Source: Hyphomicrobiales bacterium
Lineage (GTDB): Bacteria; Pseudomonadota; Alphaproteobacteria; Rhizobiales; Beijerinckiaceae
DNA: 64,000 nucleotides
Assembly (NCBI GenBank): GCA_900470775.1
Contig: UCBZ01000014.1
Location: 32,286 to 96,285, forward strand
Direction of reading: 5' to 3'
Below, in pieces: positions 1 to 64,000 of the stretch (position 1 is its first letter; each line of letters starts with the position of its first letter). The position numbers were made by a program, and so were the translations under genes. The notes beneath the pieces are model-generated. The model was not told the DNA's origin and made no database searches. It saw only the letters and a program-made list of their open reading frames with translations.

Positions 1-828
1 GACGTGCTGCTTCTCCTGCAGCGCCGCACGCTCGGCCAGACGCAGCTTGAGGATGCCGAGCGCATGGGCGATGGCGCCGATCTCGTCGCGGCGTGCCAGC
101 GCGTCGATCGGCGTGTCGAGCTTTCCGTCGGATATGCTGACGATCGCCTGCGTCATGCTCTTCAACGGCTTCATCGTCCGCGACAGCGAGAACCAGAGCA
201 ACGGCCCGAGAATCAACAGGATCAGCACGCCAAAGGCGATGGTGGCGACCTGTTCGAAACCGGCGCGCGCGAGCAGGCGGGTTTTGTCGAAGCGCAGAGC
301 GATGTAGCCGATCTGCTTCTGATGGCCGCCGACCCTGACGACATGGAGCTTGACCACGAAAGTGTCGTCTTCGATCTCGGTCGAAGCCACGTCCTTCAGC
401 ACGTCCCAGGGATCGCGACCAAGCCTGGCCTCCACCGTGCGGGGCGTCAGCGCAAGGCGGGCAGCCTCGGTTCGTCCCGCGCTCGCCAGGGCCGCAAGAT
501 CATCGGCGACGAAGCCGGCTTCGAAATCGGGATCGCGCCGGAGCGAGTCGAGAATATAGCCCAGCGTGTTGGTGTCGCGCGACAGGATGAGCGATGGCGC
601 CGCATTGACGACCATCAGCGTCAGGGCCGTCATCTTCTGCTCGAGGTCGTCACGCGTCTTGGAATCGTTGTAGCGCGCCGCCGCGATCACCACGAGCATG
701 ATCGCCAGCGCAACGATGGCGACCGCCGCAGCCGCGATCCGACTGCTGAGGGAACGGCCCGATCTGCGCTCCGCGGGAAGTGCCTGCGCAGCGGTCTCCG
801 TCCTGGCCGCCCGCTTGAACCACGTCAT
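1..828 (-). CDS. Membrane receptor with periplasmic sensor and HAMP domain (3' end outside window)
   Basis: The reading frame runs off the left edge, so only the first 276 codons are present. A hydrophobic helix at about residues 31-51 and a second at 193-215 flank a periplasmic region of about 140 residues. A HAMP linker follows at about 216-268, with a proline near its start and the DEIG motif at 249-252. This is the front half of a one-pass sensory receptor. The output module (histidine kinase, GGDEF or chemoreceptor) is missing, so the output cannot be named. The start is the ATG at 826-828; no better upstream ATG is seen. The gene is transcribed toward the left edge. About 110 bases separate it from the deacetylase gene. 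Confidence 0.75.
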   Translation of the reverse strand, partial: MTWFKRAARTETAAQALPAERRSGRSLSSRIAAAAVAIVALAIMLVVIAAARYNDSKTRDDLEQKMTALTLMVVNAAPSLILSRDTNTLGYILDSLRRDPDFEAGFVADDLAALASAGRTEAARLALTPRTVEARLGRDPWDVLKDVASTEIEDDTFVVKLHVVRVGGHQKQIGYIALRFDKTRLLARAGFEQVATIAFGVLILLILGPLLWFSLSRTMKPLKSMTQAIVSISDGKLDTPIDALARRDEIGAIAHALGILKLRLAERAALQEKQHV

Positions 829-937
829 TGCGCTGAGTATCCCCGAACTTGGCTCCGATCAGCGACTGTCGTCGCGGACGAACCTCGACAGCGAAGCTGC
901 CAGAGTTTGGTAAACAATCGATTGCGTAGCCGGCGGG

Positions 938-1765
938 TCAGCGCAGTTGCGAGAAGCGAACCATCGCCAGCTCCGCAGGCTCGAAAGCAGCCAGCGCCGC
1001 ATGCTCGATCGGGCGCGTGGCGATGACCGGGTCGAGCCGCGCGAGTTCGTCATCGACGAAGCCGGGATGGCACATGACGAGATGAGCCGGCCCGGGCCGC
1101 AACAGGAAGCGGGCGAGATCGGCGCCGAAGTCGCGCGCCGGGTCGAAGGGTGCGACGCCAGAAAAGCCGCTGTTGACGGGAATGCCGCGCCGCAGGGCCG
1201 CGCCCCGGAAGCCCAGCGCCAGTGCGGCGATCGTCAGCGCCTTGCCGACCGCGACGCCGCGCTCGCGGATCGCCGCGGCCGAATCGGCCGGGTCCCGCAG
1301 ATAGACACTGCCGGCCGCGTAGCGGCTCGTAACGGCGTCGAGAAGGCTCCGGCGCACGCCCGGCAGGACATGGACATGCTGGTGGCCGTCGATGAAATCG
1401 GGCGCGCGGCCGAGCCTGTCCTCAAAGGCGTCGAGCTGGCGGCCGATCTCGGCTGCGATCTCGCGGCGCGCCGCGGGCGATGTCGCGGCCGCCCGTGCGA
1501 GATCGCGCAACTGCGGGAATTCCCCGCCCGGCGCCAGACGCGGCATCGTGCTAAGCGGTGCGGCGCAGGTCAGGTTGAGATGCAAGCCGAGATCGGCCTT
1601 TTCCGCGAGCGCGCCGAAGTCCCCGGCGAAGCTCGCCCAATGCGGCCGGTTCGTCATGGCGCCGGCTGCCGAAAGCTTGCCCGCCTCGATCAACGCCAGG
1701 ATCGAACGGCTGACTCCATCGGTCATGGCAAAGTCATCAGCGCAGAGAACAAATCCGCTCGCCAT
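938..1765 (-). CDS. YdjC/ChbG-family polysaccharide/lipid-sugar deacetylase (HpnK-like)
   Basis: The 275-aa protein has the YdjC/ChbG fold signatures: an N-terminal DDF metal and catalytic motif at 10-12, GLHLNL at 60-65 and DGHQHVHV at 126-133 with the metal-binding histidines. This family removes acetyl groups from N-acetylated amino sugars. Members include chitooligosaccharide deacetylase ChbG and the hopanoid protein HpnK, which deacetylates N-acetylglucosaminyl hopanoid. The length matches the family. The gene is divergent from a membrane-anchored GT2 glycosyltransferase. That pairing suggests, by inference, that the substrate is a lipid-linked amino sugar made by the neighbour. No signal peptide is evident, so a cytoplasmic location is likely. 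The exact substrate is not determined. Confidence 0.8.
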   Translation of the reverse strand: MASGFVLCADDFAMTDGVSRSILALIEAGKLSAAGAMTNRPHWASFAGDFGALAEKADLGLHLNLTCAAPLSTMPRLAPGGEFPQLRDLARAAATSPAARREIAAEIGRQLDAFEDRLGRAPDFIDGHQHVHVLPGVRRSLLDAVTSRYAAGSVYLRDPADSAAAIRERGVAVGKALTIAALALGFRGAALRRGIPVNSGFSGVAPFDPARDFGADLARFLLRPGPAHLVMCHPGFVDDELARLDPVIATRPIEHAALAAFEPAELAMVRFSQLR

Positions 1766-1917
1766 GTCGTCTGTTGTCCCCCATTCAGCCGCGATGCGCT
1801 AAAGGCCCATCAGGCTTGTGAGCTTGCAAGCTTTACGGTTCTGTGCGGGGCGCGTCACCCGCGACGACCCGGCCTTCTGGCCGGTGCCGCCGCGGCGCCG
1901 CCAAGAGGTCAAGGTTC

Positions 1918-2952
1918 GTGTCCGAAATATCGCCCCCATCCGTTGCCGTCTCTCCGGCTGCGCCCGTGAAACGGCCCGAGCTGTCGATCGTCGTGCCCGT
2001 GCACAACGAGGCCGAGAACCTGCCGCTGCTGGTCGAGCGCCTGAAGCACGTGCTGGATGGCAAGGTCTCGTCCTGGGAACTGGTCTGCGTCGACGATGGC
2101 AGCCGCGACGGCACGCTGGCGGTTCTCAAGCTGCTGAGTGCCCAGGACAAGCGAATCAGCGCCGTCTCGTTCAGCCGCAATTTCGGCAAGGAGATCGCGA
2201 TCGCGGCCGGGCTCGACCATGCCTCGGGCGACGCCGTCGTCATCATGGATGCCGACCTCCAGCACCCGCCCGAGACGATCCTCGTCTTCCTGGACAAATG
2301 GCGCGAGGGCTTCCTCAACATCTACGGCCAGCGCTCCGACCGCGACGGTGAGAGCGCGCTGAAGCGCAACTTCGCCAAGCTGTTCTACAGGCTCTTTGCC
2401 AGCTTCGGCGAGACCGAGCTTCCCGAGGGCGCCGGCGATTTCCGCCTGCTCGACCGGAAGGTCGTCGATGCGCTGCGCGCACTGCCGGAGCGCGCGCGCT
2501 TCTCGAAGGGACTCTATGCCTGGGTCGGCTTTCCCTCGACGGGCGTGACCTTCGACGTCGCCGAGCGCGAGCATGGCGAGACGAAGTTCCGCTACCGCAA
2601 GCTGTTCTCCTTTGCTTTCGACGGCATCTCGTCCTTCTCGACCGTGCCGCTCAAGATCGCGACCTGGGCCGGAGCGGTGATCGCGCTGATCTCGACGCTG
2701 ACGGCGCTGTTCTTCCTCGTCCGCACGCTGTTCTACGGCACCGATCTACCCGGCTTCCCGTCGCTGATCGTCTCGATCATGTTCTTCTCGGGCATCCAGC
2801 TCGTCTCGCTGGGCATGATCGGCGAATATGTCGGGCGTATCTTCGCCGAGGTGAAGCGCCGGCCGCTCTATCTGATCGGCGAGCGCGTCGGCTTCGACGC
2901 CCGCACCGTCGACCATCCGCGCGGCGACGCGCTGCCGCCGCTGATCCGGTAG
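1918..2952 (+). CDS. Membrane-anchored GT2 glycosyltransferase (ArnC/GtrB/dolichyl-phosphate mannosyltransferase type)
   Basis: A GT-A glycosyltransferase domain occupies residues 20-240, with VVPVHNE near 25, DDGS at 59-62 and DADLQHPPE at 111-119 (nucleotide and metal binding). Two hydrophobic helices at about 246-268 and 282-304 complete the GtrB/ArnC architecture. Such enzymes load a nucleotide sugar onto polyprenyl phosphate at the inner membrane. The start chosen is GTG 1918, preceded by AAGAGG nine bases upstream, giving 344 aa. An in-frame GTG at 1843 would add 25 residues but lacks a good ribosome site. It is divergent from the YdjC-type deacetylase, suggesting a joint lipid-linked amino-sugar pathway (inference). 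Confidence 0.85.
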   Translation: MSEISPPSVAVSPAAPVKRPELSIVVPVHNEAENLPLLVERLKHVLDGKVSSWELVCVDDGSRDGTLAVLKLLSAQDKRISAVSFSRNFGKEIAIAAGLDHASGDAVVIMDADLQHPPETILVFLDKWREGFLNIYGQRSDRDGESALKRNFAKLFYRLFASFGETELPEGAGDFRLLDRKVVDALRALPERARFSKGLYAWVGFPSTGVTFDVAEREHGETKFRYRKLFSFAFDGISSFSTVPLKIATWAGAVIALISTLTALFFLVRTLFYGTDLPGFPSLIVSIMFFSGIQLVSLGMIGEYVGRIFAEVKRRPLYLIGERVGFDARTVDHPRGDALPPLIR

Positions 2953-3016
2953 ACGCCAGCGCGCCGATCTGGGATGAAGGCGGCATCGTTTGCTGCCGGT
3001 CCTTGCCGACACGCAC

Positions 3017-3128
3017 ATCATCCCGGACAAGCGGCGAAGCCGCGCCGATTCGAGATCCATTCCGGAGCGTCCCCGCGTCAGGCTCAGGCATGGATCCCGG
3101 GTCTCCGCTTCGCTCCGCCCGGGATGAC
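3017..3128. repeat. Palindromic intergenic repeat, family C, copy 1
   Basis: This element lies between the GT2 gene and murJ. It begins with CATCATCCCGGACAAGCGGC and ends with CTCCGCCCGGGATGACC, with internal GATCCAT/ATGGATC arms and CG-rich hairpins. A second copy lies in the opposite orientation at 54107-54211. The structure is that of a REP/BIME-type extragenic palindrome. Shared segments include the GGACAAGCGGCG block, the GGATCC core and the CTCCGCTTCGCT block. Confidence 0.75.
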
Positions 3129-3163
3129 CGCGTGGTGGTTGTGAGAAAAGTCGTCTCGCCCTG

Positions 3164-4690
3164 ATGCTTCGCAAAATCCTCTCCGTCGGCGGCTTCACCC
3201 TGCTCTCGCGCCTTTCCGGCTTCGCGCGCGACATCGTTCTCGCCGCCGTCCTGGGTGCGGGCGCAATGATGGACGCGTTCTCGGTGGCGCTGAGGCTGCC
3301 CAATCATTTCCGCGCGATCTTCGGCGAAGGTGCCGTCAACCAGGCCTATATCCCGGCCTATGCACGCATCCGGCAGCAAGGCGGTGAGGCTGCGGCTGCG
3401 CTGTTCTCGAACCGCGTCTTCAGCCTGAACCTGATCGTGCAACTCGTGCTGGTCGCGATCGCCCTGCCGCTGATGCCCGAGATCGTGCGGCTGCTGGCGC
3501 CGGGCTTCGCAAACGATCCGCAGCGCTTCGATCTCGCCGTCGCGCTGACCCGGATCACCTTTCCCTACCTGCTCTTCATCACGCTGGTGACGCTGCTCTC
3601 GGCCAATCTCAACGCAGTCGACCGCTATGCGGCAGCGGCGGCGGCGCCGATCCTGATGAACATCTGCCTGATCGCGGCGCTCGCGGTCGCCTTCCTGTTC
3701 CCGAGCGCGGCCTATGCCGCCGCCTGGGGCATGGCTGCCGCGGGTGTGCTCGAATGGCTGTTGGTTGCCATCGCGGCACGGCGCGCCGGCGTCGCGGCCG
3801 CGCTGACACGTCCGCGCCTCGATGCCGATGTCAGGAGCTTCTTCAAGGCTTTCGGCCCGGCCGTGATCGGCTCGGCCGGCGTGCAGATCGCGCTCTTTGC
3901 CGACACCATCATCGCCTCGCTTCTGCCGGCCGGCGCCTATGCCTCGCTCTATTACGCCGAGCGGCTCTATCAGCTCCCGATCGGCGTCATCGCGATCGGC
4001 GTCGGCACGGTGCTGCTGCCGACGATGAGCCGCCTGCTGGCCGCGGGCAACGAGGCGGGATCGGACAAAGCCCAGAACCGGGCGGTGGCGCTGACGATCG
4101 TCGCGGCCGCGCCTTTTGCCGCCGCCTTCCTGGCGATTCCCGAACTGATCGTCTCGGCGCTGTTCGAGCGAGGCCGCTTCGATGGAGCCGCGAGCCAGGC
4201 GGCGGGCGCGGTGCTGCTGGCCTATGCGGCCGGCCTGCCGGCGATCGTGCTGATCCGGACGCAGCTCTCGACCTTCCAGGCGCGAGGCGACACGACGACG
4301 CCGATGCTGGTCTCGCTCGCCGCCATCGGCGCCAATGTCGCGCTGAAGCTGTTGCTGTGGCGCGATTTCGGAGCGCCGGGGCTGGCACTGGCGACGGCAG
4401 CGGGCGCCTGGATCAATCTCGGCGCGCTGTTCGTGCTCGGCGTCCGGCGTGGCTGGGCGCGTCCGGACCGGCATCTGACGACGCTGATCGCGGTGACGCT
4501 GTGCGCCGCCGTCCTCGCCGGGATCGTGGCGCGTGTCACCACGCCGATCCTGCTCGCGGCGATGGGGCGTTTCCCCTATGAGCCGCGGCTCGCCGCGCTC
4601 ACCGTCATCGGCGTCATCGCCGGCGGGCTCTATGCGGTCGTGGTCGTCGGCGGGTTGAAAGCCTCGGGAACGCTGCGGCTATTGCGCTGA
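3164..4690 (+). CDS. murJ: Lipid II flippase MurJ
   Basis: The 508-aa integral membrane protein has about 14 hydrophobic segments and the MurJ/MviN N-terminal signature LSRLSGFARDIVLAAVLGAG followed by RLPNHFRAIFGEGA. MurJ flips the peptidoglycan precursor lipid II from the inner to the outer face of the cytoplasmic membrane and is normally essential. The conserved arginines of the central cavity are present in the first helices. The length is typical. The start is ATG 3164. The gene stands alone behind a palindromic repeat and ends four bases before the convergent oxidoreductase gene. Confidence 0.95.
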   Translation: MLRKILSVGGFTLLSRLSGFARDIVLAAVLGAGAMMDAFSVALRLPNHFRAIFGEGAVNQAYIPAYARIRQQGGEAAAALFSNRVFSLNLIVQLVLVAIALPLMPEIVRLLAPGFANDPQRFDLAVALTRITFPYLLFITLVTLLSANLNAVDRYAAAAAAPILMNICLIAALAVAFLFPSAAYAAAWGMAAAGVLEWLLVAIAARRAGVAAALTRPRLDADVRSFFKAFGPAVIGSAGVQIALFADTIIASLLPAGAYASLYYAERLYQLPIGVIAIGVGTVLLPTMSRLLAAGNEAGSDKAQNRAVALTIVAAAPFAAAFLAIPELIVSALFERGRFDGAASQAAGAVLLAYAAGLPAIVLIRTQLSTFQARGDTTTPMLVSLAAIGANVALKLLLWRDFGAPGLALATAAGAWINLGALFVLGVRRGWARPDRHLTTLIAVTLCAAVLAGIVARVTTPILLAAMGRFPYEPRLAALTVIGVIAGGLYAVVVVGGLKASGTLRLLR

Positions 4691-4694
4691 GCCC

Positions 4695-5675
4695 TCACGC
4701 GAGGAAGCCCCTCGCCTTTTCGCCGAGCAGGATCGCGGCCTCCTCGACCATGCGTGTGACGATCTCGCTGGCCGGGGCCACGTCCGCGACCAGCCCCACC
4801 GCCTCGCCGACGATCGCGGCGGCGTTGTCGGCATCGCCCGCCATGAAGGCTTCGCGATAGGCCGGGGCCTCCCGCTCGATATCGGCCCGGAGGTCGTCGT
4901 CGCGACCGGCCCAGCGCGTGGTGAAGGCGTTGGCGGCGACGCGGATGTCGAAGGGCTTCGGCCAGTCGAGCCGGCGCGCGATGTCGGGCAGCGAGGTGCG
5001 AACCGTGCCGTCGCCGGTCGCGGCAAGGGCTGCGGCGTGGTGGCCGGCATGGACCAGCGCCTCGCGGCTCGCCCAGAAGCGGGTTCCGACGAGCACGCCA
5101 TCAGCGCCGAGCATCAGCGAGGCCGCAAGCCCGCGCCCGTCGGCGATGCCGCCCGCGGCCAACAGCAGCGTCTCGGGGCTCTGGCGCGCGAGCAAGTCGG
5201 CGACTTCCGGCACAAACGGGAATGTCGCGCGACGGTGACCATGGCCGCCTGCCTCGCCGCCCTGGGCGACGATAATCGCCGCTCCTGCATCCAGCGCCTG
5301 CCGGACATGATCGAGCGACTGGCACTGGCAGATCAGCGGCACATCGGCCGCAGCGATCTCGGCCGCGAAAGGCTGCGGATCGCCGAAGGACAGCATCAGC
5401 GCGGCCGGACGGTGCGCCAGCGCCTGCGTCAGCAGTTCCTGCTGCTTCGCCATCGACCAGGTGATGAAGCCGCAGCCGATGCGGGTGTTGCCGGCCTGGC
5501 CGAACTGCGTTTCGAGCCAGGCGGCATCGCCATAGCCGCCACCGATCAGGCCCAGGCCGCCGGCCCGCGTCACGGCGGCAGCGAGCGCGCCGCCGGCCGC
5601 CAGCGCCATCGGCGCCGACAGGACAGGGTGCTCGATGCCGAGCCGCTGCGTCAGACGGGTCACGAGGCCGGCCAT
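4695..5675 (-). CDS. NAD(P)H-dependent flavin oxidoreductase, nitronate monooxygenase family
   Basis: The 326-aa TIM-barrel flavoprotein has the 2-nitropropane dioxygenase family landmarks: LSAPMALAAGG near 19-29, AQGGEAGGHGH at 137-147 (FMN and catalytic His region), AAGGIADGRG at 173-182 and VLVGTRF near 194-200 (FMN phosphate). Family members oxidise alkyl nitronates or act as quinone or enoyl reductases, so the substrate is not fixed by sequence alone. Only three bases separate it from the upstream aminotransferase gene, so the two are probably co-transcribed. Confidence 0.85.
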   Translation of the reverse strand: MAGLVTRLTQRLGIEHPVLSAPMALAAGGALAAAVTRAGGLGLIGGGYGDAAWLETQFGQAGNTRIGCGFITWSMAKQQELLTQALAHRPAALMLSFGDPQPFAAEIAAADVPLICQCQSLDHVRQALDAGAAIIVAQGGEAGGHGHRRATFPFVPEVADLLARQSPETLLLAAGGIADGRGLAASLMLGADGVLVGTRFWASREALVHAGHHAAALAATGDGTVRTSLPDIARRLDWPKPFDIRVAANAFTTRWAGRDDDLRADIEREAPAYREAFMAGDADNAAAIVGEAVGLVADVAPASEIVTRMVEEAAILLGEKARGFLA

Positions 5676-5678
5676 GGC

Positions 5679-6545
5679 TCAGGCGGTCTTGGTGTTGGCG
5701 AAGTCCATGTAGAGTTCGCGCGCCTTGCGGTAGAGCGGGCCGGGCTGGAGCTGGCGATCGTCGATGCGTCCCACCGGCACGACCTTGGAGTAGTTGCCCG
5801 AGGAGAAGATCTCGTCGGCCTGCTCGAAATCGCTGTAGCGCAGGCTCACCTCCTCGACCGTGACGCCGCCCTGCCGCAGCAGGCCGATGACGCGCTGGCG
5901 GGTGATACCGTTCAGGAAGGTGCCGTTGGGAACCGGCGTCTTCACGATGCCATCCTTGGCGAGGAAGATATTTGAGGTCGCGGTCTCCGCCACGTTACCG
6001 AGCATGTCGAGCACCAGCGCATTGTCGAAGCCGGCCGCCTTGGCGGCCTTCAAGGTGCGGGCATTGTTGGGGTAGAGGCAACCGGCCTTGGCGTCGGTCG
6101 GGGCGGTCTCGATCGAGGGGCGGCGGAAGGCGCCCTGCGTCACCGAAAGCCCGGCGCCGGGAGCGCCCATCGGCGCCTCGAACAGGCACAGGCAGTATTG
6201 TGTCGAGTCCTCGTCGGCGATGATGGTCGAGACGCCGTCCGCCTCGGCCCAGTACATCGGCTTGATGTAGAGCGCGACGTCGCGGCTGAACTTCTTGATG
6301 CCCTCGCGCGCCCTCGCGATGATCTCCTCGGTCGACTGCGTCGGCTTCAATCCGAGCGCCACGGCGGATCGGTTGACGCGGGCGGCGTGGAGATCGAGGT
6401 CAGGCGCGACGCCGTCGAAATAGCGGGCGCCGTCGAAGACCGAGGAGCCCTGCCAGGTCGCATGGCTGCGCGGGCCCATGATCGGCGGATTGCCCTCGTG
6501 CCACTCCCCCTCGAACCAGGTCCATGTCTGCGAGTACCAGGCCAT
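5679..6545 (-). CDS. Branched-chain amino acid aminotransferase (class IV)
   Basis: This fold-type IV PLP aminotransferase of 288 aa carries the PLP lysine in TDAKAGCLYPN (K153), the conserved ETATSNIF segment (187-194) and LNGITRQRVI (211-220), typical of IlvE-like enzymes. It catalyses reversible transamination of Leu, Ile and Val with 2-oxoglutarate. The start is the ATG at 6545; an in-frame upstream extension to 6596 lacks conserved sequence. The azlC-azlD genes lie 137 bases upstream on the same strand. A branched-chain amino acid exporter next to this enzyme supports the assignment. A perfect 12-base palindrome (TGCAGGCCTGCA, 6612-6623) lies in the leader. Confidence 0.88.
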   Translation of the reverse strand: MAWYSQTWTWFEGEWHEGNPPIMGPRSHATWQGSSVFDGARYFDGVAPDLDLHAARVNRSAVALGLKPTQSTEEIIARAREGIKKFSRDVALYIKPMYWAEADGVSTIIADEDSTQYCLCLFEAPMGAPGAGLSVTQGAFRRPSIETAPTDAKAGCLYPNNARTLKAAKAAGFDNALVLDMLGNVAETATSNIFLAKDGIVKTPVPNGTFLNGITRQRVIGLLRQGGVTVEEVSLRYSDFEQADEIFSSGNYSKVVPVGRIDDRQLQPGPLYRKARELYMDFANTKTA

Positions 6546-6682
6546 TCCGTGCTCCGATCTGCCGGTCGTTGATGGCGGCCACCGTCTGCCGCGCACGGAC
6601 CTGCGTCAACATGCAGGCCTGCACAACCCGATGACGGGATGTGATGGAAGCGATCGGCAAGTGTGATGGATCAGGTGACGGA

Positions 6683-7000
6683 TCAGAACCCCAGCGCGCG
6701 CAGGCCGGCGATCACACCCATGCCGACGAGTAGGGCCAGGAGCTCGCTGCGCCGCAGCACCATGCTGCCGACGGCAGCGAGCAGGGCGACCGCCGCTGCC
6801 AGCCCGAGCCGCTCGATCAGCGGCAGCACCGTGGCTGCGATGATCGAGCCGGGCAGCGCCGCGAGCCCGCGCCGGACATGCGGCGTCAGCGGGATGAAGC
6901 CCATAAGGACCACGCCGGAGATGCGGCAGAGATAGGTGGCGATCGCCATCGCGAGGATGGTGAGGATCGGTCCCCAGGCGCTGGGATCAGGCAGCGTCAT
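6683..7000 (-). CDS. azlD: AzlD family branched-chain amino acid transport small subunit
   Basis: This 105-aa, highly hydrophobic protein has three or four membrane helices and the AzlD-type stretch YLCRISGVVLMGFIPL near the N-terminus. AzlD is the small partner of AzlC in branched-chain amino acid export (LIV-E family). It overlaps the 3' end of azlC by 14 bases, a standard translational coupling in this pair. The function is inferred from family and pairing. Confidence 0.88.
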   Translation of the reverse strand: MTLPDPSAWGPILTILAMAIATYLCRISGVVLMGFIPLTPHVRRGLAALPGSIIAATVLPLIERLGLAAAVALLAAVGSMVLRRSELLALLVGMGVIAGLRALGF

Positions 7001-7694
7001 CGGCCAACGCTCCCACGAGCGCGCCCGAGAGCGAGCCGACGATGATGAAGGCGTAGCCGTCGACCAGCTTGGCCGTGACCAGCGCGACGATGCCCGCGAC
7101 CACCCAGGGCACGGCCGCCCGCCTGCCGCGCCAGAGCGGCACGATCATCGCCGCGAAGAAGATCGGCATGACCAAATCGATGCCATAGGCGCGCGGATCG
7201 GAGACCAGCGCGCCAAGCAGATGGCCAAGCCCGGTGAACAGAATCCAGACCGCCCAGAGCACGAGGCCGGCCCCGATGAGCACGCCGAGATCACGGCCGC
7301 CTTCCGCGTGATAGCGCGTGCCGATCAGCCAGTTGGCATCGGTGAAGAAGAACAGGTGCCAGGCGTTCAGCGTCTTCGAATAGGGCGCGAACCAGGGTTG
7401 CAGCGAAGCTCCCTGCAGAATCATCCGGGCATTGACCGTGGCGGTCACGACTGCGAGCCCGATGATCGCGCCCCAGCTCCATTCCGGCCGCCAGAGCTCC
7501 ATCGCCACGAGTTGGGAGACGCCGCCATAAACCAGCGCGCTCATCAGCATCGCCTCGATCAGACTCATTCCCTTGGCCGAAGCGGCAGCGCCGAATGCGA
7601 CGGCGAAGACGATGATGCCAGGGATCAGCACCGAGACCTTGCGGATGCCCAGCAGCATGCCCGCGCCGGAGACCGGAACCGCAGCATTGTCCAT
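6987..7694 (-). CDS. azlC: AzlC family branched-chain amino acid permease
   Basis: The 235-aa inner-membrane protein has about six helices, with AzlC features such as IVFAVAFGAAASAKGMSLIE and LVYGGVSQLVAMELW. It is the large subunit of the AzlCD branched-chain amino acid exporter. The start is ATG 7694 with GGGAGGG eight or more bases upstream. The open frame extends far upstream, but that part antisense-overlaps the next gene and is not coding. It is coupled to azlD by overlap and precedes the branched-chain aminotransferase. Confidence 0.9.
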   Translation of the reverse strand: MDNAAVPVSGAGMLLGIRKVSVLIPGIIVFAVAFGAAASAKGMSLIEAMLMSALVYGGVSQLVAMELWRPEWSWGAIIGLAVVTATVNARMILQGASLQPWFAPYSKTLNAWHLFFFTDANWLIGTRYHAEGGRDLGVLIGAGLVLWAVWILFTGLGHLLGALVSDPRAYGIDLVMPIFFAAMIVPLWRGRRAAVPWVVAGIVALVTAKLVDGYAFIIVGSLSGALVGALADDAA

Positions 7695-7901
7695 CGGTTC
7701 GGCCCTCCCTTGCGGCCGTCGTTCCGGCTTCGAAGCGCGAAGTCGCCTCATCGGCATTGCGCGCGAGACATCACCCTTCCAAGGCCGAAGCCGGCGCGAG
7801 GTCAACGGCTCGGCGCGGAAGGGGCGCATGCCCCTGACACAGGACGGTGCCAGGAGTTGGCGGCGATGGTTACGGGACCGGGGCGACTGCTCTAACCTGC
7901 C

Positions 7902-8513
7902 GTGATGATCTGGCTGGATTCCATCGACATGACCGCCGCCACGCTGCCGGCCGCCTGGCTCATCGCGACCGGGGCGCAGCCCGGCAATCTGATGGAGCGC
8001 TCGCAGCTGCGGCGCGACACCGCGCGGCAGATCATTGCGCGGCAACTCGGTATGCCCTTCGGCGCCGTCACGATCGGGCACGACGCGAAGGGGCGTCCCC
8101 TGCTCACCGGGCCGCATGGCACGGGGCTGCATCTGTCGCTGGCGACGCGCTCCGGACTGGTCGCGGTGGCGCAGGCGCGGCGGCCCGTCGGCATCGATGT
8201 CGAGCGCGTGGATGCAACCGCGACGCCGCCTTTCGCGGCTCTCCATCAGCAGGAAGCGGCGATGCTGCGCGGATTGCGCGAGGATGAACGCCCGCTCGCC
8301 TTCGCGCGGCTCTGGGCCGCCAAGGAGGCCTATGTGAAGGCGCTCGGCACGGGCTTCACCCGCGCGCCGGACAGCTTCGCCGTCACGCTCCTGTCGGCGG
8401 ACCGGTTCGAGGTCTCCGACTCCTTGCGTGCCATCGCTCACGAAGGAATGAGCCGCACCATTGAAAACGGCGGCCAGGAGATCCTGGCCGCCGCGATGGT
8501 GGTGCTCGACTGA
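7902..8513 (+). CDS. 4'-phosphopantetheinyl transferase (Sfp type)
   Basis: This enzyme transfers the phosphopantetheine arm of coenzyme A to a serine of acyl or peptidyl carrier proteins. The two Sfp-family signatures are visible: GIDVE at 97-101 (Mg2+ binding) and WAAKEAYVKA at 138-147 (the WxxKEAxxK motif). At about 203 aa it falls in the size range of Sfp/AcpT-like enzymes. The start is GTG 7902 or the adjacent ATG 7905. It stands alone between divergent azlC and the convergent TerC gene, so the carrier-protein partner is unknown. Confidence 0.88.
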   Translation: MMIWLDSIDMTAATLPAAWLIATGAQPGNLMERSQLRRDTARQIIARQLGMPFGAVTIGHDAKGRPLLTGPHGTGLHLSLATRSGLVAVAQARRPVGIDVERVDATATPPFAALHQQEAAMLRGLREDERPLAFARLWAAKEAYVKALGTGFTRAPDSFAVTLLSADRFEVSDSLRAIAHEGMSRTIENGGQEILAAAMVVLD

Positions 8514-8522
8514 AACCGGCGC

Positions 8523-9263
8523 TCAGCCCGGCTGGTCGACCGGCTTCCTCTTGAGGGCATAGGCGACGGCGCAGACCAGCACCGCTCCGATGGTCGAACT
8601 GACATAGTGGGGCCACGAAGCCAGCCCGATGCCGATGGCGCTGACATCGGTCGACACCGTCTTGACCCAGGTCGGCATGTTGACATGGAGCCATTGCAGC
8701 ACGGCGATGTCGCCCAGGATCATTTCGGCCGCGATCCAGCCGAGCAGGGCCGCGCCGAGCCAGATCAGGATCGGGTACTTGGTGATGATCGCGGTCAGGA
8801 ACTGCGCGCCCATGATGATCAGCGGGATCGAGAGCAGCAGGCCGAAGATGAAGAGTTCGGGGTGTCCGCGCGAGGCAGCCGCGATCGCGATGACGTTGTC
8901 GAGGCTCATCACGGCGTCGGCGATGGCGATGGTGCGCACCGCCTGCCAGAGCGTGGAGCCGCCATCGATCTCGGCATGCGATTCGTCCTCGCCCATGGCG
9001 AGCTTGACCGCAATCCAGAACAGCAGCAGGCCGCCGATGATCTTCAGATAGGGCACCAGCAGCAGATAGGTCACGACCAGCGCGAAGATGATTCGCAGGC
9101 CGATCGCCGCCGAGGCGCCGAGCCAGATGCCGACCTTGCGCTGGTTTTCAGGCAGCTGCCGGCAGGCGAGCGCGATCACCACCGCATTGTCGCCTGACAG
9201 CAGCAGGTCAATCCAGATGATCTGGAGCAAAGAGACCCAGAATTGGGAGGATGAGAAGTCCAT
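8523..9263 (-). CDS. TerC-family integral membrane protein (YjbE-like), downstream paralogue
   Basis: The 246-aa membrane protein has about seven helices. The TerC hallmark SGDNAVVIALACR occupies residues 23-35, and the second conserved acidic motif MSLDNVIAIAA lies in the middle. TerC/YjbE proteins are linked to manganese or calcium export and metal loading of exported proteins; the exact ion is not predictable here. It sits 19 bases downstream of a second, clearly related TerC gene in the same direction, so the pair looks like a tandem duplication forming one operon. Confidence 0.87.
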   Translation of the reverse strand: MDFSSSQFWVSLLQIIWIDLLLSGDNAVVIALACRQLPENQRKVGIWLGASAAIGLRIIFALVVTYLLLVPYLKIIGGLLLFWIAVKLAMGEDESHAEIDGGSTLWQAVRTIAIADAVMSLDNVIAIAAASRGHPELFIFGLLLSIPLIIMGAQFLTAIITKYPILIWLGAALLGWIAAEMILGDIAVLQWLHVNMPTWVKTVSTDVSAIGIGLASWPHYVSSTIGAVLVCAVAYALKRKPVDQPG

Positions 9264-9282
9264 AGGTCGGTCAGTCCCTTTG

Positions 9283-9987
9283 TCAGAGGGCCGGATCTGG
9301 CCGGCGGTTTTTCAGGAGATAGCCGAGGCCGAGCACGAGAAGTGCGCCGAGCAGGGCCGTGGGGTATTCGAGGCGGTGGAGCGTCTCGGCACCGAAGCGG
9401 GTGATGAGCCAGGGGTCGCTGTCGAACATCTCGCCCGCGACCCAACCGAGCAGGGCGGCGCCCGCCCAGACCAGGACCGGGAAGCGGGTCAAAAGGCTGG
9501 TGATCAGCGAGGCGCCGAGGACGATCAGCGGGATCGAGATGACGAGGCCCGCGACCAGCAAGGGAATCGAGTCCTTCGCGACGGCGGCGATCGCCAGCAC
9601 ATTGTCCAGGCTCATGACGATGTCGGCGATGGCGACCGTCTGGACGGCCTTCCAGAGCTTGCTGCTGGCGGTGATCGAATCCTCGTCGCTCTCGCCGTCC
9701 TCGACGATCAGCTTGACCGCGATCCAGACCAGGAGCACGGCACCGACGATATGCAGGAACGGCATGTTCAGGAGCGAGGCGATCAGCACCGTGAAGACGA
9801 CGCGCAGCACGACCGCGACACCGGCACCCAAAGCAATGCCTTTCACCCGCTGCTCGGGCGAAAGCGCGCGGCAGGCCAAGGCGATCACCACCGCGTTGTC
9901 GCCAGATAAAACGATGTTGAGCGCGATGATTTCGATCAGCTTGCCCCAGAGGGCCGGATCGAAGAGCGGCAGCGCAGACAGATCCAT
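9283..9987 (-). CDS. TerC-family integral membrane protein (YjbE-like), upstream paralogue
   Basis: The 234-aa paralogue of the following gene has SGDNAVVIALACR at 28-40 and MSLDNVLAIAAV mid-protein, with about seven helices. Acidic residues in these two motifs are the conserved intramembrane metal-site candidates of the family. The start is ATG 9987 with AAGGGG just upstream; the longer frame to 10026 has no ribosome site. It is likely the first gene of a two-gene operon. Ion specificity is unknown. Confidence 0.87.
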   Translation of the reverse strand: MDLSALPLFDPALWGKLIEIIALNIVLSGDNAVVIALACRALSPEQRVKGIALGAGVAVVLRVVFTVLIASLLNMPFLHIVGAVLLVWIAVKLIVEDGESDEDSITASSKLWKAVQTVAIADIVMSLDNVLAIAAVAKDSIPLLVAGLVISIPLIVLGASLITSLLTRFPVLVWAGAALLGWVAGEMFDSDPWLITRFGAETLHRLEYPTALLGALLVLGLGYLLKNRRPDPAL

Positions 9988-10118
9988 TCCAGCCCCTTTC
10001 TTATCCCTCACCACCCGGCAACCCAACCCCGCGGATGGAGCCGCGTTCCCGGATGCGAAGATCGATGCCTCAATGTGGTCGGGTTGTCACGGCGCCGCCG
10101 TGGCAAACCAGCAATTAG

Positions 10119-11198
10119 TCACCCCAAAGCCTGTTCGACCGCCTTGCCGGCGGCCTCCGTCCCGAGCGTGCCGCCGAGATCGCGGGTGCGGGTGCGGGCA
10201 TCGCCCAGCGCCCGCTCGATCGCGGCCTCGATGCCCTTGGCGGCTTCCGTCTCGCCGAGATGGTCGAGCATCATCGCCGCCGACCAGATCTGGCCGATCG
10301 GGTTGGCGATGCCCTGCCCGTAGATGTCGGGCGCCGAGCCGTGAACCGGCTCGAACAGCGACGGGAACTCGCCGGTCGGGTTGATGTTTCCGGATGGCGC
10401 GATGCCGATCGTGCCGGTGCAGGCCGGGCCTAGATCCGAGAGGATGTCGCCGAACAGGTTCGAGGCCACGACCACGTCGAAACGGTCCGGATTCAACACG
10501 AAATGCGCGGTCAGGATGTCGATATGGTATTGGTCGACGGTAACGTCGGGATAGTTCTTGGCCATCTCCTTCACCCGCTCGTCCCAGTAGGGCATCGTGA
10601 TCGCGATGCCGTTCGACTTGGTCGCCGAGGTCAGCTTCTTGCGCGGGCGGCGCATGGCGAGCTCGAAGGCGTATTTCAGCACGCGGTCGACACCGACACG
10701 GCTCATCACCGTCTCCTGCATGACGATCTCGCGCTCGGTACCTGCATACATCCGGCCGCCGACCGAGGAGTACTCGCCCTCGGTGTTCTCGCGCACGACG
10801 AAGAAGTCGATGTCGCCGGGCTTGCGTCCGACGAGCGGGCCAGGCACGCCGGGCATCAGCCGGACCGGGCGCAGGTTCACATACTGGTCGAATTCGCGCC
10901 GGAACAGCAGCAGCGAGCCCCAGAGCGAGATGTGGTCGGGCACCTGCTGGGGCATGCCGACTGCGCCGAAGAAGAGCGCGTCATGGCCGCCGATCTGCTC
11001 CTTCCAGTCGTCGGGGAGCATCTTGCCGTGCTTGGCGTAATAGTCGCAGGAAGAGAAATCGAACTCGTCGAGGCGCAGTTCGAAGCCGTATTTTTTGGAA
11101 GCCGCCTCCAGCACGCGCAGGCCCTCGGGCATGACCTCCTTGCCGATGCCGTCGCCGGCAATGGCGGCGATACGGTAGACGCGGTTGGTGCGGGTCAT
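10119..11198 (-). CDS. Tartrate dehydrogenase/D-malate dehydrogenase (TtuC/DmlA type)
   Basis: The 359-aa beta-decarboxylating dehydrogenase belongs to the isopropylmalate/isocitrate dehydrogenase superfamily. It has the N-terminal IAGDGIGKEV loop, the RENTEGEYSS substrate loop (from about residue 136), SNLFGDILSD (Mg2+ aspartates) and EPVHGSAPDIYG (NAD binding). The sequence, including LWGSLLLFRREFDQYVNLRP, is closer to tartrate/D-malate dehydrogenases than to LeuB. It converts tartrate or D-malate to a keto acid with CO2 release and NAD+ reduction. The start overlaps the stop of the upstream dehalogenase-type hydrolase by four bases (ATGA), so the two are translationally coupled. Confidence 0.85.
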   Translation of the reverse strand: MTRTNRVYRIAAIAGDGIGKEVMPEGLRVLEAASKKYGFELRLDEFDFSSCDYYAKHGKMLPDDWKEQIGGHDALFFGAVGMPQQVPDHISLWGSLLLFRREFDQYVNLRPVRLMPGVPGPLVGRKPGDIDFFVVRENTEGEYSSVGGRMYAGTEREIVMQETVMSRVGVDRVLKYAFELAMRRPRKKLTSATKSNGIAITMPYWDERVKEMAKNYPDVTVDQYHIDILTAHFVLNPDRFDVVVASNLFGDILSDLGPACTGTIGIAPSGNINPTGEFPSLFEPVHGSAPDIYGQGIANPIGQIWSAAMMLDHLGETEAAKGIEAAIERALGDARTRTRDLGGTLGTEAAGKAVEQALG

Positions 11199-12106
11199 GG
11201 CGTGTCTCCAAAGAAGGCCGTGAATTCGGCGGCGACGAGATCGGGGATCTCCTCGGCCAGATAATGCCCGCCGGGCAGGCTGCGGCCTTGCACATTCTCC
11301 GCGCGCTGCCGCCACAGCGCCAGCGGATCGAAGCATTTGCCGATGATGCCATTGCCACCCCAGAGCGCCAGCAGCGGTTGGGCCAGCTTGCGTTCGCCAT
11401 CCTCGTCGTCATGGCGGATGTCGATGGTGGCGGCAGCGCGGTAATCCTCGCAGCTACCATGAATCGCTGCGGGATCGGAAAAGCAGCGCAGATATTCTGC
11501 GAGCACCTCGGGGGCGAAGGGCGTCAGCCCGGCCGCGCCGGAGCCACATTTCTTGCGCCAATAGGCTTCCGGATCGGCCCCGATCATCGTCTCCGGAAAC
11601 GGTGCCGGCTGGATCAGGAAGAACCAGTGCCAATAGGCGCGGGCGAAGGCATCGGTGGTCCCGGCATACATTTCGCGCGTCGGCGCGATGTCGAGAGTGG
11701 CGAGCCGTGTCACCCGGTCGGCGTGGTCAAGCGCCAGACGATGGGCGACGCGGGCGCCGCGATCATGCGCGCCGACCATGAACTGCTCGTGGCCGAGCGC
11801 GCTCATCACCTGCGCCATGTCGAGCGCCATGGCGCGCTTCGAATAGGGGTAATGCGCGGCGTCGGTCGGCGGCTTGTCGCTGTCGCCATAGCCGCGCAGA
11901 TCGGCGCAGACCAGCGTGAAGCGGTGCTTCAGGCGCTCGGCGAGCTTGTGCCAGAGCACATGCGTCTGCGGATAGCCGTGCAGCAGCAAGAGCGCCGGCC
12001 CCTGCCCGCCCGTCCGCACGCGAATCCGCGCGCCCGACGTCGCGACGTCGAGGAGGCGGAAGCCTGGAAAGAGGCTGTCGGTGACAGTCAGATCGGTGAC
12101 GGACAT
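11195..12106 (-). CDS. Fluoroacetate dehalogenase-type alpha/beta hydrolase
   Basis: The 303-aa alpha/beta hydrolase carries all landmark residues of fluoroacetate dehalogenases. Using Rhodopseudomonas RPA1163 as reference, they are: nucleophile D115 in HDRGAR (D110 there), carboxylate-binding R116 and R119 (R111, R114), acid D139 (D134), halide pocket H160, W161 and Y222 (H155, W156, Y219) and base H281 (H280). These enzymes hydrolyse haloacetates to glycolate. The equivalences are from memory of the published structure. It is coupled to the tartrate/malate dehydrogenase gene by a four-base overlap, suggesting a route from a 2-halo acid to a hydroxy acid and onward. The physiological substrate is unknown. 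Confidence 0.82.
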   Translation of the reverse strand: MSVTDLTVTDSLFPGFRLLDVATSGARIRVRTGGQGPALLLLHGYPQTHVLWHKLAERLKHRFTLVCADLRGYGDSDKPPTDAAHYPYSKRAMALDMAQVMSALGHEQFMVGAHDRGARVAHRLALDHADRVTRLATLDIAPTREMYAGTTDAFARAYWHWFFLIQPAPFPETMIGADPEAYWRKKCGSGAAGLTPFAPEVLAEYLRCFSDPAAIHGSCEDYRAAATIDIRHDDEDGERKLAQPLLALWGGNGIIGKCFDPLALWRQRAENVQGRSLPGGHYLAEEIPDLVAAEFTAFFGDTP

Positions 12107-12224
12107 TCGTGCGCTTTATTGCAACATTGCCATAGCCAAATAGCGTGATTGCTCAACGATTGCGCGCGCCGATTATTACACAATCCTGATCAATGGTGGT
12201 GAGGTCTCGCCGGCCCCGCCCGCC

Positions 12225-12317
12225 CGTCATGCTCGCCCTTGTGGCGAGCATCCACGTCTTGAACACCGCCCCCGACGAAGGAAGACGTGGATGGTCGGGA
12301 CAAGCCCGACCATGACG
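12225..12317. repeat. Palindromic intergenic repeat, family A, copy 1 (triple hairpin)
   Basis: The element lies downstream of pheT. Two end hairpins, ATGCTCGCC/GGCGAGCAT (12229-12251) and ATGGTCGGG/CCCGACCAT (12291-12313), flank a middle stem CCACGTCTT/AAGACGTGG. A nearly identical copy lies in opposite orientation at 56838-56930, and a partial one at 63968-64000. It may also act as the pheT transcription end. Confidence 0.8.
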
Positions 12318-12324
12318 AATTGCC

Positions 12325-14748
12325 CTACCCCCGCAGCGCCGCCCCGTAGCGCTTGGCCATCTCGGCGACGATCTTCGCGCCGACCGCCTCGATCTCGGCC
12401 TCCGTCAACGTCTTCTCGACCGGCTGGAGCGTGACCGCGAGCGCGACCGACTTCTTGCCGGCCTCGACGCCGGGGCCCTCATAGAGATCGAAGACCGAGA
12501 CGTCTGAGATCAAGGCGCGGTCGGCGTTCTGGGCCGATTTGACCATTTCGCCGGCGGCGGTGGCCTTGTCGACGATGAAGGCGAAGTCGCGTGTCACCGG
12601 CTGGAAGTCCGACAGGCTGAGCTTCGGCTTGACCTTGGTCGGCTTGTATTTCGGCAGCGGCAGCGCATCGAGATGGATTTCGAAGGCGACGAGCGGCCCC
12701 TTGACGTCGAGCGCCTTGAGCACGCGGGGATGGACCTCGCCAAAGGCGCCGATGACGCCCTTGGGCCCGAAGCGCAAAGTGGCGGAACGGCCGGGATGGG
12801 CCCAGTCGGGGCCACCCGCGACGATCTGCAAACCGCCGACCGGCACGCCTAAGCCCGCCAGCAGGCCCATGACATCGGCCTTGGCGTCGAAGGCATCGAC
12901 CGGCTTGGCGGCACCGCCCCAATGGCGCCCGGCACCTTCGAGACGCGCGGTGCCGCGACGCAGGCCGGCGGCGGCAATGAGCTGCCCCTCCGGCTGGTCG
13001 CTCTGGAAGACCTGCCCGACCTCGAACAGCGCGACATCGCCGAGGCCGCGATCGGCATTGGCCTGCGAGGCGCGGATCAGCCCCGGCAGCAGCGAGGGCC
13101 GCATGTCGGAGAGATCGGCCGCGATCGGATTGGCCAGCGTGAGCGAGCGCGCGCCACCGCCGAAGAGCTTCGCCTGGTCATGCGAGATGAAGGACCAGGT
13201 CACGGCCTCGACCATGCCGCGGCTGGCGAGCAGGCGCTTGGAGGCGCGGGTGCGCTTCTGCAACACGGTCAGGACCGGCTTGATGACCTCGCCCTTGATG
13301 CGCGGCAGCGGCACCGAGGCAACGCGGTCGAGCCCGGCGATGCGCAGGATCTCCTCGACGAGGTCGGCCTTGCCGCCAACATCGGCACGCCAGGAGGGCG
13401 CTGCGACCTTGACGCGGTCGCCCGCGCCGGAAACGTGGAAGCCGAGCGAAGTCAACGCGACCTTCATCTCGACCTGGCCAAGCTCGAGGCCGGTCAGGCG
13501 CTTGACCTCTGACCAGGGGAAATCGATCGCGCCGGCGCTCTCGGGCAATTCGCCCGCGAAGACCATCTCGGAGGCCTCGCCGCCGCAGAGCTCCAGGATC
13601 ATCGTGGTGGCGAGGTCGAGGCCGGGCCGGCAGAAATCGGGATCGATGCCGCGCTCGAAGCGGTAGCGCGCATCCGAATTGATGCCGAGCGCGCGGCCCG
13701 AGCGGGCGACATTAAGCGGGTCCCACAGCGCGCTCTCGACCAGAACGTCGGTCGTGCCCTCGTCGCAGCCGCTGGCCTGCCCGCCCATGATGCCGGCGAG
13801 CGATTCGACGCCCGCGTCGTCGGCGATCACGATCTGCTCGTCGGTCAGTGCGTAGGTCTTGCCGTCGAGCGCCAGGATCGTCTCGCCGTCACGCGCGCGG
13901 CGGACGACGAGGTCGCCCTTGACCTTGGCGGCATCGAAGACGTGCAGCGGCCGGTTGCGGTCGAGCGTCATAAAATTGGTGATGTCGACCAGCGCGTTGA
14001 TCGGGCGCAGGCCGACCGCACGCAGGCGGGCCTGAAGCCAATCGGGCGACGGGCCGTTCTTGACGCCGCGCACGAGACGCAGGGCGAAGGCCGGGCAGAG
14101 CGCCTTGTCTTCCGGGGCCAGCTCCAGCTTGACGCCAACCGGGCAAGGAAACGTGCCGCGAACCGACTGGACGGCCGGTGTCGTGGGCTTGCCGAGGCCC
14201 GCGGCGACAAGGTCGCGGGCAATGCCGGAGATGCCGAGCGCATCGGCGCGGTTGGGCGTGACCGCGATCTCGATCACCGGGTCGCTCAGGCCGGCATAGG
14301 CCGCATAGGGCTGGCCGACGGGGGCATCCTCGGGGAGATCGATGATGCCGTCATGATCCTCGGAGAGCTGCAGTTCCGCCGCCGAGCAGAGCATGCCGTT
14401 GGATTCGACGCCGCGGATGACGCCCTTGCCGAGCGTGATGTCCTTGCCGGGAATATAGGTGCCGGGCGGGGAGAACACGCTCTTCATGCCGGTGCGGGCA
14501 TTGGGCGCGCCGCAAACGACCTGCACGGGCTCGCCCGTGCCGGTATCGACCATGCAGACGCGCAGGCGGTCGGCATTGGGATGCTGCTTGGCCTCGATCA
14601 CATAGGCGATGATGAAGGCCGACAGCGCCTTGGCCTTGTCCTCGACGCCCTCGACCTCGAGCCCGACGCGGGTCAGGGCCTCGCTGATCGCATCGACGGA
14701 ATCGGTCGTGTCGAGATGGTCCTTCAACCAGGACAGCGTGAACTTCAT
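12325..14748 (-). CDS. pheT: Phenylalanine--tRNA ligase beta subunit
   Basis: The 807-aa protein has the full bacterial PheT domain order: EMAP/tRNA-binding domain at about 40-150 ([20 protein letters not shown]), B3/B4 editing domain at about 200-380, B5 domain at about 400-475 and the C-terminal FDX-ACB anticodon-binding domain (about 710-805). With PheS it forms the alpha2-beta2 enzyme that charges tRNA-Phe and edits mischarged Tyr-tRNA. The start ATG overlaps the stop of a glycosyltransferase gene by four bases. pheS lies upstream of that gene, so pheS and pheT are not adjacent here. Confidence 0.97.
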
Positions 14749-15932
14749 GATCGTCCGTCACTTCTCAGATTCGCGTGGGATACCGGGACCGAGGCCGCAT
14801 TCAGCTCGTCGTCGCCATCCGTCTTGATCTTCATGGAATTGCCGCGCCAGCTCACCTCGCCGGCGACGAAGGCATAGGCCCAGACGCCGGGGAAGATGAT
14901 GTCGCGCAGCAGCAGCGCCAGCGGCATGCGCCAGGAGGAATACCAGCCGACGCCCTTGGCCAGCGCCAGTTCAGCGGCATACCAGGGCAGCAGGACGAGC
15001 AGCGGCGCGAGCCAGGCGGAATGGCCGAAGGCCGGCAGGGCCAGCGCCAACAGCAGCACGGGTAGCAGCGGGCCGGACAGGATTTCCGGCAGGAAGAAGG
15101 GCAGGAAGGTGACGCGGCGCAGCCTGGCCCAGCGGAACTGGCGCTGCACGACGTCGTGCAGGCTGCGCTTGCCGAGCGGCTGCTCGAAGGGTTGTCCGAC
15201 GAGATGGACATGCTTGCCGGCGCGGCGCACCAGCTTGGTCGCCGCCGCATCCTCGGCGATCTCCTCGCCGAGGATGGCGATGCCGCCATTCGCCTCGAGC
15301 AAGGGCTTGCTCCAGAGCATCGACTTGCCCTGCGCGAAACCGAAGCCGCAGGCCTCGCCGGCATATTGCCAGCGCGCCTGGAAGGTGTTGAGGAAGGCGC
15401 ATTCCAGCTCGGACCAGAAGCCTTGGGGACGCGAGCCGACCGGCGTCGAGCAGACGAGCCCGGTATCGTCGCGCCATGCGGCCAGCATGCGCTGGATATA
15501 GTCCTTCGGCATCAGCACGTTGGAATCGGCCAGGATGACCCAGTCCGTCGTCGCCGCTTCCCAGCCCTTGACGCAGTTGTTGAGCTTGGGATTGGCGCTG
15601 ACCGCGACATCGCCGGTGATCAGGCGCGCGCGCGCCTCGCCATAGATCCCGATCAGCTCCTCGATCAGCGGCACGACCGGATCATCGGCATCGGCCACGG
15701 CGAAGATCGTGACATAGTCGGGATAATCGAGTTCCAGCCCCGAGATCGCCGTCTCGCGGCTGAAAGCCTCGATGCCGCGTAGGGGGCGCACGATCGTCAC
15801 CGGCGGCAGGGCCGCGAGCAAGGCCGTACGCCGATCCTTCCGACGCAGGCGCACAAAGGCGATCGCCTGGCACAAAAGGTTCGTCGCGACGAGCAGCGCC
15901 GCGAACAGCCCCGCCCATCCCGCCGGGGTCAT
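14745..15932 (-). CDS. GT21-like (ceramide glucosyltransferase-type) membrane glycosyltransferase
   Basis: The 395-aa protein has an N-terminal membrane helix (about 8-28), a GT-A domain with the D1 motif ADADD (80-84), D2 motif LADSN (134-138), a downstream EIAED aspartate and the R/QxxRW motif RQFRW (264-268), then three or four C-terminal helices. This is the pattern of ceramide glucosyltransferases and the related HpnI. It probably transfers a sugar to a membrane lipid; acceptor and sugar are unknown. ATG 15932 is chosen because AAGG lies nine bases upstream; GTG 15941 is possible. Its position between pheS and pheT, with a four-base overlap into pheT, ties its expression to an essential synthetase. 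Confidence 0.82.
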
Positions 15933-15960
15933 CGCGCCCACCCTTGGACCACCGCAGCGC

Positions 15961-17043
15961 TCACGACGACAGGCCGCCGGTCAGCGTCGGCAGGTCGAGC
16001 GGGCGGAAGCCGTAATGCGCGAGCCAGCGGACATCGGCCTCGAAGAAGGGGCGCAGGTCGGGCATGCCGTATTTCAGCATGGCGATGCGGTCGATGCCCA
16101 TGCCCCAGGCGAAGCCCTGATAGATTTCCGGATCGAGCCCGCAATTCCTCAGCACGTTCGGATGGACCATGCCGCAGCCAAGGATTTCGAGCCAATCGTC
16201 GCCCTCGCCGAAGCGGATCTCGCCGCCCTTGCGTGAGCACTGGATATCGACCTCGACCGAAGGCTCGGTGAAGGGGAAGAAGGACGGCCGGAAGCGCATC
16301 TTGACCGTGTCGATCTCGAAGAAGGCCTTGCAGAACTCCTCGAGGATCCATTTCAGGTGGCCCATATGGGCCTTTTTGTCGATGACGAGACCCTCGACCT
16401 GATGGAACATCGGCGTGTGGGTCTGGTCGGAATCCATACGGTAGGTGCGGCCGGGGCAGATCACGCGGATCGGCGGCTCCTGCGCCAGCATGGTGCGGAC
16501 CTGAACCGGCGAGGTGTGGGTGCGCAAAAGCTTGCGCTCGCCGTTGGAGTCCGGGTGGAAGAAGAAGGTGTCGTGCATCTCGCGGGCGGGGTGGCCGACC
16601 GGGAAATTCAGCTTGGTGAAGTTGAGGTCGTCGGTCTCGACATCCGGCCCCTCGGCCACAGCGAAGCCCATATCGCCGAAGATCGCGGTGATCTCGTCGA
16701 TAACCTGGCTGATCGGATGGATGCGGCCGCGCGCCTCGGGCCCCTCCTGCACCGGCAGCGAGACGTCGATGCGCTCGGAGGACAGCCGCGCCTCGAGCAC
16801 GGCCTCGGCCAGCGCTTCCTTGCGCGCGGTCAGCGCGGTCTGGACGCTGTCGCGCAGGCCGTTGATCAGCGGGCCCTTTTCCTTGCGCTCGTCGGGCGTC
16901 ATCGCGCCCAGCGTCTTGAGCAGGGCCGAGATCGAGCCGGCCTTGCCCAAAGCGGCGATCCTGACCTGCTCCAGCGCCGCTTCGTCCTGCGCGCTGGCGA
17001 CGTCGGCAAGAAGGCTCGCGCCCAAGTGATCGATCTCGTTCAT
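15961..17043 (-). CDS. pheS: Phenylalanine--tRNA ligase alpha subunit
   Basis: The 360-aa class II synthetase catalytic subunit has an N-terminal coiled coil (1-100), motif 2 region [14 protein letters not shown] with [10 protein letters not shown], and motif 3 region [20 protein letters not shown] near the C-terminus. It activates phenylalanine and aminoacylates tRNA-Phe together with PheT. The start is ATG 17043 (MNEIDHLG); a nine-residue longer start exists but lacks conservation. It is followed after about 28 bases by a glycosyltransferase gene and then pheT, all in one direction. Confidence 0.97.
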
Positions 17044-17170
17044 ACCTGCTCTGGTCCGTTTGCGAGGCATCTTCTAGGGTGTCGCCAGCGTCGATGCTAG
17101 AGGCAATCACGCCGGCAAAGCAGCGCCGCGACGGTCAATCCGGAGCTTTTCGCATGATGGCCGCAATTGC

Positions 17171-17611
17171 ATGACAACGATGTCGCATTGGCGAAGCCTC
17201 GCGGCGGCAGCGCTGCTCTCCATTCTCGCGGCCTCGTCGTCGGTGGCGCAGGACGGCCGGCGCGTCAGCGTCACCGGCGAGATCAGCGACACCTGGTGCT
17301 CGATCAGCGGGCTGATGTTCGCCAAGGGCACGGCGCACCATCAATGCGCGGTCTGGTGCGCGCTCGGCGGCATTCCGGTCAGCATCCGCGATGCCACGGG
17401 CGACCTCTACCTCATCCTCAGGATCGGCGACGACGAGGACAGCGTCGCCAATCCCCGCATCGCGCGCATGGCGACGCATGAGGTCACCGTCGATGGTGAG
17501 CTGCTTGAGCGCGACGGGGTGAAATACCTGCTGGTCGACAAGATCGCCGACGACAAGGGCATCATCACGATGACCCATGACGAATACGGCATCCAGCCGT
17601 TCGGGAACTGA
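17171..17611 (+). CDS. Exported Cys-rich protein with HHxCxxxC motif (putative metal-binding, Sco-linked)
   Basis: The 146-aa protein has a signal peptide (about 1-27, cut after SSSVAQ) and a small beta-rich domain. The core pattern is VTGEISDTWC (C43), then HHQCAVWC (H56, H57, C59, C63), then GGIPVSI and a DLYLIL strand. The spacing of the cysteines and the VTG.I.D start match the next gene product, so the two are related paralogues. I recognise no named family. The paired Cys/His groups and the SCO1 gene two positions downstream suggest periplasmic copper or another thiophilic metal, or thiol redox chemistry (inference). ATG 17171 or 17180 could start translation. Confidence 0.7.
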   Translation: MTTMSHWRSLAAAALLSILAASSSVAQDGRRVSVTGEISDTWCSISGLMFAKGTAHHQCAVWCALGGIPVSIRDATGDLYLILRIGDDEDSVANPRIARMATHEVTVDGELLERDGVKYLLVDKIADDKGIITMTHDEYGIQPFGN

Positions 17612-17630
17612 GGTGATGAATGTCTCTCCA

Positions 17631-17746
17631 GCCCTCATCCTGAGGAGCGCTCCAGAGGAGCGCGTCTCGAAGGATGCTCCAGAAGGCTCCCGAACTATCT
17701 GGAACATCCTTCGAGACGCCGCTGCGCGGCTCCTCAGGATGAGGGC
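17631..17746. repeat. Palindromic repeat, family D, overlapping a gene start
   Basis: The 116-base element is bounded by perfect 18-base inverted ends, GCCCTCATCCTGAGGAGC at 17631-17648 and its complement at 17729-17746. A second nested pair (GTCTCGAAGGAT / ATCCTTCGAGAC) lies inside. The right end contains the ATG (17739) used here for the downstream exported protein. A shorter, diverged relative lies inside pdhS at 40005-40075. Confidence 0.85.
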
Positions 17747-18257
17747 TTTGGGGTTTGGCATCGGAACACTGGCGGTCCTTGTGCCCGTTGCCGCTCCCGC
17801 AGCCGAGCCCTGGGGCATCCCGCATGAGAAGCCGCTCGTGCTGAAGGGCCGGCTCGTCGATGCGCTGTGCCATCTGAAAGGGCGCTGCGCGCCCGATTGC
17901 GGTGCCGGCAAGCGCCAGCTCGGCCTCGTCCTCGCCGACGGCACGTTCCGGCTGATCGCCAAGGGCAATGTCGATTTCGCCGCCGCGATCCCCGATCTGA
18001 TCGGCTTCTGCGGCAAGGCGATCGAGGCCGACGGGCTTCTGATCGAGAACCCGGCCATTACCCTGTTCTTCGTCCAGGGCGTCCGCACCGAGGGCAACGC
18101 CGAACCCTTCGTTCCGGCCGAGCGCTTCAAGGCGGAATGGGAGGCGCGCAACGGCAAGGCCGAGGAATGGTGGCGCGCCGACCCGCAGGCCAATCGCATC
18201 ATCGCGGAAGACGGCCCCCTCGGCATCAAGGGCCTCGTGCCCAAGCCGAAGCCTTGA
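17739..18257 (+). CDS. Exported Cys-rich protein, paralogue of the upstream gene product
   Basis: The 172-aa protein has a clear signal peptide (1-22, ending APAAEP). The domain begins LKGRLVDALC (C44), followed by RCAPDC (C50, C54), a GLVLADGTFRLIA strand pair and GFCGKAIEADG (C91), which resembles the upstream protein in order and spacing. The C-terminal extension is Glu/Trp-rich. No named family is recognised. The start at 17739 lies in the end of a palindromic repeat. An in-frame ATG at 17616 would place translated repeat sequence ahead of the signal peptide, which is less likely. The SCO1 gene begins eight bases after its stop, so co-transcription is expected. Confidence 0.68.
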   Translation: MRALGFGIGTLAVLVPVAAPAAEPWGIPHEKPLVLKGRLVDALCHLKGRCAPDCGAGKRQLGLVLADGTFRLIAKGNVDFAAAIPDLIGFCGKAIEADGLLIENPAITLFFVQGVRTEGNAEPFVPAERFKAEWEARNGKAEEWWRADPQANRIIAEDGPLGIKGLVPKPKP

Positions 18258-18265
18258 GGCCAGGT

Positions 18266-18886
18266 ATGCCGGGGGTCGTCGCGCGTCGGTCGTTCCTGGC
18301 CGGGCTTGCCGGTTTCGCCGTCGCCTCCGCGCAAGCGCAGAGCCAGGGCGGGCATGTCCATGGCAGCGCCGCCTCAGCGACGCCCGATCCTCTCGCCGGG
18401 CGCTTCGGCGGACCGTTCTCGCTGACCGACCATACAGGCAAGGCCGTCAGCGACGAAGCCTATCGCGGCCGCTTCATGCTGGTCTATTTCGGCTTCACGC
18501 GCTGCACCGACACCTGCCCGATCGACCTGCCGACCATCGCCCAGACGCTCGACGCGCTCGCCCCCCTGGCGGAGCGCGTCGTTCCGCTCTTCATCACGGT
18601 CGATCCGGCTTTCGACACACCGCCGGTGCTGGCGGCCTATGTCGCCGCCTTCCATCCGGCGCTGGTCGGGCTGACCGGCAGCGAAGCTGACATTGCGGCT
18701 GCGGCGAAAGCCTACAAGGTCCATCGCCGCAAGCTGACGCAGCCTCATCATGGCCAAGGCGAATACGCGGTCGACCATGGCTCGCTGACCTATCTGATGG
18801 ATCGCCGGGGCCGTTTCCTGACCCTGCTGCCGCACAACACCGGGGCGCAGCGCATGGCGGCGGTGCTGCGCTCCTATCTGGCGTAG
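18266..18886 (+). CDS. SCO1/SenC family copper chaperone/thiol-redox protein
   Basis: The 206-aa thioredoxin-fold protein has the Sco metal site CTDTC (C80, C84) and the distant histidine in VDHGSLTYLM (H171). Sco proteins deliver copper to the CuA centre of cytochrome oxidase or reduce its cysteines. The N-terminus has an RRSFLAG twin-arginine-like export signal, suggesting folding before export. A His-rich GGHVHG stretch follows the signal. It is third in a cluster with two Cys-rich exported proteins, supporting a shared role in periplasmic metal delivery. No cytochrome oxidase gene is in the window. Confidence 0.88.
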   Translation: MPGVVARRSFLAGLAGFAVASAQAQSQGGHVHGSAASATPDPLAGRFGGPFSLTDHTGKAVSDEAYRGRFMLVYFGFTRCTDTCPIDLPTIAQTLDALAPLAERVVPLFITVDPAFDTPPVLAAYVAAFHPALVGLTGSEADIAAAAKAYKVHRRKLTQPHHGQGEYAVDHGSLTYLMDRRGRFLTLLPHNTGAQRMAAVLRSYLA

Positions 18887-18919
18887 GCTGGCCGCGCATC
18901 GCCGGAACGGATTCGCATC

Positions 18920-19717
18920 ATGCCTGACAGCGCCACCAAGCCTGATACCGCCACGAAGCCCGACAGCAGCGCGCAGAAGAACTCGCCCTCCTATCGCCTG
19001 GCGGCGCTCGACCCCGATTTCCTGCTCGGCGATTCGACGCGCGGCGCGCGCTTCATGCTCGAATACCAGAAGGCCGAGGACCACTTAAGGGCGCGCGGCA
19101 TCCTCTCGACCATCGTCGTCTTCGGCTCGGCGCGGGTGCGCGAGGGCGAGCCCTGGTACGAGGCGGCGCGCGCCTTCGGCAGGCTCGCCTCCGAGCGTGG
19201 CGGCGCGCTGTCGGTCGGCGATCTCGGGCGCGACCATGTCATCGCCACCGGCGGCGGGCCGGGCATCATGGAGGCAGCCAATCGCGGCGCCACCGAGGCA
19301 GGCGCGCTCTCGATCGGCTTCAACATCACCTTGCCGCATGAGCAGGAGCCCAATGCCTGGTCGACGCCGGATTTGACCTTCCGCTTCCATTATTTCGCGA
19401 TGCGCAAGATGCATCTGGCGATGCGGGCCTCGGCGCTGGTGGTCTTCCCCGGCGGCTTCGGCACGCTCGATGAACTCTTCGAGATCATCACGCTGGTGCA
19501 GACCGGCAAGATGCGCCCGATCCCGATCGTGCTCTATGACAGCCGCTACTGGAAGGCGCTGCTGAACCTCGACGTGATGGCCGATGCCGGCATGATCCGG
19601 GCCGAGGATCTCGCCCTGTTCTGCTACGCGGATTCAGCCGAGGAGGCCTATGCCCGCATCGTCGAGGGAGCGGGAGACAATTGGCGGCCGGCGACGGAGG
19701 ACAGCGTGCAGACGTGA
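18920..19717 (+). CDS. LOG family protein (TIGR00730-like nucleotide phosphoribohydrolase)
   Basis: The 265-aa Rossmann-like protein has the two LOG signatures: GGGPGIMEA at 111-119 and PGGFGTLDE at 177-185. The family hydrolyses the N-glycosidic bond of nucleoside 5'-monophosphates (cytokinin activation in plants, pyrimidine/purine nucleotide cleavage in bacteria such as PpnN). The N-terminus holds a short repeated ATKPD stretch, probably disordered. It follows the SCO1 gene by 33 bases and could share its transcript. The substrate is not predictable. Confidence 0.85.
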   Translation: MPDSATKPDTATKPDSSAQKNSPSYRLAALDPDFLLGDSTRGARFMLEYQKAEDHLRARGILSTIVVFGSARVREGEPWYEAARAFGRLASERGGALSVGDLGRDHVIATGGGPGIMEAANRGATEAGALSIGFNITLPHEQEPNAWSTPDLTFRFHYFAMRKMHLAMRASALVVFPGGFGTLDELFEIITLVQTGKMRPIPIVLYDSRYWKALLNLDVMADAGMIRAEDLALFCYADSAEEAYARIVEGAGDNWRPATEDSVQT

Positions 19718-20051
19718 GGCCTGGGTCGAGAGGCGCTGCCGCAGTTGGCCGGGCGGTCTCGGTTCCGCGAACAGGGCGACAAGAAGGGATGAGACGTTCG
19801 GGTGAGCCATAGACCTGGCGCCAACTCTCTGCCGCTGAACTGGATCCGGATTTCCACTTCTAAACACGCGAATCCAGGTCGTTGCGCCGATCGAGCAGCC
19901 TGCGGGACCATCGGTGGCGGCGGGGCACGTTAAGGGGGCGGAAACTCCAACGCCAATCCGCCCCGCTTTGCAGCGATCGGGGCAACCTCTTCGAAAGCCC
20001 TTTGATGCTCAGTTCCGGCGCGGGCTGCTTTCTGCCCAAAGAGGTCTTCTC
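19718..20051. other. Intergenic region with one hairpin
   Basis: No convincing gene is seen in these 334 bases. An 8-base perfect inverted repeat (GGGGCGGA 19935-19942 with TCCGCCCC 19957-19964) could end the LOG transcript, but no T-run follows. The end of the region holds the ribosome site AAAGAGG (20038-20044) of the next gene. Confidence 0.5.
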
Positions 20052-21827
20052 TTGAACCAGTTCAGCAACGCCCACACAAAACCGGGGTCCGACGAGACCG
20101 GCCCCATCGGCCATGTGCTTTCCGTGCGCGGTTCCGAGGCGCATGTCGACCTGCCTGCGACCTGGCCCCATGGCGGCGCGAGGGCAACCGTAGGTCGGTT
20201 CCTGGCCATCGAAGCAGGCCCCAAGTCCCTGATCGGGATGATCACCGAGGTCTCGACGCAGCGGTCCGCCAACGAGGCCGCCGGAGAGCACCGTGCGGTG
20301 GCGCAGATCGCGTTGATGGGCGAAATCGTCGGGGATACCGGCGACTCTCAGTCATTCCGCCGCGGTGTTTCCGACTACCCGGCCATCGGCGATGCGGCCT
20401 ATCTCATCAGCCGCGAACATCTGCGACTGATCTACACCCCGGCCGGCCAACGCACGATCAATATCGGTCATCTCAACCACGACAGTTCCATCGCGGCCCG
20501 CATGGACGTCGATAACCTGATTTCCAAGCACTTCGCGATTCTGGGCTCCACCGGCGTCGGCAAGTCCAGCGGCGTCACCGTCATCCTTCAGGAAATCCTC
20601 GATGCGCGACCTGATGTGCGGATCTTCCTGCTCGATGGTCACAACGAGTATGGCCGCTGTTTCGGCGAACGGGCCAATGTCATCAACCCTCGCAATCTGA
20701 AACTGCCTTTCTGGCTCTTCAGCTTCGAAGAACTGACCGACGTCATCTATGGCGGCCGCCCGGCCGTCGCCGAAGAACTGGAGATCCTGTCCGAGCTCAT
20801 CCCGATCGCGAAGAGCACCTATCTGCAGTACAAGTCGGCCAGCGACCGGCTCGGCTTCAAACGCGGCAATCCCAAGCTGACCGGCTATACCGTCGACACG
20901 CCGGTTCCCTATCTGCTGCAGGATCTGCTGACGCTTATCGATGATCGCATGGGCAAGCTCGAGAACCGCTCCTCGCGCATGAACTATCATCGGCTGATGA
21001 CGCGGATCGAGACCATCAAGAACGATCCGCGCTACGCCTTCATGTTCGAGAATGCCAGCGTCGGCGGCGATACGATGGTTGGCCTGCTCACTCATCTTTT
21101 CAGGCTGGAGCCTGACGGCAAGCCCATCACCGTGATGCAGCTCGCGGGCCTGCCTGTGGAAGTCGTCGATGCGGTGGTCTGCGTTCTGTGCCGGCTTGCC
21201 TTCGATTTCGGTCTCTGGAGCGACGGCGCGATGCCGCTGCTCTTCGTCTGCGAGGAAGCGCATCGCTACGCCGCGGCCGATCACAGCCTCGGATTTGGCC
21301 CAACCCGCCGCGCTTTGGCCCGCATCGCCAAGGAAGGCCGCAAATATGGCGTCTTCCTCGGTCTCGTCACCCAGCGGCCGGCCGAGCTCGATGCCACCAT
21401 CATCTCGCAATGTTCCACCCTGCTGGCGATGCGGATGGCCAACGACCACGACCAGGCGCTGCTGCGCTCGGCCGTCGCCGATGCCGGAGCGAACCTGCTC
21501 GATTTCGTTCCCTCGCTCGGCACCGGCGAGGTCGTCGGCTTCGGAGAGGGCATGCCGATGCCGGCCCGCCTGACGTTCCGCCGGCTGGAGGAGGCCGCAG
21601 TGCCGCGTAGCGAGTCGACCGCTTCCTCGCTCGCTGACGCTCAGATGGCGTCGCAGCGCGAGTTCATCACGAGCGTCGTGGCGCGGTGGCGCGGAACAGT
21701 GAAGGACGATGAGCCGGGAGTCGCTCTCGTCCGGGAGCCGCCGGCGACCGAGACCTCCGACGAAACGCCGGGCTCCGGCGTTTCGCGCCTGCTCGAAAAC
21801 GCTCGCCAGCAGATACTCAAGCGATAG
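20052..21827 (+). CDS. HerA-like ATPase (DUF87, FtsK/HerA superfamily)
   Basis: The 591-aa protein has an N-terminal HAS-barrel domain (about 17-70, IGHVLSVRGSEAHVDL), Walker A GSTGVGKS at 165-172, Walker B LLFVCEEAH at 396-404 and a sensor motif LVTQRPAELD at 438-447. HerA proteins are hexameric DNA-translocating ATPases that usually partner a nuclease (NurA) or defence effector. Neither is encoded nearby. The start is TTG 20052 with AAAGAGG seven bases upstream; upstream in-frame sequence lacks a ribosome site. A GGDEF-EAL gene follows after 14 bases, so the two are likely co-transcribed. Confidence 0.85.
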   Translation: MNQFSNAHTKPGSDETGPIGHVLSVRGSEAHVDLPATWPHGGARATVGRFLAIEAGPKSLIGMITEVSTQRSANEAAGEHRAVAQIALMGEIVGDTGDSQSFRRGVSDYPAIGDAAYLISREHLRLIYTPAGQRTINIGHLNHDSSIAARMDVDNLISKHFAILGSTGVGKSSGVTVILQEILDARPDVRIFLLDGHNEYGRCFGERANVINPRNLKLPFWLFSFEELTDVIYGGRPAVAEELEILSELIPIAKSTYLQYKSASDRLGFKRGNPKLTGYTVDTPVPYLLQDLLTLIDDRMGKLENRSSRMNYHRLMTRIETIKNDPRYAFMFENASVGGDTMVGLLTHLFRLEPDGKPITVMQLAGLPVEVVDAVVCVLCRLAFDFGLWSDGAMPLLFVCEEAHRYAAADHSLGFGPTRRALARIAKEGRKYGVFLGLVTQRPAELDATIISQCSTLLAMRMANDHDQALLRSAVADAGANLLDFVPSLGTGEVVGFGEGMPMPARLTFRRLEEAAVPRSESTASSLADAQMASQREFITSVVARWRGTVKDDEPGVALVREPPATETSDETPGSGVSRLLENARQQILKR

Positions 21828-21841
21828 CCGCGGCGTCGCAG

Positions 21842-23443
21842 ATGACCACATCGATCGACTTTGAGACGCTGCTGGAAGTCCTCGACGGCATTCCGATCGG
21901 AATCGCCGCTTCAAGCCAGGACGTGCCGATCTATGCGAACCGTCAGGCAATGGCGCACGCTCTCTCGACTTGCGGCCAGCGCGGCACCGCGGGATCCGAC
22001 GATGCCATCAGCGAACAGCAATTATCGCTTTCCATCGGCGGCGTGCCGCATCAGATCCGTCTGACTCTCGACGTTGCCGAACAACGCGCCTTGGAAGACG
22101 ATCTGTTCCGGCGGGCTTATTTCGACGGTCTGACCGGCCTGCCCAACCGCGGTTTGCTCGAGCGCAGCGTGGCGGCGCTGATCGAATCGGGCTCCGAGAC
22201 GACTTTCGCTCTCGCCTTTCTCGATCTCGACGGCTTCAAGAACATCAACGACTATTACGGGCATGCCGTCGGCGACGCGCTACTGGTCAAGATCGCCCAG
22301 CGCCTCGGCGGCGAACTGCGCCCCGTCGATCTGCTGGCGCGCGTCGGGGGCGACGAGTTCGTGCTGCTGCTCTCGCCGGCCGGGCCGGTGGAAGAGGTCG
22401 CCGCCAGGGTCGAGCATTTCCTGTCCAGGCTGAAGGAGCCCTACTTCATCGACGGCAGCGAGATCTTCATCTCCGCCTCGGTGGGCGTCAGCCTCTACCC
22501 GGCCGATGGCCGCTCCTATGACGCGCTCTGCACGAACGCCGATCGCGCGATGTACCGCATCAAGGGCACCACCAAGGGCAGCGTGCAGTTCTACAGCCCT
22601 GGCGTCGATCACGCCGCAAGCGAACGCATGAAGGTCGAGCAGCGGCTTCGGCTGGCCGTGCGGGACCGGCGCCTGCGCTGCGCCTATCAGCCGAAGGTCG
22701 ATTTCCGCACGAACGACGTCGTCGGCGTCGAGGTGCTGCTGCGTTGGGTGGACGAGGAAGGCGCAATCCAGCCGCCCGGCGACTTCGTCAATCTGGCCGT
22801 GGAATTGGGCCTCATGGACGAGATCACGCATCTCGTCCTTGCAGAGGCCACAGGCGCGGTCGACCGTATCAACGATGCGTTCGGTGCGACCTCGACCATC
22901 AGCCTCAATGTCGCCGCGCGGCAAGCGGACGAGCCCCTGTTCATGCGCTCGCTGGTCGATGCCATTGAGGCCACCGGCTTTGCCAGACGGTTCATGATCG
23001 AACTGACCGAGGAGGCCTTCCTGTCGAAGAGCCGCTTCCAGACGCAGGTCCTTCCGATGATCCGCGAGGTGGGAGCGCGCGTTTCGATCGACGACTTCGG
23101 CGTTGGCTATTCGTCGCTGTCGGCCCTGGCCGACATCACGGCCGACGAGATCAAGGTGGATCGTTCCTTCATCACCGCGATCCACCAGCGCCCGCGCAGC
23201 CAGAGCATTCTCAAGACGATCGAGTCGCTGGCCGAGGCGTTGGATATGTCGATCATCGTCGAAGGCGTCGAATCCGTTGAGGAACTCCTGTACCTCCAGG
23301 CCGCGACTCGCATCCGACTCGCGCAGGGCTATTATTTCGCGAAACCCATGTTCCTCGATGAATTAGCGGTCAGAGTTCCCGACCTATCCCTCCGGCAGCC
23401 TTCCATTCCCTCGCGCATGCCCTTGTTTCGCGTCGTCGGCTGA
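21842..23443 (+). CDS. GGDEF-EAL protein (cyclic di-GMP cyclase/phosphodiesterase)
   Basis: The 533-aa protein has a short PAS-like N-terminus (1-80), a GGDEF domain with intact GGDEF at 169-173 and an RxxD inhibitory site five residues before it (RPVD), and an EAL domain from about 275. The EAL catalytic set appears intact: EVLLRW at 297-302, the LNVAA asparagine, ELTEEAF, IDDFGVGYSS, the IKVDRSF lysine and EGVES. It could therefore both make and break c-di-GMP. There are no membrane segments, so it is cytoplasmic. It lies directly behind the HerA-like ATPase gene, an unusual partner. Confidence 0.92.
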   Translation: MTTSIDFETLLEVLDGIPIGIAASSQDVPIYANRQAMAHALSTCGQRGTAGSDDAISEQQLSLSIGGVPHQIRLTLDVAEQRALEDDLFRRAYFDGLTGLPNRGLLERSVAALIESGSETTFALAFLDLDGFKNINDYYGHAVGDALLVKIAQRLGGELRPVDLLARVGGDEFVLLLSPAGPVEEVAARVEHFLSRLKEPYFIDGSEIFISASVGVSLYPADGRSYDALCTNADRAMYRIKGTTKGSVQFYSPGVDHAASERMKVEQRLRLAVRDRRLRCAYQPKVDFRTNDVVGVEVLLRWVDEEGAIQPPGDFVNLAVELGLMDEITHLVLAEATGAVDRINDAFGATSTISLNVAARQADEPLFMRSLVDAIEATGFARRFMIELTEEAFLSKSRFQTQVLPMIREVGARVSIDDFGVGYSSLSALADITADEIKVDRSFITAIHQRPRSQSILKTIESLAEALDMSIIVEGVESVEELLYLQAATRIRLAQGYYFAKPMFLDELAVRVPDLSLRQPSIPSRMPLFRVVG

Positions 23444-23591
23444 CGAGCATCTTGAATTTCATCGTCCCGATATTCTGCCGCCTTGAAGAGGTGGCGCGTG
23501 TGGTTGGAGCGGCTGGCGGCTGCCGTCGCACGTGATCTCGGGAACGAGGGAGAAGGCCGCCTTGGAACGGCAGCGCGGATGTTCACGACAA

Positions 23592-23623
23592 GAAAAAGGC
23601 CGGCATCGCTGCCGGCCTTTTTC
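23592..23623 (-). terminator. Rho-independent terminator of rpmI-rplT
   Basis: A perfect stem, AAAAAGGCCGGC paired with GCCGGCCTTTTT around a 6-base loop, lies just past the rplT stop. On the minus strand it ends in a T-run. The A-run on the other side makes it able to stop transcripts from the plus-strand GGDEF-EAL gene as well. Confidence 0.92.
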
Positions 23624-23643
23624 ATATCTTTAGAGCCCTAAGC

Positions 23644-24024
23644 TCAGGCAGCCTTGGCTTCCGCCTCGGAGCCGAGCGCGGCCTTGACCATCTCGACCAC
23701 CGCGGTGAACGAGGCGGGCTCGTCGATGGCCATCGCCGAGAGGGTCTTGCGGTCGAGTTCGATGCCGGCCTTGTGCAGGCCGTTGATGAACATCGAGTAG
23801 ACCAGGCCGTGCTCGCGCACCGCAGCGTTCAGGCGCTGGATCCAGAGCGCGCGGAACGAGCGCTTCCGGTTCTTGCGGTCGCGATAGGCGTACTGCATCG
23901 AGCGATCGACGGCCGCCTTGGCGGCGCGGATCGTATTCTTGCGGCGGCCATAGAAGCCCTTGGCGGCCTTGAGTGTCTTCTTGTGCTTGGCATGGGACGT
24001 TACGCCCCGTTTCACGCGAGCCAT
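23644..24024 (-). CDS. rplT: 50S ribosomal protein L20
   Basis: The 126-aa basic protein begins [19 protein letters not shown], the standard L20 start, and has the expected length for alphaproteobacteria. L20 binds 23S rRNA early in large-subunit assembly. It follows rpmI by 28 bases and ends in a strong hairpin terminator. infC, often first in this operon, is instead 9 kb away. Confidence 0.98.
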
Positions 24025-24052
24025 GTTTGATCTCCGGAAAGGTTAGGGGGCG

Positions 24053-24253
24053 TCAGCCGTTGGGGAGGAAATACTTCTTCACGTTGGCCGCATCACCCTC
24101 GAACAGGGTGGTGGTGCCGCGGTGATTGCGGAGCTGCTTGTTGGTCCGCTTGATCATCCCGTGACGCTTGCCGGCCTGCGCGTAGAGCACTTTCCCGGTT
24201 CCGGTGATCTTGAAGCGCTTCTTGGCGCTCGACTTCGTCTTGATCTTGGGCAT
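24053..24253 (-). CDS. rpmI: 50S ribosomal protein L35
   Basis: The 66-aa protein [20 protein letters not shown] is a textbook L35, rich in Lys and Arg. It is the first gene of a two-gene rpmI-rplT unit. The promoter should lie in the 261-base divergent region shared with the LysE exporter gene. Confidence 0.98.
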
Positions 24254-24514
24254 TTTCGCTCCTCATAGGTCGCGAGCGCGCAAACGGCGCCGCTTCATGT
24301 TTGCTTGCTGGAAGCAAAGATCGATCGCCACGGCAGCCCTTATCAGCCGGGCGATCGAAGGCCGCGCGTATGACAGAAAAGGACGGGGGTGGCAAGGGAC
24401 GCTGTGCCTCAGACCGTCCAGGGAAGACGGTAGCAGTGAGGCAGCGTCGCGTGCCCGGCCCTGATGACGCCGCCACAGGTCCATGAGATAACATACAACG
24501 GGGGGAAACCGTTC

Positions 24515-25141
24515 ATGAATCAGGTCGCCATTCTGGCGGGCATCGCGGCGATCCATGCGCTCGCCATCGCAAGCCCCGGCCCCACTTTCGCGGTCGTCAT
24601 GAGCTATGCGGTCAAAGGCGATCGCCGCGCCGGGCTGCTGCTGACCCTCGGCGTGGTGCTGGCGACCGTGACATGGGCGATCGCCGCTGCCGCCGGCCTC
24701 GGAACCCTGCTGGCAAGCTTCCCGCTCGCCTATCGTGGCCTGCAGATCGCCGGCGCCGCCTATCTGATCTATCTCGGGGCGAAGCTCCTGATCGCGATCA
24801 TCCGCGACAAGGGCCCGGCCGCCGCCCATGCGGCGTCGGAGCCGGTATCGGGGCTGGAGGCGATCCGCGCCGGCTTCATCACCAACATCACCAATCCAAA
24901 GGTTGTCGCCTATTACGCCAGTCTGTTCGGCGTGATGATCCCCGCCGGCGCACCAAGCTGGCTGTTTTGGGCGGCCGTCGCCGTCGTCGTCGCGGTCTCG
25001 GCGGCGTGGTGGATCGCGGTGACGCTGTTCTTCACCGTGCCTGCGGTAAGCCGGGCCTACGTCGGGGCCAAATCGGGGCTGGATGTCGTCATGGGCATCG
25101 TCTTGATTGGGCTTGGCCTGCGGCTGGCCGTCTTCGGCTGA
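24515..25141 (+). CDS. LysE/RhtB family amino acid exporter
   Basis: The 208-aa inner-membrane protein has six helices and the LysE/RhtB signature ASPGPTFAVVMSYAVKGDRRAG at the first helix end, plus FITNITNPKVVAYYASLFG. The family exports amino acids such as lysine, threonine or homoserine. ATG 24515 is preceded by a GGGGGGAAA ribosome site; an upstream in-frame start at 24464 is rejected. A beta-keto acid cleavage enzyme gene follows after 38 bases, so the pair may clear one amino compound. Confidence 0.88.
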   Translation: MNQVAILAGIAAIHALAIASPGPTFAVVMSYAVKGDRRAGLLLTLGVVLATVTWAIAAAAGLGTLLASFPLAYRGLQIAGAAYLIYLGAKLLIAIIRDKGPAAAHAASEPVSGLEAIRAGFITNITNPKVVAYYASLFGVMIPAGAPSWLFWAAVAVVVAVSAAWWIAVTLFFTVPAVSRAYVGAKSGLDVVMGIVLIGLGLRLAVFG

Positions 25142-25179
25142 ACCCGCGACAAGGCAACGCTCGAGGCCCGGAGTCGCCC

Positions 25180-26007
25180 ATGACCACACCCTGCATCATC
25201 ACTGTCGCCATGACCGGCTCGCTGCCGACCAAGCGCGACAATCCGGCCGTGCCGATCTCGATTGCGGAGCAGGTCGAGTCGACGCAGGAAGCCTTCGAGG
25301 CCGGGGCGTCGCTGGCGCATTGCCATGTCCGCAACGACGACGGCACGCCGACCTCCGACCCCGAGCGCTTCGGCCGGCTGCTGGAGGGTTTGCGCCAGCA
25401 TTGCCCCGGCATGATCGTACAGCTGTCGACCGGCGGGCGTTCCGGCGCGGGGCGCGAGCGCGGCGGCATGATCCCGCTGAAACCCGACATGTGCTCGCTC
25501 TCGACCGGCTCCTGCAATTTCCCGACCCGGATTTACGAGAACAGCCCCGACCTCGTCGATTGGCTGGCGAGCGAGATGCTCAGCTATGGCGTCAAGCCGG
25601 AGATCGAAGCCTTCGACCTCTCGATGATCTTCAAGGCCGTCGAGATGAATGTGGCCGGCGCGATCGCGGGGCCGCTGCATGTGCAGTTCGTGATGGGCGT
25701 CAGGAATGCCATGCCGGTCGATCGCGCCGTGTTCGAATTCTACATCGCGACGCTGAAACGGCTCGCACCAGACGCGACCTGGACAGGTGCCGGTATCGGG
25801 CGCGACCAGATCACGCTCAACCGCTGGTCGCTCGAACTCGGCGGACATTGCCGCACCGGGCTGGAAGACAATGTCCGGCTCGACCGTGACAGGCTGGCAC
25901 CGTCCAATGCCGCACTCGTGCAGCGCGTTGTCGACCTCTGCCCGGAGTACGGCCGGCGGCCGGCAACGACCCAGGAGGCGCGGGCGCTGCTCGGGCTCGC
26001 CGCCTGA
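25180..26007 (+). CDS. Beta-keto acid cleavage enzyme (BKACE, DUF849)
   Basis: The 275-aa TIM-barrel enzyme of the 3-keto-5-aminohexanoate cleavage family has the zinc-binding motif HCHVR at 47-51, TGGRSGAGRERG and the FDLSMIFKA segment. BKACE enzymes condense a beta-keto acid with acetyl-CoA to give acetoacetate and a CoA ester; substrates vary widely (lysine fermentation intermediate, dehydrocarnitine and others). It lies downstream of a LysE exporter gene on the same strand. The substrate cannot be read from sequence. Confidence 0.87.
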   Translation: MTTPCIITVAMTGSLPTKRDNPAVPISIAEQVESTQEAFEAGASLAHCHVRNDDGTPTSDPERFGRLLEGLRQHCPGMIVQLSTGGRSGAGRERGGMIPLKPDMCSLSTGSCNFPTRIYENSPDLVDWLASEMLSYGVKPEIEAFDLSMIFKAVEMNVAGAIAGPLHVQFVMGVRNAMPVDRAVFEFYIATLKRLAPDATWTGAGIGRDQITLNRWSLELGGHCRTGLEDNVRLDRDRLAPSNAALVQRVVDLCPEYGRRPATTQEARALLGLAA

Positions 26008-26013
26008 GGCAGG

Positions 26014-28596
26014 CTACTCGGCCGCACGGATGAAGCTCTCGCCGTTCTCGCCAGTGACGCGCTCGCCGAGCCGGTCGACGTCGAGCAGCATCAGCATGCC
26101 CGCCGATTCGCCCCGCGCGTCACGCGCCGCGACGACGCCGAGCGCCGGCACGCCGGTCTTGGCCGTGAGATCGCGCAGCGGCTGCAATTCGGACGCCGCG
26201 ATCTCGGGGATCAGGCCGAGCGCATCGACGACCAGCCCCAGCGTCCGGCCGGCGGCGCGGACGATGACGATCTGCTGTTCCTCTGAGGAGGCGTCGGGAA
26301 TGCCAAGCAGGCGCGCCAGGCGCAGCACCGGCACAGGCTGGCCATGATGCAGCTTGTAGCCGGCGAGCAGCCCGTCGCCGGCCTGGCGTGCCGAGGGCTT
26401 CAGGCCGACGATGTCGACCGCCTCGACGACGTCCCGAGCCTTCACGCCGAGCCAGTGCCGGCCGATATGGAAGCTCGCGACCTCGAAGGCCTCGACGCCA
26501 TCGGCAGGCTTGTGCGCTGCGAGCGTACCGCGCCCTGCCCCGCCCGCCGCCGGCCTCGCGAGCGCGCCGGTCGCGACGGCGCCCAGAGGTACGGCGCAGA
26601 GCGCCACGACATCGGCGCGGTGTCCGTCGCTGGTCTTGTACTCGCGATAGCCCTTCGAGAGCGCCGCGCCGACGGCCATGTGCTTGCCCTCGAAGCTGCG
26701 GATGCAGGCGAGGTCGCCGTCGCGGTCGAGGCTCGCAGGATCGACCGGCAGTGGCGTTTCCGAGCCGATCGGGAAGCGCGGATCGCTCGAGGCGATCACG
26801 CGGTCGTCGCTGCCGACCAGCACCGCGAAGGCGCCCGGCAAGGGCGCGCCATCCTCGTTGGTCGGCAGGGAATCGGCCAGAATCGCCGCGAATTGCGGGG
26901 TCGAGTCGAAGACGATCGCGATGCCGCCGAGAGGCTTGCCGCCGGCCGGAGATTGCACCGCCGCCGTGTAGACCAGCGTCGCGGCGTCATCATAGAGCCC
27001 GGTCGGCTCGAAGGCGGAGACCGCGTAGTGCTGGCCGGAGCGCAGCGCCAGCGTGCGGGCCACCCATTCGGCGTCGAGCACCTGGCCGACGAGATGCGCC
27101 TGCGAGGGCTGGGAGACGGCGGTCACCACGCCTTGCGCGTCAAACAGGATGAGATTGCTGTAGACGGTGTAGAGCGCGTTGATGGTGGCGAGGATCTCGC
27201 CGCAGGAACGGTTGCCCTCCGGCGTCGGCGCGGCGAGCACGCGCGCGAAGGTTGCATTCAGCGCCCACCAGCGGCAGTCATTGGCGCGCTCGTAGAGATT
27301 GCGGTCCATCACGTCGATGGCGAAGGCGGCGCGCGAGCGGCACTTTTCCATGATCGCCGCGACGACCGTGCGGTGGAGATCCCCGATCGAGGCGTCGCAC
27401 ACGGCCTGCGTCTTGCGGCCGGCGCTCGATATCTCCCAGAGCAGGATCTTCGAAAAGGCCGCATTGGCAGCTGTCGAGCCCGCCTGGCGGATCGAGCCGT
27501 TCCAGACGGAGCGGTTGAGATCGCCCTGGATCGCCGCCGCCTGGCGGGAAACTCCGCGCAATTCGGCGGAGAACAGGCCGGCCTGGCTCGTCACGGCCGC
27601 GAGCAGATCCTCGCCGATGCCCTTGCTGAGCTCGCCCTCGTCCTGATCGAACGCCGCATCCAGCGGGATCAGGCCGAGCCCGATCCAGCCCGGGCCCATA
27701 TAGCCCTGATAGCCGGCGCTGCGGCAGGCCATGGCGAGATATTGCCGCCCGCCGAGCTTGATGATCGGATCGCGGCCCTGCAGCGCCGAGGGCGACAGCT
27801 TCAGCCCCGCCGGAAGCTGGATCCCACAGGAGCCGGCGACGACGTCTCCCTCCGGCGATACGCAGCCCAGCACGGTCCAGTCATGCTCCGGCAGGAGCTT
27901 GCGGAAGATGCCTTCCATCTCGTCGGCCAGGCGGAAGACCAGAACGAGCACGCCGAGCGGGCGCCGGCTGGCATCCTCGACCCGCCAGGCATAGACCAGT
28001 GCCTGTTCGTCCGAGACGAAATCCAGCACGCCGTAATGCTCGACATAGGCGCCGCTCGAGCTCAGAGCCTCGTCGATGATCGCGTGGCGCGCCGTCTTGG
28101 CCTCATGCGGTGCGAGTCTGGCGCGGATCGCGCCCTCGCGATCGATCAGCACGATGTCGGAATAAACCGAGTATTTCGCGACATAGTCGCGGAAGCGGGC
28201 CTCGATCGCCGCGCGCGCCTCGGCTGAGGGGCTGGCCTCGAGCATCTCGCGGATATCGGTATCGGCGGCGAGGAAGCCGATATCGGCCGTGCGCTCGAAC
28301 AGGTTGCGGACCAGGACGTCGATGGTGTTCTGCGCCTTGATGCGCAGGTCGGTCATGACCTTGTCGCGGGTTTCCTTGGCGAGATGGCCGAGCAGGCTCG
28401 CAGTCAGCTCCTCGAAGGCCGAGCGCGTGCCCGACATTTCGGTGGCGTTGCCGGACAGCTGCCCGAGCAGGGTCAGCGTATCCCAGGACGCCTGGAGGCG
28501 ATCGAAGACCTGGCGATAATCGTCGATCGCCCGCATGTGCCGGATCAGGCCCGCAAGCGCCGGGTCGATCGCAATCCCCTTGTGCAGAGTCTGCAA
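26014..28596 (-). CDS. Soluble double-Cache sensor with C-terminal CheW domain
   Basis: The 860-aa protein has two related sensor modules. RNLFERTADIGFLA opens the first (about residues 96-330) and DRNLYERANDCRWWA opens the second (about 448-660). A CheW domain follows at about 710-850 (FHIGRHWLGVKARDVVEAVD). There is no signal peptide or membrane helix, so it should be a cytoplasmic ligand sensor feeding a CheA kinase complex. The annotated start is TTG 28596, but coding-like sequence continues in frame upstream to about 28677. There GGTGGAGG (28678-28685) sits at ideal distance from a CTT codon, not a start codon. A lost base near 28670 or a sequencing error may hide the true start. Confidence 0.75.
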   Translation of the reverse strand: MQTLHKGIAIDPALAGLIRHMRAIDDYRQVFDRLQASWDTLTLLGQLSGNATEMSGTRSAFEELTASLLGHLAKETRDKVMTDLRIKAQNTIDVLVRNLFERTADIGFLAADTDIREMLEASPSAEARAAIEARFRDYVAKYSVYSDIVLIDREGAIRARLAPHEAKTARHAIIDEALSSSGAYVEHYGVLDFVSDEQALVYAWRVEDASRRPLGVLVLVFRLADEMEGIFRKLLPEHDWTVLGCVSPEGDVVAGSCGIQLPAGLKLSPSALQGRDPIIKLGGRQYLAMACRSAGYQGYMGPGWIGLGLIPLDAAFDQDEGELSKGIGEDLLAAVTSQAGLFSAELRGVSRQAAAIQGDLNRSVWNGSIRQAGSTAANAAFSKILLWEISSAGRKTQAVCDASIGDLHRTVVAAIMEKCRSRAAFAIDVMDRNLYERANDCRWWALNATFARVLAAPTPEGNRSCGEILATINALYTVYSNLILFDAQGVVTAVSQPSQAHLVGQVLDAEWVARTLALRSGQHYAVSAFEPTGLYDDAATLVYTAAVQSPAGGKPLGGIAIVFDSTPQFAAILADSLPTNEDGAPLPGAFAVLVGSDDRVIASSDPRFPIGSETPLPVDPASLDRDGDLACIRSFEGKHMAVGAALSKGYREYKTSDGHRADVVALCAVPLGAVATGALARPAAGGAGRGTLAAHKPADGVEAFEVASFHIGRHWLGVKARDVVEAVDIVGLKPSARQAGDGLLAGYKLHHGQPVPVLRLARLLGIPDASSEEQQIVIVRAAGRTLGLVVDALGLIPEIAASELQPLRDLTAKTGVPALGVVAARDARGESAGMLMLLDVDRLGERVTGENGESFIRAAE

Positions 28597-28954
28597 GTCC
28601 TGGGTGCTCTCTATCAGGCCGACGCCCGCTCGGAGGGTGCCAGGCGGGCGACTGAAAAGGACGACGTCAAGGAAGCGCCTCCACCTTGGAACAGACCATC
28701 AACCGGGCTGATTCGCACCGGGTCAGTGGTTCGAGATTCGCATAAATTTGCAGCAAATGCAGCGTTCATCCCCAGCATCCAAAGCGGCTCGACCGTCCCG
28801 GCGACATCAGGCGCGAGATGAACGCCGTCACGGCCGCGTTTCGCGCCTGCGGGAGAAGGCGGAACCGTCCGATGCGAAGTGTTCCATATGTTTCATTTTA
28901 TGAATTAGGAGATATCTGTTTCATACGCGTGCGATTTCCGTTATTGATGAAGCC
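28597..28954. promoter_or_regulatory. Divergent control region with candidate operators for the RpiR regulator
   Basis: Nearest the regulator gene, TGTTTCAT occurs twice as a direct repeat (28889-28896 and 28917-28924, 28 bases apart). The first copy is part of an inverted repeat TTCAT-TTT-ATGAA (28892-28904). This AT-rich stretch stands out from its GC-rich surroundings and is a plausible operator/promoter. A perfect 13-base palindrome ATTTGC-A-GCAAAT lies at 28746-28758. The segment 28597-28677 reads as an in-frame extension of the Cache-CheW protein. Confidence 0.5.
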
Positions 28955-29848
28955 ATGGATCAAAAGGACGTCGTCGCAGCGCTGGACGCGCAATTCGAGA
29001 GGCTGCCGACGCAGTTGCGGGCGGTCGCACGCTGGGTGCTCGACCATCCCGCCGATGTCGCCCTGCTGGCCACCCGTGAACAGGCGCGGCGCGCCGGCCT
29101 GGCGCCTGCGACCTTCACGCGGCTGGCGCAGCGGCTCGGGCTTTCCGGATATGACGCCTTGCGAACGGCCTATGCGGCCTCGCTGCGCCAGCGCCCCGAC
29201 GGCTTCGCCAACCGCGCCACTGAATTGCTGGTGCGCCATGGCGAGGAAGGCGACAGCGCCATCGCGCAGGACATGTTCGCGGCGCTGGCCGAGCATATCC
29301 GCGCGCTGCGCGAACCCGACTGCGTGGCGCGGCTCGAACGCGCTGCCGCGAGGCTGGCGGATGCGCGCAGCGTCTTCTGCTTCGGCCTGCGCTCGGCCTT
29401 TCCGGCGGTTTATATGCTCGACTATATCCGGGCGCTGATCGGCGCGGATTCGACGCTCGCCGATGGCGCCGGCGGGCGCGGCATCGATGCCTTGCGCCGA
29501 ATCGGGCCGGGCGACGTACTCTTCGTCGTCTCCGTGTCACCCTATACGCGGCTCACCGTCCAGGCCGCGTCTTACGCCCGCGACAGGGGCGCGGCGATCG
29601 TCGCCCTGACCGACAGCGTGCATTCGCCGCTGGCCGCACTCGCCGACGAACTCGTGCTGGTGCGCACCGAGACGCCCTCCTTCTTCCACACGATGACGCC
29701 GGCCTTCGCGGCGGTCGAATGCCTCGCGGCGCTGATGACGGCGCGGCGCGGCCAGCCGGCGCTCGACGCCATCGCCGCATCCGAGGCCCAGCTCGACGCC
29801 TTCTCGACCTTCGAAAGCCCGCGCCGCACGAAACGGAGATCCGCATGA
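28955..29848 (+). CDS. RpiR/MurR family transcriptional regulator (HTH + SIS)
   Basis: The 297-aa protein has an N-terminal RpiR helix-turn-helix domain (1-77, ATREQARRAGLAPATFTRLA) and a SIS sugar-phosphate-binding-like domain (about 125-255). The ligand could be a sugar phosphate or, given the neighbours, an amino compound or its product. The stop overlaps the start of the aminotransferase gene by four bases (ATGA), so regulator and enzyme are translationally coupled. It probably controls its own operon through repeats just upstream. Confidence 0.88.
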   Translation: MDQKDVVAALDAQFERLPTQLRAVARWVLDHPADVALLATREQARRAGLAPATFTRLAQRLGLSGYDALRTAYAASLRQRPDGFANRATELLVRHGEEGDSAIAQDMFAALAEHIRALREPDCVARLERAAARLADARSVFCFGLRSAFPAVYMLDYIRALIGADSTLADGAGGRGIDALRRIGPGDVLFVVSVSPYTRLTVQAASYARDRGAAIVALTDSVHSPLAALADELVLVRTETPSFFHTMTPAFAAVECLAALMTARRGQPALDAIAASEAQLDAFSTFESPRRTKRRSA

Positions 29849-31176
29849 GCCATCTGCTTCACCGCAGCTTGAACGGCAGCTACCCCGTCGCCGTCGGTGG
29901 CAAGGGCGTCACCCTGATCGACGCCGAGGGCCGGAGCTATATCGACGCCAGCGGCGGGGCGGCCGTGTCCTGCCTCGGCCATGGCCATCCCGATATCCTG
30001 GCCGCGATGCACGCCCAGATCGACAAGCTGGCCTACGCCCATACCAGCTTCTTCACCTCGGACCCCGCCGAGGAGCTGGCCGACCACCTGATCGCCCGCG
30101 CGCCGAAGGGGCTGAGCAACGTCTTCGTCTGCAGCAGCGGCTCGGAAGCGATCGAGGCCTGCCTGAAGCTGGCGCGGCATTATTTCGTCGAGACCGGCGA
30201 GACGCGCCGGACCAACTTCATCTCGCGCCGGCAGAGCTATCACGGCATCACAGTCGGGGCGCTCTCGGTCGGCGGGCGGATGAAGGACCGCGCGCCGTTC
30301 AAGGAGATGCTGCTCGCCGGCCACCATATCGCGCCCTGCCATGCCTATCGCGGCCAACACGCGGACGAGACGCCGGAAGCCTATGGGCTGCGCATGGCCG
30401 ACGAGCTGGAGGCCAAGATCCTCGAACTCGGCCCCGACACCGTCGCAGCCTTCGTCGCCGAGACGGTGGTCGGCGCGACGCTGGGGGCCTCGCCGCCGGC
30501 GCCCGGCTATTTCAGGCGCATCCGCGAGATCTGCGACCGCCACGGCGTGCTGCTGATCCTCGACGAGGTGATGTGCGGCATGGGCCGGACCGGGACGCTG
30601 CATGCCTGCGAGCAGGAGGGCATCGCGCCCGACCTGATGGCCATCGCCAAGGGGCTGGGCGCCGGCTATGCGCCGATCGGCGCGATGCTGGCCTCGGGCA
30701 AGATCGTCGAGGCGATCAGGCAGCGCTCGGGCGCCTTTCCGCACAGCCAGACCTATAACGGCCATCCGCTGGCGTGTGCGACCGCGCTCGCCGTGCAGAA
30801 GGTCATCGAGCGCGACGATTTGCTCGCCGATGTGCGGCTGCAGGGGGCCCATCTCGAACGCCGGCTGAAGGAGCGCTTCGGCAACCACCACCATGTCGGG
30901 GACGTGCGCGGGCGCGGCCATTTCTGGGGTATCGAAATCGTCGCCGACCGCGCCTCCAAGACGCCCTTCGAGGCCGGGCTGAAGCTCAACGCCAGGGTGA
31001 AGCAGGCGGCGATGGCACGCGGGCTCCTGGTCTATCCTATGGGAGGAACGGCCGACGGCGTCTCCGGCGACCATGTGCTGCTGGCGCCCCCCTTCATCGC
31101 GGATGCCGCGGTGATGGACACGATCGTCGAACGGCTCGGAGAAGCCGTCGATACCGCGATCGCGGATGCGCGCTAG
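29845..31176 (+). CDS. Class III pyridoxal-phosphate aminotransferase
   Basis: The 443-aa fold-type I enzyme has the SGSEA phosphate loop at 98-102, the DEV aspartate at 240 that holds the PLP ring nitrogen, and the PLP lysine in MAIAKGLGAGYAP (K269). It belongs to the omega-amino acid/amine transaminase group (4-aminobutyrate or taurine-pyruvate type), and the amino donor is not predictable. The start is ATG 29845. It is coupled to an RpiR regulator and followed after 42 bases by an amino-acid binding protein gene, suggesting uptake and deamination of one compound. Confidence 0.88.
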   Translation: MSHLLHRSLNGSYPVAVGGKGVTLIDAEGRSYIDASGGAAVSCLGHGHPDILAAMHAQIDKLAYAHTSFFTSDPAEELADHLIARAPKGLSNVFVCSSGSEAIEACLKLARHYFVETGETRRTNFISRRQSYHGITVGALSVGGRMKDRAPFKEMLLAGHHIAPCHAYRGQHADETPEAYGLRMADELEAKILELGPDTVAAFVAETVVGATLGASPPAPGYFRRIREICDRHGVLLILDEVMCGMGRTGTLHACEQEGIAPDLMAIAKGLGAGYAPIGAMLASGKIVEAIRQRSGAFPHSQTYNGHPLACATALAVQKVIERDDLLADVRLQGAHLERRLKERFGNHHHVGDVRGRGHFWGIEIVADRASKTPFEAGLKLNARVKQAAMARGLLVYPMGGTADGVSGDHVLLAPPFIADAAVMDTIVERLGEAVDTAIADAR

Positions 31177-31218
31177 CGCGCCGCGAACCATCTCAAAATC
31201 AAAAACAGGGGACTATCC

Positions 31219-32247
31219 ATGACATCGAAACATTGGCTGACCGGCCTTTGCCTGAGCCTCACTGCCACGGCATTCGCCAGCGGAGCCCACGCCCAGACCT
31301 CGACGCTCGACCGCGTCAAGGCGCGTGGCGAACTGATCTGCGGCAACCACATCGCCCTGCCCGGCTTCGGCCTGCAAGGCCCCGATGGCCGCTGGGATGG
31401 GCTCGATATCGACCTGTGCCGCGCCGTGGCGTCGGCGATCTTCAACGATCCCAACAAGATCAAGTTCGTGCCGACGACGCCGCAGATGCGCTTCGTCGTG
31501 GTGCAGTCCGGTGAGGTCGACATGCTCGCCCGCAACGCCACCTACACGATGTCGCGCGACACGACGGCCGGCATGGCCTGGCCGATCATCAACTATTTCG
31601 ACGGCCAAGGCTTCATGGTGAAGAAATCGCTCGGCGTCACCGAGGCGAAGGGGCTGAACGGCGCCTCGATCTGCGTGACGCAGGGCACCACCACCGAACT
31701 CAACCTCGCCGACTTCTTCCGCGCCAACAAACTCAAATACGAGATCATCGGCTTCTCCACCAATGAGGAAGGCGTCAAGGCGCTGGAGGCAGGCCGCTGC
31801 GACGCCTTCACCACCGACTCTTCGGGACTGGCGGCCGAGCGCCTGAAATTCGCCAAGCCGGACGATTTCACCATCCTGCCCACCCTGATCTCGCGCGAGC
31901 CGCTCGGACCTGCCGTCAAGCGCGGCGACGAGAGCTGGTTCACCCTGGTGAAATGGGCCCATTACGCCATGCTCAACGCCGAGGAATTCGGCATGACCAA
32001 GGCCAATGTCGACGAGATGCTGAAGTCACCTAACCCCGAGATCAAGCGCCTGCTCGGCGTCGAGGGCAAGTTCGGCGAGGGCCTCGGCCTGAGCAATGAC
32101 TGGGCCTATCGCATCATCAAGCATGTCGGCAATTACGGCGAAAGCTTCGAACGCAATGTCGGCATGGGCTCACGCCTGCAGCTCAAGCGCGGGCTGAACG
32201 CACTCGCCTCGCAGGGCGGGCTGCAATACCCGCATCCGATCCGGTAG
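31219..32247 (+). CDS. Amino acid ABC transporter substrate-binding protein (AapJ/BztA type)
   Basis: The 342-aa periplasmic protein has a signal peptide ending GAHA (about 25) and the general L-amino acid binding-protein pattern: LDRVKARGELICGN, DGRWDGLDIDLCRAVA, ARNATYTMSRDT and CVTQGTTTELNLADFF. AapJ and BztA bind a broad range of L-amino acids. No permease or ATPase genes are nearby, so this is an orphan subunit that may use a distant Aap transporter. It follows the aminotransferase gene and ends at a repeat element that forms a hairpin. Confidence 0.87.
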   Translation: MTSKHWLTGLCLSLTATAFASGAHAQTSTLDRVKARGELICGNHIALPGFGLQGPDGRWDGLDIDLCRAVASAIFNDPNKIKFVPTTPQMRFVVVQSGEVDMLARNATYTMSRDTTAGMAWPIINYFDGQGFMVKKSLGVTEAKGLNGASICVTQGTTTELNLADFFRANKLKYEIIGFSTNEEGVKALEAGRCDAFTTDSSGLAAERLKFAKPDDFTILPTLISREPLGPAVKRGDESWFTLVKWAHYAMLNAEEFGMTKANVDEMLKSPNPEIKRLLGVEGKFGEGLGLSNDWAYRIIKHVGNYGESFERNVGMGSRLQLKRGLNALASQGGLQYPHPIR

Positions 32248-32255
32248 GCGCTCCG

Positions 32256-32414
32256 GAGAACCCCTCTCCTGTAAGGAGAGGGGCAGGGGTAAGGTGAAGG
32301 ACGCTGGGCCAGTGAAACGCCAACCCGACCGCACGCCGCGGACCGGTTTTCGCATCATACGGTGAAGGGCCGACCCCTCACCCTGCCCTCTCCCTCCGGG
32401 AGAGGGTTCCTCGC
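32256..32414. repeat. Composite palindromic repeat, family B, copy 1
   Basis: Two modules are seen. One has the hairpin CCCCTCTCCT-GTA-AGGAGAGGGG (32261-32283). The other has CCCTCTCCC-TCC-GGGAGAGGG (32386-32406) within GACCCCTCACCCTGCCCTC. A matching two-module element lies at 57261-57420 and a single module at 63911-63960. It sits between two convergent genes and may serve both as transcription end. Confidence 0.82.
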
Positions 32415-32430
32415 GCCTCGTCGTCCGACG

Positions 32431-33168
32431 TCAGATGCGCTCGATCCGCGTCAGCGCCTCGAAGTGCTTCTCCGACTGGTGCACCAGCACCTGGCGCCAT
32501 TCGCGCGCGGTGGCCTCGATCTCCTGCTGCGGGATCAGCTTCAGCGGCTTGCCGGTGGACATGGCCAGGACCTGCTGACGGCAGGCACGCTCCAGGAAAT
32601 AGAGATCGTCGAAGGCGACCGCGACGGAGGGCCCGCCGATGGTGACGCCGTGATGGGCGAGGAAGACGATGTCGGCACCGCCATCGGTTTTGCCCTTGCT
32701 CGCCGCGACGATGGCCTCGCCCTCGTTCTCGTCGAGCGCCAGCCCGCCGAAATGGTCGACATAGAGCGTGCGGCCATGGAAGCGGCAGGCGGTCTGGTGC
32801 GCCATCTCCAGCCGGCCGCCCTCGACCATGGTGAGCGCGGTCGCATAGGGCATGTGGACATGCAGCACCGCGACATGGCGCGGATTGGCCTTGTGGGCAG
32901 CGACATGGATGTTGCGGGCGGTGGCCTCGACCTCGCCCTCGCCTTCCAGCACCTGGCCCTTGTCGTCGATCAGCAGCAGGTCGGACGGCTTCATCTCCGA
33001 CCAGTGCACGCCATAGGGATTGATCAGGTAGCGCGGCCTGCCATCGGGGCCGTCGGGCAGCGCCACCGAGAAGTGGTTGCAGATGCCCTCGTTCAACTCG
33101 AACTTCGCGGCGAGGCGCAGTGCGGCGGCGAGATCGCGGCGCTGGGTGGTGATGCTGGGCTGGGGCAT
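32431..33168 (-). CDS. Class II aldolase/adducin family protein
   Basis: The 245-aa protein has the zinc-binding pattern of class II fuculose/ribulose-phosphate aldolases: LHVHMPYATAL (H103, H105) and FLAHHGVTIGG (third His at 172-173), with the catalytic-acid region near residue 80. Members include L-fuculose-phosphate aldolase, ribulose-5-phosphate epimerase and decarboxylase-like enzymes. The actual reaction is unknown. It lies downstream of infC on the same strand with a hairpin between, and is convergent with the amino-acid binding protein gene. Confidence 0.83.
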   Translation of the reverse strand: MPQPSITTQRRDLAAALRLAAKFELNEGICNHFSVALPDGPDGRPRYLINPYGVHWSEMKPSDLLLIDDKGQVLEGEGEVEATARNIHVAAHKANPRHVAVLHVHMPYATALTMVEGGRLEMAHQTACRFHGRTLYVDHFGGLALDENEGEAIVAASKGKTDGGADIVFLAHHGVTIGGPSVAVAFDDLYFLERACRQQVLAMSTGKPLKLIPQQEIEATAREWRQVLVHQSEKHFEALTRIERI

Positions 33169-33234
33169 GGCAAAAGGGCGCTCGCGGTCGATGGATCGAA
33201 GTCAAATCCAAGCATCGCGATGCCCGACACGACA

Positions 33235-33258
33235 AGGCCCGGCGCTGGGGCCGGGCCT
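33235..33258 (-). terminator. Hairpin after infC (possible terminator)
   Basis: A perfect 9-base stem AGGCCCGGC/GCCGGGCCT with a 6-base loop lies 48 bases past the infC stop. Only a short T-stretch follows on the minus strand, so termination may be partial. Confidence 0.55.
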
Positions 33259-33305
33259 GATGCAAATCGCATGGCGATCAGCGGTCTCTCACGTCGGCGT
33301 CGCGA

Positions 33306-33848
33306 TCAGCGCGGCGCCAGGACCATGACCATCTGGCGGCCTTCGAGCTGCCAGTCGCTCTCGACCTTGGCCTGGTCGCCCAAATCGGCCTTGACGCGCT
33401 CGAGCACCTTCACGCCGAGATCCTGGTGCGCCATCTCGCGACCGCGGAAGCGCAGGGTCACCTTGACCTTGTCGCCCTCCTCGAAGAAGCCGAGCATGGC
33501 CTTCATCTTGACGTCGTAGTCATGCTTGTCGATGCCCGGACGCAGCTTGATCTCCTTGATCTCGATGGTGCGCTGCTTCTTGCGCGCCTCGGCGGCCTTC
33601 TTCTGCTCCAGGAAGCGGAAGCGTCCGTAATCGAGAATCTTGCAGACCGGCGGCTCGGAATTGGGGGCGATCTCGACGAGGTCGAGACCGGCATCCTCGG
33701 CAATCTTCAACGCCTCGAAGAACGACACCACGCCACGGTTGGCGCCGGTATCGTCAATGAGCTGGACGTCGCGGACGCCGCGGATGTCGCGGTTGGAGCG
33801 CGGGCCGTCTTTGGTCGGGGTCGGGGCAGCACGGAAAGGACGACGAAT
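33306..33848 (-). CDS. infC: Translation initiation factor IF-3
   Basis: The 180-aa IF-3 ([19 protein letters not shown] in the N domain; KIDYGRF-like [10 protein letters not shown] linker; C domain with [12 protein letters not shown]) binds the 30S subunit and proofreads start codons. The start is ATT (33846-33848), the rare AUU initiator that lets IF-3 repress its own translation, with AGGAG nine bases upstream. This gives exactly the length of the E. coli protein. No ATG or GTG is suitably placed. rpmI-rplT are not adjacent but lie 9 kb downstream on the same strand. Confidence 0.95.
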
Positions 33849-33862
33849 GGCTGTATTCTCCT
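33846..33862 (-). promoter_or_regulatory. infC translation start: AGGAG and AUU initiator
   Basis: The ribosome site AGGAGA (33857-33862) is spaced nine bases from the ATT codon at 33846-33848. In E. coli the AUU start makes infC translation sensitive to IF-3 level; the same control is inferred here. Confidence 0.85.
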
Positions 33863-33946
33863 GTGACTGGCGCTTCTGGCGCCCGTGAGCAGACACATTG
33901 CACAAAGATGCGCGTTGTCAATGGACGAGGCTGGTTTGATAGGTGG

Positions 33947-35164
33947 TTAGCGCCCGAGCAGGGCGCAATAGACGTCGAGCGTCTCGCTTACCATCGATTC
34001 CAACGAAAAATGCCGTTCGACATGCTGGCGTGCCCGTCCGGCCAGGTTGTCGCGCGCCGAGGGGCGCAAGCTCAGCGCCCCCTCCAGCGCGGCGGCAAGC
34101 GCTGCGGCATCGCCGGGCGGAACCCGCCAGCCGGTGCGCTCGGCCGGGCTGGTCTGCGGCGGGGCAAGCACCGTCTCGGGCACGGCGCCAAGATCCGACA
34201 CCACGACGGGCGTGCCCATCGCCTGCGCCTCGACCGCGACCCGGCCGAAGGCTTCCGGCTCGGTCGAGGGCACCGCGACGACGGAGGCCGCCAGCAGGGC
34301 GGCGGGCATGTCGGCGCAATGCCCGACGCGCTTGACGCGGCCTTCCAGCCCCGCCTTCGCGATGAGCTGGTCGAGTTCCCTGACATAGCCGTCGCGGCCC
34401 TGCGCGTCGCCGGCGAGGATGAAGGCGGTGTCGGTATCGCCTCCGTCGCGCAGGATGCGCGCAGCTTCGATCAGGACGCGCTGGCCCTTCCAGTTGGTCA
34501 GGCGGCCGGGTAGCAGCACGATGCGCTGATGCGCCTCGATGCCCCAGGCCCGACGCAGGGCCTGGATACGCTCCGGCGCCACCGCCTGCGGGGCGAAGGC
34601 CGAGAAATTCGTGCCGCGGTTGACGACACGGATGCGGTCGCGCGCGAAGCCGTGCTTGGCCAGGATCAGCTCGGCGGTATAGGCGGAGTTGGCGATGACC
34701 ACGTCGCCGCGCGCCATCACCGAGTTATAGAGCGTCTTGACCGTCGAGCGGGTCGCATAGGAGCCGTGATAGGTGGTGACGAAGGGCAGCTTCAGCGCGC
34801 GGGCAGCAGCGAGCGCGACCCAGGCCGGCGCACGTGAGCGGGCGTGGATGAGCTCGACGCCCTCATGCCGGCAAAGCAGCACGAGCTTGCGCACGTTCAG
34901 CGCCATGGCGAGCGGATTCTTCGACGCCGCAGGAAAGGGCAGCCAGACGCCGCCCTTGGCCTGGAGCTCGGCCACGAGCCGCCCGCCCTCGGTCGCGACC
35001 AAAGCGCGGGCGCCGACATCGGTGAGACCCTTGGCGATGTCGACGGCGGTGCGTTCGGCACCGCCGGTATCGAGATCGGGGATGATCTGCAGGATCGTTC
35101 GCCCGACGAGCGGGTGCGCCTCGGTCGACGGCAGCGAAAGATGCGCGCCTGGCTGGAAGGACAT
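33947..35164 (-). CDS. GT4-family glycosyltransferase
   Basis: The 405-aa GT-B glycosyltransferase has the N-terminal glycine-rich acceptor loop DLDTGGAER, a donor-binding C domain with LLPGRLTNWKGQ, and the E-x7-E retaining motif in PEAFGRVAVEAQAMG. Such enzymes use UDP- or GDP-sugars to build lipopolysaccharide, exopolysaccharide or capsule. The start is ATG 35164; GTG 35170 is also possible. It lies 98 bases upstream of infC on the same strand, with no other sugar genes around it, so the target polymer is unknown. Confidence 0.86.
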   Translation of the reverse strand: MSFQPGAHLSLPSTEAHPLVGRTILQIIPDLDTGGAERTAVDIAKGLTDVGARALVATEGGRLVAELQAKGGVWLPFPAASKNPLAMALNVRKLVLLCRHEGVELIHARSRAPAWVALAAARALKLPFVTTYHGSYATRSTVKTLYNSVMARGDVVIANSAYTAELILAKHGFARDRIRVVNRGTNFSAFAPQAVAPERIQALRRAWGIEAHQRIVLLPGRLTNWKGQRVLIEAARILRDGGDTDTAFILAGDAQGRDGYVRELDQLIAKAGLEGRVKRVGHCADMPAALLAASVVAVPSTEPEAFGRVAVEAQAMGTPVVVSDLGAVPETVLAPPQTSPAERTGWRVPPGDAAALAAALEGALSLRPSARDNLAGRARQHVERHFSLESMVSETLDVYCALLGR

Positions 35165-35304
35165 ACTCACCGTTTCGGAAACATGCTTTCAGTTCACGCG
35201 AGTGTGCCCGCGCGGCTTTCGATTTGCGCGAGTATGCCCGCCTATGGCCAAAACGTGCAGCCCCTATTCGCGCAGCACCGGCGATTCGTCACAGGAGATT
35301 TGAG

Positions 35305-36081
35305 TTGGAGCACGAGGCCCCGCAATGGCTCGAGGTCGGTGAGGGCGCGGACAAGCGCCGCATCGCGGTCCTGACGCAAGATGGCGCGGGTGCGCCGGTG
35401 GTCTGGCTCGGCGGCTTCCGCTCGGACATGCGGGCGACCAAGGCGGAGGCGCTGGCGCGCTGGGCCCGCGAGGCCGGGCGGGCTTTCATGCGCTTCGACT
35501 ATGCCGGCCATGGCGAGAGCGGCAACGATTTCGGGCGCTGGACCATGTCGCACTGGCTCGACGACGCGCTTGCCGTCATCGCCGCCCACTGCCAGCAGAG
35601 GCCGATCCTGGTCGGCTCCTCGATGGGCGGCTGGGTGGCCCTGCTGGCCGCACGGCGGCTGCTGGGCACGGCCTTCGCACCTGCCGGGATGGTGCTGATC
35701 GCGCCCGCCGTCGATTTCTCGGAAGAACTCATGTGGGCGCGGATGCCCGAGGCGATCCGCGAGACGATCATGCGCGACGGCGTCTGGATGCGCGCTTCGG
35801 AATATTCGACGGAGCCGACACCGATCACACGGGCGCTGATCGAGGATGGCCGCAACCACCTGATGTTCGGCGGCGAAATCAGAACGGGCTGCCCCGTCCA
35901 CATCCTGCAGGGCATGCAGGACCCCGACGTGCCCTGGCGCCAGGCGCTCAAGCTCGTCGAGCATCTGAGCGGCGATCCGGTCGTCCTGACCCTCGTCAAG
36001 GACGGCGATCACCGGCTCTCGACGGCGCAGGACATCCAGCGCCTGCAGGCGGCGGTCGCGGGTGTCGCGACCGCGCCTTGA
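35305..36081 (+). CDS. Alpha/beta hydrolase
   Basis: The 258-aa alpha/beta hydrolase has an oxyanion segment VVWLGGFRSDM, the nucleophile elbow GSSMGGW and a C-terminal histidine in DGDHRLS. The sequence resembles the human ABHD10/carboxylesterase-like group (depalmitoylase-like), but the substrate is not known. The start is TTG 35305, supported by AGGAG seven bases upstream; the longer frame to 35224 lacks a ribosome site. It is convergent with the DUF1150 gene, six bases away. Confidence 0.82.
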   Translation: MEHEAPQWLEVGEGADKRRIAVLTQDGAGAPVVWLGGFRSDMRATKAEALARWAREAGRAFMRFDYAGHGESGNDFGRWTMSHWLDDALAVIAAHCQQRPILVGSSMGGWVALLAARRLLGTAFAPAGMVLIAPAVDFSEELMWARMPEAIRETIMRDGVWMRASEYSTEPTPITRALIEDGRNHLMFGGEIRTGCPVHILQGMQDPDVPWRQALKLVEHLSGDPVVLTLVKDGDHRLSTAQDIQRLQAAVAGVATAP

Positions 36082-36087
36082 AGCGGG

Positions 36088-36354
36088 TCAGTGCACGCTG
36101 ACCATCCGGAGATCGTGCTCCCACGCATTGGCAGTCGCCGCCTCGCGGGAATCGGTCACCAGGATCGGCGCGCCGTCGGCCGAGAGCAGCGCGAAAAGCT
36201 GCAGGCCGGACTGGATTTCGGGCGCCTGCGGGAATATCCGCAGCAGCTCGTCCGAAGTCATCGGCTTGAGATAGGCGACCTCTCCGGTTCCCAGCGCCGC
36301 AAATTCGGCGGGGGTCAAGGGGTTCGTCTGGATCATCGTCCTGTCTTCGTTCAT
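36088..36354 (-). CDS. DUF1150 family protein
   Basis: This small 88-aa protein contains the DUF1150 core FAALGTGEVAYLKPMTSDE and ELRIFPQAP-like sequence. The family is restricted to alphaproteobacteria and is often found beside small heat-shock genes, as here (108 bases downstream of an Hsp20 gene, same strand). The function is unknown; an accessory role in stress protein handling is only an inference from context. The start is ATG 36354; an upstream start at 36405 is less likely. Confidence 0.85.
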   Translation of the reverse strand: MNEDRTMIQTNPLTPAEFAALGTGEVAYLKPMTSDELLRIFPQAPEIQSGLQLFALLSADGAPILVTDSREAATANAWEHDLRMVSVH

Positions 36355-36462
36355 CGCGCCCTCCTTCAGAGCAGTGCGAGTGCGGTTATCAAGATACGAC
36401 TGCAATTATGAACGGATGCAAAAACCGCGCTTGCGTCCTTCATCAGGTTGTTTCTGGAGCCC

Positions 36463-36891
36463 CTAGTCACGGCTCACGATATCGATACGCCGGATCAGCC
36501 TCTCCGGTTCCGGCCTGACCAGATCAATCGCCAGCAAACCGTTCGACAGATCGGCGCCCAGGACCTGCATTCCCTCCGCAAGGAGGAAGCTGCGCTGGAA
36601 CTGCCGCGCGGCGATACCGCGATGCAGGAACTGCCGGCTCTTGTCGTCGCTCTGGCGGCCACGAATGGTGAGCTGGTTCTCTTCCAGCGTGATCTCGAGC
36701 TGCTCGCGGGAGAATCCCGCAACCGCAAGCGTGATGCGAAGCCGATCGGGCTCATCATCCGAGCGCGGCAGCCGCTCGATGTTGTAGGGAGGATAACCCT
36801 CGCTGGCGCCTTTCGCGACCCGATCGAGCGCTCGTTCGATATCGTCGAATCCGAGCAGGAACGGATGCGAGAGACTGGGCGTACGCGTCAT
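36463..36891 (-). CDS. Small heat-shock protein (Hsp20/IbpA type)
   Basis: The 142-aa protein has an alpha-crystallin domain at about 35-130, with the YNIERL start, ITLAVAGFSREQLEITLEEN, the LTIRGRQ strand and FQRSFLLAEGMQVLGADLSNG. IbpA-type proteins hold unfolded proteins during heat or oxidative stress. ATG 36891 gives the usual IbpA beginning (LSHPFLLGFDDIERALDR); the long upstream extension is non-coding. It is probably transcribed with the DUF1150 gene. Confidence 0.92.
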   Translation of the reverse strand: MTRTPSLSHPFLLGFDDIERALDRVAKGASEGYPPYNIERLPRSDDEPDRLRITLAVAGFSREQLEITLEENQLTIRGRQSDDKSRQFLHRGIAARQFQRSFLLAEGMQVLGADLSNGLLAIDLVRPEPERLIRRIDIVSRD

Positions 36892-37118
36892 TTCAGGACC
36901 TTGCCCTGACCGTGCCGGAGCCCCCGAAAGGCGCTCCCCATCAACCGGAGCCCGCCAGCGCAGCGCCCCGCAGGCGAAAGGCGAAGCCCTTCCGCTTGAC
37001 CCAGATATGGCGAATGCCGGAGACCGCTTCAAGGGCCTGAGCCCGCCCTCGCCGCGCGGCGGCGGGACGGCCGACCCAGTATTATTCGCGGGGCGATCTT
37101 TCGGGTGCGGGTGACGGG

Positions 37119-37195
37119 TGGTACAGCCACCCCGGCTTGAACGGGGGACCTCTAGATCCACAATCTAGCGCTCTAACCAACTGAGCTATGGCTGC
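37119..37195 (-). tRNA. tRNA-His (GTG anticodon), alphaproteobacterial A73 type
   Basis: The 77-base tRNA has an encoded CCA end. The anticodon stem TAGAT/ATCTA frames the GTG anticodon, and the T-loop is TTCAAGC with five G:C-rich pairs. The acceptor stem starts G1 and pairs with U72 (wobble); the discriminator is A73. No extra 5' G pairs with position 73. This is the divergent histidine tRNA known from a group of alphaproteobacteria, recognised by a matching HisRS. Confidence 0.95.
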
Positions 37196-37345
37196 CCGCA
37201 CCCGGCGCTTGGCGATCGTCGCTTTCGCGAGATCGGCGGCGGCGCGGAACCTAGAACCGACGCTCCGCGATTGCAACCGGGGAATTGCGGGTTTTCCGGT
37301 TAAGAATCCGGCCGACCCGCGATACCCCGCTTCAGTCACCTCTCT

Positions 37346-38266
37346 TCAGTCCTTGCCCATCGCTTTGCCGGCAATCCGCGCCAGTTCCTTCAGGTGCTCG
37401 GCATAGGATTCGTAGGAGCGGCGCACGGCCTTGGCCTGCAGGGCGACGGCGTCGGCCGCGCTGTCGGTGCGGGCCAGCGTCTCGGCATCGCTGAGCGTCG
37501 CCTTCAGCTCGGCGCAGGCATGGTCCAGCATCGTCGCCTGGAGCGCGCCGAAGGCCTTCGCCATCGCCACGGCCTGCGTCATCACGGTCGCAGAGGTGAT
37601 CGAGACGAATTCGGGCGGCTTCGGCGGCGGCGTGGTGATCAGCGACGGGATCGCCTTGACCTTTGCCTGAACCGTTTCGACCGTATTGACGACGGTCTTG
37701 GCCACCGTCTCGGCGGCCTCGACGGGGGCGGCCACAACCTTCGCTACAGCTTCGCTCAGCACGAGTGCGACGACCGCCTTGGGGGCAGGCGCGGCGGCGG
37801 GCTTGACGACCGGCGCAGGCTTGGCAACGACCGGCTTGGCAGCGACGGCGGGTTTGGCGATCGGCTTCTCGATGCGGACCTTCACGGAGGCGACGCGCGT
37901 CTCGGGCTTGGGCTTGACGGAGCGAGCCGCCGCCTTGGTAGCCGAAGGTTTGACGGCAGCTGGCTTGGCGGCAGCTGACTTGGCTTCGACAGGCTTGGGC
38001 GCAACCGGTGCGGCCGGAGCCGGCTTGGCCGCCGCAGGCGCAACAGATTTCGTCTCGGATGCCTTGGTCTCAGGCCCCTTGGCCTCGGGCGCCTTTGGCG
38101 CCGGGGCCGGAGCGGCAATCGAGGCGACCGCCACGGGCGGTTTCGGCGGCGGGGCGCTGGGCGACGGCTTGTCAGCCTCGGCCGGCGCGGCGCCGGAGAG
38201 GGCTTTGACCGGAGACAGGCTGACCGGGGCCTTGGATTTGGTTCGGGTCGGAGCAGGCTTGACCAT
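37346..38266 (-). CDS. Phasin-domain protein with long Ala/Pro/Lys-rich N-terminus
   Basis: The 306-aa protein has an N-terminal half almost entirely Ala, Pro, Lys and Val (repeats such as AKPAVAAKPVVAKPAPVVKP), resembling histone H1-like or PhaM-like tails. The C-terminal third (about 215-306) is a helical phasin-like domain (MAKAFGALQATMLDHACAEL). Phasins coat polyhydroxybutyrate granules. A basic tail could bind DNA and link granules to the nucleoid, as PhaM does; this is inference. It follows a canonical phasin gene on the same strand by about 150 bases. Confidence 0.75.
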   Translation of the reverse strand: MVKPAPTRTKSKAPVSLSPVKALSGAAPAEADKPSPSAPPPKPPVAVASIAAPAPAPKAPEAKGPETKASETKSVAPAAAKPAPAAPVAPKPVEAKSAAAKPAAVKPSATKAAARSVKPKPETRVASVKVRIEKPIAKPAVAAKPVVAKPAPVVKPAAAPAPKAVVALVLSEAVAKVVAAPVEAAETVAKTVVNTVETVQAKVKAIPSLITTPPPKPPEFVSITSATVMTQAVAMAKAFGALQATMLDHACAELKATLSDAETLARTDSAADAVALQAKAVRRSYESYAEHLKELARIAGKAMGKD

Positions 38267-38414
38267 CACGGTTTTCCTTCAGCGCTGAAACAGCCGGGGC
38301 CGGGCGGGGTGCCCGGCCTTCCGCTCGTCTTGGGTCGCGCCGGGGCTGTCCCGTCGATCAGTTCGGCGCAGTCGTCTTGCAGCGATCGGCTTGCAGCCGT
38401 CACTTAATCAGCCA

Positions 38415-38810
38415 TCACTTGGGCTTGGCAGCCTTCGTGATCGTCTCGGCCGCCTTCGTCGCGACATCCTGCGCGGCTGCGCCCATCTCCTTGAGCTGGG
38501 TCTGGAGCGCTTCCAGCTGCGCCTTCATGAAGTCCGACTGATGCGTCATGACCTCGGTCAGGTCCTTTGACTTGACGAGCTTCTGGGCGAGTTCGAAAGC
38601 CGCCGCGACATTGTTCTCGGCATAGCCGATCGCCTTGCGGGCGACGTCATGGGTGTTGACGCGGGCGGTCTCGGCCGAGCCGTGAGCGGAATCGACGGCC
38701 TTCGTGGCCGCGCCGATGAAGCCGTCGAAGGCCTTGCGGGCCTGCTCGACGCTGCGCTCGGCGAATTCGCGCATTTCGGGGGGAACTTCGTAGGGGGTCT
38801 TGTCTGTCAT
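38415..38810 (-). CDS. Phasin (polyhydroxyalkanoate granule protein)
   Basis: The 131-aa alpha-helical protein of the Phasin_2 family begins with PPEMREFAERSVEQARKAFD and has an amphipathic helix with KAIGYAENNVAAAFELAQKL. It is expected to coat PHB granules and control their size. ATG 38810 has AGGAGG eight bases upstream. It is the first of two tandem phasin-type genes and lies divergent from pdhS. The upstream region has inverted repeats that may be PhaR sites. Confidence 0.88.
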   Translation of the reverse strand: MTDKTPYEVPPEMREFAERSVEQARKAFDGFIGAATKAVDSAHGSAETARVNTHDVARKAIGYAENNVAAAFELAQKLVKSKDLTEVMTHQSDFMKAQLEALQTQLKEMGAAAQDVATKAAETITKAAKPK

Positions 38811-38882
38811 GGGGTCGTCCTCCTGGTTGCCGTGGTATCGACCGTTGTGCCTTGACCTTGTGACGGCGACGCATCGTCCGCT

Positions 38883-38923
38883 TATTGTGCGGTGCAATAT
38901 CATTGTTGCGTTGCGATGACAAT
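38883..38923. promoter_or_regulatory. Paired inverted repeats upstream of phasin gene (candidate PhaR operator)
   Basis: TATTG-N7-CAATA (38883-38899) and ATTGT-N12-ACAAT (38902-38923) lie side by side, with several TTGC/GCAA half-sites between them, 73 bases upstream of the phasin start. PhaR represses phasin genes through TTGC/GCAA-type sites in related bacteria. Confidence 0.4.
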
Positions 38924-39076
38924 CATAGCCCAAACGGCCGCACGCGTTAACGTTGTTTCGATGCGGGCGGGGACAGGCAGACCCGCCGCATGGATTTGCG
39001 TGCATTTGACCGCTATTAAAGCTTTGTTAGCCATAATGGCGCGGACCATGATGGCGCGAACCTAGAGCGGGCGGGC

Positions 39077-42000
39077 ATGAGCGAAGCCGGACAGGACTGG
39101 GCGCGACGCGGCGCGGCGGCGGCACGGGATGCGAGCATCGCGTCCTTTGCGGCCGGCGGCGCGCTGCTGCTCTGGGACCGCGAGGCGCAGCGGCCGGGCT
39201 TCGCCAACCCTGCGGGCCACGCGCTTCTAGCCGGGAACGCCGACGCTGCCAGCCTTCCCGCGCCGACCCGCCAGCGCTTCAGTCTGCTCGCAGGCGGCCT
39301 CGCCTCACGCGACGGCATCAGGCTGGAGCGGCTGCGGCTGACCGCCGGATTTGCCGCAACGATCGTGACCTGCGGCTGCAAGCTCATCGCGGACAGCGAG
39401 GGTGAACCGGTGCTCGCCATCGCCGTTCAGGCGGCGGAGTTGCGGCGCCTCGGCATCGTGATTCCCGCGGCCGCGCCCGAGCCCGCACCGCAGGCTCCCG
39501 TGGTGGCAGAACCGGCGCCGATGGTGGACGAGCCCCGCGCGACACCGGCAGCCCCCACTCGCGCCATCCGTTTCCTCTGGCAGAGCGACCCTGAGGGGCG
39601 CCTCACCAGCCTGTCGCCCAATATGGCCGAACTGATCGGCGCCAGCGCCGCCGGCGCCCTCCCCGGCCGTCTTTGGGCGGAACTGATCGGCACCGACATC
39701 GTCGACCGCAGCGGCGGCCTGGTTGCGCGCCTGACCGGCAGCGCGACCTGGAGCGGCCATGAGGTGCTGTGGCGGACGACGCCGGGCGAAGGTGCCCGCG
39801 TCGAGCTGTCGGGCGTGCCGGTGCTGGATGCCGCGCGGCAGGCTACCGGCTTCCGAGGCTTCGGCGTCGTGCGCCCCGGGGCACGGGAGCCGTTCGTGCT
39901 GCCTGTCGAACCGGCCGGGGCCGATCCGATCGCCGAGACCGCGCCGGTCGAGGACAAGCCCGCGGCCGATTCGGCCCCGCTGGAGAGTGTGTCCGATTCC
40001 GTCAGCCCTCATCCCGAGGAGCCGGGCATCCTCCAGGACGCCATTCCCGAGGGAACCGCTCCCCAGGACGAGGGCCGGGCGGCAGTCGAAGACGAATCCG
40101 TCGGCGATCCTGCGACGGTAGCGCCGGTTTCGGAGGCCGAGATCGTCGAAGCCTTGGACGCAGCCGTGGTCGCGCCAGCGCAGGAGGCCTTTGAGGCCGA
40201 GCCCGCGACCGAGGCGGAGATCGCCACCGAGTCCCCCACCCGTTCGAGCGAGCCGGACACTGCCGCAGCCGAGCTGGCGGCTGTCGAAGAGCCAGCCGCT
40301 TCAGAACCTCCGTCACAGGAATCGGCGCCGCAGGAACCGGCGCCGCGCGAAGCTGCCGCGCCTGCGGCCAACATCGTGCCGCTGCGCAACGGGCATCTGA
40401 CCTCGGTGCGTCCCGTGCTCGAACCCTCGAAGCCAAATCTGAGCTCGGCCGAGCGCAACGCTTTCCGCGAAATCGCCAAGGCGCTCGGCGCGCGAATCGC
40501 CGGCGACGACGAAGCTCTGGCGCCGCGGCTTCCGCCGGCCGCACCGCTGCGGCTGAAGGAAGGCGAGCCTGCCGCCGCAGAGTCCGCCGAGATGCCGCAG
40601 GCCGGCGTCGAGGCCGAGACGACGACCGCTGTCGGCACGCGACCGCGTCTGCCCAACTCCCATGCCGATGTGCTCGACAAGCTGCCGATCGCGGTGCTGG
40701 TCAATCGCAACGAGGAGGCGCTCTACGCCAACCGCACCCTGCTCGACCTGCTGGATTATGCCGATCTCGACGATCTCGCGGCCGGCGGCGGCGTCAGCCG
40801 CCTGATCAAGGAAGCGACTCGCACCGATGGCGGCAGCATGGTCCTGATCGACCGGCTCGGCCATCTCGTCAGCGTCCATGCCGTGCTCTCCAGCGTGGCC
40901 TGGCAGGGCGAGCAGGCGACGCTGATGGCCTTCCGCCACCCCAATGGCGGCGGCGAGGTCAAGATCCTGACGCCGGAGGAGGCCGAAGAAGCCGAACTCG
41001 CGGCGGAATTCGAGGCCGAGGAATCCGAGAGCGCCGCTCGCGTCGAGGCCCTCAGGCTCGACGCCGATGTCCGCGATACGCGCATCAGCGAACTCGTCGC
41101 GATGCTCGACACGGCCACCGACGGCGTCGTCACCGTCGATGAGCGCGGTCGCATCCTCTCGCTCAACAAGACCGCCGAGGCCCTGTTCGGCTACGACCAG
41201 CGCGAGGTCACCGGCGAATTGTTCACGCTGCTCTTCGCGGCCGAGAGCCATGCGCCGGCGCTGGACTATCTCGAAGGGCTGAAAGGCGGCGGCGTCGCCT
41301 CGGTGATGAACGATGGCCGCGAGGTCGTCGGCCGTGTCAGGCAGGGCGGTAAGATCCCGCTGTTCATGACGATGGGCCAGATCGCCGAGGGCTCCGAGCG
41401 GCGCTTCTGCGCGGTCCTGCGCGACATCACCGCCTGGAAGAAGACGGAAGGCGAACTGGTCGAGGCCCGCAAGGCGGCCGAGAAGGCCAGCGCCCAGAAG
41501 TCGGATGTGCTCGCCAAGATCAGCCATGAGATCCGCACACCGCTGAACGCGATCATCGGCTTTGCCGAGGTGATGGCGGAGGAGCGCTTCGGGCCGATCG
41601 CCAATGAGCGCTACAAGGAGTATCTGCGCGACATCCACCAGTCCGGCGGCTACGTCATCAGCCTCGTCAACGACCTGCTCGACCTCGCCAAGATCGAGGC
41701 CGGCAAGCTCGACCTCGATTTCGTCAGCGTCAACCTGAACGAGATCGCGCTTTCGGCGGTGAGCCTGCTGCAGCCGGAGGCGCAGCGCGGCCGCGTCGTG
41801 CTGCGCTCGGGCCTCTCGCCGAAGCTGCCGCCGGTTGTCGCCGACCAGCGCTCGATCCGGCAGATCGTGATCAACCTGCTCTCCAACGCGGTGAAGTTCA
41901 CCGATGCCGGCGGGCAGGTCATCATCTCGACCGCGCTCGGCGACCAGGGCGAGGCAATCCTGCGAGTGCGCGACACCGGCATCGGCATGGACGACAAGGA

Positions 42001-42190
42001 GATCGAACTGGCGCTCCAGCCGTTCCGCCAGGTGCCGACGACGCGGCGGGCCGGCGGCACGGGCTTAGGCCTGCCGCTGACCAAGGCGCTGGTCGAGGCC
42101 AACCGGGCAGCCATGTCGATCACTTCAGTCAAGAAGGAAGGCACGCTGGTGGAGATCACCTTCCCGCCGCAGCGGGTGCTGGCGGGCTGA
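39077..42190 (+). CDS. pdhS: PdhS-type PAS sensor histidine kinase (PleC/DivJ homologue)
   Basis: The 1,037-aa cytoplasmic kinase has an N-terminal PAS-like region, a Pro/Glu-rich linker (about 290-450), further PAS domains at about 540-640 and 675-790, the H-box SHEIRTPLNAIIGFAEVM (H817), N-box NLLSNAVKF and G-box DTGIGMDD. Size and the LRDIHQSGGYVISLVNDLLD region match Brucella PdhS, which phosphorylates DivK and controls asymmetric division. The linker contains a translated palindromic repeat (SPHPEEP...APQDEGR, residues about 310-333). It is divergent from the phasin gene. No membrane helices are seen. Confidence 0.85.
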   Translation: MSEAGQDWARRGAAAARDASIASFAAGGALLLWDREAQRPGFANPAGHALLAGNADAASLPAPTRQRFSLLAGGLASRDGIRLERLRLTAGFAATIVTCGCKLIADSEGEPVLAIAVQAAELRRLGIVIPAAAPEPAPQAPVVAEPAPMVDEPRATPAAPTRAIRFLWQSDPEGRLTSLSPNMAELIGASAAGALPGRLWAELIGTDIVDRSGGLVARLTGSATWSGHEVLWRTTPGEGARVELSGVPVLDAARQATGFRGFGVVRPGAREPFVLPVEPAGADPIAETAPVEDKPAADSAPLESVSDSVSPHPEEPGILQDAIPEGTAPQDEGRAAVEDESVGDPATVAPVSEAEIVEALDAAVVAPAQEAFEAEPATEAEIATESPTRSSEPDTAAAELAAVEEPAASEPPSQESAPQEPAPREAAAPAANIVPLRNGHLTSVRPVLEPSKPNLSSAERNAFREIAKALGARIAGDDEALAPRLPPAAPLRLKEGEPAAAESAEMPQAGVEAETTTAVGTRPRLPNSHADVLDKLPIAVLVNRNEEALYANRTLLDLLDYADLDDLAAGGGVSRLIKEATRTDGGSMVLIDRLGHLVSVHAVLSSVAWQGEQATLMAFRHPNGGGEVKILTPEEAEEAELAAEFEAEESESAARVEALRLDADVRDTRISELVAMLDTATDGVVTVDERGRILSLNKTAEALFGYDQREVTGELFTLLFAAESHAPALDYLEGLKGGGVASVMNDGREVVGRVRQGGKIPLFMTMGQIAEGSERRFCAVLRDITAWKKTEGELVEARKAAEKASAQKSDVLAKISHEIRTPLNAIIGFAEVMAEERFGPIANERYKEYLRDIHQSGGYVISLVNDLLDLAKIEAGKLDLDFVSVNLNEIALSAVSLLQPEAQRGRVVLRSGLSPKLPPVVADQRSIRQIVINLLSNAVKFTDAGGQVIISTALGDQGEAILRVRDTGIGMDDKEIELALQPFRQVPTTRRAGGTGLGLPLTKALVEANRAAMSITSVKKEGTLVEITFPPQRVLAG
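40005..40075. repeat. Palindromic repeat, family D, embedded in the pdhS reading frame
   Basis: GCCCTCATCCCGAGGAGC (40005-40022) and GCTCCCCAGGACGAGGGC (40058-40075) match the ends of the family-D element at 17631-17746 with a few changes; the middle is shortened. The element keeps the frame open and adds a 24-residue linker insert. Confidence 0.75.
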
Positions 42191-42217
42191 AAGCTGCTGC
42201 GTTGGCCGGACTAGCAC

Positions 42218-42268
42218 CGCGCCGGCCCGGATGCTCCAGAGCCCGGCGCGACGATAGCGGCGCTTTTT
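42218..42268 (+). terminator. Possible terminator after pdhS
   Basis: CGCGCCGG (42218-42225) pairs with CCGGCGCG (42243-42250), followed within 20 bases by AGCGGCGCTTTTT. The gap between stem and T-run makes the call tentative. Confidence 0.45.
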
Positions 42269-42407
42269 CTCCCACGGCCAGTTGCTGAGGCCGGATCAAT
42301 CTGCCAAGAGCACGCAATCAGCCGCCCCGGTCTTGACTCTGTTCTGTCGAAAGGTTCCGGTTCACGGGGCTTGCGATGCAGACATCTGGAAAAGTTTCGC
42401 CCTTCCG

Positions 42408-44162
42408 ATGCGTCCAGACAGTAAGAATGCCGGAAGACGTCGCTTTTCCTTAAGTAACACGACCCTGCAGCATCGCTTCCTCGCGGCCATCGCCGTCATC
42501 CTGGCCTGTTCGCTCGCGCTGGGCTGCACGCTCATCGCGGGCTTCCATTGCAACCTGCAAGCCAATGATGGCAGCATCGCCAGGCTGACGGCCTTCCGGG
42601 AGGTCATGACCGCCGCCAACAGGCTGTCGGCCGAACGCGGGCCGACCAATGCCGTACTGGGCGAGGAGCCCACGCCCAACAGCCCCTCACAGCAGAGATT
42701 GCTGGCCTTTCGGGCCGCGAGCGATGCCGCGCTGGAGCGCGTCTCCACCAGCGCGTCCCTGACCGAGATCGCCGCCGCGCTGCGGCAGCGGCTGGCGCTG
42801 GCACGGCGGCAGGTCGATGCGCTGTCCGGGCTGCCCTTTTCGGCGCGGAGCAATGCCGACATCGAGCGCGTGATCGAGGCGATGTTCGGCGTCTTCGATG
42901 CGTCGCAGCCCCTCATCGATGCCGCCATGACCAACCTGTTGGCCGATGACCCCGTCCTGATCGGACGCGCCCTGGTCGCCCGCATGCTCAGCGACCTGCG
43001 CGAGCATGCCGGCCGCATGGGCTCGCACCTTGTCATCCCGATCGCCCATGCCAGCCCGATCGAACCGGAGCGCCGCGCTGCCTTCGAGCAGACGCGCGGA
43101 CGGGTCGTCGCGCTCTGGCACCTCGCGCAGCAGCAGACGGGCGCGCATGCCGATCCGCAGATCGGCGCCGCACATCGCGCCGTCGTCGAACGCTTCTTCG
43201 GCGAGGGCATGCCGCTGCTTGAGCGAACCCTCGACGCCGGCCGCACCGGCCAGTTCGGGCTCAGCCCGGCCGAGTTCACCAACGCGATCGTGCCGAGCTT
43301 CGCGCCGCTCGAACAGCTTCGCGACGCCTTCCTCGACGCAGCTGTGACGCAACTGCATGTGGAAGGCGCGGCGGCCCGGAGAGCGCTGATGATGGTCGGC
43401 GCGGCGACCGGTCTCGTGCTGCTGGTCGAACTCTCGCTTCTCGCCGCCAGCCAGACGCTGCTGTTTCGGCCCCTGCTCGCCGCGCGCGACCGCATCGTCG
43501 CACTCGCCGCAGGCAAGGTCGATGAGCCCATCGCAGGGCGTGGAGCGCAGGGCGAGATGCGCAGCCTGTTCCAGGCTCTCGATGCGCTGCGGCTCCAGTT
43601 GATCGAGCGCAACGGGCTGGACCGGGAACGCACCGCCCTCGCCGCGCGGCTGAAGCAGCAGGCCGACACCGACGGGCTGACCGGCGTGCTGAATCGCGGC
43701 GCCCTGGAAAGGCTGACCGCGCATCTCGCCGAGACGGGAACGACACCTCGTCGGATCGGACTCATCCTGCTCGATATCGACCGCTTCAAGGCGATCAACG
43801 ACGCCTTCGGCCATGCTTCCGGCGATGAGGTTCTCAAGGAGACGGCGCTGCGGCTGCGCGCCACGCTCAGGCAGGACGACGTCATCGCCCGCTTCGGCGG
43901 GGAAGAATTCGCCATCCTGCTGCTTGGCCAGGACGCCGAAGCGCCGGTCGACATCGCCGAGCGGCTGCGGCTGGCCCTGCAGGTTCCGCACTACACGCTC
44001 GAAGCAGGCCGGAGCCTGGAGGTGACCGCCAGCTTCGGCACCGCACTGATCGAGGACCGGCCCTGCGCCTGGCCGAAGCTGGTCGCCGCCGCCGACCGCG
44101 CCCTCTACCGGGCGAAAGCCGCCGGCCGCAACCGCGTCGTCGCGGATGGCGGCGACGCGTGA
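42408..44162 (+). CDS. Membrane diguanylate cyclase (GGDEF)
   Basis: The 584-aa protein has an N-terminal helix (about 25-47), a periplasmic helical sensor region (about 50-330) that opens with ANRLSAERGPTNAVL (like the ERG motif of nitrate-sensing NIT domains), a second helix (about 340-365), a HAMP-like linker and a GGDEF domain with RFGGEEFAILL and an RxxD inhibitory site (RQDD) five residues earlier. It should make c-di-GMP in response to an external signal. ATG 42408 is chosen over 42282 because the extension is not conserved-looking. It is convergent with mgtE, ten bases away. Confidence 0.88.
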   Translation: MRPDSKNAGRRRFSLSNTTLQHRFLAAIAVILACSLALGCTLIAGFHCNLQANDGSIARLTAFREVMTAANRLSAERGPTNAVLGEEPTPNSPSQQRLLAFRAASDAALERVSTSASLTEIAAALRQRLALARRQVDALSGLPFSARSNADIERVIEAMFGVFDASQPLIDAAMTNLLADDPVLIGRALVARMLSDLREHAGRMGSHLVIPIAHASPIEPERRAAFEQTRGRVVALWHLAQQQTGAHADPQIGAAHRAVVERFFGEGMPLLERTLDAGRTGQFGLSPAEFTNAIVPSFAPLEQLRDAFLDAAVTQLHVEGAAARRALMMVGAATGLVLLVELSLLAASQTLLFRPLLAARDRIVALAAGKVDEPIAGRGAQGEMRSLFQALDALRLQLIERNGLDRERTALAARLKQQADTDGLTGVLNRGALERLTAHLAETGTTPRRIGLILLDIDRFKAINDAFGHASGDEVLKETALRLRATLRQDDVIARFGGEEFAILLLGQDAEAPVDIAERLRLALQVPHYTLEAGRSLEVTASFGTALIEDRPCAWPKLVAAADRALYRAKAAGRNRVVADGGDA

Positions 44163-44172
44163 GCTTCGGCGT

Positions 44173-45579
44173 TCAGAGCAGCGTTCCCGTCAGGATCGCA
44201 GCCGCCACGCCAAAATAGATGACGAGGCCGGTGACGTCGACGAGCGTGGCGACGAAAGGCGCCGATGCGCTGGCCGGATCGAAACCCAGCCGTTTGAGCA
44301 CAAAGGGCAGCATCGACCCGGTGAGCGAGCCGAAGGTGACGATGCAGACCAGCGTCGCGCCAATGGTGGCCGCGACCAGCATCCAGTGCGGACCGTAGTC
44401 GTACAGACCGAGCTTCTGCCAGGCGACGATGCGCACGATGCCGATCGCCCCCAGGATCGCGCCGAGCGTCAAGCCGGTCGGCAGTTCGCGCAGGGCAACC
44501 CGCCACCAATCCCTGAGCGAGACTTCGCGCAGCGCCAGCGCCCGGATGATCAGCGAGGTCGCCTGCGAACCCGAATTGCCGCCGGACGACATGATCAGAG
44601 GGATGAACAAGGCGAGCACGATCGCCTTCTCGAGCTCGGCCTCGTAGACCTGCATGGCCGAGGCCGTCAGCATCTCTCCCACCAGCAGCACCGAGAGCCA
44701 GCCGGCGCGCTTCCGGATCATCGAGAGGAAACCAATCTGGTTGTAGGGTTCGTCCAGCGCCTCCATGCCGCCGAGCTTCTGCACGTCCTCCGTCGTCTCC
44801 GCGATCATCGCGTCGATGACATCGTCGACGGTGACGATGCCGATGACGTGTCCGGCGGCATCGACCACCGGCACGGCCAGGAGGTTGTACTTGGAGATCA
44901 GCCGCGCGACGTCCTCGCGATCGACCTCGGGCGTGACCGTGAGGGGCTTGTGCTCGGGCGCCAGCGTCGCGATGGCGGCCATCGGATCGCCACTGATCAG
45001 GCGGCGCAGCGGCACCGCATGCAGCAGCGCACCACCGACACCGTCGAGGACGTAGATCGCGTAGACCGTTTCGCGCGAGCGCTCGACATGGCGGATGTGG
45101 TCCAGCGTCGCCGCGACCGTCCAATCCGACGGGACACTGACGAACTCCGTGGTCATCAGCGAGCCGGCGCTGTGCTCGGGATAGCTCAGCAGCCGGATCA
45201 CGGCCGCATGCGTCTCGCTGTCCAGATGCCTCAGCAGCCGCGCGCGCACCGGCTCGTCGACCTCGTCGATGAGATCGGTGACACGGTCGGCCGACATCGC
45301 GCCCAGAAAGGCGGATGTGCGTTCATCGGGGAACAGCGCGAGCGCCGCGGCAGCAGCCGTGAATTCGGGCTGGTCCAGCACCTCGACGGCGCGCTCGAAC
45401 GGCAGGGCGAGCAGGACCGCGGTAGCGGTCTCGGCGTCCTGGTCGTTCAGCGTCTCGACGATATCGGCGACATGCTCGCCTGCCAGGCTGGCCGCGAGCG
45501 TCCGCGCAAGCAGATCCGTCTTCGGATCGGAAATAACTTTGGGATCGGATACGACTTTGGGATCGATGATGTCGTTCAT
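44173..45579 (-). CDS. mgtE: Magnesium transporter MgtE
   Basis: The 468-aa protein has an N-terminal MgtE_N helical domain (about 30-140), two CBS domains (about 145-270) and five C-terminal helices containing the SSGGNSGSQATSLIIRALAL pore signature. MgtE is a homodimeric Mg2+ channel whose cytoplasmic domains close it when Mg2+ is high. The length is typical. The leader carries a perfect 12-base-pair hairpin directly next to the ribosome site AAGGAA, a possible expression switch. Confidence 0.95.
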   Translation of the reverse strand: MNDIIDPKVVSDPKVISDPKTDLLARTLAASLAGEHVADIVETLNDQDAETATAVLLALPFERAVEVLDQPEFTAAAAALALFPDERTSAFLGAMSADRVTDLIDEVDEPVRARLLRHLDSETHAAVIRLLSYPEHSAGSLMTTEFVSVPSDWTVAATLDHIRHVERSRETVYAIYVLDGVGGALLHAVPLRRLISGDPMAAIATLAPEHKPLTVTPEVDREDVARLISKYNLLAVPVVDAAGHVIGIVTVDDVIDAMIAETTEDVQKLGGMEALDEPYNQIGFLSMIRKRAGWLSVLLVGEMLTASAMQVYEAELEKAIVLALFIPLIMSSGGNSGSQATSLIIRALALREVSLRDWWRVALRELPTGLTLGAILGAIGIVRIVAWQKLGLYDYGPHWMLVAATIGATLVCIVTFGSLTGSMLPFVLKRLGFDPASASAPFVATLVDVTGLVIYFGVAAAILTGTLL

Positions 45580-45970
45580 CGGCTCTGTTCCTTGTGATCG
45601 GCCGTCATCGGCCGATCACAGGCGAGCCGGTTTCCCGGTCAGGCCCGCTTTTCGGCGGCAGACGGCATCGACTGTCGACTGGGACTGTCGCTTGGCATCG
45701 GGAGGGGGGTTCCTGTTGAGCAGCGGACCTGAACCGGCCGCCGCGCCGGCCGCATTGCACCCGCCCGCTGCGTGCGTCAACCGGAAATTCCACGACTTTC
45801 GCGCTGGATGCACCGATGGGGCGTAGCGTCCGGCGGTAACGCAGCGATGGAGATCATCCATCCGGAAACCGCGTATTCGCAGGGCAAATATTCTTTCGGG
45901 CGTGATGCGCGCAGCCGGTCTCTGCTGTAACGACAAGGCCGTCGCATCTCTCCTGCAAAGGCCCCCGCCC
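45580..45970. promoter_or_regulatory. Divergent mgtE / glutathione S-transferase control region with mgtE leader hairpin
   Basis: TGTGATCGGCCG and its exact complement (45593-45604 and 45609-45620, loop TCAT) form a perfect hairpin in the mgtE leader. It abuts the AAGGAA ribosome site (45588-45593) and ends 14 bases before the mgtE ATG. No match to the known M-box or mgtA leader is recognised. In the other 350 bases no gene is seen. Confidence 0.6.
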
Positions 45971-46633
45971 ATGACCCTGACGATCTATGGCTGCTATCGC
46001 TCGCGTGCCACACGCAATGTCTGGCTCGCCAACGAACTCGGCCTCGAATTCGCCCATGTCCCGGTGATCCAGGCCTACCGGCTGCCCGACCCGTCGGCGG
46101 CGGATGCGCCGCTGCATACGCGCAGCGCGGACTTCCTGAAGGTCAATCCCAACGGCCATATCCCGAGCATCGATGATGACGGCTTCAAGCTGCACGAATC
46201 GCTGGCGATCAACCTCTATCTCGCCCGCAAGCATGGCGGCCCGCTTGCGCCTGCGGATGCGCAGGAAGAGGGCCTGGCCGTGATGTGGTCGCTCTGGGCC
46301 GCCACGGAATGCGAGACCCATGCGCTGAACATCCAGTACCACATGGCCGCCTATCCGCCCGAAAAGCGCAAGCCCGAGCTGGCGGAAGCGGCGCTCGCCG
46401 CCCTGCCCGCGCCCTTCACGGTCCTCGACGGCGTGCTGGCCGAGGGTGGCGGCTACGTCATGGGCGGCCGCTTCACCGTCGCCGACATCAACGTCGCCGA
46501 GATCATCCGCTATGCGAAGCCGGCGACGCAGCTCTTTGACGCCGCACCGCGCGTGAAAGCCTGGCTCGACGCCTGCCATGCCCGCCCCGCCTTCAAGGCG
46601 ATGTGGCAGGCGCGCGAAGCCGAGGCAGCCTGA
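45971..46633 (+). CDS. Glutathione S-transferase family protein
   Basis: The 220-aa protein has an N-terminal thioredoxin-like domain (1-85, [32 protein letters not shown] with the cis-Pro; [11 protein letters not shown] for the glutathione gamma-Glu site) and a C-terminal helical domain with [14 protein letters not shown] (N-capping box). It conjugates or reduces with glutathione; the substrate is unknown. ATG 45971 is used. A near-perfect 39-base hairpin follows its stop. Confidence 0.88.
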
Positions 46634-46642
46634 GGCCGCCCT

Positions 46643-46694
46643 TGATCATCGGGCCGAGCATCATGCCCGGTCCGATGATCAGGCCCTTGTTTTT
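46643..46694 (+). terminator. Terminator-like long hairpin after the GST gene
   Basis: TGATCATCGG (46643-46652) pairs exactly with CCGATGATCA (46672-46681). The interior also pairs (CCG/CGG, GCAT/ATGC) with two single mismatches and a one-base loop. A T-rich stretch TTGTTTTT follows at 46687-46694. Confidence 0.7.
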
Positions 46695-46819
46695 GCATCC
46701 GCCTCCCCCGAAAACCGCATTCCATTTTTCGGGCCAATGCTGGCGGGAATCGGGTGGTCGGGCCGTGCCCGGCTGCCTACTGACGCAGGATGACCCGCCC
46801 AGCGAGCATAGGTCCTGCC

Positions 46820-47749
46820 ATGACACAGCCGACTCCCGCTCCTTCGCTGCGCATGGGCCCGACCGAGTGGCTCCTGCTCGTGGTCCTGTCGCTCCTGTGG
46901 GGCGGCTCGTTCTTCTTCAACAAGCTCACCGTGGCGGAATGGCCGCCCTTCGCCGTGGTCCAGGTGCGCGTCGGGCTGGCGGCGCTGGCGCTGCTTCTGG
47001 CGGTGCGGATCAGCGGACAGTCGATGGCGGTAGGTCGCAGCCTCTGGCTCGCCTTCTTCGGCATGGGCGTCCTCAACAATCTGATCCCGTTCAGCCTGTT
47101 CCTCTGGGGGCAGCAACAGATCGCCAGCGGCCTCGCCTCGATCCTGAACGCGACGACGCCGATCTTCGCCGTGCTGGTGATGCATTGCTTCGGCAATGAG
47201 AGGGCCACCGGGCTGAAGCTCGGCGGCGTGCTGGCCGGCCTCATCGGCGTCGGCATTCTGATGGGGCCCGATGCGTTCGGCGGCCTTGGTTCCAATCTGG
47301 CAGCGCAGCTTGCCTGCGTCCTCGCAGCGGTCTCCTATGCCTTCTCCGGCCTGTTCGGGAAGCGTTTCCGCGGCCTGTCGCCGCTCGTCGCCGCCACCGG
47401 CCAGCTTTCCGCCTCCACATTGATGATGATCCCGATCGTCTTCGTCCTGCATCCGCCCTGGACGCTGCCCGTGCCCTCGCAACAGGCTGTCCTGGCTGCC
47501 ATCGGCCTGGCGCTGATCTCGACGGCGCTGGCCTACATCCTCTTCTTCCGGATCATGCGCACCGCGGGGCCAAGCAATGTCATGCTGGTGACCTTCCTGA
47601 TCCCGGTCAGTGCCATCCTGCTCGGCGTCGGACTGCTCGGCGAAAGCCTGCTGCCGCGCCATTTCGCCGGGATGGCGGCGATCTTCGCAGGGCTCGCCCT
47701 GATCGACGGCAGGCTTTTCAGACGGATGCGGCCGGCCGCCGGACTCTGA
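46820..47749 (+). CDS. EamA/DMT-family transporter
   Basis: The 309-aa inner-membrane protein has ten helices in two EamA repeats. LLWGGSFFFNKLTVAEWPP marks the first, and PSNVMLVTFLIPVSAILLG near the C-terminus marks the second. Drug/metabolite transporters of this type export amino acids, nucleotides or metabolites; the cargo is unknown. ATG 46820 (MTQPTP) is preferred to 46790. It stands alone between the GST gene and the LysR-tct operon. Confidence 0.87.
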   Translation: MTQPTPAPSLRMGPTEWLLLVVLSLLWGGSFFFNKLTVAEWPPFAVVQVRVGLAALALLLAVRISGQSMAVGRSLWLAFFGMGVLNNLIPFSLFLWGQQQIASGLASILNATTPIFAVLVMHCFGNERATGLKLGGVLAGLIGVGILMGPDAFGGLGSNLAAQLACVLAAVSYAFSGLFGKRFRGLSPLVAATGQLSASTLMMIPIVFVLHPPWTLPVPSQQAVLAAIGLALISTALAYILFFRIMRTAGPSNVMLVTFLIPVSAILLGVGLLGESLLPRHFAGMAAIFAGLALIDGRLFRRMRPAAGL

Positions 47750-47905
47750 AAACCACACCGCTCCTCAAACCGCCTGAGCTTTATTGCCAAAAAAATGTGA
47801 AATGTTCTAGGGTCGCTTTCGCGGCAGCAGCCGTTATCGGGGCAGAACGCAACGACTGGAAGATATCGAAAAAATCGGTACGCCAGAGGGGACCAGAGGA
47901 ACACC

Positions 47906-48895
47906 ATGGATGTTCGGCAACTGCGATGTTTCATCGCGGTGGCGGAGGAGCTTCACTTCGGCCGAGCAGCCGAGCGGCTCGGCCTCGCACCACCAGCCCT
48001 CTCGCGGCAGATCAGCAGCCTGGAAGACGAGCTCGGCGTGAGCCTCCTGACCCGGACCACCCGGCAGGTCGCGCTGACGCGGGCCGGGCTGATCATGCTC
48101 GAGGAGGCCAAAGGCATCCTGATGAAGATGGAGCATGCCTCGCGCGCCGTGCGCCAGGCCTCGCTCTCTTCGGGCCGGGTGCTGCGGGTCGGCGCGATCG
48201 ATGCCGCCTCGTCGAGCTTCGTGCCCGAAGCGCTGGTCGCCTTCCGGCAGCAATATCCCGGGGTCGAGATCAAGTTCGTCGAGGCGATGACGGCCGCCCT
48301 CGTCCAGATGCTGGAGGTCGGCAAGCTCGACCTCGCCTTGACACGACCGCCGCGCAAGCCGACCGACTGCGCCTTCGAGATCCTGCGCGTCGAGCGGCCG
48401 ATTGTCGTTCTGCACGAGAAGCACCCGCTCGCCGCACGCGAATCCCTGACGATGCAGGACCTGGTCGGCGAGCCCTTCGTGGTTCCCTCCAAGCGCATCC
48501 GGCCCTTCGCCTATGATCTGGTGATGGCCTATTTCGAGAGCGTCGGCGCCGTCCCCAACGTCACCATCGAGGCCACTGAAAAGCCGGCGATGATGTCGGC
48601 CGTCGCGGCGGGGCTGGGCATGGCGCTGGCGCCGGACTGGGTCTCGCGGCTGAGCTTTCCCGGCGTGACGATGCGGCGCCTGCGCGGCGCACTGCTCGAT
48701 CCGCCGCCCCCCGGCGCGCTCGTCGGCATCGCCTGGCGGCCGCAGCAGAAGCTGGCATGCCGCGACGACTTCCTGGCCATCCTGCGCGAGAGCGTCACCC
48801 TGATCGACGAACGCCATGTGCTGCCGTTCGCCATTCCCGCAACGAAGCTGAAACGGACCGCCCGCCTCGTCGGGTCGGCGGTCGGAGGAGCCTGA
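47906..48895 (+). CDS. LysR-family transcriptional regulator
   Basis: The 329-aa protein has an N-terminal winged helix-turn-helix (MDVRQLRCFIAVAEELHFGRAAERL, with SRQISSLEDELG) and a periplasmic-binding-protein-like effector domain (about 90-295). It is encoded in line with the tctBAC genes, its TGA overlapping the tctB ATG by one base, which is unusual for LysR regulators that are normally divergent from their targets. It probably senses the carboxylate taken up by the Tct system and controls the operon. Confidence 0.9.
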   Translation: MDVRQLRCFIAVAEELHFGRAAERLGLAPPALSRQISSLEDELGVSLLTRTTRQVALTRAGLIMLEEAKGILMKMEHASRAVRQASLSSGRVLRVGAIDAASSSFVPEALVAFRQQYPGVEIKFVEAMTAALVQMLEVGKLDLALTRPPRKPTDCAFEILRVERPIVVLHEKHPLAARESLTMQDLVGEPFVVPSKRIRPFAYDLVMAYFESVGAVPNVTIEATEKPAMMSAVAAGLGMALAPDWVSRLSFPGVTMRRLRGALLDPPPPGALVGIAWRPQQKLACRDDFLAILRESVTLIDERHVLPFAIPATKLKRTARLVGSAVGGA

Positions 48896-49413
48896 TGAGT
48901 TTGAACCAGATCGAACGGGCGCAGGGGCTGCGTATCCGCTCTTCCCAGGACATGGCGGCCGGGCTGTTCATGATCCTGCTCGCGGGCCTCGCCCTCGTGC
49001 TGTCCAGCGACCTGCCGCTCGGCACGCTGCGCCAGATCGGCCCGGGCATGCTGCCGAAATCCTTCGCGGTGATCTGCGCCGCGCTCGGCCTGATGCTGTG
49101 CCTGGCATCGCTGCGCTTCAACGGCGAGAAGCTTGCCGGGTGGTCCTGGCGCGGCGTCATCTTCGTGCTCGGCGGCGCGATCCTGTTCGGCCTGACCATC
49201 CGCGGCTTCGATCTCGGCCCGATCAAGGTGCCGCAACTCGGCCTCGTCGTGTCCGGCCCTCTCGTCGTGCTGGTCGCGGGCTGTGCCGCGGAAGACGTCA
49301 AGTGGAAGGAGCTGATCATCTTCGCCGTGGTGATGACGACGTTCTGCGCCCTCCTGTTCAAATACGCGCTGAGCCTGCCGATCCCGCTCGCGCCCTGGCT
49401 GCTTGGAATCTGA
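48895..49413 (+). CDS. tctB: Tripartite tricarboxylate transporter small membrane subunit TctB
   Basis: The 172-aa protein has four membrane helices with the TctB-like start AAGLFMILLAGLALVLSSDLP and GTLRQIGPGMLPK. TctB is the small membrane partner of TctA. GGAGGAG lies just upstream of ATG 48895 inside the end of the LysR gene. tctA follows after seven bases. Confidence 0.88.
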   Translation: MSLNQIERAQGLRIRSSQDMAAGLFMILLAGLALVLSSDLPLGTLRQIGPGMLPKSFAVICAALGLMLCLASLRFNGEKLAGWSWRGVIFVLGGAILFGLTIRGFDLGPIKVPQLGLVVSGPLVVLVAGCAAEDVKWKELIIFAVVMTTFCALLFKYALSLPIPLAPWLLGI

Positions 49414-49420
49414 GGTCATC

Positions 49421-50971
49421 ATGGACGTTTTTGCCAATCTAGGCCTGGGTTTCGCAACGGTTTGGAAGATCGTCTGGTGGGCGCCGGGCTTCCTGCAGGG
49501 CGCCTTCGCCATCCCCCTGCCGATGAACATCCTGCTCTGCTTCGTCGGCTGTCTCGTCGGCACGCTGATCGGGGTCCTGCCCGGCGTCGGGCCGATCGCG
49601 ACCATCGCAATGCTGCTGCCGATCACCTTCGGGCTCGATCCGGTGGGCGCACTGATCATGCTCGCCGGCATCTATTATGGCGCGCAATATGGCGGCTCGA
49701 CCACCGCGATCCTGGTCAACATCCCCGGTGAGGCCACCTCGGTGGTGACGACGCTGGACGGTCACCAGATGGCCAAGCAGGGCCGCGCCGGCGTGGCGCT
49801 CGGCACCGCGGCGCTGGGCTCCTTCTTCGCCGGCTGCGTCGCCACCGTCGTCATCGCGGCGCTGGGCGCGCCCCTGACCAAGCTGGCGTTGCTGTTCGGC
49901 CCGGCCGAGTATTTCTCGCTGATGGTGATGGGCCTGTGCTTCGCGGTCGTGCTGGCACGCGGCTCGATCCTCAAGGCCTTCTGCATGATCATGCTCGGCC
50001 TGCTGCTCTCCACCGTCGGCACCGACCTCGAAACCGGCCAGGAGCGCATGACCTTCGGTTTCGCGCCGCTCGCCGACGGCATCGACTTCGCCGTGCTGGC
50101 AATGGGTGTGTTCGGCTTCGCCGAAGTTCTGCGCAACCTCGAGAACCCCGAAGCGCGCGATGTCGTGCGCACCAAGATCGGCCGTCTCCTGCCGGACTGG
50201 AGCGACATCAAGCAGTCGATCAACCCGGTGCTGCGCGGCACCACGATCGGCGCGATCCTCGGCATCCTCCCCGGCAACGGCGCCGTGCTCGGCCCGTTCG
50301 CCAGCTACACCGTCGAGAAGAAGATCGCCAAGGATCCGTCCCGCTTCGGCAAGGGCGCGATCGAGGGCGTGGCGGGCCCGGAATCGGCCAATAATGCCGG
50401 CGCGCAGACCGCCTTCATCCCGCTGCTGACGCTCGGCATCCCGCCCAACGCCGTCATGGCGCTGATGGTCGGTGCCATGACGATCCATGGCATCATTCCC
50501 GGCCCCCAGGTGATGACGAAGAACCCGGACCTCTTCTGGGGCCTGATCGTCTCGATGTGGATCGGCAACCTGATGCTGCTCGTCATCAACCTGCCCTTGA
50601 TCGGGCTCTGGGTGAAGCTGCTGCAGGTGCCTTACCGGCTGATGTTCCCGGCGATCCTGATCTTCTGCTGCATCGGCATCTACTCGGTGAACAACCAGCC
50701 GGTGGACGTCGCCTTCACCGCGATGTTCGGCCTGTTCGGCTACATCCTGATCAAGCTCGGCTTCGAGCCGGCGCCGATGCTGCTGGGCTTCGTGCTCGGC
50801 AAGCTGATGGAGGAGAAGCTGCGGCAGGCCCTGATCATCTCGCGCGGCTCGTTCTGGACCTTCGTCGAGCGGCCGATCTCGGCGGGGCTGCTGCTTGTCG
50901 CCGTGGCCGTTCTCGCCATCGCGCTGCTGCCGTCGATCAACAAGAAGCGCGACGAGGTCTTCACCGAATGA
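49421..50971 (+). CDS. tctA: Tripartite tricarboxylate transporter large membrane subunit TctA
   Basis: The 516-aa protein has about 12 helices and the TctA hallmarks GVLPGVGPIATIAMLLPITF and GIYYGAQYGGSTTAILVNIPG (first repeat), and GPESANNAGAQTAFIPLLTL (second repeat). It forms the Na+ or H+-driven channel for a carboxylate delivered by TctC. ATG 49421 is preceded by GAGG. The full order is lysR-tctB-tctA-tctC. Confidence 0.95.
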   Translation: MDVFANLGLGFATVWKIVWWAPGFLQGAFAIPLPMNILLCFVGCLVGTLIGVLPGVGPIATIAMLLPITFGLDPVGALIMLAGIYYGAQYGGSTTAILVNIPGEATSVVTTLDGHQMAKQGRAGVALGTAALGSFFAGCVATVVIAALGAPLTKLALLFGPAEYFSLMVMGLCFAVVLARGSILKAFCMIMLGLLLSTVGTDLETGQERMTFGFAPLADGIDFAVLAMGVFGFAEVLRNLENPEARDVVRTKIGRLLPDWSDIKQSINPVLRGTTIGAILGILPGNGAVLGPFASYTVEKKIAKDPSRFGKGAIEGVAGPESANNAGAQTAFIPLLTLGIPPNAVMALMVGAMTIHGIIPGPQVMTKNPDLFWGLIVSMWIGNLMLLVINLPLIGLWVKLLQVPYRLMFPAILIFCCIGIYSVNNQPVDVAFTAMFGLFGYILIKLGFEPAPMLLGFVLGKLMEEKLRQALIISRGSFWTFVERPISAGLLLVAVAVLAIALLPSINKKRDEVFTE

Positions 50972-51036
50972 CGGGGTTGCCGCGTTGATCTCGCGGTACC
51001 ACCTTGCCGTCCAACAAGAATGAGGAAGGGAACACC

Positions 51037-52008
51037 ATGAAGAAGCTCGCTCTCGGTCTCGCGGCCGCGATGTCCCTGGCTTTCGCCGGAGGCGCCAATG
51101 CCCAGGCCTATCCGACGAAGCCCGTCACGATGATCGTTCCGTTCGCCGCCGGCGGGCCGACCGACATCATCGCCCGGATCGTCGGAGACCATATGTCGAA
51201 GACGCTCGGTCAGCAGATCGTGATCGAGAACGTCGCAGGCGCAGGCGGAACCACCGGCATCACCCGTGCCCTGACGGCCGCTCCCGATGGCTACACCATC
51301 GCGATGGGCCATCTCGGCACCTTCTCAGCGGCGCCAGCCACCTATCCAGGCCTGAAATACGATCCCTTCGCCGGCATGCAGGCGATCGGTCTGGCCGGCG
51401 GCACGCCGATCCTGATCGTCGCCCGCAAGACGCTGGAGGCGCCCGATCTGAAGGCCTTCGTCGCGGCTGTGAAGGCCAACCCCGACAAGTTCAACGAAGC
51501 CCATGCCGGTCTCGGTTCGGTCTCGTGGACGACCTGCACCCTGTTGAAGGGCCAGCTCGGCGTGCCGAAGCTGAATGCGGTGGCCTATCGCGGCACCGGC
51601 CCGGCGCTGAACGATCTCGTCTCCGGCCAGATCGACTTCATGTGCGACCAGATCGTCAGCGTTGCCGAACAGGTCAAGGCCGGCACGATCAAGGCCTACG
51701 CCATCGCCTCGGAGAAGCGTTCGCCGGCCCTGCCGAACGTTCCGACGACCACCGAAGCCGGCCTGCCGGACTACCAGATCGAGGCCTGGAACGGCATCGC
51801 CGCGCCCAAGGGAATCCCGAAGGAGGCCGTCGACAAGCTGGTCGACGCGCTCAACAAGGCCCTGAACGACGAGGGCACACAGAAGCGCCTGCTCGATCTC
51901 GGCACGGTGATTCCGACCGCAGCCGAGCGCACGCCCGACGGTTTCGCCGCCCTGATCAAGCGCGACGCCGCCAAGCTCGATCCGGCGCTGAAGGCCGCTC
52001 CGAAATAG
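51037..52008 (+). CDS. tctC: Tripartite tricarboxylate transporter substrate-binding protein (TctC/Bug family)
   Basis: The 323-aa periplasmic protein has a signal peptide ending GGANA (about 22) and Bug-family features: YPTKPVTMIVPFAAGGPTDI, GAGGTTGI, and AYRGTGPALNDLVSGQIDFM. Bug proteins bind dicarboxylates, citrate, aromatic acids or nicotinate among others. It completes the LysR-tctBAC operon and ends in a strong terminator at 52034-52060. The ligand is unknown. Confidence 0.92.
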   Translation: MKKLALGLAAAMSLAFAGGANAQAYPTKPVTMIVPFAAGGPTDIIARIVGDHMSKTLGQQIVIENVAGAGGTTGITRALTAAPDGYTIAMGHLGTFSAAPATYPGLKYDPFAGMQAIGLAGGTPILIVARKTLEAPDLKAFVAAVKANPDKFNEAHAGLGSVSWTTCTLLKGQLGVPKLNAVAYRGTGPALNDLVSGQIDFMCDQIVSVAEQVKAGTIKAYAIASEKRSPALPNVPTTTEAGLPDYQIEAWNGIAAPKGIPKEAVDKLVDALNKALNDEGTQKRLLDLGTVIPTAAERTPDGFAALIKRDAAKLDPALKAAPK

Positions 52009-52033
52009 GCAGCCGCGACTGAGAAATCACATG

Positions 52034-52060
52034 ACGGCGGGCTCCGGCCCGCCGTTTTTC
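52034..52060 (+). terminator. Rho-independent terminator of the tct operon
   Basis: A perfect 9-base stem ACGGCGGGC/GCCCGCCGT with a TCCG loop is followed by a run of five T, 26 bases after the tctC stop. Confidence 0.92.
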
Positions 52061-52169
52061 GTTTCAGGCCTGCTTTTGCCGATGCCGCAGTTGACGCGGC
52101 AACCTTTTGATAAATCGTCGTTTCGTGGCGCCGCATGACGTTATGTAACATGTCGTGACCGATCGTCGC

Positions 52170-52194
52170 GGAACCGCCACAGCGGTTGGTTGTT
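52170..52194 (+). promoter_or_regulatory. EcfG-type promoter (near match) before first DUF1236 gene
   Basis: GGAAC (52170-52174), 16 bases, then TGTT (52191-52194), against the general-stress consensus GGAAC-N16/17-CGTT. It lies about 50 bases before the ATG. Confidence 0.55.
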
Positions 52195-52241
52195 GTCCCT
52201 CCGAACTTTGAGCAAACCTTGCTCTCGGAAGGAGAACAACC

Positions 52242-52682
52242 ATGATCAAGAAGCTTGCACTTGTAGCCGCTATCGTCGCCATTCCGGCCACGGCCTTCGC
52301 TCAGACTCAGGTCCAGCAGCAGCCCTCGGGTGGTGCCACCGGCGGCGCCGTCAGCGGCGCGACCTCGGGTGCCATCGGCGGCGCGATCGTCGGCGGCCCT
52401 GTCGGTGCCGCAGTCGGCGGTGTCGGCGGCGCGGTGGTCGGCGCCATCATCGGCGACGCGGCCTCGCCCAGGTTCCGCACCTATGTCGTCGAGCAGAGCG
52501 TGCCGTCCTATCGCTACGCTGAGCCGGTCACGATCGGCACGGTCCTGCCGGAAGAGGGCATCACCTATCGCGAGGTTCCCGCCGAGTATGGCGCGCCCGC
52601 CGGCTACCGCTACACGGTCGTGAACGAGCGCCCGGTCGTGGTCGAGCCGCGCACCCGCCGCGTGGTCCAGATCATCAACTGA
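52242..52682 (+). CDS. DUF1236 exported protein with glycine-zipper segment
   Basis: The 146-aa protein has a signal peptide (1-20, ATAFAQ), a Gly/Ala glycine-zipper stretch (about 30-75, GGAIVGGPVGAAVGGVGGAV) that may insert in a membrane, and a C-terminal DUF1236 domain (YRYTVVNERPVVVEPRTRRV). The function is unknown; these proteins are common in Hyphomicrobiales envelopes. GGAAGGAG is a strong ribosome site. A paralogue follows, separated by a terminator, and both have stress-type promoters. Confidence 0.88.
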   Translation: MIKKLALVAAIVAIPATAFAQTQVQQQPSGGATGGAVSGATSGAIGGAIVGGPVGAAVGGVGGAVVGAIIGDAASPRFRTYVVEQSVPSYRYAEPVTIGTVLPEEGITYREVPAEYGAPAGYRYTVVNERPVVVEPRTRRVVQIIN

Positions 52683-52709
52683 TCCTGCGATCGAACTGAC
52701 CAGCCTATC

Positions 52710-52740
52710 GGCCCGCCCCAGAAATGGGGCGGGCCTTTTC
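52710..52740 (+). terminator. Rho-independent terminator after first DUF1236 gene
   Basis: A perfect 10-base stem GGCCCGCCCC/GGGGCGGGCC with an AGAAAT loop is followed by TTTT. Confidence 0.92.
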
Positions 52741-52762
52741 GTGTTGGAGCCCTGCTGGGTTC

Positions 52763-52787
52763 GGAACAACCGCGCGGCCGCCTCGTT
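52763..52787 (+). promoter_or_regulatory. EcfG-type general stress promoter before second DUF1236 gene
   Basis: GGAAC (52763-52767) and CGTT (52784-52787) are separated by exactly 16 bases, a full match to the alphaproteobacterial EcfG consensus. The leader to the ATG would be about 130 bases. Confidence 0.8.
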
Positions 52788-52926
52788 TATTCCATAAGCT
52801 TCGGAGACGTCTCGGTCCCATGCGACCGTTCAAGGCTCCGGTGTTTTGGTTTTGACGCGTTGTTCCCCACCGCGAACGGCAACCCACTTCGCTCGGCAAC
52901 GCTCCAGCATCTCAAGGAGATCGACC

Positions 52927-53325
52927 ATGATGAAGAGATTAGCTTTTGCCGCGGCCCTTGCCGTGCTTCCCGCCACCGTCTTTGCGCAGAGCAGCGGTCC
53001 GGCCATCCGCGATCCGGCCGGTGGAGCGACGCGTGATCCTGCGCTTGGGGTCGTGGCTCCCGGCCCGGCTCTGACTCGCGATCCTGCCGGTGGATCGATG
53101 ATCGACGATACACCGCGCTTCCGTACCTATGTGATGGAGCAGCGCGTCCCATCCTACGGCTATCAGCAGCCCGTCGCCGTCGGCGTGATCCTGCCGGAGG
53201 AGGGCGTCGTCTATCGCGAGGTGCCGGCCGGCTATGGCGCGCAGGGCTATCGCTACACGGTGGTGAACGATCGTGCCGTAGTGGTTGAGCCGCGCACCCG
53301 CCGCATCGTCCAGATCATCAACTGA
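52927..53325 (+). CDS. DUF1236 exported protein, second copy
   Basis: The 132-aa protein has a signal peptide (1-21, ATVFAQ), a short repeat RDPAGG (three times, about 30-60) in place of the glycine zipper, and the DUF1236 domain (YRYTVVNDRAVVVEPRTRR). It is clearly paralogous to the upstream gene product in its last 75 residues. A canonical EcfG-type promoter lies upstream, so it is probably induced by general stress. The function is unknown. Confidence 0.87.
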   Translation: MMKRLAFAAALAVLPATVFAQSSGPAIRDPAGGATRDPALGVVAPGPALTRDPAGGSMIDDTPRFRTYVMEQRVPSYGYQQPVAVGVILPEEGVVYREVPAGYGAQGYRYTVVNDRAVVVEPRTRRIVQIIN

Positions 53326-53384
53326 TCCGGCATGGTCCGCAGCGCGGTTGCGTCATCGCGACCTGACCGTGCAGCGAGACCGCT

Positions 53385-53412
53385 GGCCCGCTTCCGAAAG
53401 GGAGCGGGCCTT
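53385..53412. terminator. Hairpin between second DUF1236 gene and upp
   Basis: An 11-base stem GGCCCGCTTCC/GGGAGCGGGCC with a GAAA tetraloop lies between convergent genes. Only two T follow on the plus strand. Confidence 0.7.
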
Positions 53413-53422
53413 CGTGCACGCC

Positions 53423-54064
53423 TCAGCGCGTGCCGAACATGCGGTCACCGGCATCGCCGAGGCCGGGCACGATATAGCCATGGTCGTTGAGCCGCTCGTC
53501 GATCGCCGCCGTCCAGATCCGGACATCCGGATGGGCGCCGCGCAGCCGCTCGATGCCCTCGGGCGCGGCCAGCAGGCAAACGAAGCGCAGATCCTTGGCG
53601 CCGCGTTCCTTCAGCCGGTCGATGGCGGCGACGGCCGAATTGGCGGTCGCCAGCATCGGGTCCATCACCACGATCATGCGCTCGGCAACGTCGGAGGGGG
53701 CCTTGAAGTAATACTCCACCGCCTGCAGCGTGTCGGGATCGCGATAGAGCCCGATATGGGCGACGCGGGCGGCCGGAACGAGTTCCAGCATGCCGTCGAG
53801 AAAGCCGACGCCGGCCCGCAGGATCGGCGCGAAGACCATCTTCTTGCCAGAGATGATCGGCTGCATCGACTTCGTCAGCGGCGTCTCGATCTCGATCATC
53901 TCGATGGGCAGATCGCGCGTCACCTCGTAGCAGAGCAACATGCCGATCTCGTTGAGGAGCTGGCGGAAGCTCTTGGTCGAGCGGTCCTTCTCGCGCATCA
54001 GCGTGAGCTTGTGCCGGACCAGCGGGTGATCGACGACGGTGACTCCGTCCTGTTGCGTGGTCAT
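53423..54064 (-). CDS. upp: Uracil phosphoribosyltransferase
   Basis: The 213-aa type I phosphoribosyltransferase has RAGVGF at 83-88 and the PRPP-binding motif [12 protein letters not shown] at 133-144. It converts uracil and PRPP to UMP. It is downstream of URC1 and URC4 homologues on the same strand. In the URC pathway uracil is first made into a nucleotide by such an enzyme (fungal urg2/URC6), so here it probably serves uracil breakdown as well as salvage. A palindromic repeat separates it from URC4. Confidence 0.95.
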
Positions 54065-54106
54065 CCTGCTCGTCCCCTTGCCTCTCGTTCAGTCACAAAC
54101 CGCGCC

Positions 54107-54211
54107 GTCATGCCGGACGCAGCGAAGCGGAGCTCCGGGATCCACCCTAGAGCGCAATCGCCCTTCGATGGATCCCGGATCTGCGCGGCTGCGCCGCTTG
54201 TCCAGGATGAC
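54107..54211. repeat. Palindromic intergenic repeat, family C, copy 2
   Basis: This copy is the reverse-orientation counterpart of 3017-3128, sharing the GGATCC core, the CAGCGAAGCGGAGCTCCGGG block and the CGGCTGCGCCGCTTGTCC block. It lies inside the URC operon between URC4 and upp. Confidence 0.75.
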
Positions 54212-54233
54212 GCCGGGTGAACCCGTCATGCGG

Positions 54234-55451
54234 CTAAAACACCGTGCCGTCGCTGATGATCGTCAAGGGCGGACCGCCGCCCTCACGCTTCGTCGCCGCG
54301 ATGCGCCGGCCGGCCGCCCAGGTGCCGCCTTCCAGCACCTTGGCCAGTGGCAGATCCTCGCGGCTTCGGCCGAGCCGCTTGCGGACCAGGCTGCCGATCT
54401 CGTCGAGCAGCGCCACCGTCAGCGCCCGCCATTCGACGACCAGCGTCGAGCCGGGCTCGTGGGCGCGCGTCGCATCGGCCTCGTCCTTCAGCGCGATCAC
54501 GCCCAAATCGAGGAACAGCCCGCCATTGCGGTATTCCGGCAGGCCGGTGAGATCATCGATGTCGATCACGGAGACCCCCGCCCATTGCAGCGGCTCGATC
54601 AGCGAATAGGTCAGCCATTGCGACAGCTTGTGGAAGGGCACGAGCCCGGCCGTGACGCTGTCCTGCGCGATCAGGGGATGGCGCCAGGTGTCGCCGAGCG
54701 GGACGCCGGCCAGCGTCAGCCGCGACGGCCAGATGCCACCGAAACAGGCCAGCACCTCGGCCAGCATGTGACCGGCGCGTAGCGTGCCGCCCCCGGCGGC
54801 GGCGATGAAACGATCGAACAGGTCGCCGGGACGCGCCATGCCCTGGCGTTCGAGTTCTTCGCCGAGCCGGTTGAGCAGCGCCGCACGGCCTTCGACGGCA
54901 AGCAGCGGATTGGCCGGGCCGGCCTGGAAACCCGCAGCCAGCGCAGCCGGATCGAGCCGCTTCAGCGCGGTGGCATCGACCCGCAGCTGCTGACCGGGAT
55001 CGCTGGAGAACAGGCCTGCCGCAAACATGTCGAGCGAGGCCAGCGCCAGCCCCTCGGAGCGGGCGACCTGCTTGCCGCTGACCGCATCGCGATAGGACCA
55101 GTCGGGGCCGGCACCGGCATCGAGCAGGACGCTGACGATGGCGAGATCATAGGCGGCGCGCCCGCGCTCGCCCGCATCGCGGAAGTTCGCGCCGAGATCG
55201 AGCACGCTCCAGCGATCCATCCCGGCGATGACGAAATGCCGCCAGCGGGCATGGAAGGGAATGTCGAGCGTCGGATAATTGGCCCTGACCGTGTCGAGCA
55301 CATAATCGGCGCAGGCTTCCAGCCGCTGCGGCGCGACAGTGAAATGCAGCAGCTTGCCGGCAAGGCCGAGCTCCAGCATCTCCTGGGCGCGGGCGCGGAT
55401 GGCGGCCGGTTTCAGCAAGCCGCGGACGGCCTCGGGATCGCGATCTGGCAT
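54234..55451 (-). CDS. URC4/Urg3 family protein (DUF1688), uracil catabolism
   Basis: The 405-aa protein of the DUF1688 family begins LLKPAAIRARAQEMLELGL and contains ARWRHFVIAGMDRW and FHKLSQWLTYSLIEPLQWAG. Fungal URC4/urg3 is required for the URC pathway of uracil degradation; its reaction is not established. URC1 lies two bases upstream and upp downstream, all on one strand, matching the fungal and bacterial gene set. The start is ATG 55451; the open frame beyond it antisense-reads URC1. Confidence 0.88.
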   Translation of the reverse strand: MPDRDPEAVRGLLKPAAIRARAQEMLELGLAGKLLHFTVAPQRLEACADYVLDTVRANYPTLDIPFHARWRHFVIAGMDRWSVLDLGANFRDAGERGRAAYDLAIVSVLLDAGAGPDWSYRDAVSGKQVARSEGLALASLDMFAAGLFSSDPGQQLRVDATALKRLDPAALAAGFQAGPANPLLAVEGRAALLNRLGEELERQGMARPGDLFDRFIAAAGGGTLRAGHMLAEVLACFGGIWPSRLTLAGVPLGDTWRHPLIAQDSVTAGLVPFHKLSQWLTYSLIEPLQWAGVSVIDIDDLTGLPEYRNGGLFLDLGVIALKDEADATRAHEPGSTLVVEWRALTVALLDEIGSLVRKRLGRSREDLPLAKVLEGGTWAAGRRIAATKREGGGPPLTIISDGTVF

Positions 55452-55453
55452 GG

Positions 55454-56716
55454 TCAGAACTTGTCGAGTTCGCGGCCGACCGTTGCCTTGAGCGCATTGT
55501 CGCCCGGCGCGCCGTCGGGCGAGTAGTACCCTGCCGCCTTCTTGGCCTCGATCTCGACCGAGGCGTCGAGCGGTATCAGCTCGGGCGGGATCGCGACGCG
55601 CTCGCCGATCTCGATGCCGGACTGGACCATGGCATCGTATTTCATGTTCGACATCGACATCAGCCGGTCGATCCGGGTGACGCCGAGCCAGTGCAGCACG
55701 TCGGGCATCAATTGCTGGAAGCGCGCGTCCTGGACGCCGGCGACGCATTCGGTGCGCTCGAAATAGGTCGCGGCGGAATCGCCGCCCTCCTGACGCTTGC
55801 GGGCGTTGTAGACGAGGAACTTGGTGACCTCGCCGAGCGCCCGGCCCTCCTTGCGGTTGTAGACGATCAGCCCGACGCCGCCGCCTTGCGCCTCCTTCAC
55901 CGCCTCCTCGATGCCATGAACGAGATAGGGCCGGCAGGTGCAGATGTCGGACCCGAAGACGTCCGAGCCGTTGCACTCGTCATGGACGCGGCAGGCGACG
56001 CGGCTCCTGCCGTCCGACAGCGCCGAGACCTCGCCGATGACATAGGCCGTGATCGAGCCGATCGGCGGCAGGAAGACGTGCATGTCCGGCCGCGTCACCA
56101 GCTCCGGATACATGCCGCCGGTCTGCTCGAAAAGCGTGCGGCGCAGCTCGTTCTCGCTGGTGCCGAAGCGCTCGGCGATGCCCGGCAGATGCCAGACCGG
56201 GTCGATCGCGATCTTGGTGACGCTGACATCGCCGGATGCGTGCAGGATGTGGTCGTCGGGCGCGAGCCGGTGCGCCGCCATGGCCGCCAGGATCTCGGGC
56301 AGGTTGAGGCGGGCCTTGGTGACGGCGATGGTCGGGCGGATGTCGATGCCCTCGCCGATCAACCGGCCGAAATCCTGTGCGACGCGATGGCCGAACGGGT
56401 CCATCGAGACGATTCTGCCCGGCGCGAACCATTGCGGCTGCTCGCAGATCTCGGCGGTCGGATGGGTGTTGTGCAGGTCGGGGCGCTGCGACGGGTTCAT
56501 CGCCCGGGCCGAGATCGCCAGCGCGCGATAGATCGAATAGGAGCCGCCATGGGCGCCGATGACGTTGCGGTCTCCCGGCGTCGTGGTCGAGGCGATGACG
56601 GGTCCGCGCTCGGCCACCGTTTCGGCGCCCCATCGGATCGGAAAGCGCGTCGCGGCGCTGCCGGGCTCGGGGTGCGAGGTCAGCCGGATATGAGTCGTGC
56701 GGTTCGACGCGTTCAT
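55454..56716 (-). CDS. URC1/Urg1 GTP cyclohydrolase II-like protein, uracil catabolism
   Basis: The 420-aa protein has an N-terminal extension and a C-terminal GTP cyclohydrolase II-like domain. The zinc ligands are present with the RibA spacing: C248, C259 and C261 (Cys-X10-Cys-X-Cys). In the URC pathway this enzyme opens the pyrimidine nucleotide ring after UMP formation. It differs from RibA by its size, extension and operon partners (URC4, upp). ATG 56716 is used; TTG 56734 is possible. It should be the first gene of the operon. Confidence 0.88.
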   Translation of the reverse strand: MNASNRTTHIRLTSHPEPGSAATRFPIRWGAETVAERGPVIASTTTPGDRNVIGAHGGSYSIYRALAISARAMNPSQRPDLHNTHPTAEICEQPQWFAPGRIVSMDPFGHRVAQDFGRLIGEGIDIRPTIAVTKARLNLPEILAAMAAHRLAPDDHILHASGDVSVTKIAIDPVWHLPGIAERFGTSENELRRTLFEQTGGMYPELVTRPDMHVFLPPIGSITAYVIGEVSALSDGRSRVACRVHDECNGSDVFGSDICTCRPYLVHGIEEAVKEAQGGGVGLIVYNRKEGRALGEVTKFLVYNARKRQEGGDSAATYFERTECVAGVQDARFQQLMPDVLHWLGVTRIDRLMSMSNMKYDAMVQSGIEIGERVAIPPELIPLDASVEIEAKKAAGYYSPDGAPGDNALKATVGRELDKF

Positions 56717-56837
56717 CGCGATGTTCGCCTGCAATAGGAAAGGGCCCCGCGACGCAAAACGTCCGGGGCCCTCTGGACCTAGTCAAGTGTGCAGCAGCGA
56801 AAGCGCAGCGTCAATCAGGGTGCTTTGGGCGCTCTGC

Positions 56838-56930
56838 CGTCATGGTCGGGCTTGTCCCGACCATCCACGTCTTCGTTGATCGAGACCTGTGTTCAAGACG
56901 TGGATGCTCGCCACAGGGGCGAGCATGACG
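56838..56930. repeat. Palindromic intergenic repeat, family A, copy 2
   Basis: This is a nearly exact reverse-orientation copy of 12225-12317, with the same two end hairpins and the CCACGTCTT/AAGACGTGG middle stem. It lies upstream of URC1 and just after the small membrane protein gene. Confidence 0.85.
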
Positions 56931-56938
56931 GTGTCCAC

Positions 56939-57100
56939 TCAGAACACCGCGAGATAGCGCAGCAGCGAAATGATGCCGATGACGATGACGATGATCTGGA
57001 CGACGTTCTTGATCTGGCTGTCGAGCGGCAGCATCCGCACGAGATAAAGCACGAGGCCGATGACGAGAACGGTGATCAGAAGAGAAATGAGAATGCTCAT
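56939..57100 (-). CDS. Small two-helix membrane protein (Thivi_2564-like)
   Basis: The 53-aa protein MSILISLLITVLVIGLVLYL begins with one helix, followed by a short loop with LPLDSQIKN and a second helix VVQIIVIVIGIISLL. It resembles the short Thivi_2564-type membrane proteins of unknown function. An EcfG-type promoter (57185-57210) lies about 85 bases upstream on this strand, suggesting stress induction. Confidence 0.75.
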   Translation of the reverse strand: MSILISLLITVLVIGLVLYLVRMLPLDSQIKNVVQIIVIVIGIISLLRYLAVF

Positions 57101-57184
57101 GAAAATGAACCTTTTAAATCGGCCGTAGCCGGCCCCCCGGAGCCGATGCCGCGACGCATTCGCAGCACCCCCATCCGATGACAG

Positions 57185-57210
57185 AACGTCGCAGTGTGGG
57201 AATTGGTTCC
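57185..57210 (-). promoter_or_regulatory. EcfG-type general stress promoter before the small membrane protein gene
   Basis: Read on the minus strand: GGAAC (57210-57206), 17 bases, CGTT (57188-57185). This is a full match to the EcfG consensus. Confidence 0.75.
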
Positions 57211-57260
57211 GGTGGGATGGTTCGCTGGCGAACGGGGCAGGTACGCTGGGAGCCGCGACG

Positions 57261-57420
57261 GAGAACCCCTCTCCTGTAAGGAGAGGGGCAGGGGTGAGGT
57301 GTCGGCCCCTGGACCAGTGGGACGATACCCTCACAGTTTGGCGGCTGTGAGGGCACGGCAGCCGTGTCAAACGGCCGACCCCTCACCCTACCCTCTCCCT
57401 ACGGGAGAGGGTTCCCCGCG
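57261..57420. repeat. Composite palindromic repeat, family B, copy 2
   Basis: It has the same two modules as 32256-32414: hairpin CCCCTCTCCT-GTA-AGGAGAGGGG (57266-57288) and CCCTCTCCC-TAC-GGGAGAGGG (57391-57411). An extra hairpin CCCTCACAG/CTGTGAGGG (57328-57353) lies between. It sits just past the glyS stop and may end that transcript. Confidence 0.85.
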
Positions 57421-57440
57421 CTCTTCTCGGAGACGTGGAA

Positions 57441-59753
57441 CTACCCCGCGATCCGCCCGAAATCCGCCACGGCCAGCGTCGCCGCGCGGAGCTGGTTCAG
57501 CAGCTTGAGGCGGTTGGTGCGCAGCGCCGGATCAGGATCGTTGACCGTGACCTTGTCGAAGAAGGCATCGACGGCGGGCCGGAGCTCCGCCAGCGCCGAC
57601 ATCGCACCTTCATAGTCCTCGGCGGCGACGGCGCTTTCGGCCTTCGGCGTCGCCTGCGCGAGCGCCACCGCCAGCGCCTTCTCCTCGATCAGCCCGGCAG
57701 CGGCGATGAGCTGGAGGTCGGCCACGCCAGCAAAGGCGCCCTCGCCGTCCTTCTTCTCCTCGGCCCTGAGGATGTTGGCGGCGCGCTTGTAGCCGGCGAG
57801 CAGGCTCTTGCCGTCATCGGTTTCGAGGAAGCGCCCGAGCGCCGCGACGCGGCGGGTGATGAGGAGGAGGTCGTCGCTGCCCGAGGCGCCCTCGCCCAGC
57901 ACGGCATCGACGAGGTCATGCCGCGCGCCCTGGTCGCGCAGCATGACCTTCAGGCGGTCGTGGAAGAAGGAGAGGAGACTGTGTGCGCCCTCGTAAATAG
58001 CAGGGACCTCATCAGGGCTTTCCCGCGCGAGCTTCGCTAAAATCTCTTTCGCAAACGTCATCTTCGGATCGAGATCCGTGCCCTCAAACCATTTCAGCTC
58101 CAGCTCGTAGCTCATATTGCGCTTCGAGATGAGGGATGACACCAACGATCCATAGAGGTTGAGACTATTGGCCAAAAGCCCTAACCGCACCCCATTCTCA
58201 ACCAGCAGCCGAATAACCCCCAACGCAGCCCGGCGCAGCGCATAGGGATCCTTGCTCCCGGTCGGCTTCTCGTCGATGGCCCAGAAGCCGACCAGCGTGT
58301 CGAGCTTGTCGGCAAGCGCGACCGCCACAGAAACCGGATCGGTCGGCACGCGGTCGGAGGGACCGAGCGGCTTGTAATGTTCCTCGATCGCCGCGCAGAC
58401 GCTGGGATGCTCGCCCTGCAGTTCCGCATATTCCCGGCCCATCAGGCCCTGAAGCTCGGGGAACTCGCCGACCATTTCGGTCGGCAGATCGGCCTTGGCG
58501 AGCTTGGCGGCGCGCTCGGCGAGATCGGGGTCGGCGCCAATGATCGGGGCGAGTTCGCGCGCCAGCGCCGCGATGCGCTGCACCCGCTCGCCTTGCGTAC
58601 CGAGCTTGGCATGGAAGACCACGCCGAGCTTGACGAGCTTGGCCATGCGCTGGTCGAGCGGCTTCGACAAATCGAGGCCGAGCTTGTCGGCGCTGTCGGT
58701 CAGGGTGTCGAGATCGGGCAGGTTGCCCTTGTCGGTCGCGAAGAAATAGGCGGCGTCCGAGAGGCGCGCCCGCACGACGCGCTCATTGCCGGCGGTGATC
58801 GCCGCGCCGCCATCGCTGGCGATCAGGTTCGAGGTCAACAGGAAGCGATTGGCGAGCGCGCCCGTCGCAGGGTTCCGCAGCACGAAGCATTTCTGGTTCG
58901 CCCGGATCGTCGCCCGGATCGTCTCGGCGGGGATTTCGAGGAAGCGTTCCTCGAAGGAGCCCATCAACACGACCGGCCATTCGACCAGTCCTGCGACCTC
59001 TTCCAGCAAGCCCTCGTCCTCGACCAGTTCGAGACCCTGCGCGAAGGCCAGCGTCTTCGCGTCGGCGAGGATGATCTCCTTGCGCCGGTCGGCATCGAGC
59101 ACGACCCTGGCCTTCTCCAGCGCCGCAACGTAGTCGTCGAAGCGCCTGACCGTGATGGCGCCCGGCGCATGGAAGCGGTGGCCATAAGTGATGTTGGCGG
59201 AGACGATGCCGTCGACCTCGAACGACACCACCTCGGGCTCCTCGGTCTCGGCCCCGAAGGTACAGAGGATCGAATGCAGCGGGCGCACCCAGCGCAGGCT
59301 GGCACCCGCAGCCGAGGCCTTGCCCCAGCGCATCGATTTCGGCCAGGGGAAGGCGCGGATCACGCTAGGGACGATCTCGGCGATGGCCGCGATCGTTTCC
59401 TGGCCGGGCTTCTCGATCACGGCGATGTAGCTGTCGCCCTTCTTGGGGTCGCTGGCGATCGTCGCCTGGTCGAGCGAGGTCAGGCCGGACGCCTTGAGGA
59501 AGCCCTGCACGGCCGCCTCGGGCGCGCCGACGCGCGGCCCTTTGCGCTCCTCGCGGATATCGCTGCCGCGCACGGGCAGGCCGGCGATATGCAGGGTGAG
59601 CCGGCGCGGCGTAGCGAAGGCCTTCGCGCCCTCATAGACCAGGCCGCGCTCGACCAGCGCATCGGTGACGAGCTTGCGCAGATCGTCGGCCGCCTTGCGC
59701 TGCATGCGGGCGGGAATCTCTTCGGAGAAGAGTTCGAGAAGGAGATCAGGCAT
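57441..59753 (-). CDS. glyS: Glycine--tRNA ligase beta subunit
   Basis: The 770-aa beta subunit starts [20 protein letters not shown], the standard GlyS opening, with GYRFHAPG-like GHRFHAPG, and HD-like and C-terminal anticodon-binding regions ([16 protein letters not shown]). With GlyQ it forms the bacterial alpha2-beta2 glycyl-tRNA synthetase. Its ATG shares one base with the glyQ stop (TGATG), so translation is coupled. The repeat element at the 3' end probably terminates the operon. Confidence 0.97.
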
Positions 59754-60655
59754 CAGTTTGCTCCCCCGCCGGCGGTCTTCAGCCAGGCGGCCCCGCAGGC
59801 CTTGGCGAGTTCGCGGACGCGCAGGATGTAGCTCTGGCGCTCGGTGACGGAGATCACGCCGCGCGCATCGAGCAGGTTGAAGCTGTGGCCGGCCTTGAGG
59901 CACTGGTCATAAGCCGGCTGGACCATCAGATGGCGCTCGCCGCTCTCGCCCTTTTCGAGCAGGGCGCGGCATTCGGTTTCGGCCTCGGCGAAGCGGCGGA
60001 ACAGCGCGGCCGTATCGGCGTGCTCGAAGTTGTAGCGCGAGTATTCCTGCTCGGCCTGCAGGAAGACGTCGCGATAGGTGACCTTCGCGTCACCTTCGAG
60101 GCCGTTGAAGTTGAGCTCCATGATGCTCTCGACATTCTGCAGATAGCAGGCGAGGCGTTCGAGGCCGTAGGTGAGTTCGCCCGAGACCGGCGCGCATTCG
60201 ATGCCTGCGACCTGCTGGAAATAGGTGAACTGGCTCACCTCCATGCCGTCGCACCAGCACTCCCAGCCCAGCCCCCAGGCGCCGAGCGTCGGGTTCTCCC
60301 AATCGTCCTCGACGAAGCGGATATCGTGCAGCAGCATGTCGATGCCGATCGCCTCGAGCGACTGGAGATAGAGCTCCTGCAGGTTCGGCGGGTTCGGCTT
60401 CAGGATGACCTGGAACTGATAGTAATGCTGCAACCGGTTGGGGTTCTCGCCATAGCGGCCATCCTTGGGCCGGCGCGAGGGCTGGACATAGGCCGCGTTC
60501 CACGGCTTGGGCCCCAGCGAGCGCAGCATCGTGCCGGGATGCGAGGTGCCGGCGCCGACCTCCATGTCATAGGGCTGGAGGATGACGCAGCCGCGTTCGG
60601 CCCAGAAGCGCTGCAACGTCAGCAGCAGCCCCTGGAAGGAGCGCGTCGGGTCCAT
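59753..60655 (-). CDS. glyQ: Glycine--tRNA ligase alpha subunit
   Basis: The 300-aa class II catalytic subunit begins [20 protein letters not shown] and includes [39 protein letters not shown] and [20 protein letters not shown]. It activates glycine. ATG 60655 gives the family length; a TTG at 60718 would add 21 unconserved residues. It is coupled to glyS. Confidence 0.97.
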
Positions 60656-60901
60656 TGCGGGCGAGGTCGCGGCGACGGGATGCGAGGCGAGGACGGACAA
60701 GATGTCGAAGCCTTCCAAATGACGGGAATGGCCGCGTGCTTAGGGGCTGGCGGTGCTTTCGGTCAAGCGCGGGAGGCAATTGGAGCCGGACAGCTTCCGT
60801 TCATCCAGCGCGCGATAATCTCCCTCGTCCGTGAGATCCGCGGCGTTCGGGGCGAGCGCTTGAGCCGGATCGACGGCGTCGAAGTCGAGTAGGAGAATAC
60901 C

Positions 60902-61189
60902 ATGCTGTCATCCCGCATCGTCGCCGCGGCCTTCGGCGCGCTCACCCTCGCCGCTTCCGCCTTCATCGCCGCCCCGGCCAGCGCCGCGCCGGTTTCCACT
61001 GGGACGCTCCAGACCACGCAGGCCCAGGGCGACCTCGTCGAACAGGCACAGTATTATGGCCCTCGCCGCCATTATGGCCGGCCGCGCTATTACGGCCGCC
61101 CCGTCTATCGCCCGCGCTGCTTCGTCACCCAGCGCCGCGTCTGGACCGGCTATGGCTGGGTGGTACGCCCGGTGCGCGTCTGCCGCTGA
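60902..61189 (+). CDS. Small exported Tyr/Arg/Gly/Pro-rich protein, first copy
   Basis: The 95-aa protein has a signal peptide (1-28, APASAAP), then EQAQYYGPRRHYGRPRYYGR, an aromatic-Arg-Gly repeat segment, and a Cys-containing end (RCFVTQRRVWTGYGWVVRP, C73 and C94). No known family is assigned. The mature part is short, basic and sticky, suggesting attachment to the cell wall or outer membrane. A second, more repetitive protein of the same build is encoded about 190 bases downstream. Confidence 0.7.
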   Translation: MLSSRIVAAAFGALTLAASAFIAAPASAAPVSTGTLQTTQAQGDLVEQAQYYGPRRHYGRPRYYGRPVYRPRCFVTQRRVWTGYGWVVRPVRVCR

Positions 61190-61230
61190 GCCCGGCCCCG
61201 GCTGCCGAGATGCGGCCTCAATCTGAAGAC

Positions 61231-61315
61231 AAGCTGAACGGCGCGACCAAGTGCCGTTCAGCTTTGGGAACCTAAACTGCCGTTCAGAGTAGCCTTGAAC
61301 GTCAGAGTAGCCTTG
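61231..61315 (+). promoter_or_regulatory. Hairpin and tandem direct repeat before second Tyr-rich protein gene
   Basis: AAGCTGAACGGC (61231-61242) pairs exactly with GCCGTTCAGCTT (61253-61264). The 14-base repeat TCAGAGTAGCCTTG follows twice at 61284-61297 and 61302-61315 (18-base period). The hairpin could end the first gene; the direct repeat could be a regulator site. Confidence 0.5.
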
Positions 61316-61381
61316 CACTCAGGACGGCGGCAGACCGCGCAGCGAGAGGCTGGCGGCGCCCTAACGAGGAGGATCACGATC

Positions 61382-61681
61382 ATGTTCCGCAAGACACTTC
61401 TCGCCCTCGCAGCTGCGACGACCCTGGGCGGCCTATCGCTTGCCGCCGCTCCGGCCAGCGCCGCCCCGGTCGCAGCCGGCCAGAGCGTCCAGACCGAGAC
61501 CGGCCTGCTGCAGCAGGCGCAGTATTATTACGGCCCGCGCCGCTATTATGGCCCGCGCCGCTACTATGGCCCGCCGCGCTATTACGGTCCGCGCCGCTAT
61601 TACGGGCCGCCGCGCTTCTATGGCCCGCCGCCGCTGTTCGTGCCGCCGGTACCGTTCTACGGGCCGCGCTATTATTACTGA
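61382..61681 (+). CDS. Small exported YYGPRR-repeat protein, second copy
   Basis: The 99-aa protein has a signal peptide (1-28, APASAAP) and a mature part made almost wholly of repeats: YYGPRR, YYGPP and RFYGPP units, ending FYGPRYYY. It has no Cys. It shares signal and the QQAQYYYGP junction with the upstream copy. The repeat is low-complexity and aromatic, like proteins that form amyloid, coacervate or adhesive layers; that role is inference. Its 3' end overlaps the convergent methyltransferase gene by seven bases. Confidence 0.72.
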   Translation: MFRKTLLALAAATTLGGLSLAAAPASAAPVAAGQSVQTETGLLQQAQYYYGPRRYYGPRRYYGPPRYYGPRRYYGPPRFYGPPPLFVPPVPFYGPRYYY

Positions 61682-62475
61682 TCGCGGTTTGGTGGTGGCG
61701 GCCTGGTCTCGGCCGTCATCGCAAGCGCCGCCCTGCCCCGATGCAGCGCCTCGCTCTGCGACGTGAAGCCGCCATCGGGCGCATTGAGAACGAAAGCCGG
61801 CAGCAGCGCTGCCGGCTTTCTGCTGCCCAGCACCGCCGTCACGACGATGCGGATCGCCGGGCGGTCGGCCAGCGCATGGATTGGGCGAATCGCGACATCG
61901 CCGAAGCCGATGCGCAGCGCATCCAGAATCTCCGCCAGAGCCTCCGCCCGGTGGATCAGCACGATCCGCCCGCCCGGCCGCAGCAGACGGCGCGCCGCCT
62001 TGAACCAGGGCTCCAGCGTGTCTTCGACGACATGGGCAGCCCGCCGGTTCGGCACAGGCGAGGCCCTGGTCCCGCCAGGCGGATAGAAGGGCGGGTTCAT
62101 CGCGACGCAGGCGAAGCTGCCCGCCTGCAAGCCAGTCTCCGCCGCCGGGCCGGCGATATCCGCCGCCACGGCGCGCGCACGACCGGTCAGCGCGTTGAGC
62201 ACGATGTTCTCGGCCGCCAGCGCCGCGAGATCGTGATCGCGCTCGAGCAGCACGATTTGCAAGGCCGGCTGCGCCAGCGCGGCGGCCAGCCCGACCGTGC
62301 CGACGCCGGCGCCGATATCGAGCAGCGGCCCCTCGCCGAGATCGGGCACGGCCGCGGCGAGCAGGATCGCGTCGCTGCCGGCGCGATGGCCGCGCCTGGG
62401 CTGACGCAGCAGGAGGCGGCCGTCGAGCAAGCGGTCCTCGACGATTTCGCCCAGCCCTGAAAACGTCTTAACCAT
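61675..62475 (-). CDS. tRNA1(Val) A37 N6-methyltransferase-like (TrmN6/YfiC type)
   Basis: The 266-aa Rossmann-fold methyltransferase has the SAM loop DIGAGVGTVG at 53-62 and the catalytic NPPF at 127-130, typical of N6-adenine methyltransferases of the YfiC/TrmN6 group. The expected target is A37 of tRNA-Val, but other adenines are possible. It begins inside the end of a DUF2007 gene (8-base overlap). Confidence 0.85.
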   Translation of the reverse strand: MVKTFSGLGEIVEDRLLDGRLLLRQPRRGHRAGSDAILLAAAVPDLGEGPLLDIGAGVGTVGLAAALAQPALQIVLLERDHDLAALAAENIVLNALTGRARAVAADIAGPAAETGLQAGSFACVAMNPPFYPPGGTRASPVPNRRAAHVVEDTLEPWFKAARRLLRPGGRIVLIHRAEALAEILDALRIGFGDVAIRPIHALADRPAIRIVVTAVLGSRKPAALLPAFVLNAPDGGFTSQSEALHRGRAALAMTAETRPPPPNRDQ

Positions 62476-62692
62476 CGCGCAATTCGGGGCCGAATCCGGC
62501 TTCGGTCAGCAAGGCGCGGGCGCGCATCCGGTCGGCCTCGCGCACCAGCAGCCGGCGCGGGAAGGCGCCGATCATGCCTTCGAGCGCGCTGATATGCTGG
62601 TCGGCGATCAGGCAATCGAGATTGGCCGAAGCCAGCAGCGCCTCGATGGCGCCGAGCAGGACGATGTCGTTGGTACGGACGAGTTCATGCAT
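62468..62692 (-). CDS. DUF2007 family protein
   Basis: The 74-aa protein MHELVRTNDIVLLGAIEALL matches the small DUF2007 putative signal-transducing family, with a ferredoxin-like alpha/beta pattern. The function is unknown. The stop TAA lies within the methyltransferase start region, so the two are coupled. It is divergent from the polyprenyl synthetase gene. Confidence 0.85.
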   Translation of the reverse strand: MHELVRTNDIVLLGAIEALLASANLDCLIADQHISALEGMIGAFPRRLLVREADRMRARALLTEAGFGPELRDG

Positions 62693-62851
62693 CGCCTGAT
62701 GGAGCCCATCCGGGCACCGCCGCGCAAGCCCCTTGCACGTCGCCTGCCCTCCTGCGGCGTCATTCCAATGTGCGGGGGCTGGTCACCCATGCGACGGTTG
62801 TGGCAAGGCTGTACCGCGCCGCAAGCTGCGCAGGCTGCCGGAGTGGATGAT

Positions 62852-63880
62852 ATGGGCGTCGTCGTCGCGTTCGAGGACAAGGAAGCCGGCCAGAGCCAGG
62901 GCAATGCCCGGATCGAAACCCTGGTCGAGCTCGTGCGCGCCGATATGGAGCGCGTCAATGCGATGATCCTGTCGCGCACCGGCTCCAGCGTGACGATGAT
63001 TCCCGAGGTCGCCAACCACCTGATCTCATCGGGCGGCAAGCGCCTGCGGCCGATGCTGACGCTGGCGACGGCTGGGCTTTGCGGCTATCGCGGCGAGGGC
63101 CATGTCAAGCTCGCGGCCTCGGTCGAGTTCATGCACACGGCGACGCTGCTGCATGACGACGTCGTCGACCAGAGCGATATGCGCCGGGGCAAGCTCGCCG
63201 CCCGCATGCTCTGGGGCAACGAGGCGAGCGTGCTGGTCGGCGATTTCCTGCTCGGTCAAGCCTTCAAGATGATGGTCGAGGTCGGTTCGCTGCGGGCGCT
63301 CGACATTCTCTCGACGGCCGCCGCCGTGATCGCCGAGGGTGAGGTGCTGCAGCTCTCGGTCGCCAAGAACACCGAGACCACCGAGGACGAATATCTTGCC
63401 GTGATCCGTGGCAAGACGGCCGAGCTCTTCGCCGCCGCCTGCGAGGTCGGCCCGGTCATCGCCAATGCGACCAAGGCGGATGCCGCCGCCTGCCGCAGCT
63501 ACGGCCTCAATCTCGGCATCGCATTCCAGCTTATCGACGATGCGCTCGACTATGGCGGCGTCGCGACCAAGCTCGGCAAGAACACCGGCGACGATTTCCG
63601 CGAGGGCAAGATCACCCTGCCCGTGGTGCTCTCCTTCCGGCGCGGCAGCGATGCCGAGCGCGCCTTCTGGAAGCGCACGCTGCAGAACGGCGACGTCCGC
63701 GACGGCGACCTCGAGGAGGCGCAGGCAATCATGAAGCGCCACCGCGCGCTGGACGACACGATCCAGCGCGCCGAGCACTACGCCAAGATGGCCAAGGACG
63801 CGCTCGGCCTGTTCCCGGCCACAGCCATGAAGCAGGCGCTGAACGAGGCGGTCGATTTCTGCGTGGCGCGGGCGCATTGA
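62852..63880 (+). CDS. Long-chain polyprenyl diphosphate synthase (IspB type)
   Basis: The 342-aa all-helical enzyme has the first Asp-rich motif HDDVVD at 101-106 and the second DDALD at 229-233, plus GGKRLRPMLTL at 61-71. It builds an octa- to decaprenyl chain, probably for the ubiquinone side chain. The small residues before the first motif favour a long product; the exact length (Q-8, Q-9 or Q-10) cannot be read. ATG 62852 is preceded by GGAG. Confidence 0.93.
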   Translation: MGVVVAFEDKEAGQSQGNARIETLVELVRADMERVNAMILSRTGSSVTMIPEVANHLISSGGKRLRPMLTLATAGLCGYRGEGHVKLAASVEFMHTATLLHDDVVDQSDMRRGKLAARMLWGNEASVLVGDFLLGQAFKMMVEVGSLRALDILSTAAAVIAEGEVLQLSVAKNTETTEDEYLAVIRGKTAELFAAACEVGPVIANATKADAAACRSYGLNLGIAFQLIDDALDYGGVATKLGKNTGDDFREGKITLPVVLSFRRGSDAERAFWKRTLQNGDVRDGDLEEAQAIMKRHRALDDTIQRAEHYAKMAKDALGLFPATAMKQALNEAVDFCVARAH

Positions 63881-63910
63881 GCATCAACTCCCACCACGCC
63901 TAAGCGCCAA

Positions 63911-63960
63911 GCGCGGGGAGCCCTCTCCCGTAGGGAGAGGGCAGGGTGAGGGGTCGGCCG
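63911..63960. repeat. Palindromic repeat, family B, single module
   Basis: CCCTCTCCC-GTA-GGGAGAGGG (63921-63941) with GGTGAGGGGTCGGCC matches, in reverse orientation, the second module of the family-B elements at 32368-32414 and 57374-57420. Confidence 0.8.
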
Positions 63961-63967
63961 TTATCCG

Positions 63968-64000
63968 CGTCATGCTCGGGCTTGACCCGAGCATCTCCTG
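63968..64000. repeat. Palindromic repeat, family A, partial copy at window edge
   Basis: CGTCATGCTCGGGCTTGACC and the matching CGAGCAT arm give one family-A end hairpin. The rest runs off the window. Confidence 0.65.

What the first reader, a model, noticed from the sequence alone, without database searches (positions are those of the whole stretch)
17171..18886. Two paralogous Cys-rich exported proteins in one cluster with a Sco chaperone
Both small proteins start their domain with V/L-x-G-x-(I/L)-x-D-x-x-C, then a CxxxC pair (C59/C63 and C50/C54), then a short strand-rich segment. One adds HH before its CxxxC. The third gene is a Sco protein (C80, C84, H171) with a twin-arginine-like signal. 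I recognise no named family for the first two. The set looks like a periplasmic copper or thiol relay not described under a known name. Basis: cysteine patterns seen; metal role inferred from Sco.
Basis: partly seen in the sequence, partly recalled or inferred. Interest (0 to 1): 0.72.

Follow-up and report, generated by a model that had tools for sequence, protein, structure and literature searches.

The report
Paired OB-fold proteins beside Sco chaperone
Bosea and many other alphaproteobacteria carry a conserved gene trio in which two related, unnamed small proteins, predicted to be exported and barrel-shaped and each with four nearly invariant cysteine or histidine residues, sit beside a branch of the copper-handling protein Sco that is their own, so the pair likely feeds copper or reducing power to Sco.

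Summary
In detail: 17171-18886 holds two small predicted-exported proteins (P1, 146 aa; P2, 172 aa) and a Sco protein (206 aa, C80/C84/H171). P1 and P2 are remote paralogues (profile comparison E 1.5e-9; 1.3e-7 without signal peptides), both predicted OB folds; neither reaches a Pfam or NCBIfam cut-off. C-x12/16-H-x2-C-x3-C is kept in 104 of 105 distinct P1, four Cys in 102 of 103 distinct P2. Order P1-P2-Sco holds in 70 of 80 named loci (3 more end at the contig) and in 9 of 15 genomes of an even class sample, where P2 is adjacent in 15 of 15. The trio's Sco is a branch of its own (64 rows against 30, SH-aLRT 97). The same C-x12-H-x2-C-x3-C domain recurs in a second unnamed family, beside a ferric-reductase/Rieske protein in 13 of 13 loci tested. 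Best reading: an OB-fold, thiolate-type Cu(I) chaperone pair serving a dedicated Sco. Copper binding is inferred, not shown; a thiol relay or another metal remains open, and no client enzyme is identified. CuA oxidase presence does not track the trio within the genus. In 10 of 12 genomes without an adjacent Sco no trio-type Sco was found, so P1-P2 is the core.

The parts
17171..17611 (+). P1: small predicted-exported OB-fold protein (146 aa), C43-x12-H56-x2-C59-x3-C63
17297..17359 (+). P1 conserved C-x12-H-x2-C-x3-C stretch (codons C43 to C63)
17739..18257 (+). P2: small predicted-exported OB-fold protein (172 aa), four conserved Cys C44, C50, C54, C91, plus two predicted C-terminal helices
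17868..18011 (+). P2 Cys stretch (codons C44 to C91)
18266..18886 (+). Sco/SenC protein (206 aa; PF02630), C80, C84, H171, twin-arginine-like signal, of a Sco branch found with this trio
17630..17747 (.). dispersed palindromic repeat between P1 and P2; the P2 ATG (17739) lies in its right arm

Best explanation
The trio is a conserved, predicted periplasmic unit in which two paralogous, predicted OB-fold proteins likely bind Cu(I) through conserved Cys/His residues and would pass it to, or receive it from, a Sco protein of their own branch that would load a respiratory or other redox enzyme. Shown: gene order, paralogy, residue conservation and a separate Sco branch. Predicted: export and OB folds. 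Inferred: P1 uses C43, H56, C59 and C63 (a Cys3His site) and P2 uses C44, C50, C54 and C91 (a Cys4 site) as ligands. The pair is the core; Sco is the usual but not obligatory partner. The client enzyme is unknown.
For: Order P1-P2-Sco in 32 of 33 genomes (the window's own included) with strong hits to both genes among 101 searched; in the other, P2 lies at a contig edge. 70 of 80 named loci. Class sample: Sco adjacent in 9 of 15, P2 in 15 of 15. The trio's Sco separate as one side of a branch from 30 other Sco rows (SH-aLRT 97; 98 with more rows; 86 of the 94 rows differ), and 78 of 78 rows keep Cys, Cys and His, the copper ligands of Sco (PMC7558416, passages). Conserved metal-type residues in remote paralogues and, at identical C-x12-H-x2-C-x3-C spacing, in a third family (profile E 1.8e-12; 19 of 19; 120 of 120 listed). 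P1 has only three Cys, plus an invariant His, which suits metal binding better than a disulfide pair (inference). Two loci duplicate the P1-P2 pair as a unit before one Sco. Some neighbours are redox proteins: a heme-copper oxidase with cupredoxin in one genome, cytochromes c in a few loci.
Against: No metal or thiol chemistry is tested. Distances between the proposed ligands could not be measured, and the P1 model is only moderate over the motif loop (block means 68-71). P1-P2 lack an adjacent Sco in 6 of 15 class-sample genomes and 6 of 80 named loci (a seventh has neither P2 nor Sco); only 2 of 12 genomes without the adjacent gene carry this Sco branch elsewhere (three weaker Sco matches were not placed). 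No other gene family is widely linked: outside Bosea-type loci no neighbour cluster covers more than 9 of 61 loci, so no copper gene fixes the pathway. CuA oxidase does not track the trio. One P1 has Tyr for the first Cys and one P2 has Phe for C91.
Confidence: 0.5

Rival explanations
1. Thiol relay: P1 and P2 are reductants or thiol holdases that keep the Sco or client cysteines reduced, with the CxxxC pairs cycling between dithiol and disulfide.
For: Conserved paired Cys in both proteins; Sco has a thioredoxin-like fold and an oxidoreductase role has been proposed for it (PMC7558416, passages).
Against: No CxxC in either window protein and no thioredoxin fold: predicted OB folds. P1 has three Cys plus an invariant His. 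No further gene, a reductant or other, is widely linked (neighbours were not all named).
Confidence: 0.2
2. Electron-transfer or redox-sensing metalloproteins: the OB domain carries a non-copper centre (for example Zn, iron or iron-sulfur in a Cys3His site) that works with cytochromes or Rieske proteins, and Sco is needed only to mature a partner.
For: The same motif domain follows a ferric-reductase-type membrane domain fused to a Rieske domain in 13 of 13 loci; cytochromes c or a cytochrome P460 domain occur beside some trios; the genes persist without this Sco branch.
Against: In the 80 named loci a filtered CxxCH search flagged 7 and the ferric-reductase/Rieske query touched 2, while 70 have Sco. 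Most P1 and P2 signals lack a twin-arginine-like motif (89 of 103 and 86 of 100 by a loose pattern), whereas exported iron-sulfur proteins usually use Tat (general knowledge).
Confidence: 0.2
3. Structural or non-metal role: OB domains that bind a ligand or partner protein, with the Cys/His residues kept for folding or disulfides.
For: OB folds commonly bind oligomers or proteins; most top Foldseek rows are nucleic-acid-binding proteins; weak matches to DUF4431 and DUF5818.
Against: An invariant His at fixed spacing in two families and tight Sco linkage are not explained.
Confidence: 0.1

Closest known systems
CusF/SilF periplasmic Cu(I)/Ag(I) chaperones
   Same: Small periplasmic OB-fold proteins that bind Cu(I); the SilF paper calls SilF and CusF the only OB-fold proteins whose sole function is metal binding (PMC10656224, passages).
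   Different: CusF/SilF-type ligands are His, Trp and two Met, and CusF feeds an efflux pump; P1/P2 have conserved Cys3His and Cys4 sets, come as a paralogous pair and lie beside Sco. No CusF-type Pfam hit (that Pfam holds such a family is recalled).
Sco with PCuAC pathway for oxidase copper sites
   Same: Sco partnered with soluble periplasmic proteins; Sco copper ligands conserved.
   Different: PCuAC uses a Met/His motif; P1/P2 give no such Pfam hit. The trio's Sco is a separate branch, with a signal that looks cleavable by eye in the examples.
CutF-like proteins (near DUF2946)
   Same: Small exported alphaproteobacterial protein with an essential CxxxC motif needed for copper enzyme maturation (PMC8456105, passages).
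   Different: 118 aa with a C-terminal proline-rich end, linked to multicopper oxidase; no DUF2946 hit for P1/P2; OB-fold is not a term of that paper (0 occurrences).
Pfam DUF4431 / DUF5818
   Same: Weak local match over the first strand of P1; DUF4431 reached E 0.01 in 15 of 62 P1 (best 3.2e-5), DUF5818 in 1 of 62.
   Different: The window protein scores 13.8 and 13.5 bits against cut-offs 24 and 27 over 10 and 16 residues; the H-x2-C-x3-C part is not covered. Bit scores of the other members were not shown.

Membership tests
Sco/SenC (PF02630) | Family profile match | tested here: met
   Third gene E 5.3e-47, 159.6 bits against cut-off 22.8
Sco/SenC (PF02630) | CxxxC plus distant His copper ligands | tested here: met
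   C80, C84, H171; 78 of 78 trio-locus rows and 30 of 30 other rows keep all three
Sco/SenC (PF02630) | Single membrane anchor | tested here: inconclusive
   66 of 67 trio Sco have a hydrophobic segment; whether it is cleaved was judged by eye only
CusF/SilF | Exported small OB-fold protein | tested here: inconclusive
CusF/SilF | His-Trp-Met-Met ligand set and sequence match | tested here: not met
   Conserved set is C, H, C, C (P1) or four Cys (P2); no CusF-type Pfam hit
PCuAC | Family profile match | tested here: not met
   No such hit in 62 P1 and 60 P2 at E 0.01
CutF/DUF2946 | Family profile match and C-terminal Pro-Pro motif | tested here: not met
   No DUF2946 hit; window P1 ends QPFGN and P2 KPKP, no Pro-Pro
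Thioredoxin-like thiol oxidoreductase (P1, P2) | CxxC motif and thioredoxin fold | tested here: not met
   Only CxxxC present in the window proteins; predicted OB folds
Cu(I) chaperone (any) | Binds and transfers Cu(I) | not testable with these tools
   Needs purified protein

The most novel reading that the evidence does not exclude
P1, P2 and the Rieske-linked membrane protein found a new superfamily of OB-fold metalloproteins with a thiolate site (C-x12-H-x2-C-x3-C, or four Cys), and P1-P2-Sco is a third kind of bacterial copper delivery system beside the Cus and PCuAC routes.
Probability: 0.4. Interest if true: 0.75.

Novelty: new variant of a known kind. Interest (0 to 1): 0.55.

Why it matters
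How bacterial Sco receives copper, and whether it acts as copper donor or thiol reductant, is still argued (passages of PMC7558416). A Sco branch with two fixed small partners gives a compact genetic system in which that question could be asked directly. It also gives a motif and a predicted fold to families whose listed names are almost all 'hypothetical protein', including one tied to a ferric-reductase/Rieske membrane protein.

Tried and rejected

A cytochrome-oxidase-only role: COX2 occurs in 27 of 27 genus members with P1-P2 and in 19 of 20 sampled members without. Plasmid carriage: no match of P1 in 72,556 plasmid records. Promoters or terminators: none found. The G075 hit to P2 (E 8e-4) was set aside as chance: no P1 or Sco matched in the stretch fetched around it. 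The N-terminal half of the Rieske-linked protein against P2: score 21.1, best of 40 column shuffles 14.7, probability only 11%; suggestive, not used. The NPC-repeat cluster was considered as a clue to function; NPC-repeat genes lie near 8 of 80 trios. The 80 named loci are the best 80 of 365 and lean to close relatives; the class sample is the fairer count.

Literature: no description of these proteins or of the trio was met in searches of open-licence papers (listings; one search found nothing); that library lacks most subscription journals. Papers seen as passages only: PMC8456105, PMC10656224, PMC7558416.

Full report
What is there. The window is from a Bosea-type genome (the named close relatives of P1 are mostly Bosea; 27 genomes of the same genus, the window's own included, have P1 and P2). 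Positions 17171-18886 hold three genes on the + strand: P1 (146 aa), P2 (172 aa) and Sco (206 aa). P2 and Sco are 8 bases apart; P1 and P2 are 127 bases apart, and most of that gap is a dispersed palindromic repeat (17630-17747) that occurs at 40 or more places in this genome (only 40 of 129 candidates scored). The gene divergently upstream I recognise from memory as pheS; a TIGR00730-type gene lies downstream. These flanks recur only among the Bosea-type loci L109-L127.

Families. In the window, P1 and P2 reach no curated cut-off in Pfam or NCBIfam. Over whole alignments at E 0.01, none of 60 P2 matched any Pfam family; of 62 P1, 15 matched DUF4431 (best E 3.2e-5) and 1 DUF5818. The database search found 1498 relatives of P1 and 100 of P2 at E 0.001. 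Sco is a clear PF02630 member.

P1 and P2 are paralogues. Profile-profile comparison aligns C43 with C44, C59 with C50 and C63 with C54 (P 96%, E 1.5e-9); with signal peptides cut off E is 1.3e-7. Both are predicted OB folds: P2 at pLDDT 90.7 (strands 30-41, 61-65, 70-75, 94-103, 108-117 with a helix at 84-90), P1 at 77.2 with lower confidence over residues 41-60. The top structural neighbours are mostly OB-fold proteins but weak.

Conserved residues. P1: C43, H56, C59, C63 are invariant in 62 of 62 aligned rows; the motif is present in 104 of 105 distinct copies among all loci held, with spacing x12 in 97 and x16 in 7; the exception (genome G466) has Tyr for C43 and ends early. P2: C44, C50, C54, C91 in 60 of 60 rows and, by a loose four-Cys pattern, in 102 of 103 distinct copies; the exception has Phe at 91. 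Among listed database proteins, 120 of 120 P1 and 98 of 100 P2 carry the motifs; of the two P2 misses one lacks its N-terminal part and one diverges after the third Cys.

Linkage. Of 101 genomes searched, 33 have strong hits to both P1 and P2 (a weak P2 hit in G075 and a weak P1-type hit in G084 are set aside); Sco is adjacent in 32, and in the other P2 lies at a contig edge. In 385 genomes drawn evenly from the class, 15 (own included) have a stand-alone P1; P2 is adjacent in 15 of 15 and Sco in 9 of 15. In 398 genomes drawn from the phylum, all 10 with a match belong to the window's own class. In 80 named loci (best 80 of 365), P2 is adjacent in 78 (one more ends at the contig, one lacks it), Sco in 70 (three more end at the contig, seven lack it). 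Outside Bosea-type loci no other neighbour cluster covers more than 9 of 61 loci. In two loci the pair is duplicated in tandem before a single Sco.

A Sco of its own. In a tree of 94 Sco rows (64 from trio loci after thinning Bosea; 30 others from genomes with and without the trio; 86 rows differ), trio Sco form one side of a branch (SH-aLRT 97, unrooted). With 28 Sco rows added from 12 genomes where no Sco lies beside P1, the split holds (98); in 2 of the 12 genomes (G388, G465) a trio-type Sco lies elsewhere, in the other 10 none of the placed rows is of that type (three weaker matches were not fetched or placed; one of the 10, the genome of L171, also has no detected P2 beside P1). So P1-P2 is the core and this Sco branch its usual partner. 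All 78 trio-locus Sco rows keep both Cys and the His.

A second setting for the domain. The weaker hits in the class sample are about 260-aa proteins with one hydrophobic N-terminal segment and a C-terminal P1-like domain (profile match to P1 E 1.8e-12). In 13 of 13 such loci (L080-L092) the gene directly upstream is homologous to the L058 protein that combines a ferric-reductase-type membrane domain with a Rieske domain; three further loci (L195-L197) were not checked for it, and L057 offers too little upstream sequence. C-x12-H-x2-C-x3-C is invariant in 19 of 19 and in 120 of 120 listed relatives of 1869 found. All names shown for these 120 are 'hypothetical protein' and no Pfam domain is listed. 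That two families so far apart keep exactly these four residues at the same spacing is the strongest sequence argument for a cofactor site.

Other neighbours. In one genome (G066) a heme-copper oxidase operon with COX2 and a cupredoxin ends about 2 kb upstream, with one gene on the other strand between. In the Paramagnetospirillum loci L173 and L174 a multiheme-type cytochrome gene lies downstream of P2 (directly in L173, about 2 kb on in L174) and no Sco; an NPC-repeat Cys-rich protein precedes P1 (Pfam for the L173 cytochrome). In five loci (L132, L148, L153, L155, L164) the trio sits among NPC-repeat proteins, an FGE-type protein and a sulphur-transport protein (named by Pfam in L132 and by clustering in the others); in L132 one NPC-repeat protein ends in a cytochrome P460 domain and a DUF302 protein is present. 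CxxCH-type genes were flagged in 7 of 80 loci; in L156, L183 and L184 they directly precede P1 (Pfam for L156 alone), and those of L114 and L163 look unrelated. All this fits extracytoplasmic redox or copper biology, but none is general.

Mechanism. OB-fold proteins whose sole function is metal binding are, according to the SilF paper, SilF and CusF (PMC10656224, passages); both bind Cu(I)/Ag(I) in the periplasm. Sco binds one copper through CxxxC and His and in bacteria takes part in copper handover with a soluble partner, PCuAC (PMC7558416, passages). By analogy P1 and P2 would be Cu(I) carriers with thiolate sites handing copper to or from their own Sco. This is inference. It leaves open which protein is first, why two are needed, and the client. 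CuA oxidase is an unlikely sole client, as subunit II occurs in 19 of 20 sampled genus members without the trio.

Verdict. Novel at the level of protein families and of Sco partnership; ordinary in that Sco-linked copper handling is a known kind.

Noticed in passing
window 17630-17747: Nested palindromic repeat (arms 19 nt at 100% and 22 nt at 95%) between P1 and P2, at 40 or more places in the genome; the P2 start codon lies in its right arm, and two related P2 proteins (P0131, P0145) begin with a similar read-through stretch.
   Followed up: partly
L058, L059, L080-L092: Unnamed approx. 260-aa family with a hydrophobic N-terminal segment and a P1-like C-terminal domain, next to a ferric-reductase/Rieske fusion gene.
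   Followed up: yes
L132, L148, L153, L155, L164: Trio inside a cluster with Cys-rich NPC-repeat proteins, an FGE-type and a sulphur-transport protein; in L132 also DUF302, and a cytochrome P460 domain ending one NPC-repeat protein.
   Followed up: partly
L172 5482-5907; L173 5701-5913: NPC-repeat Cys-rich small protein directly upstream of P1; the L173 one matches no Pfam family.
   Followed up: no
L061, L062 (the same genomes as L120, L127): Tandem duplication of the P1-P2 pair before one Sco.
   Followed up: partly
L054 1368-4400: Heme-copper oxidase operon (COX2, COX1, cupredoxin) upstream of the trio in one genome.
   Followed up: partly
L251 2375-2788: P1 with Tyr in place of the first conserved Cys and an early end, in a genome without an adjacent Sco.
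   Followed up: no
L161 4034-5644; L058 1488-3107: A Rieske/glutamate-synthase-like fusion gene lies upstream of P1 in one genome and near the Rieske-linked P1-like protein in another.
   Followed up: no
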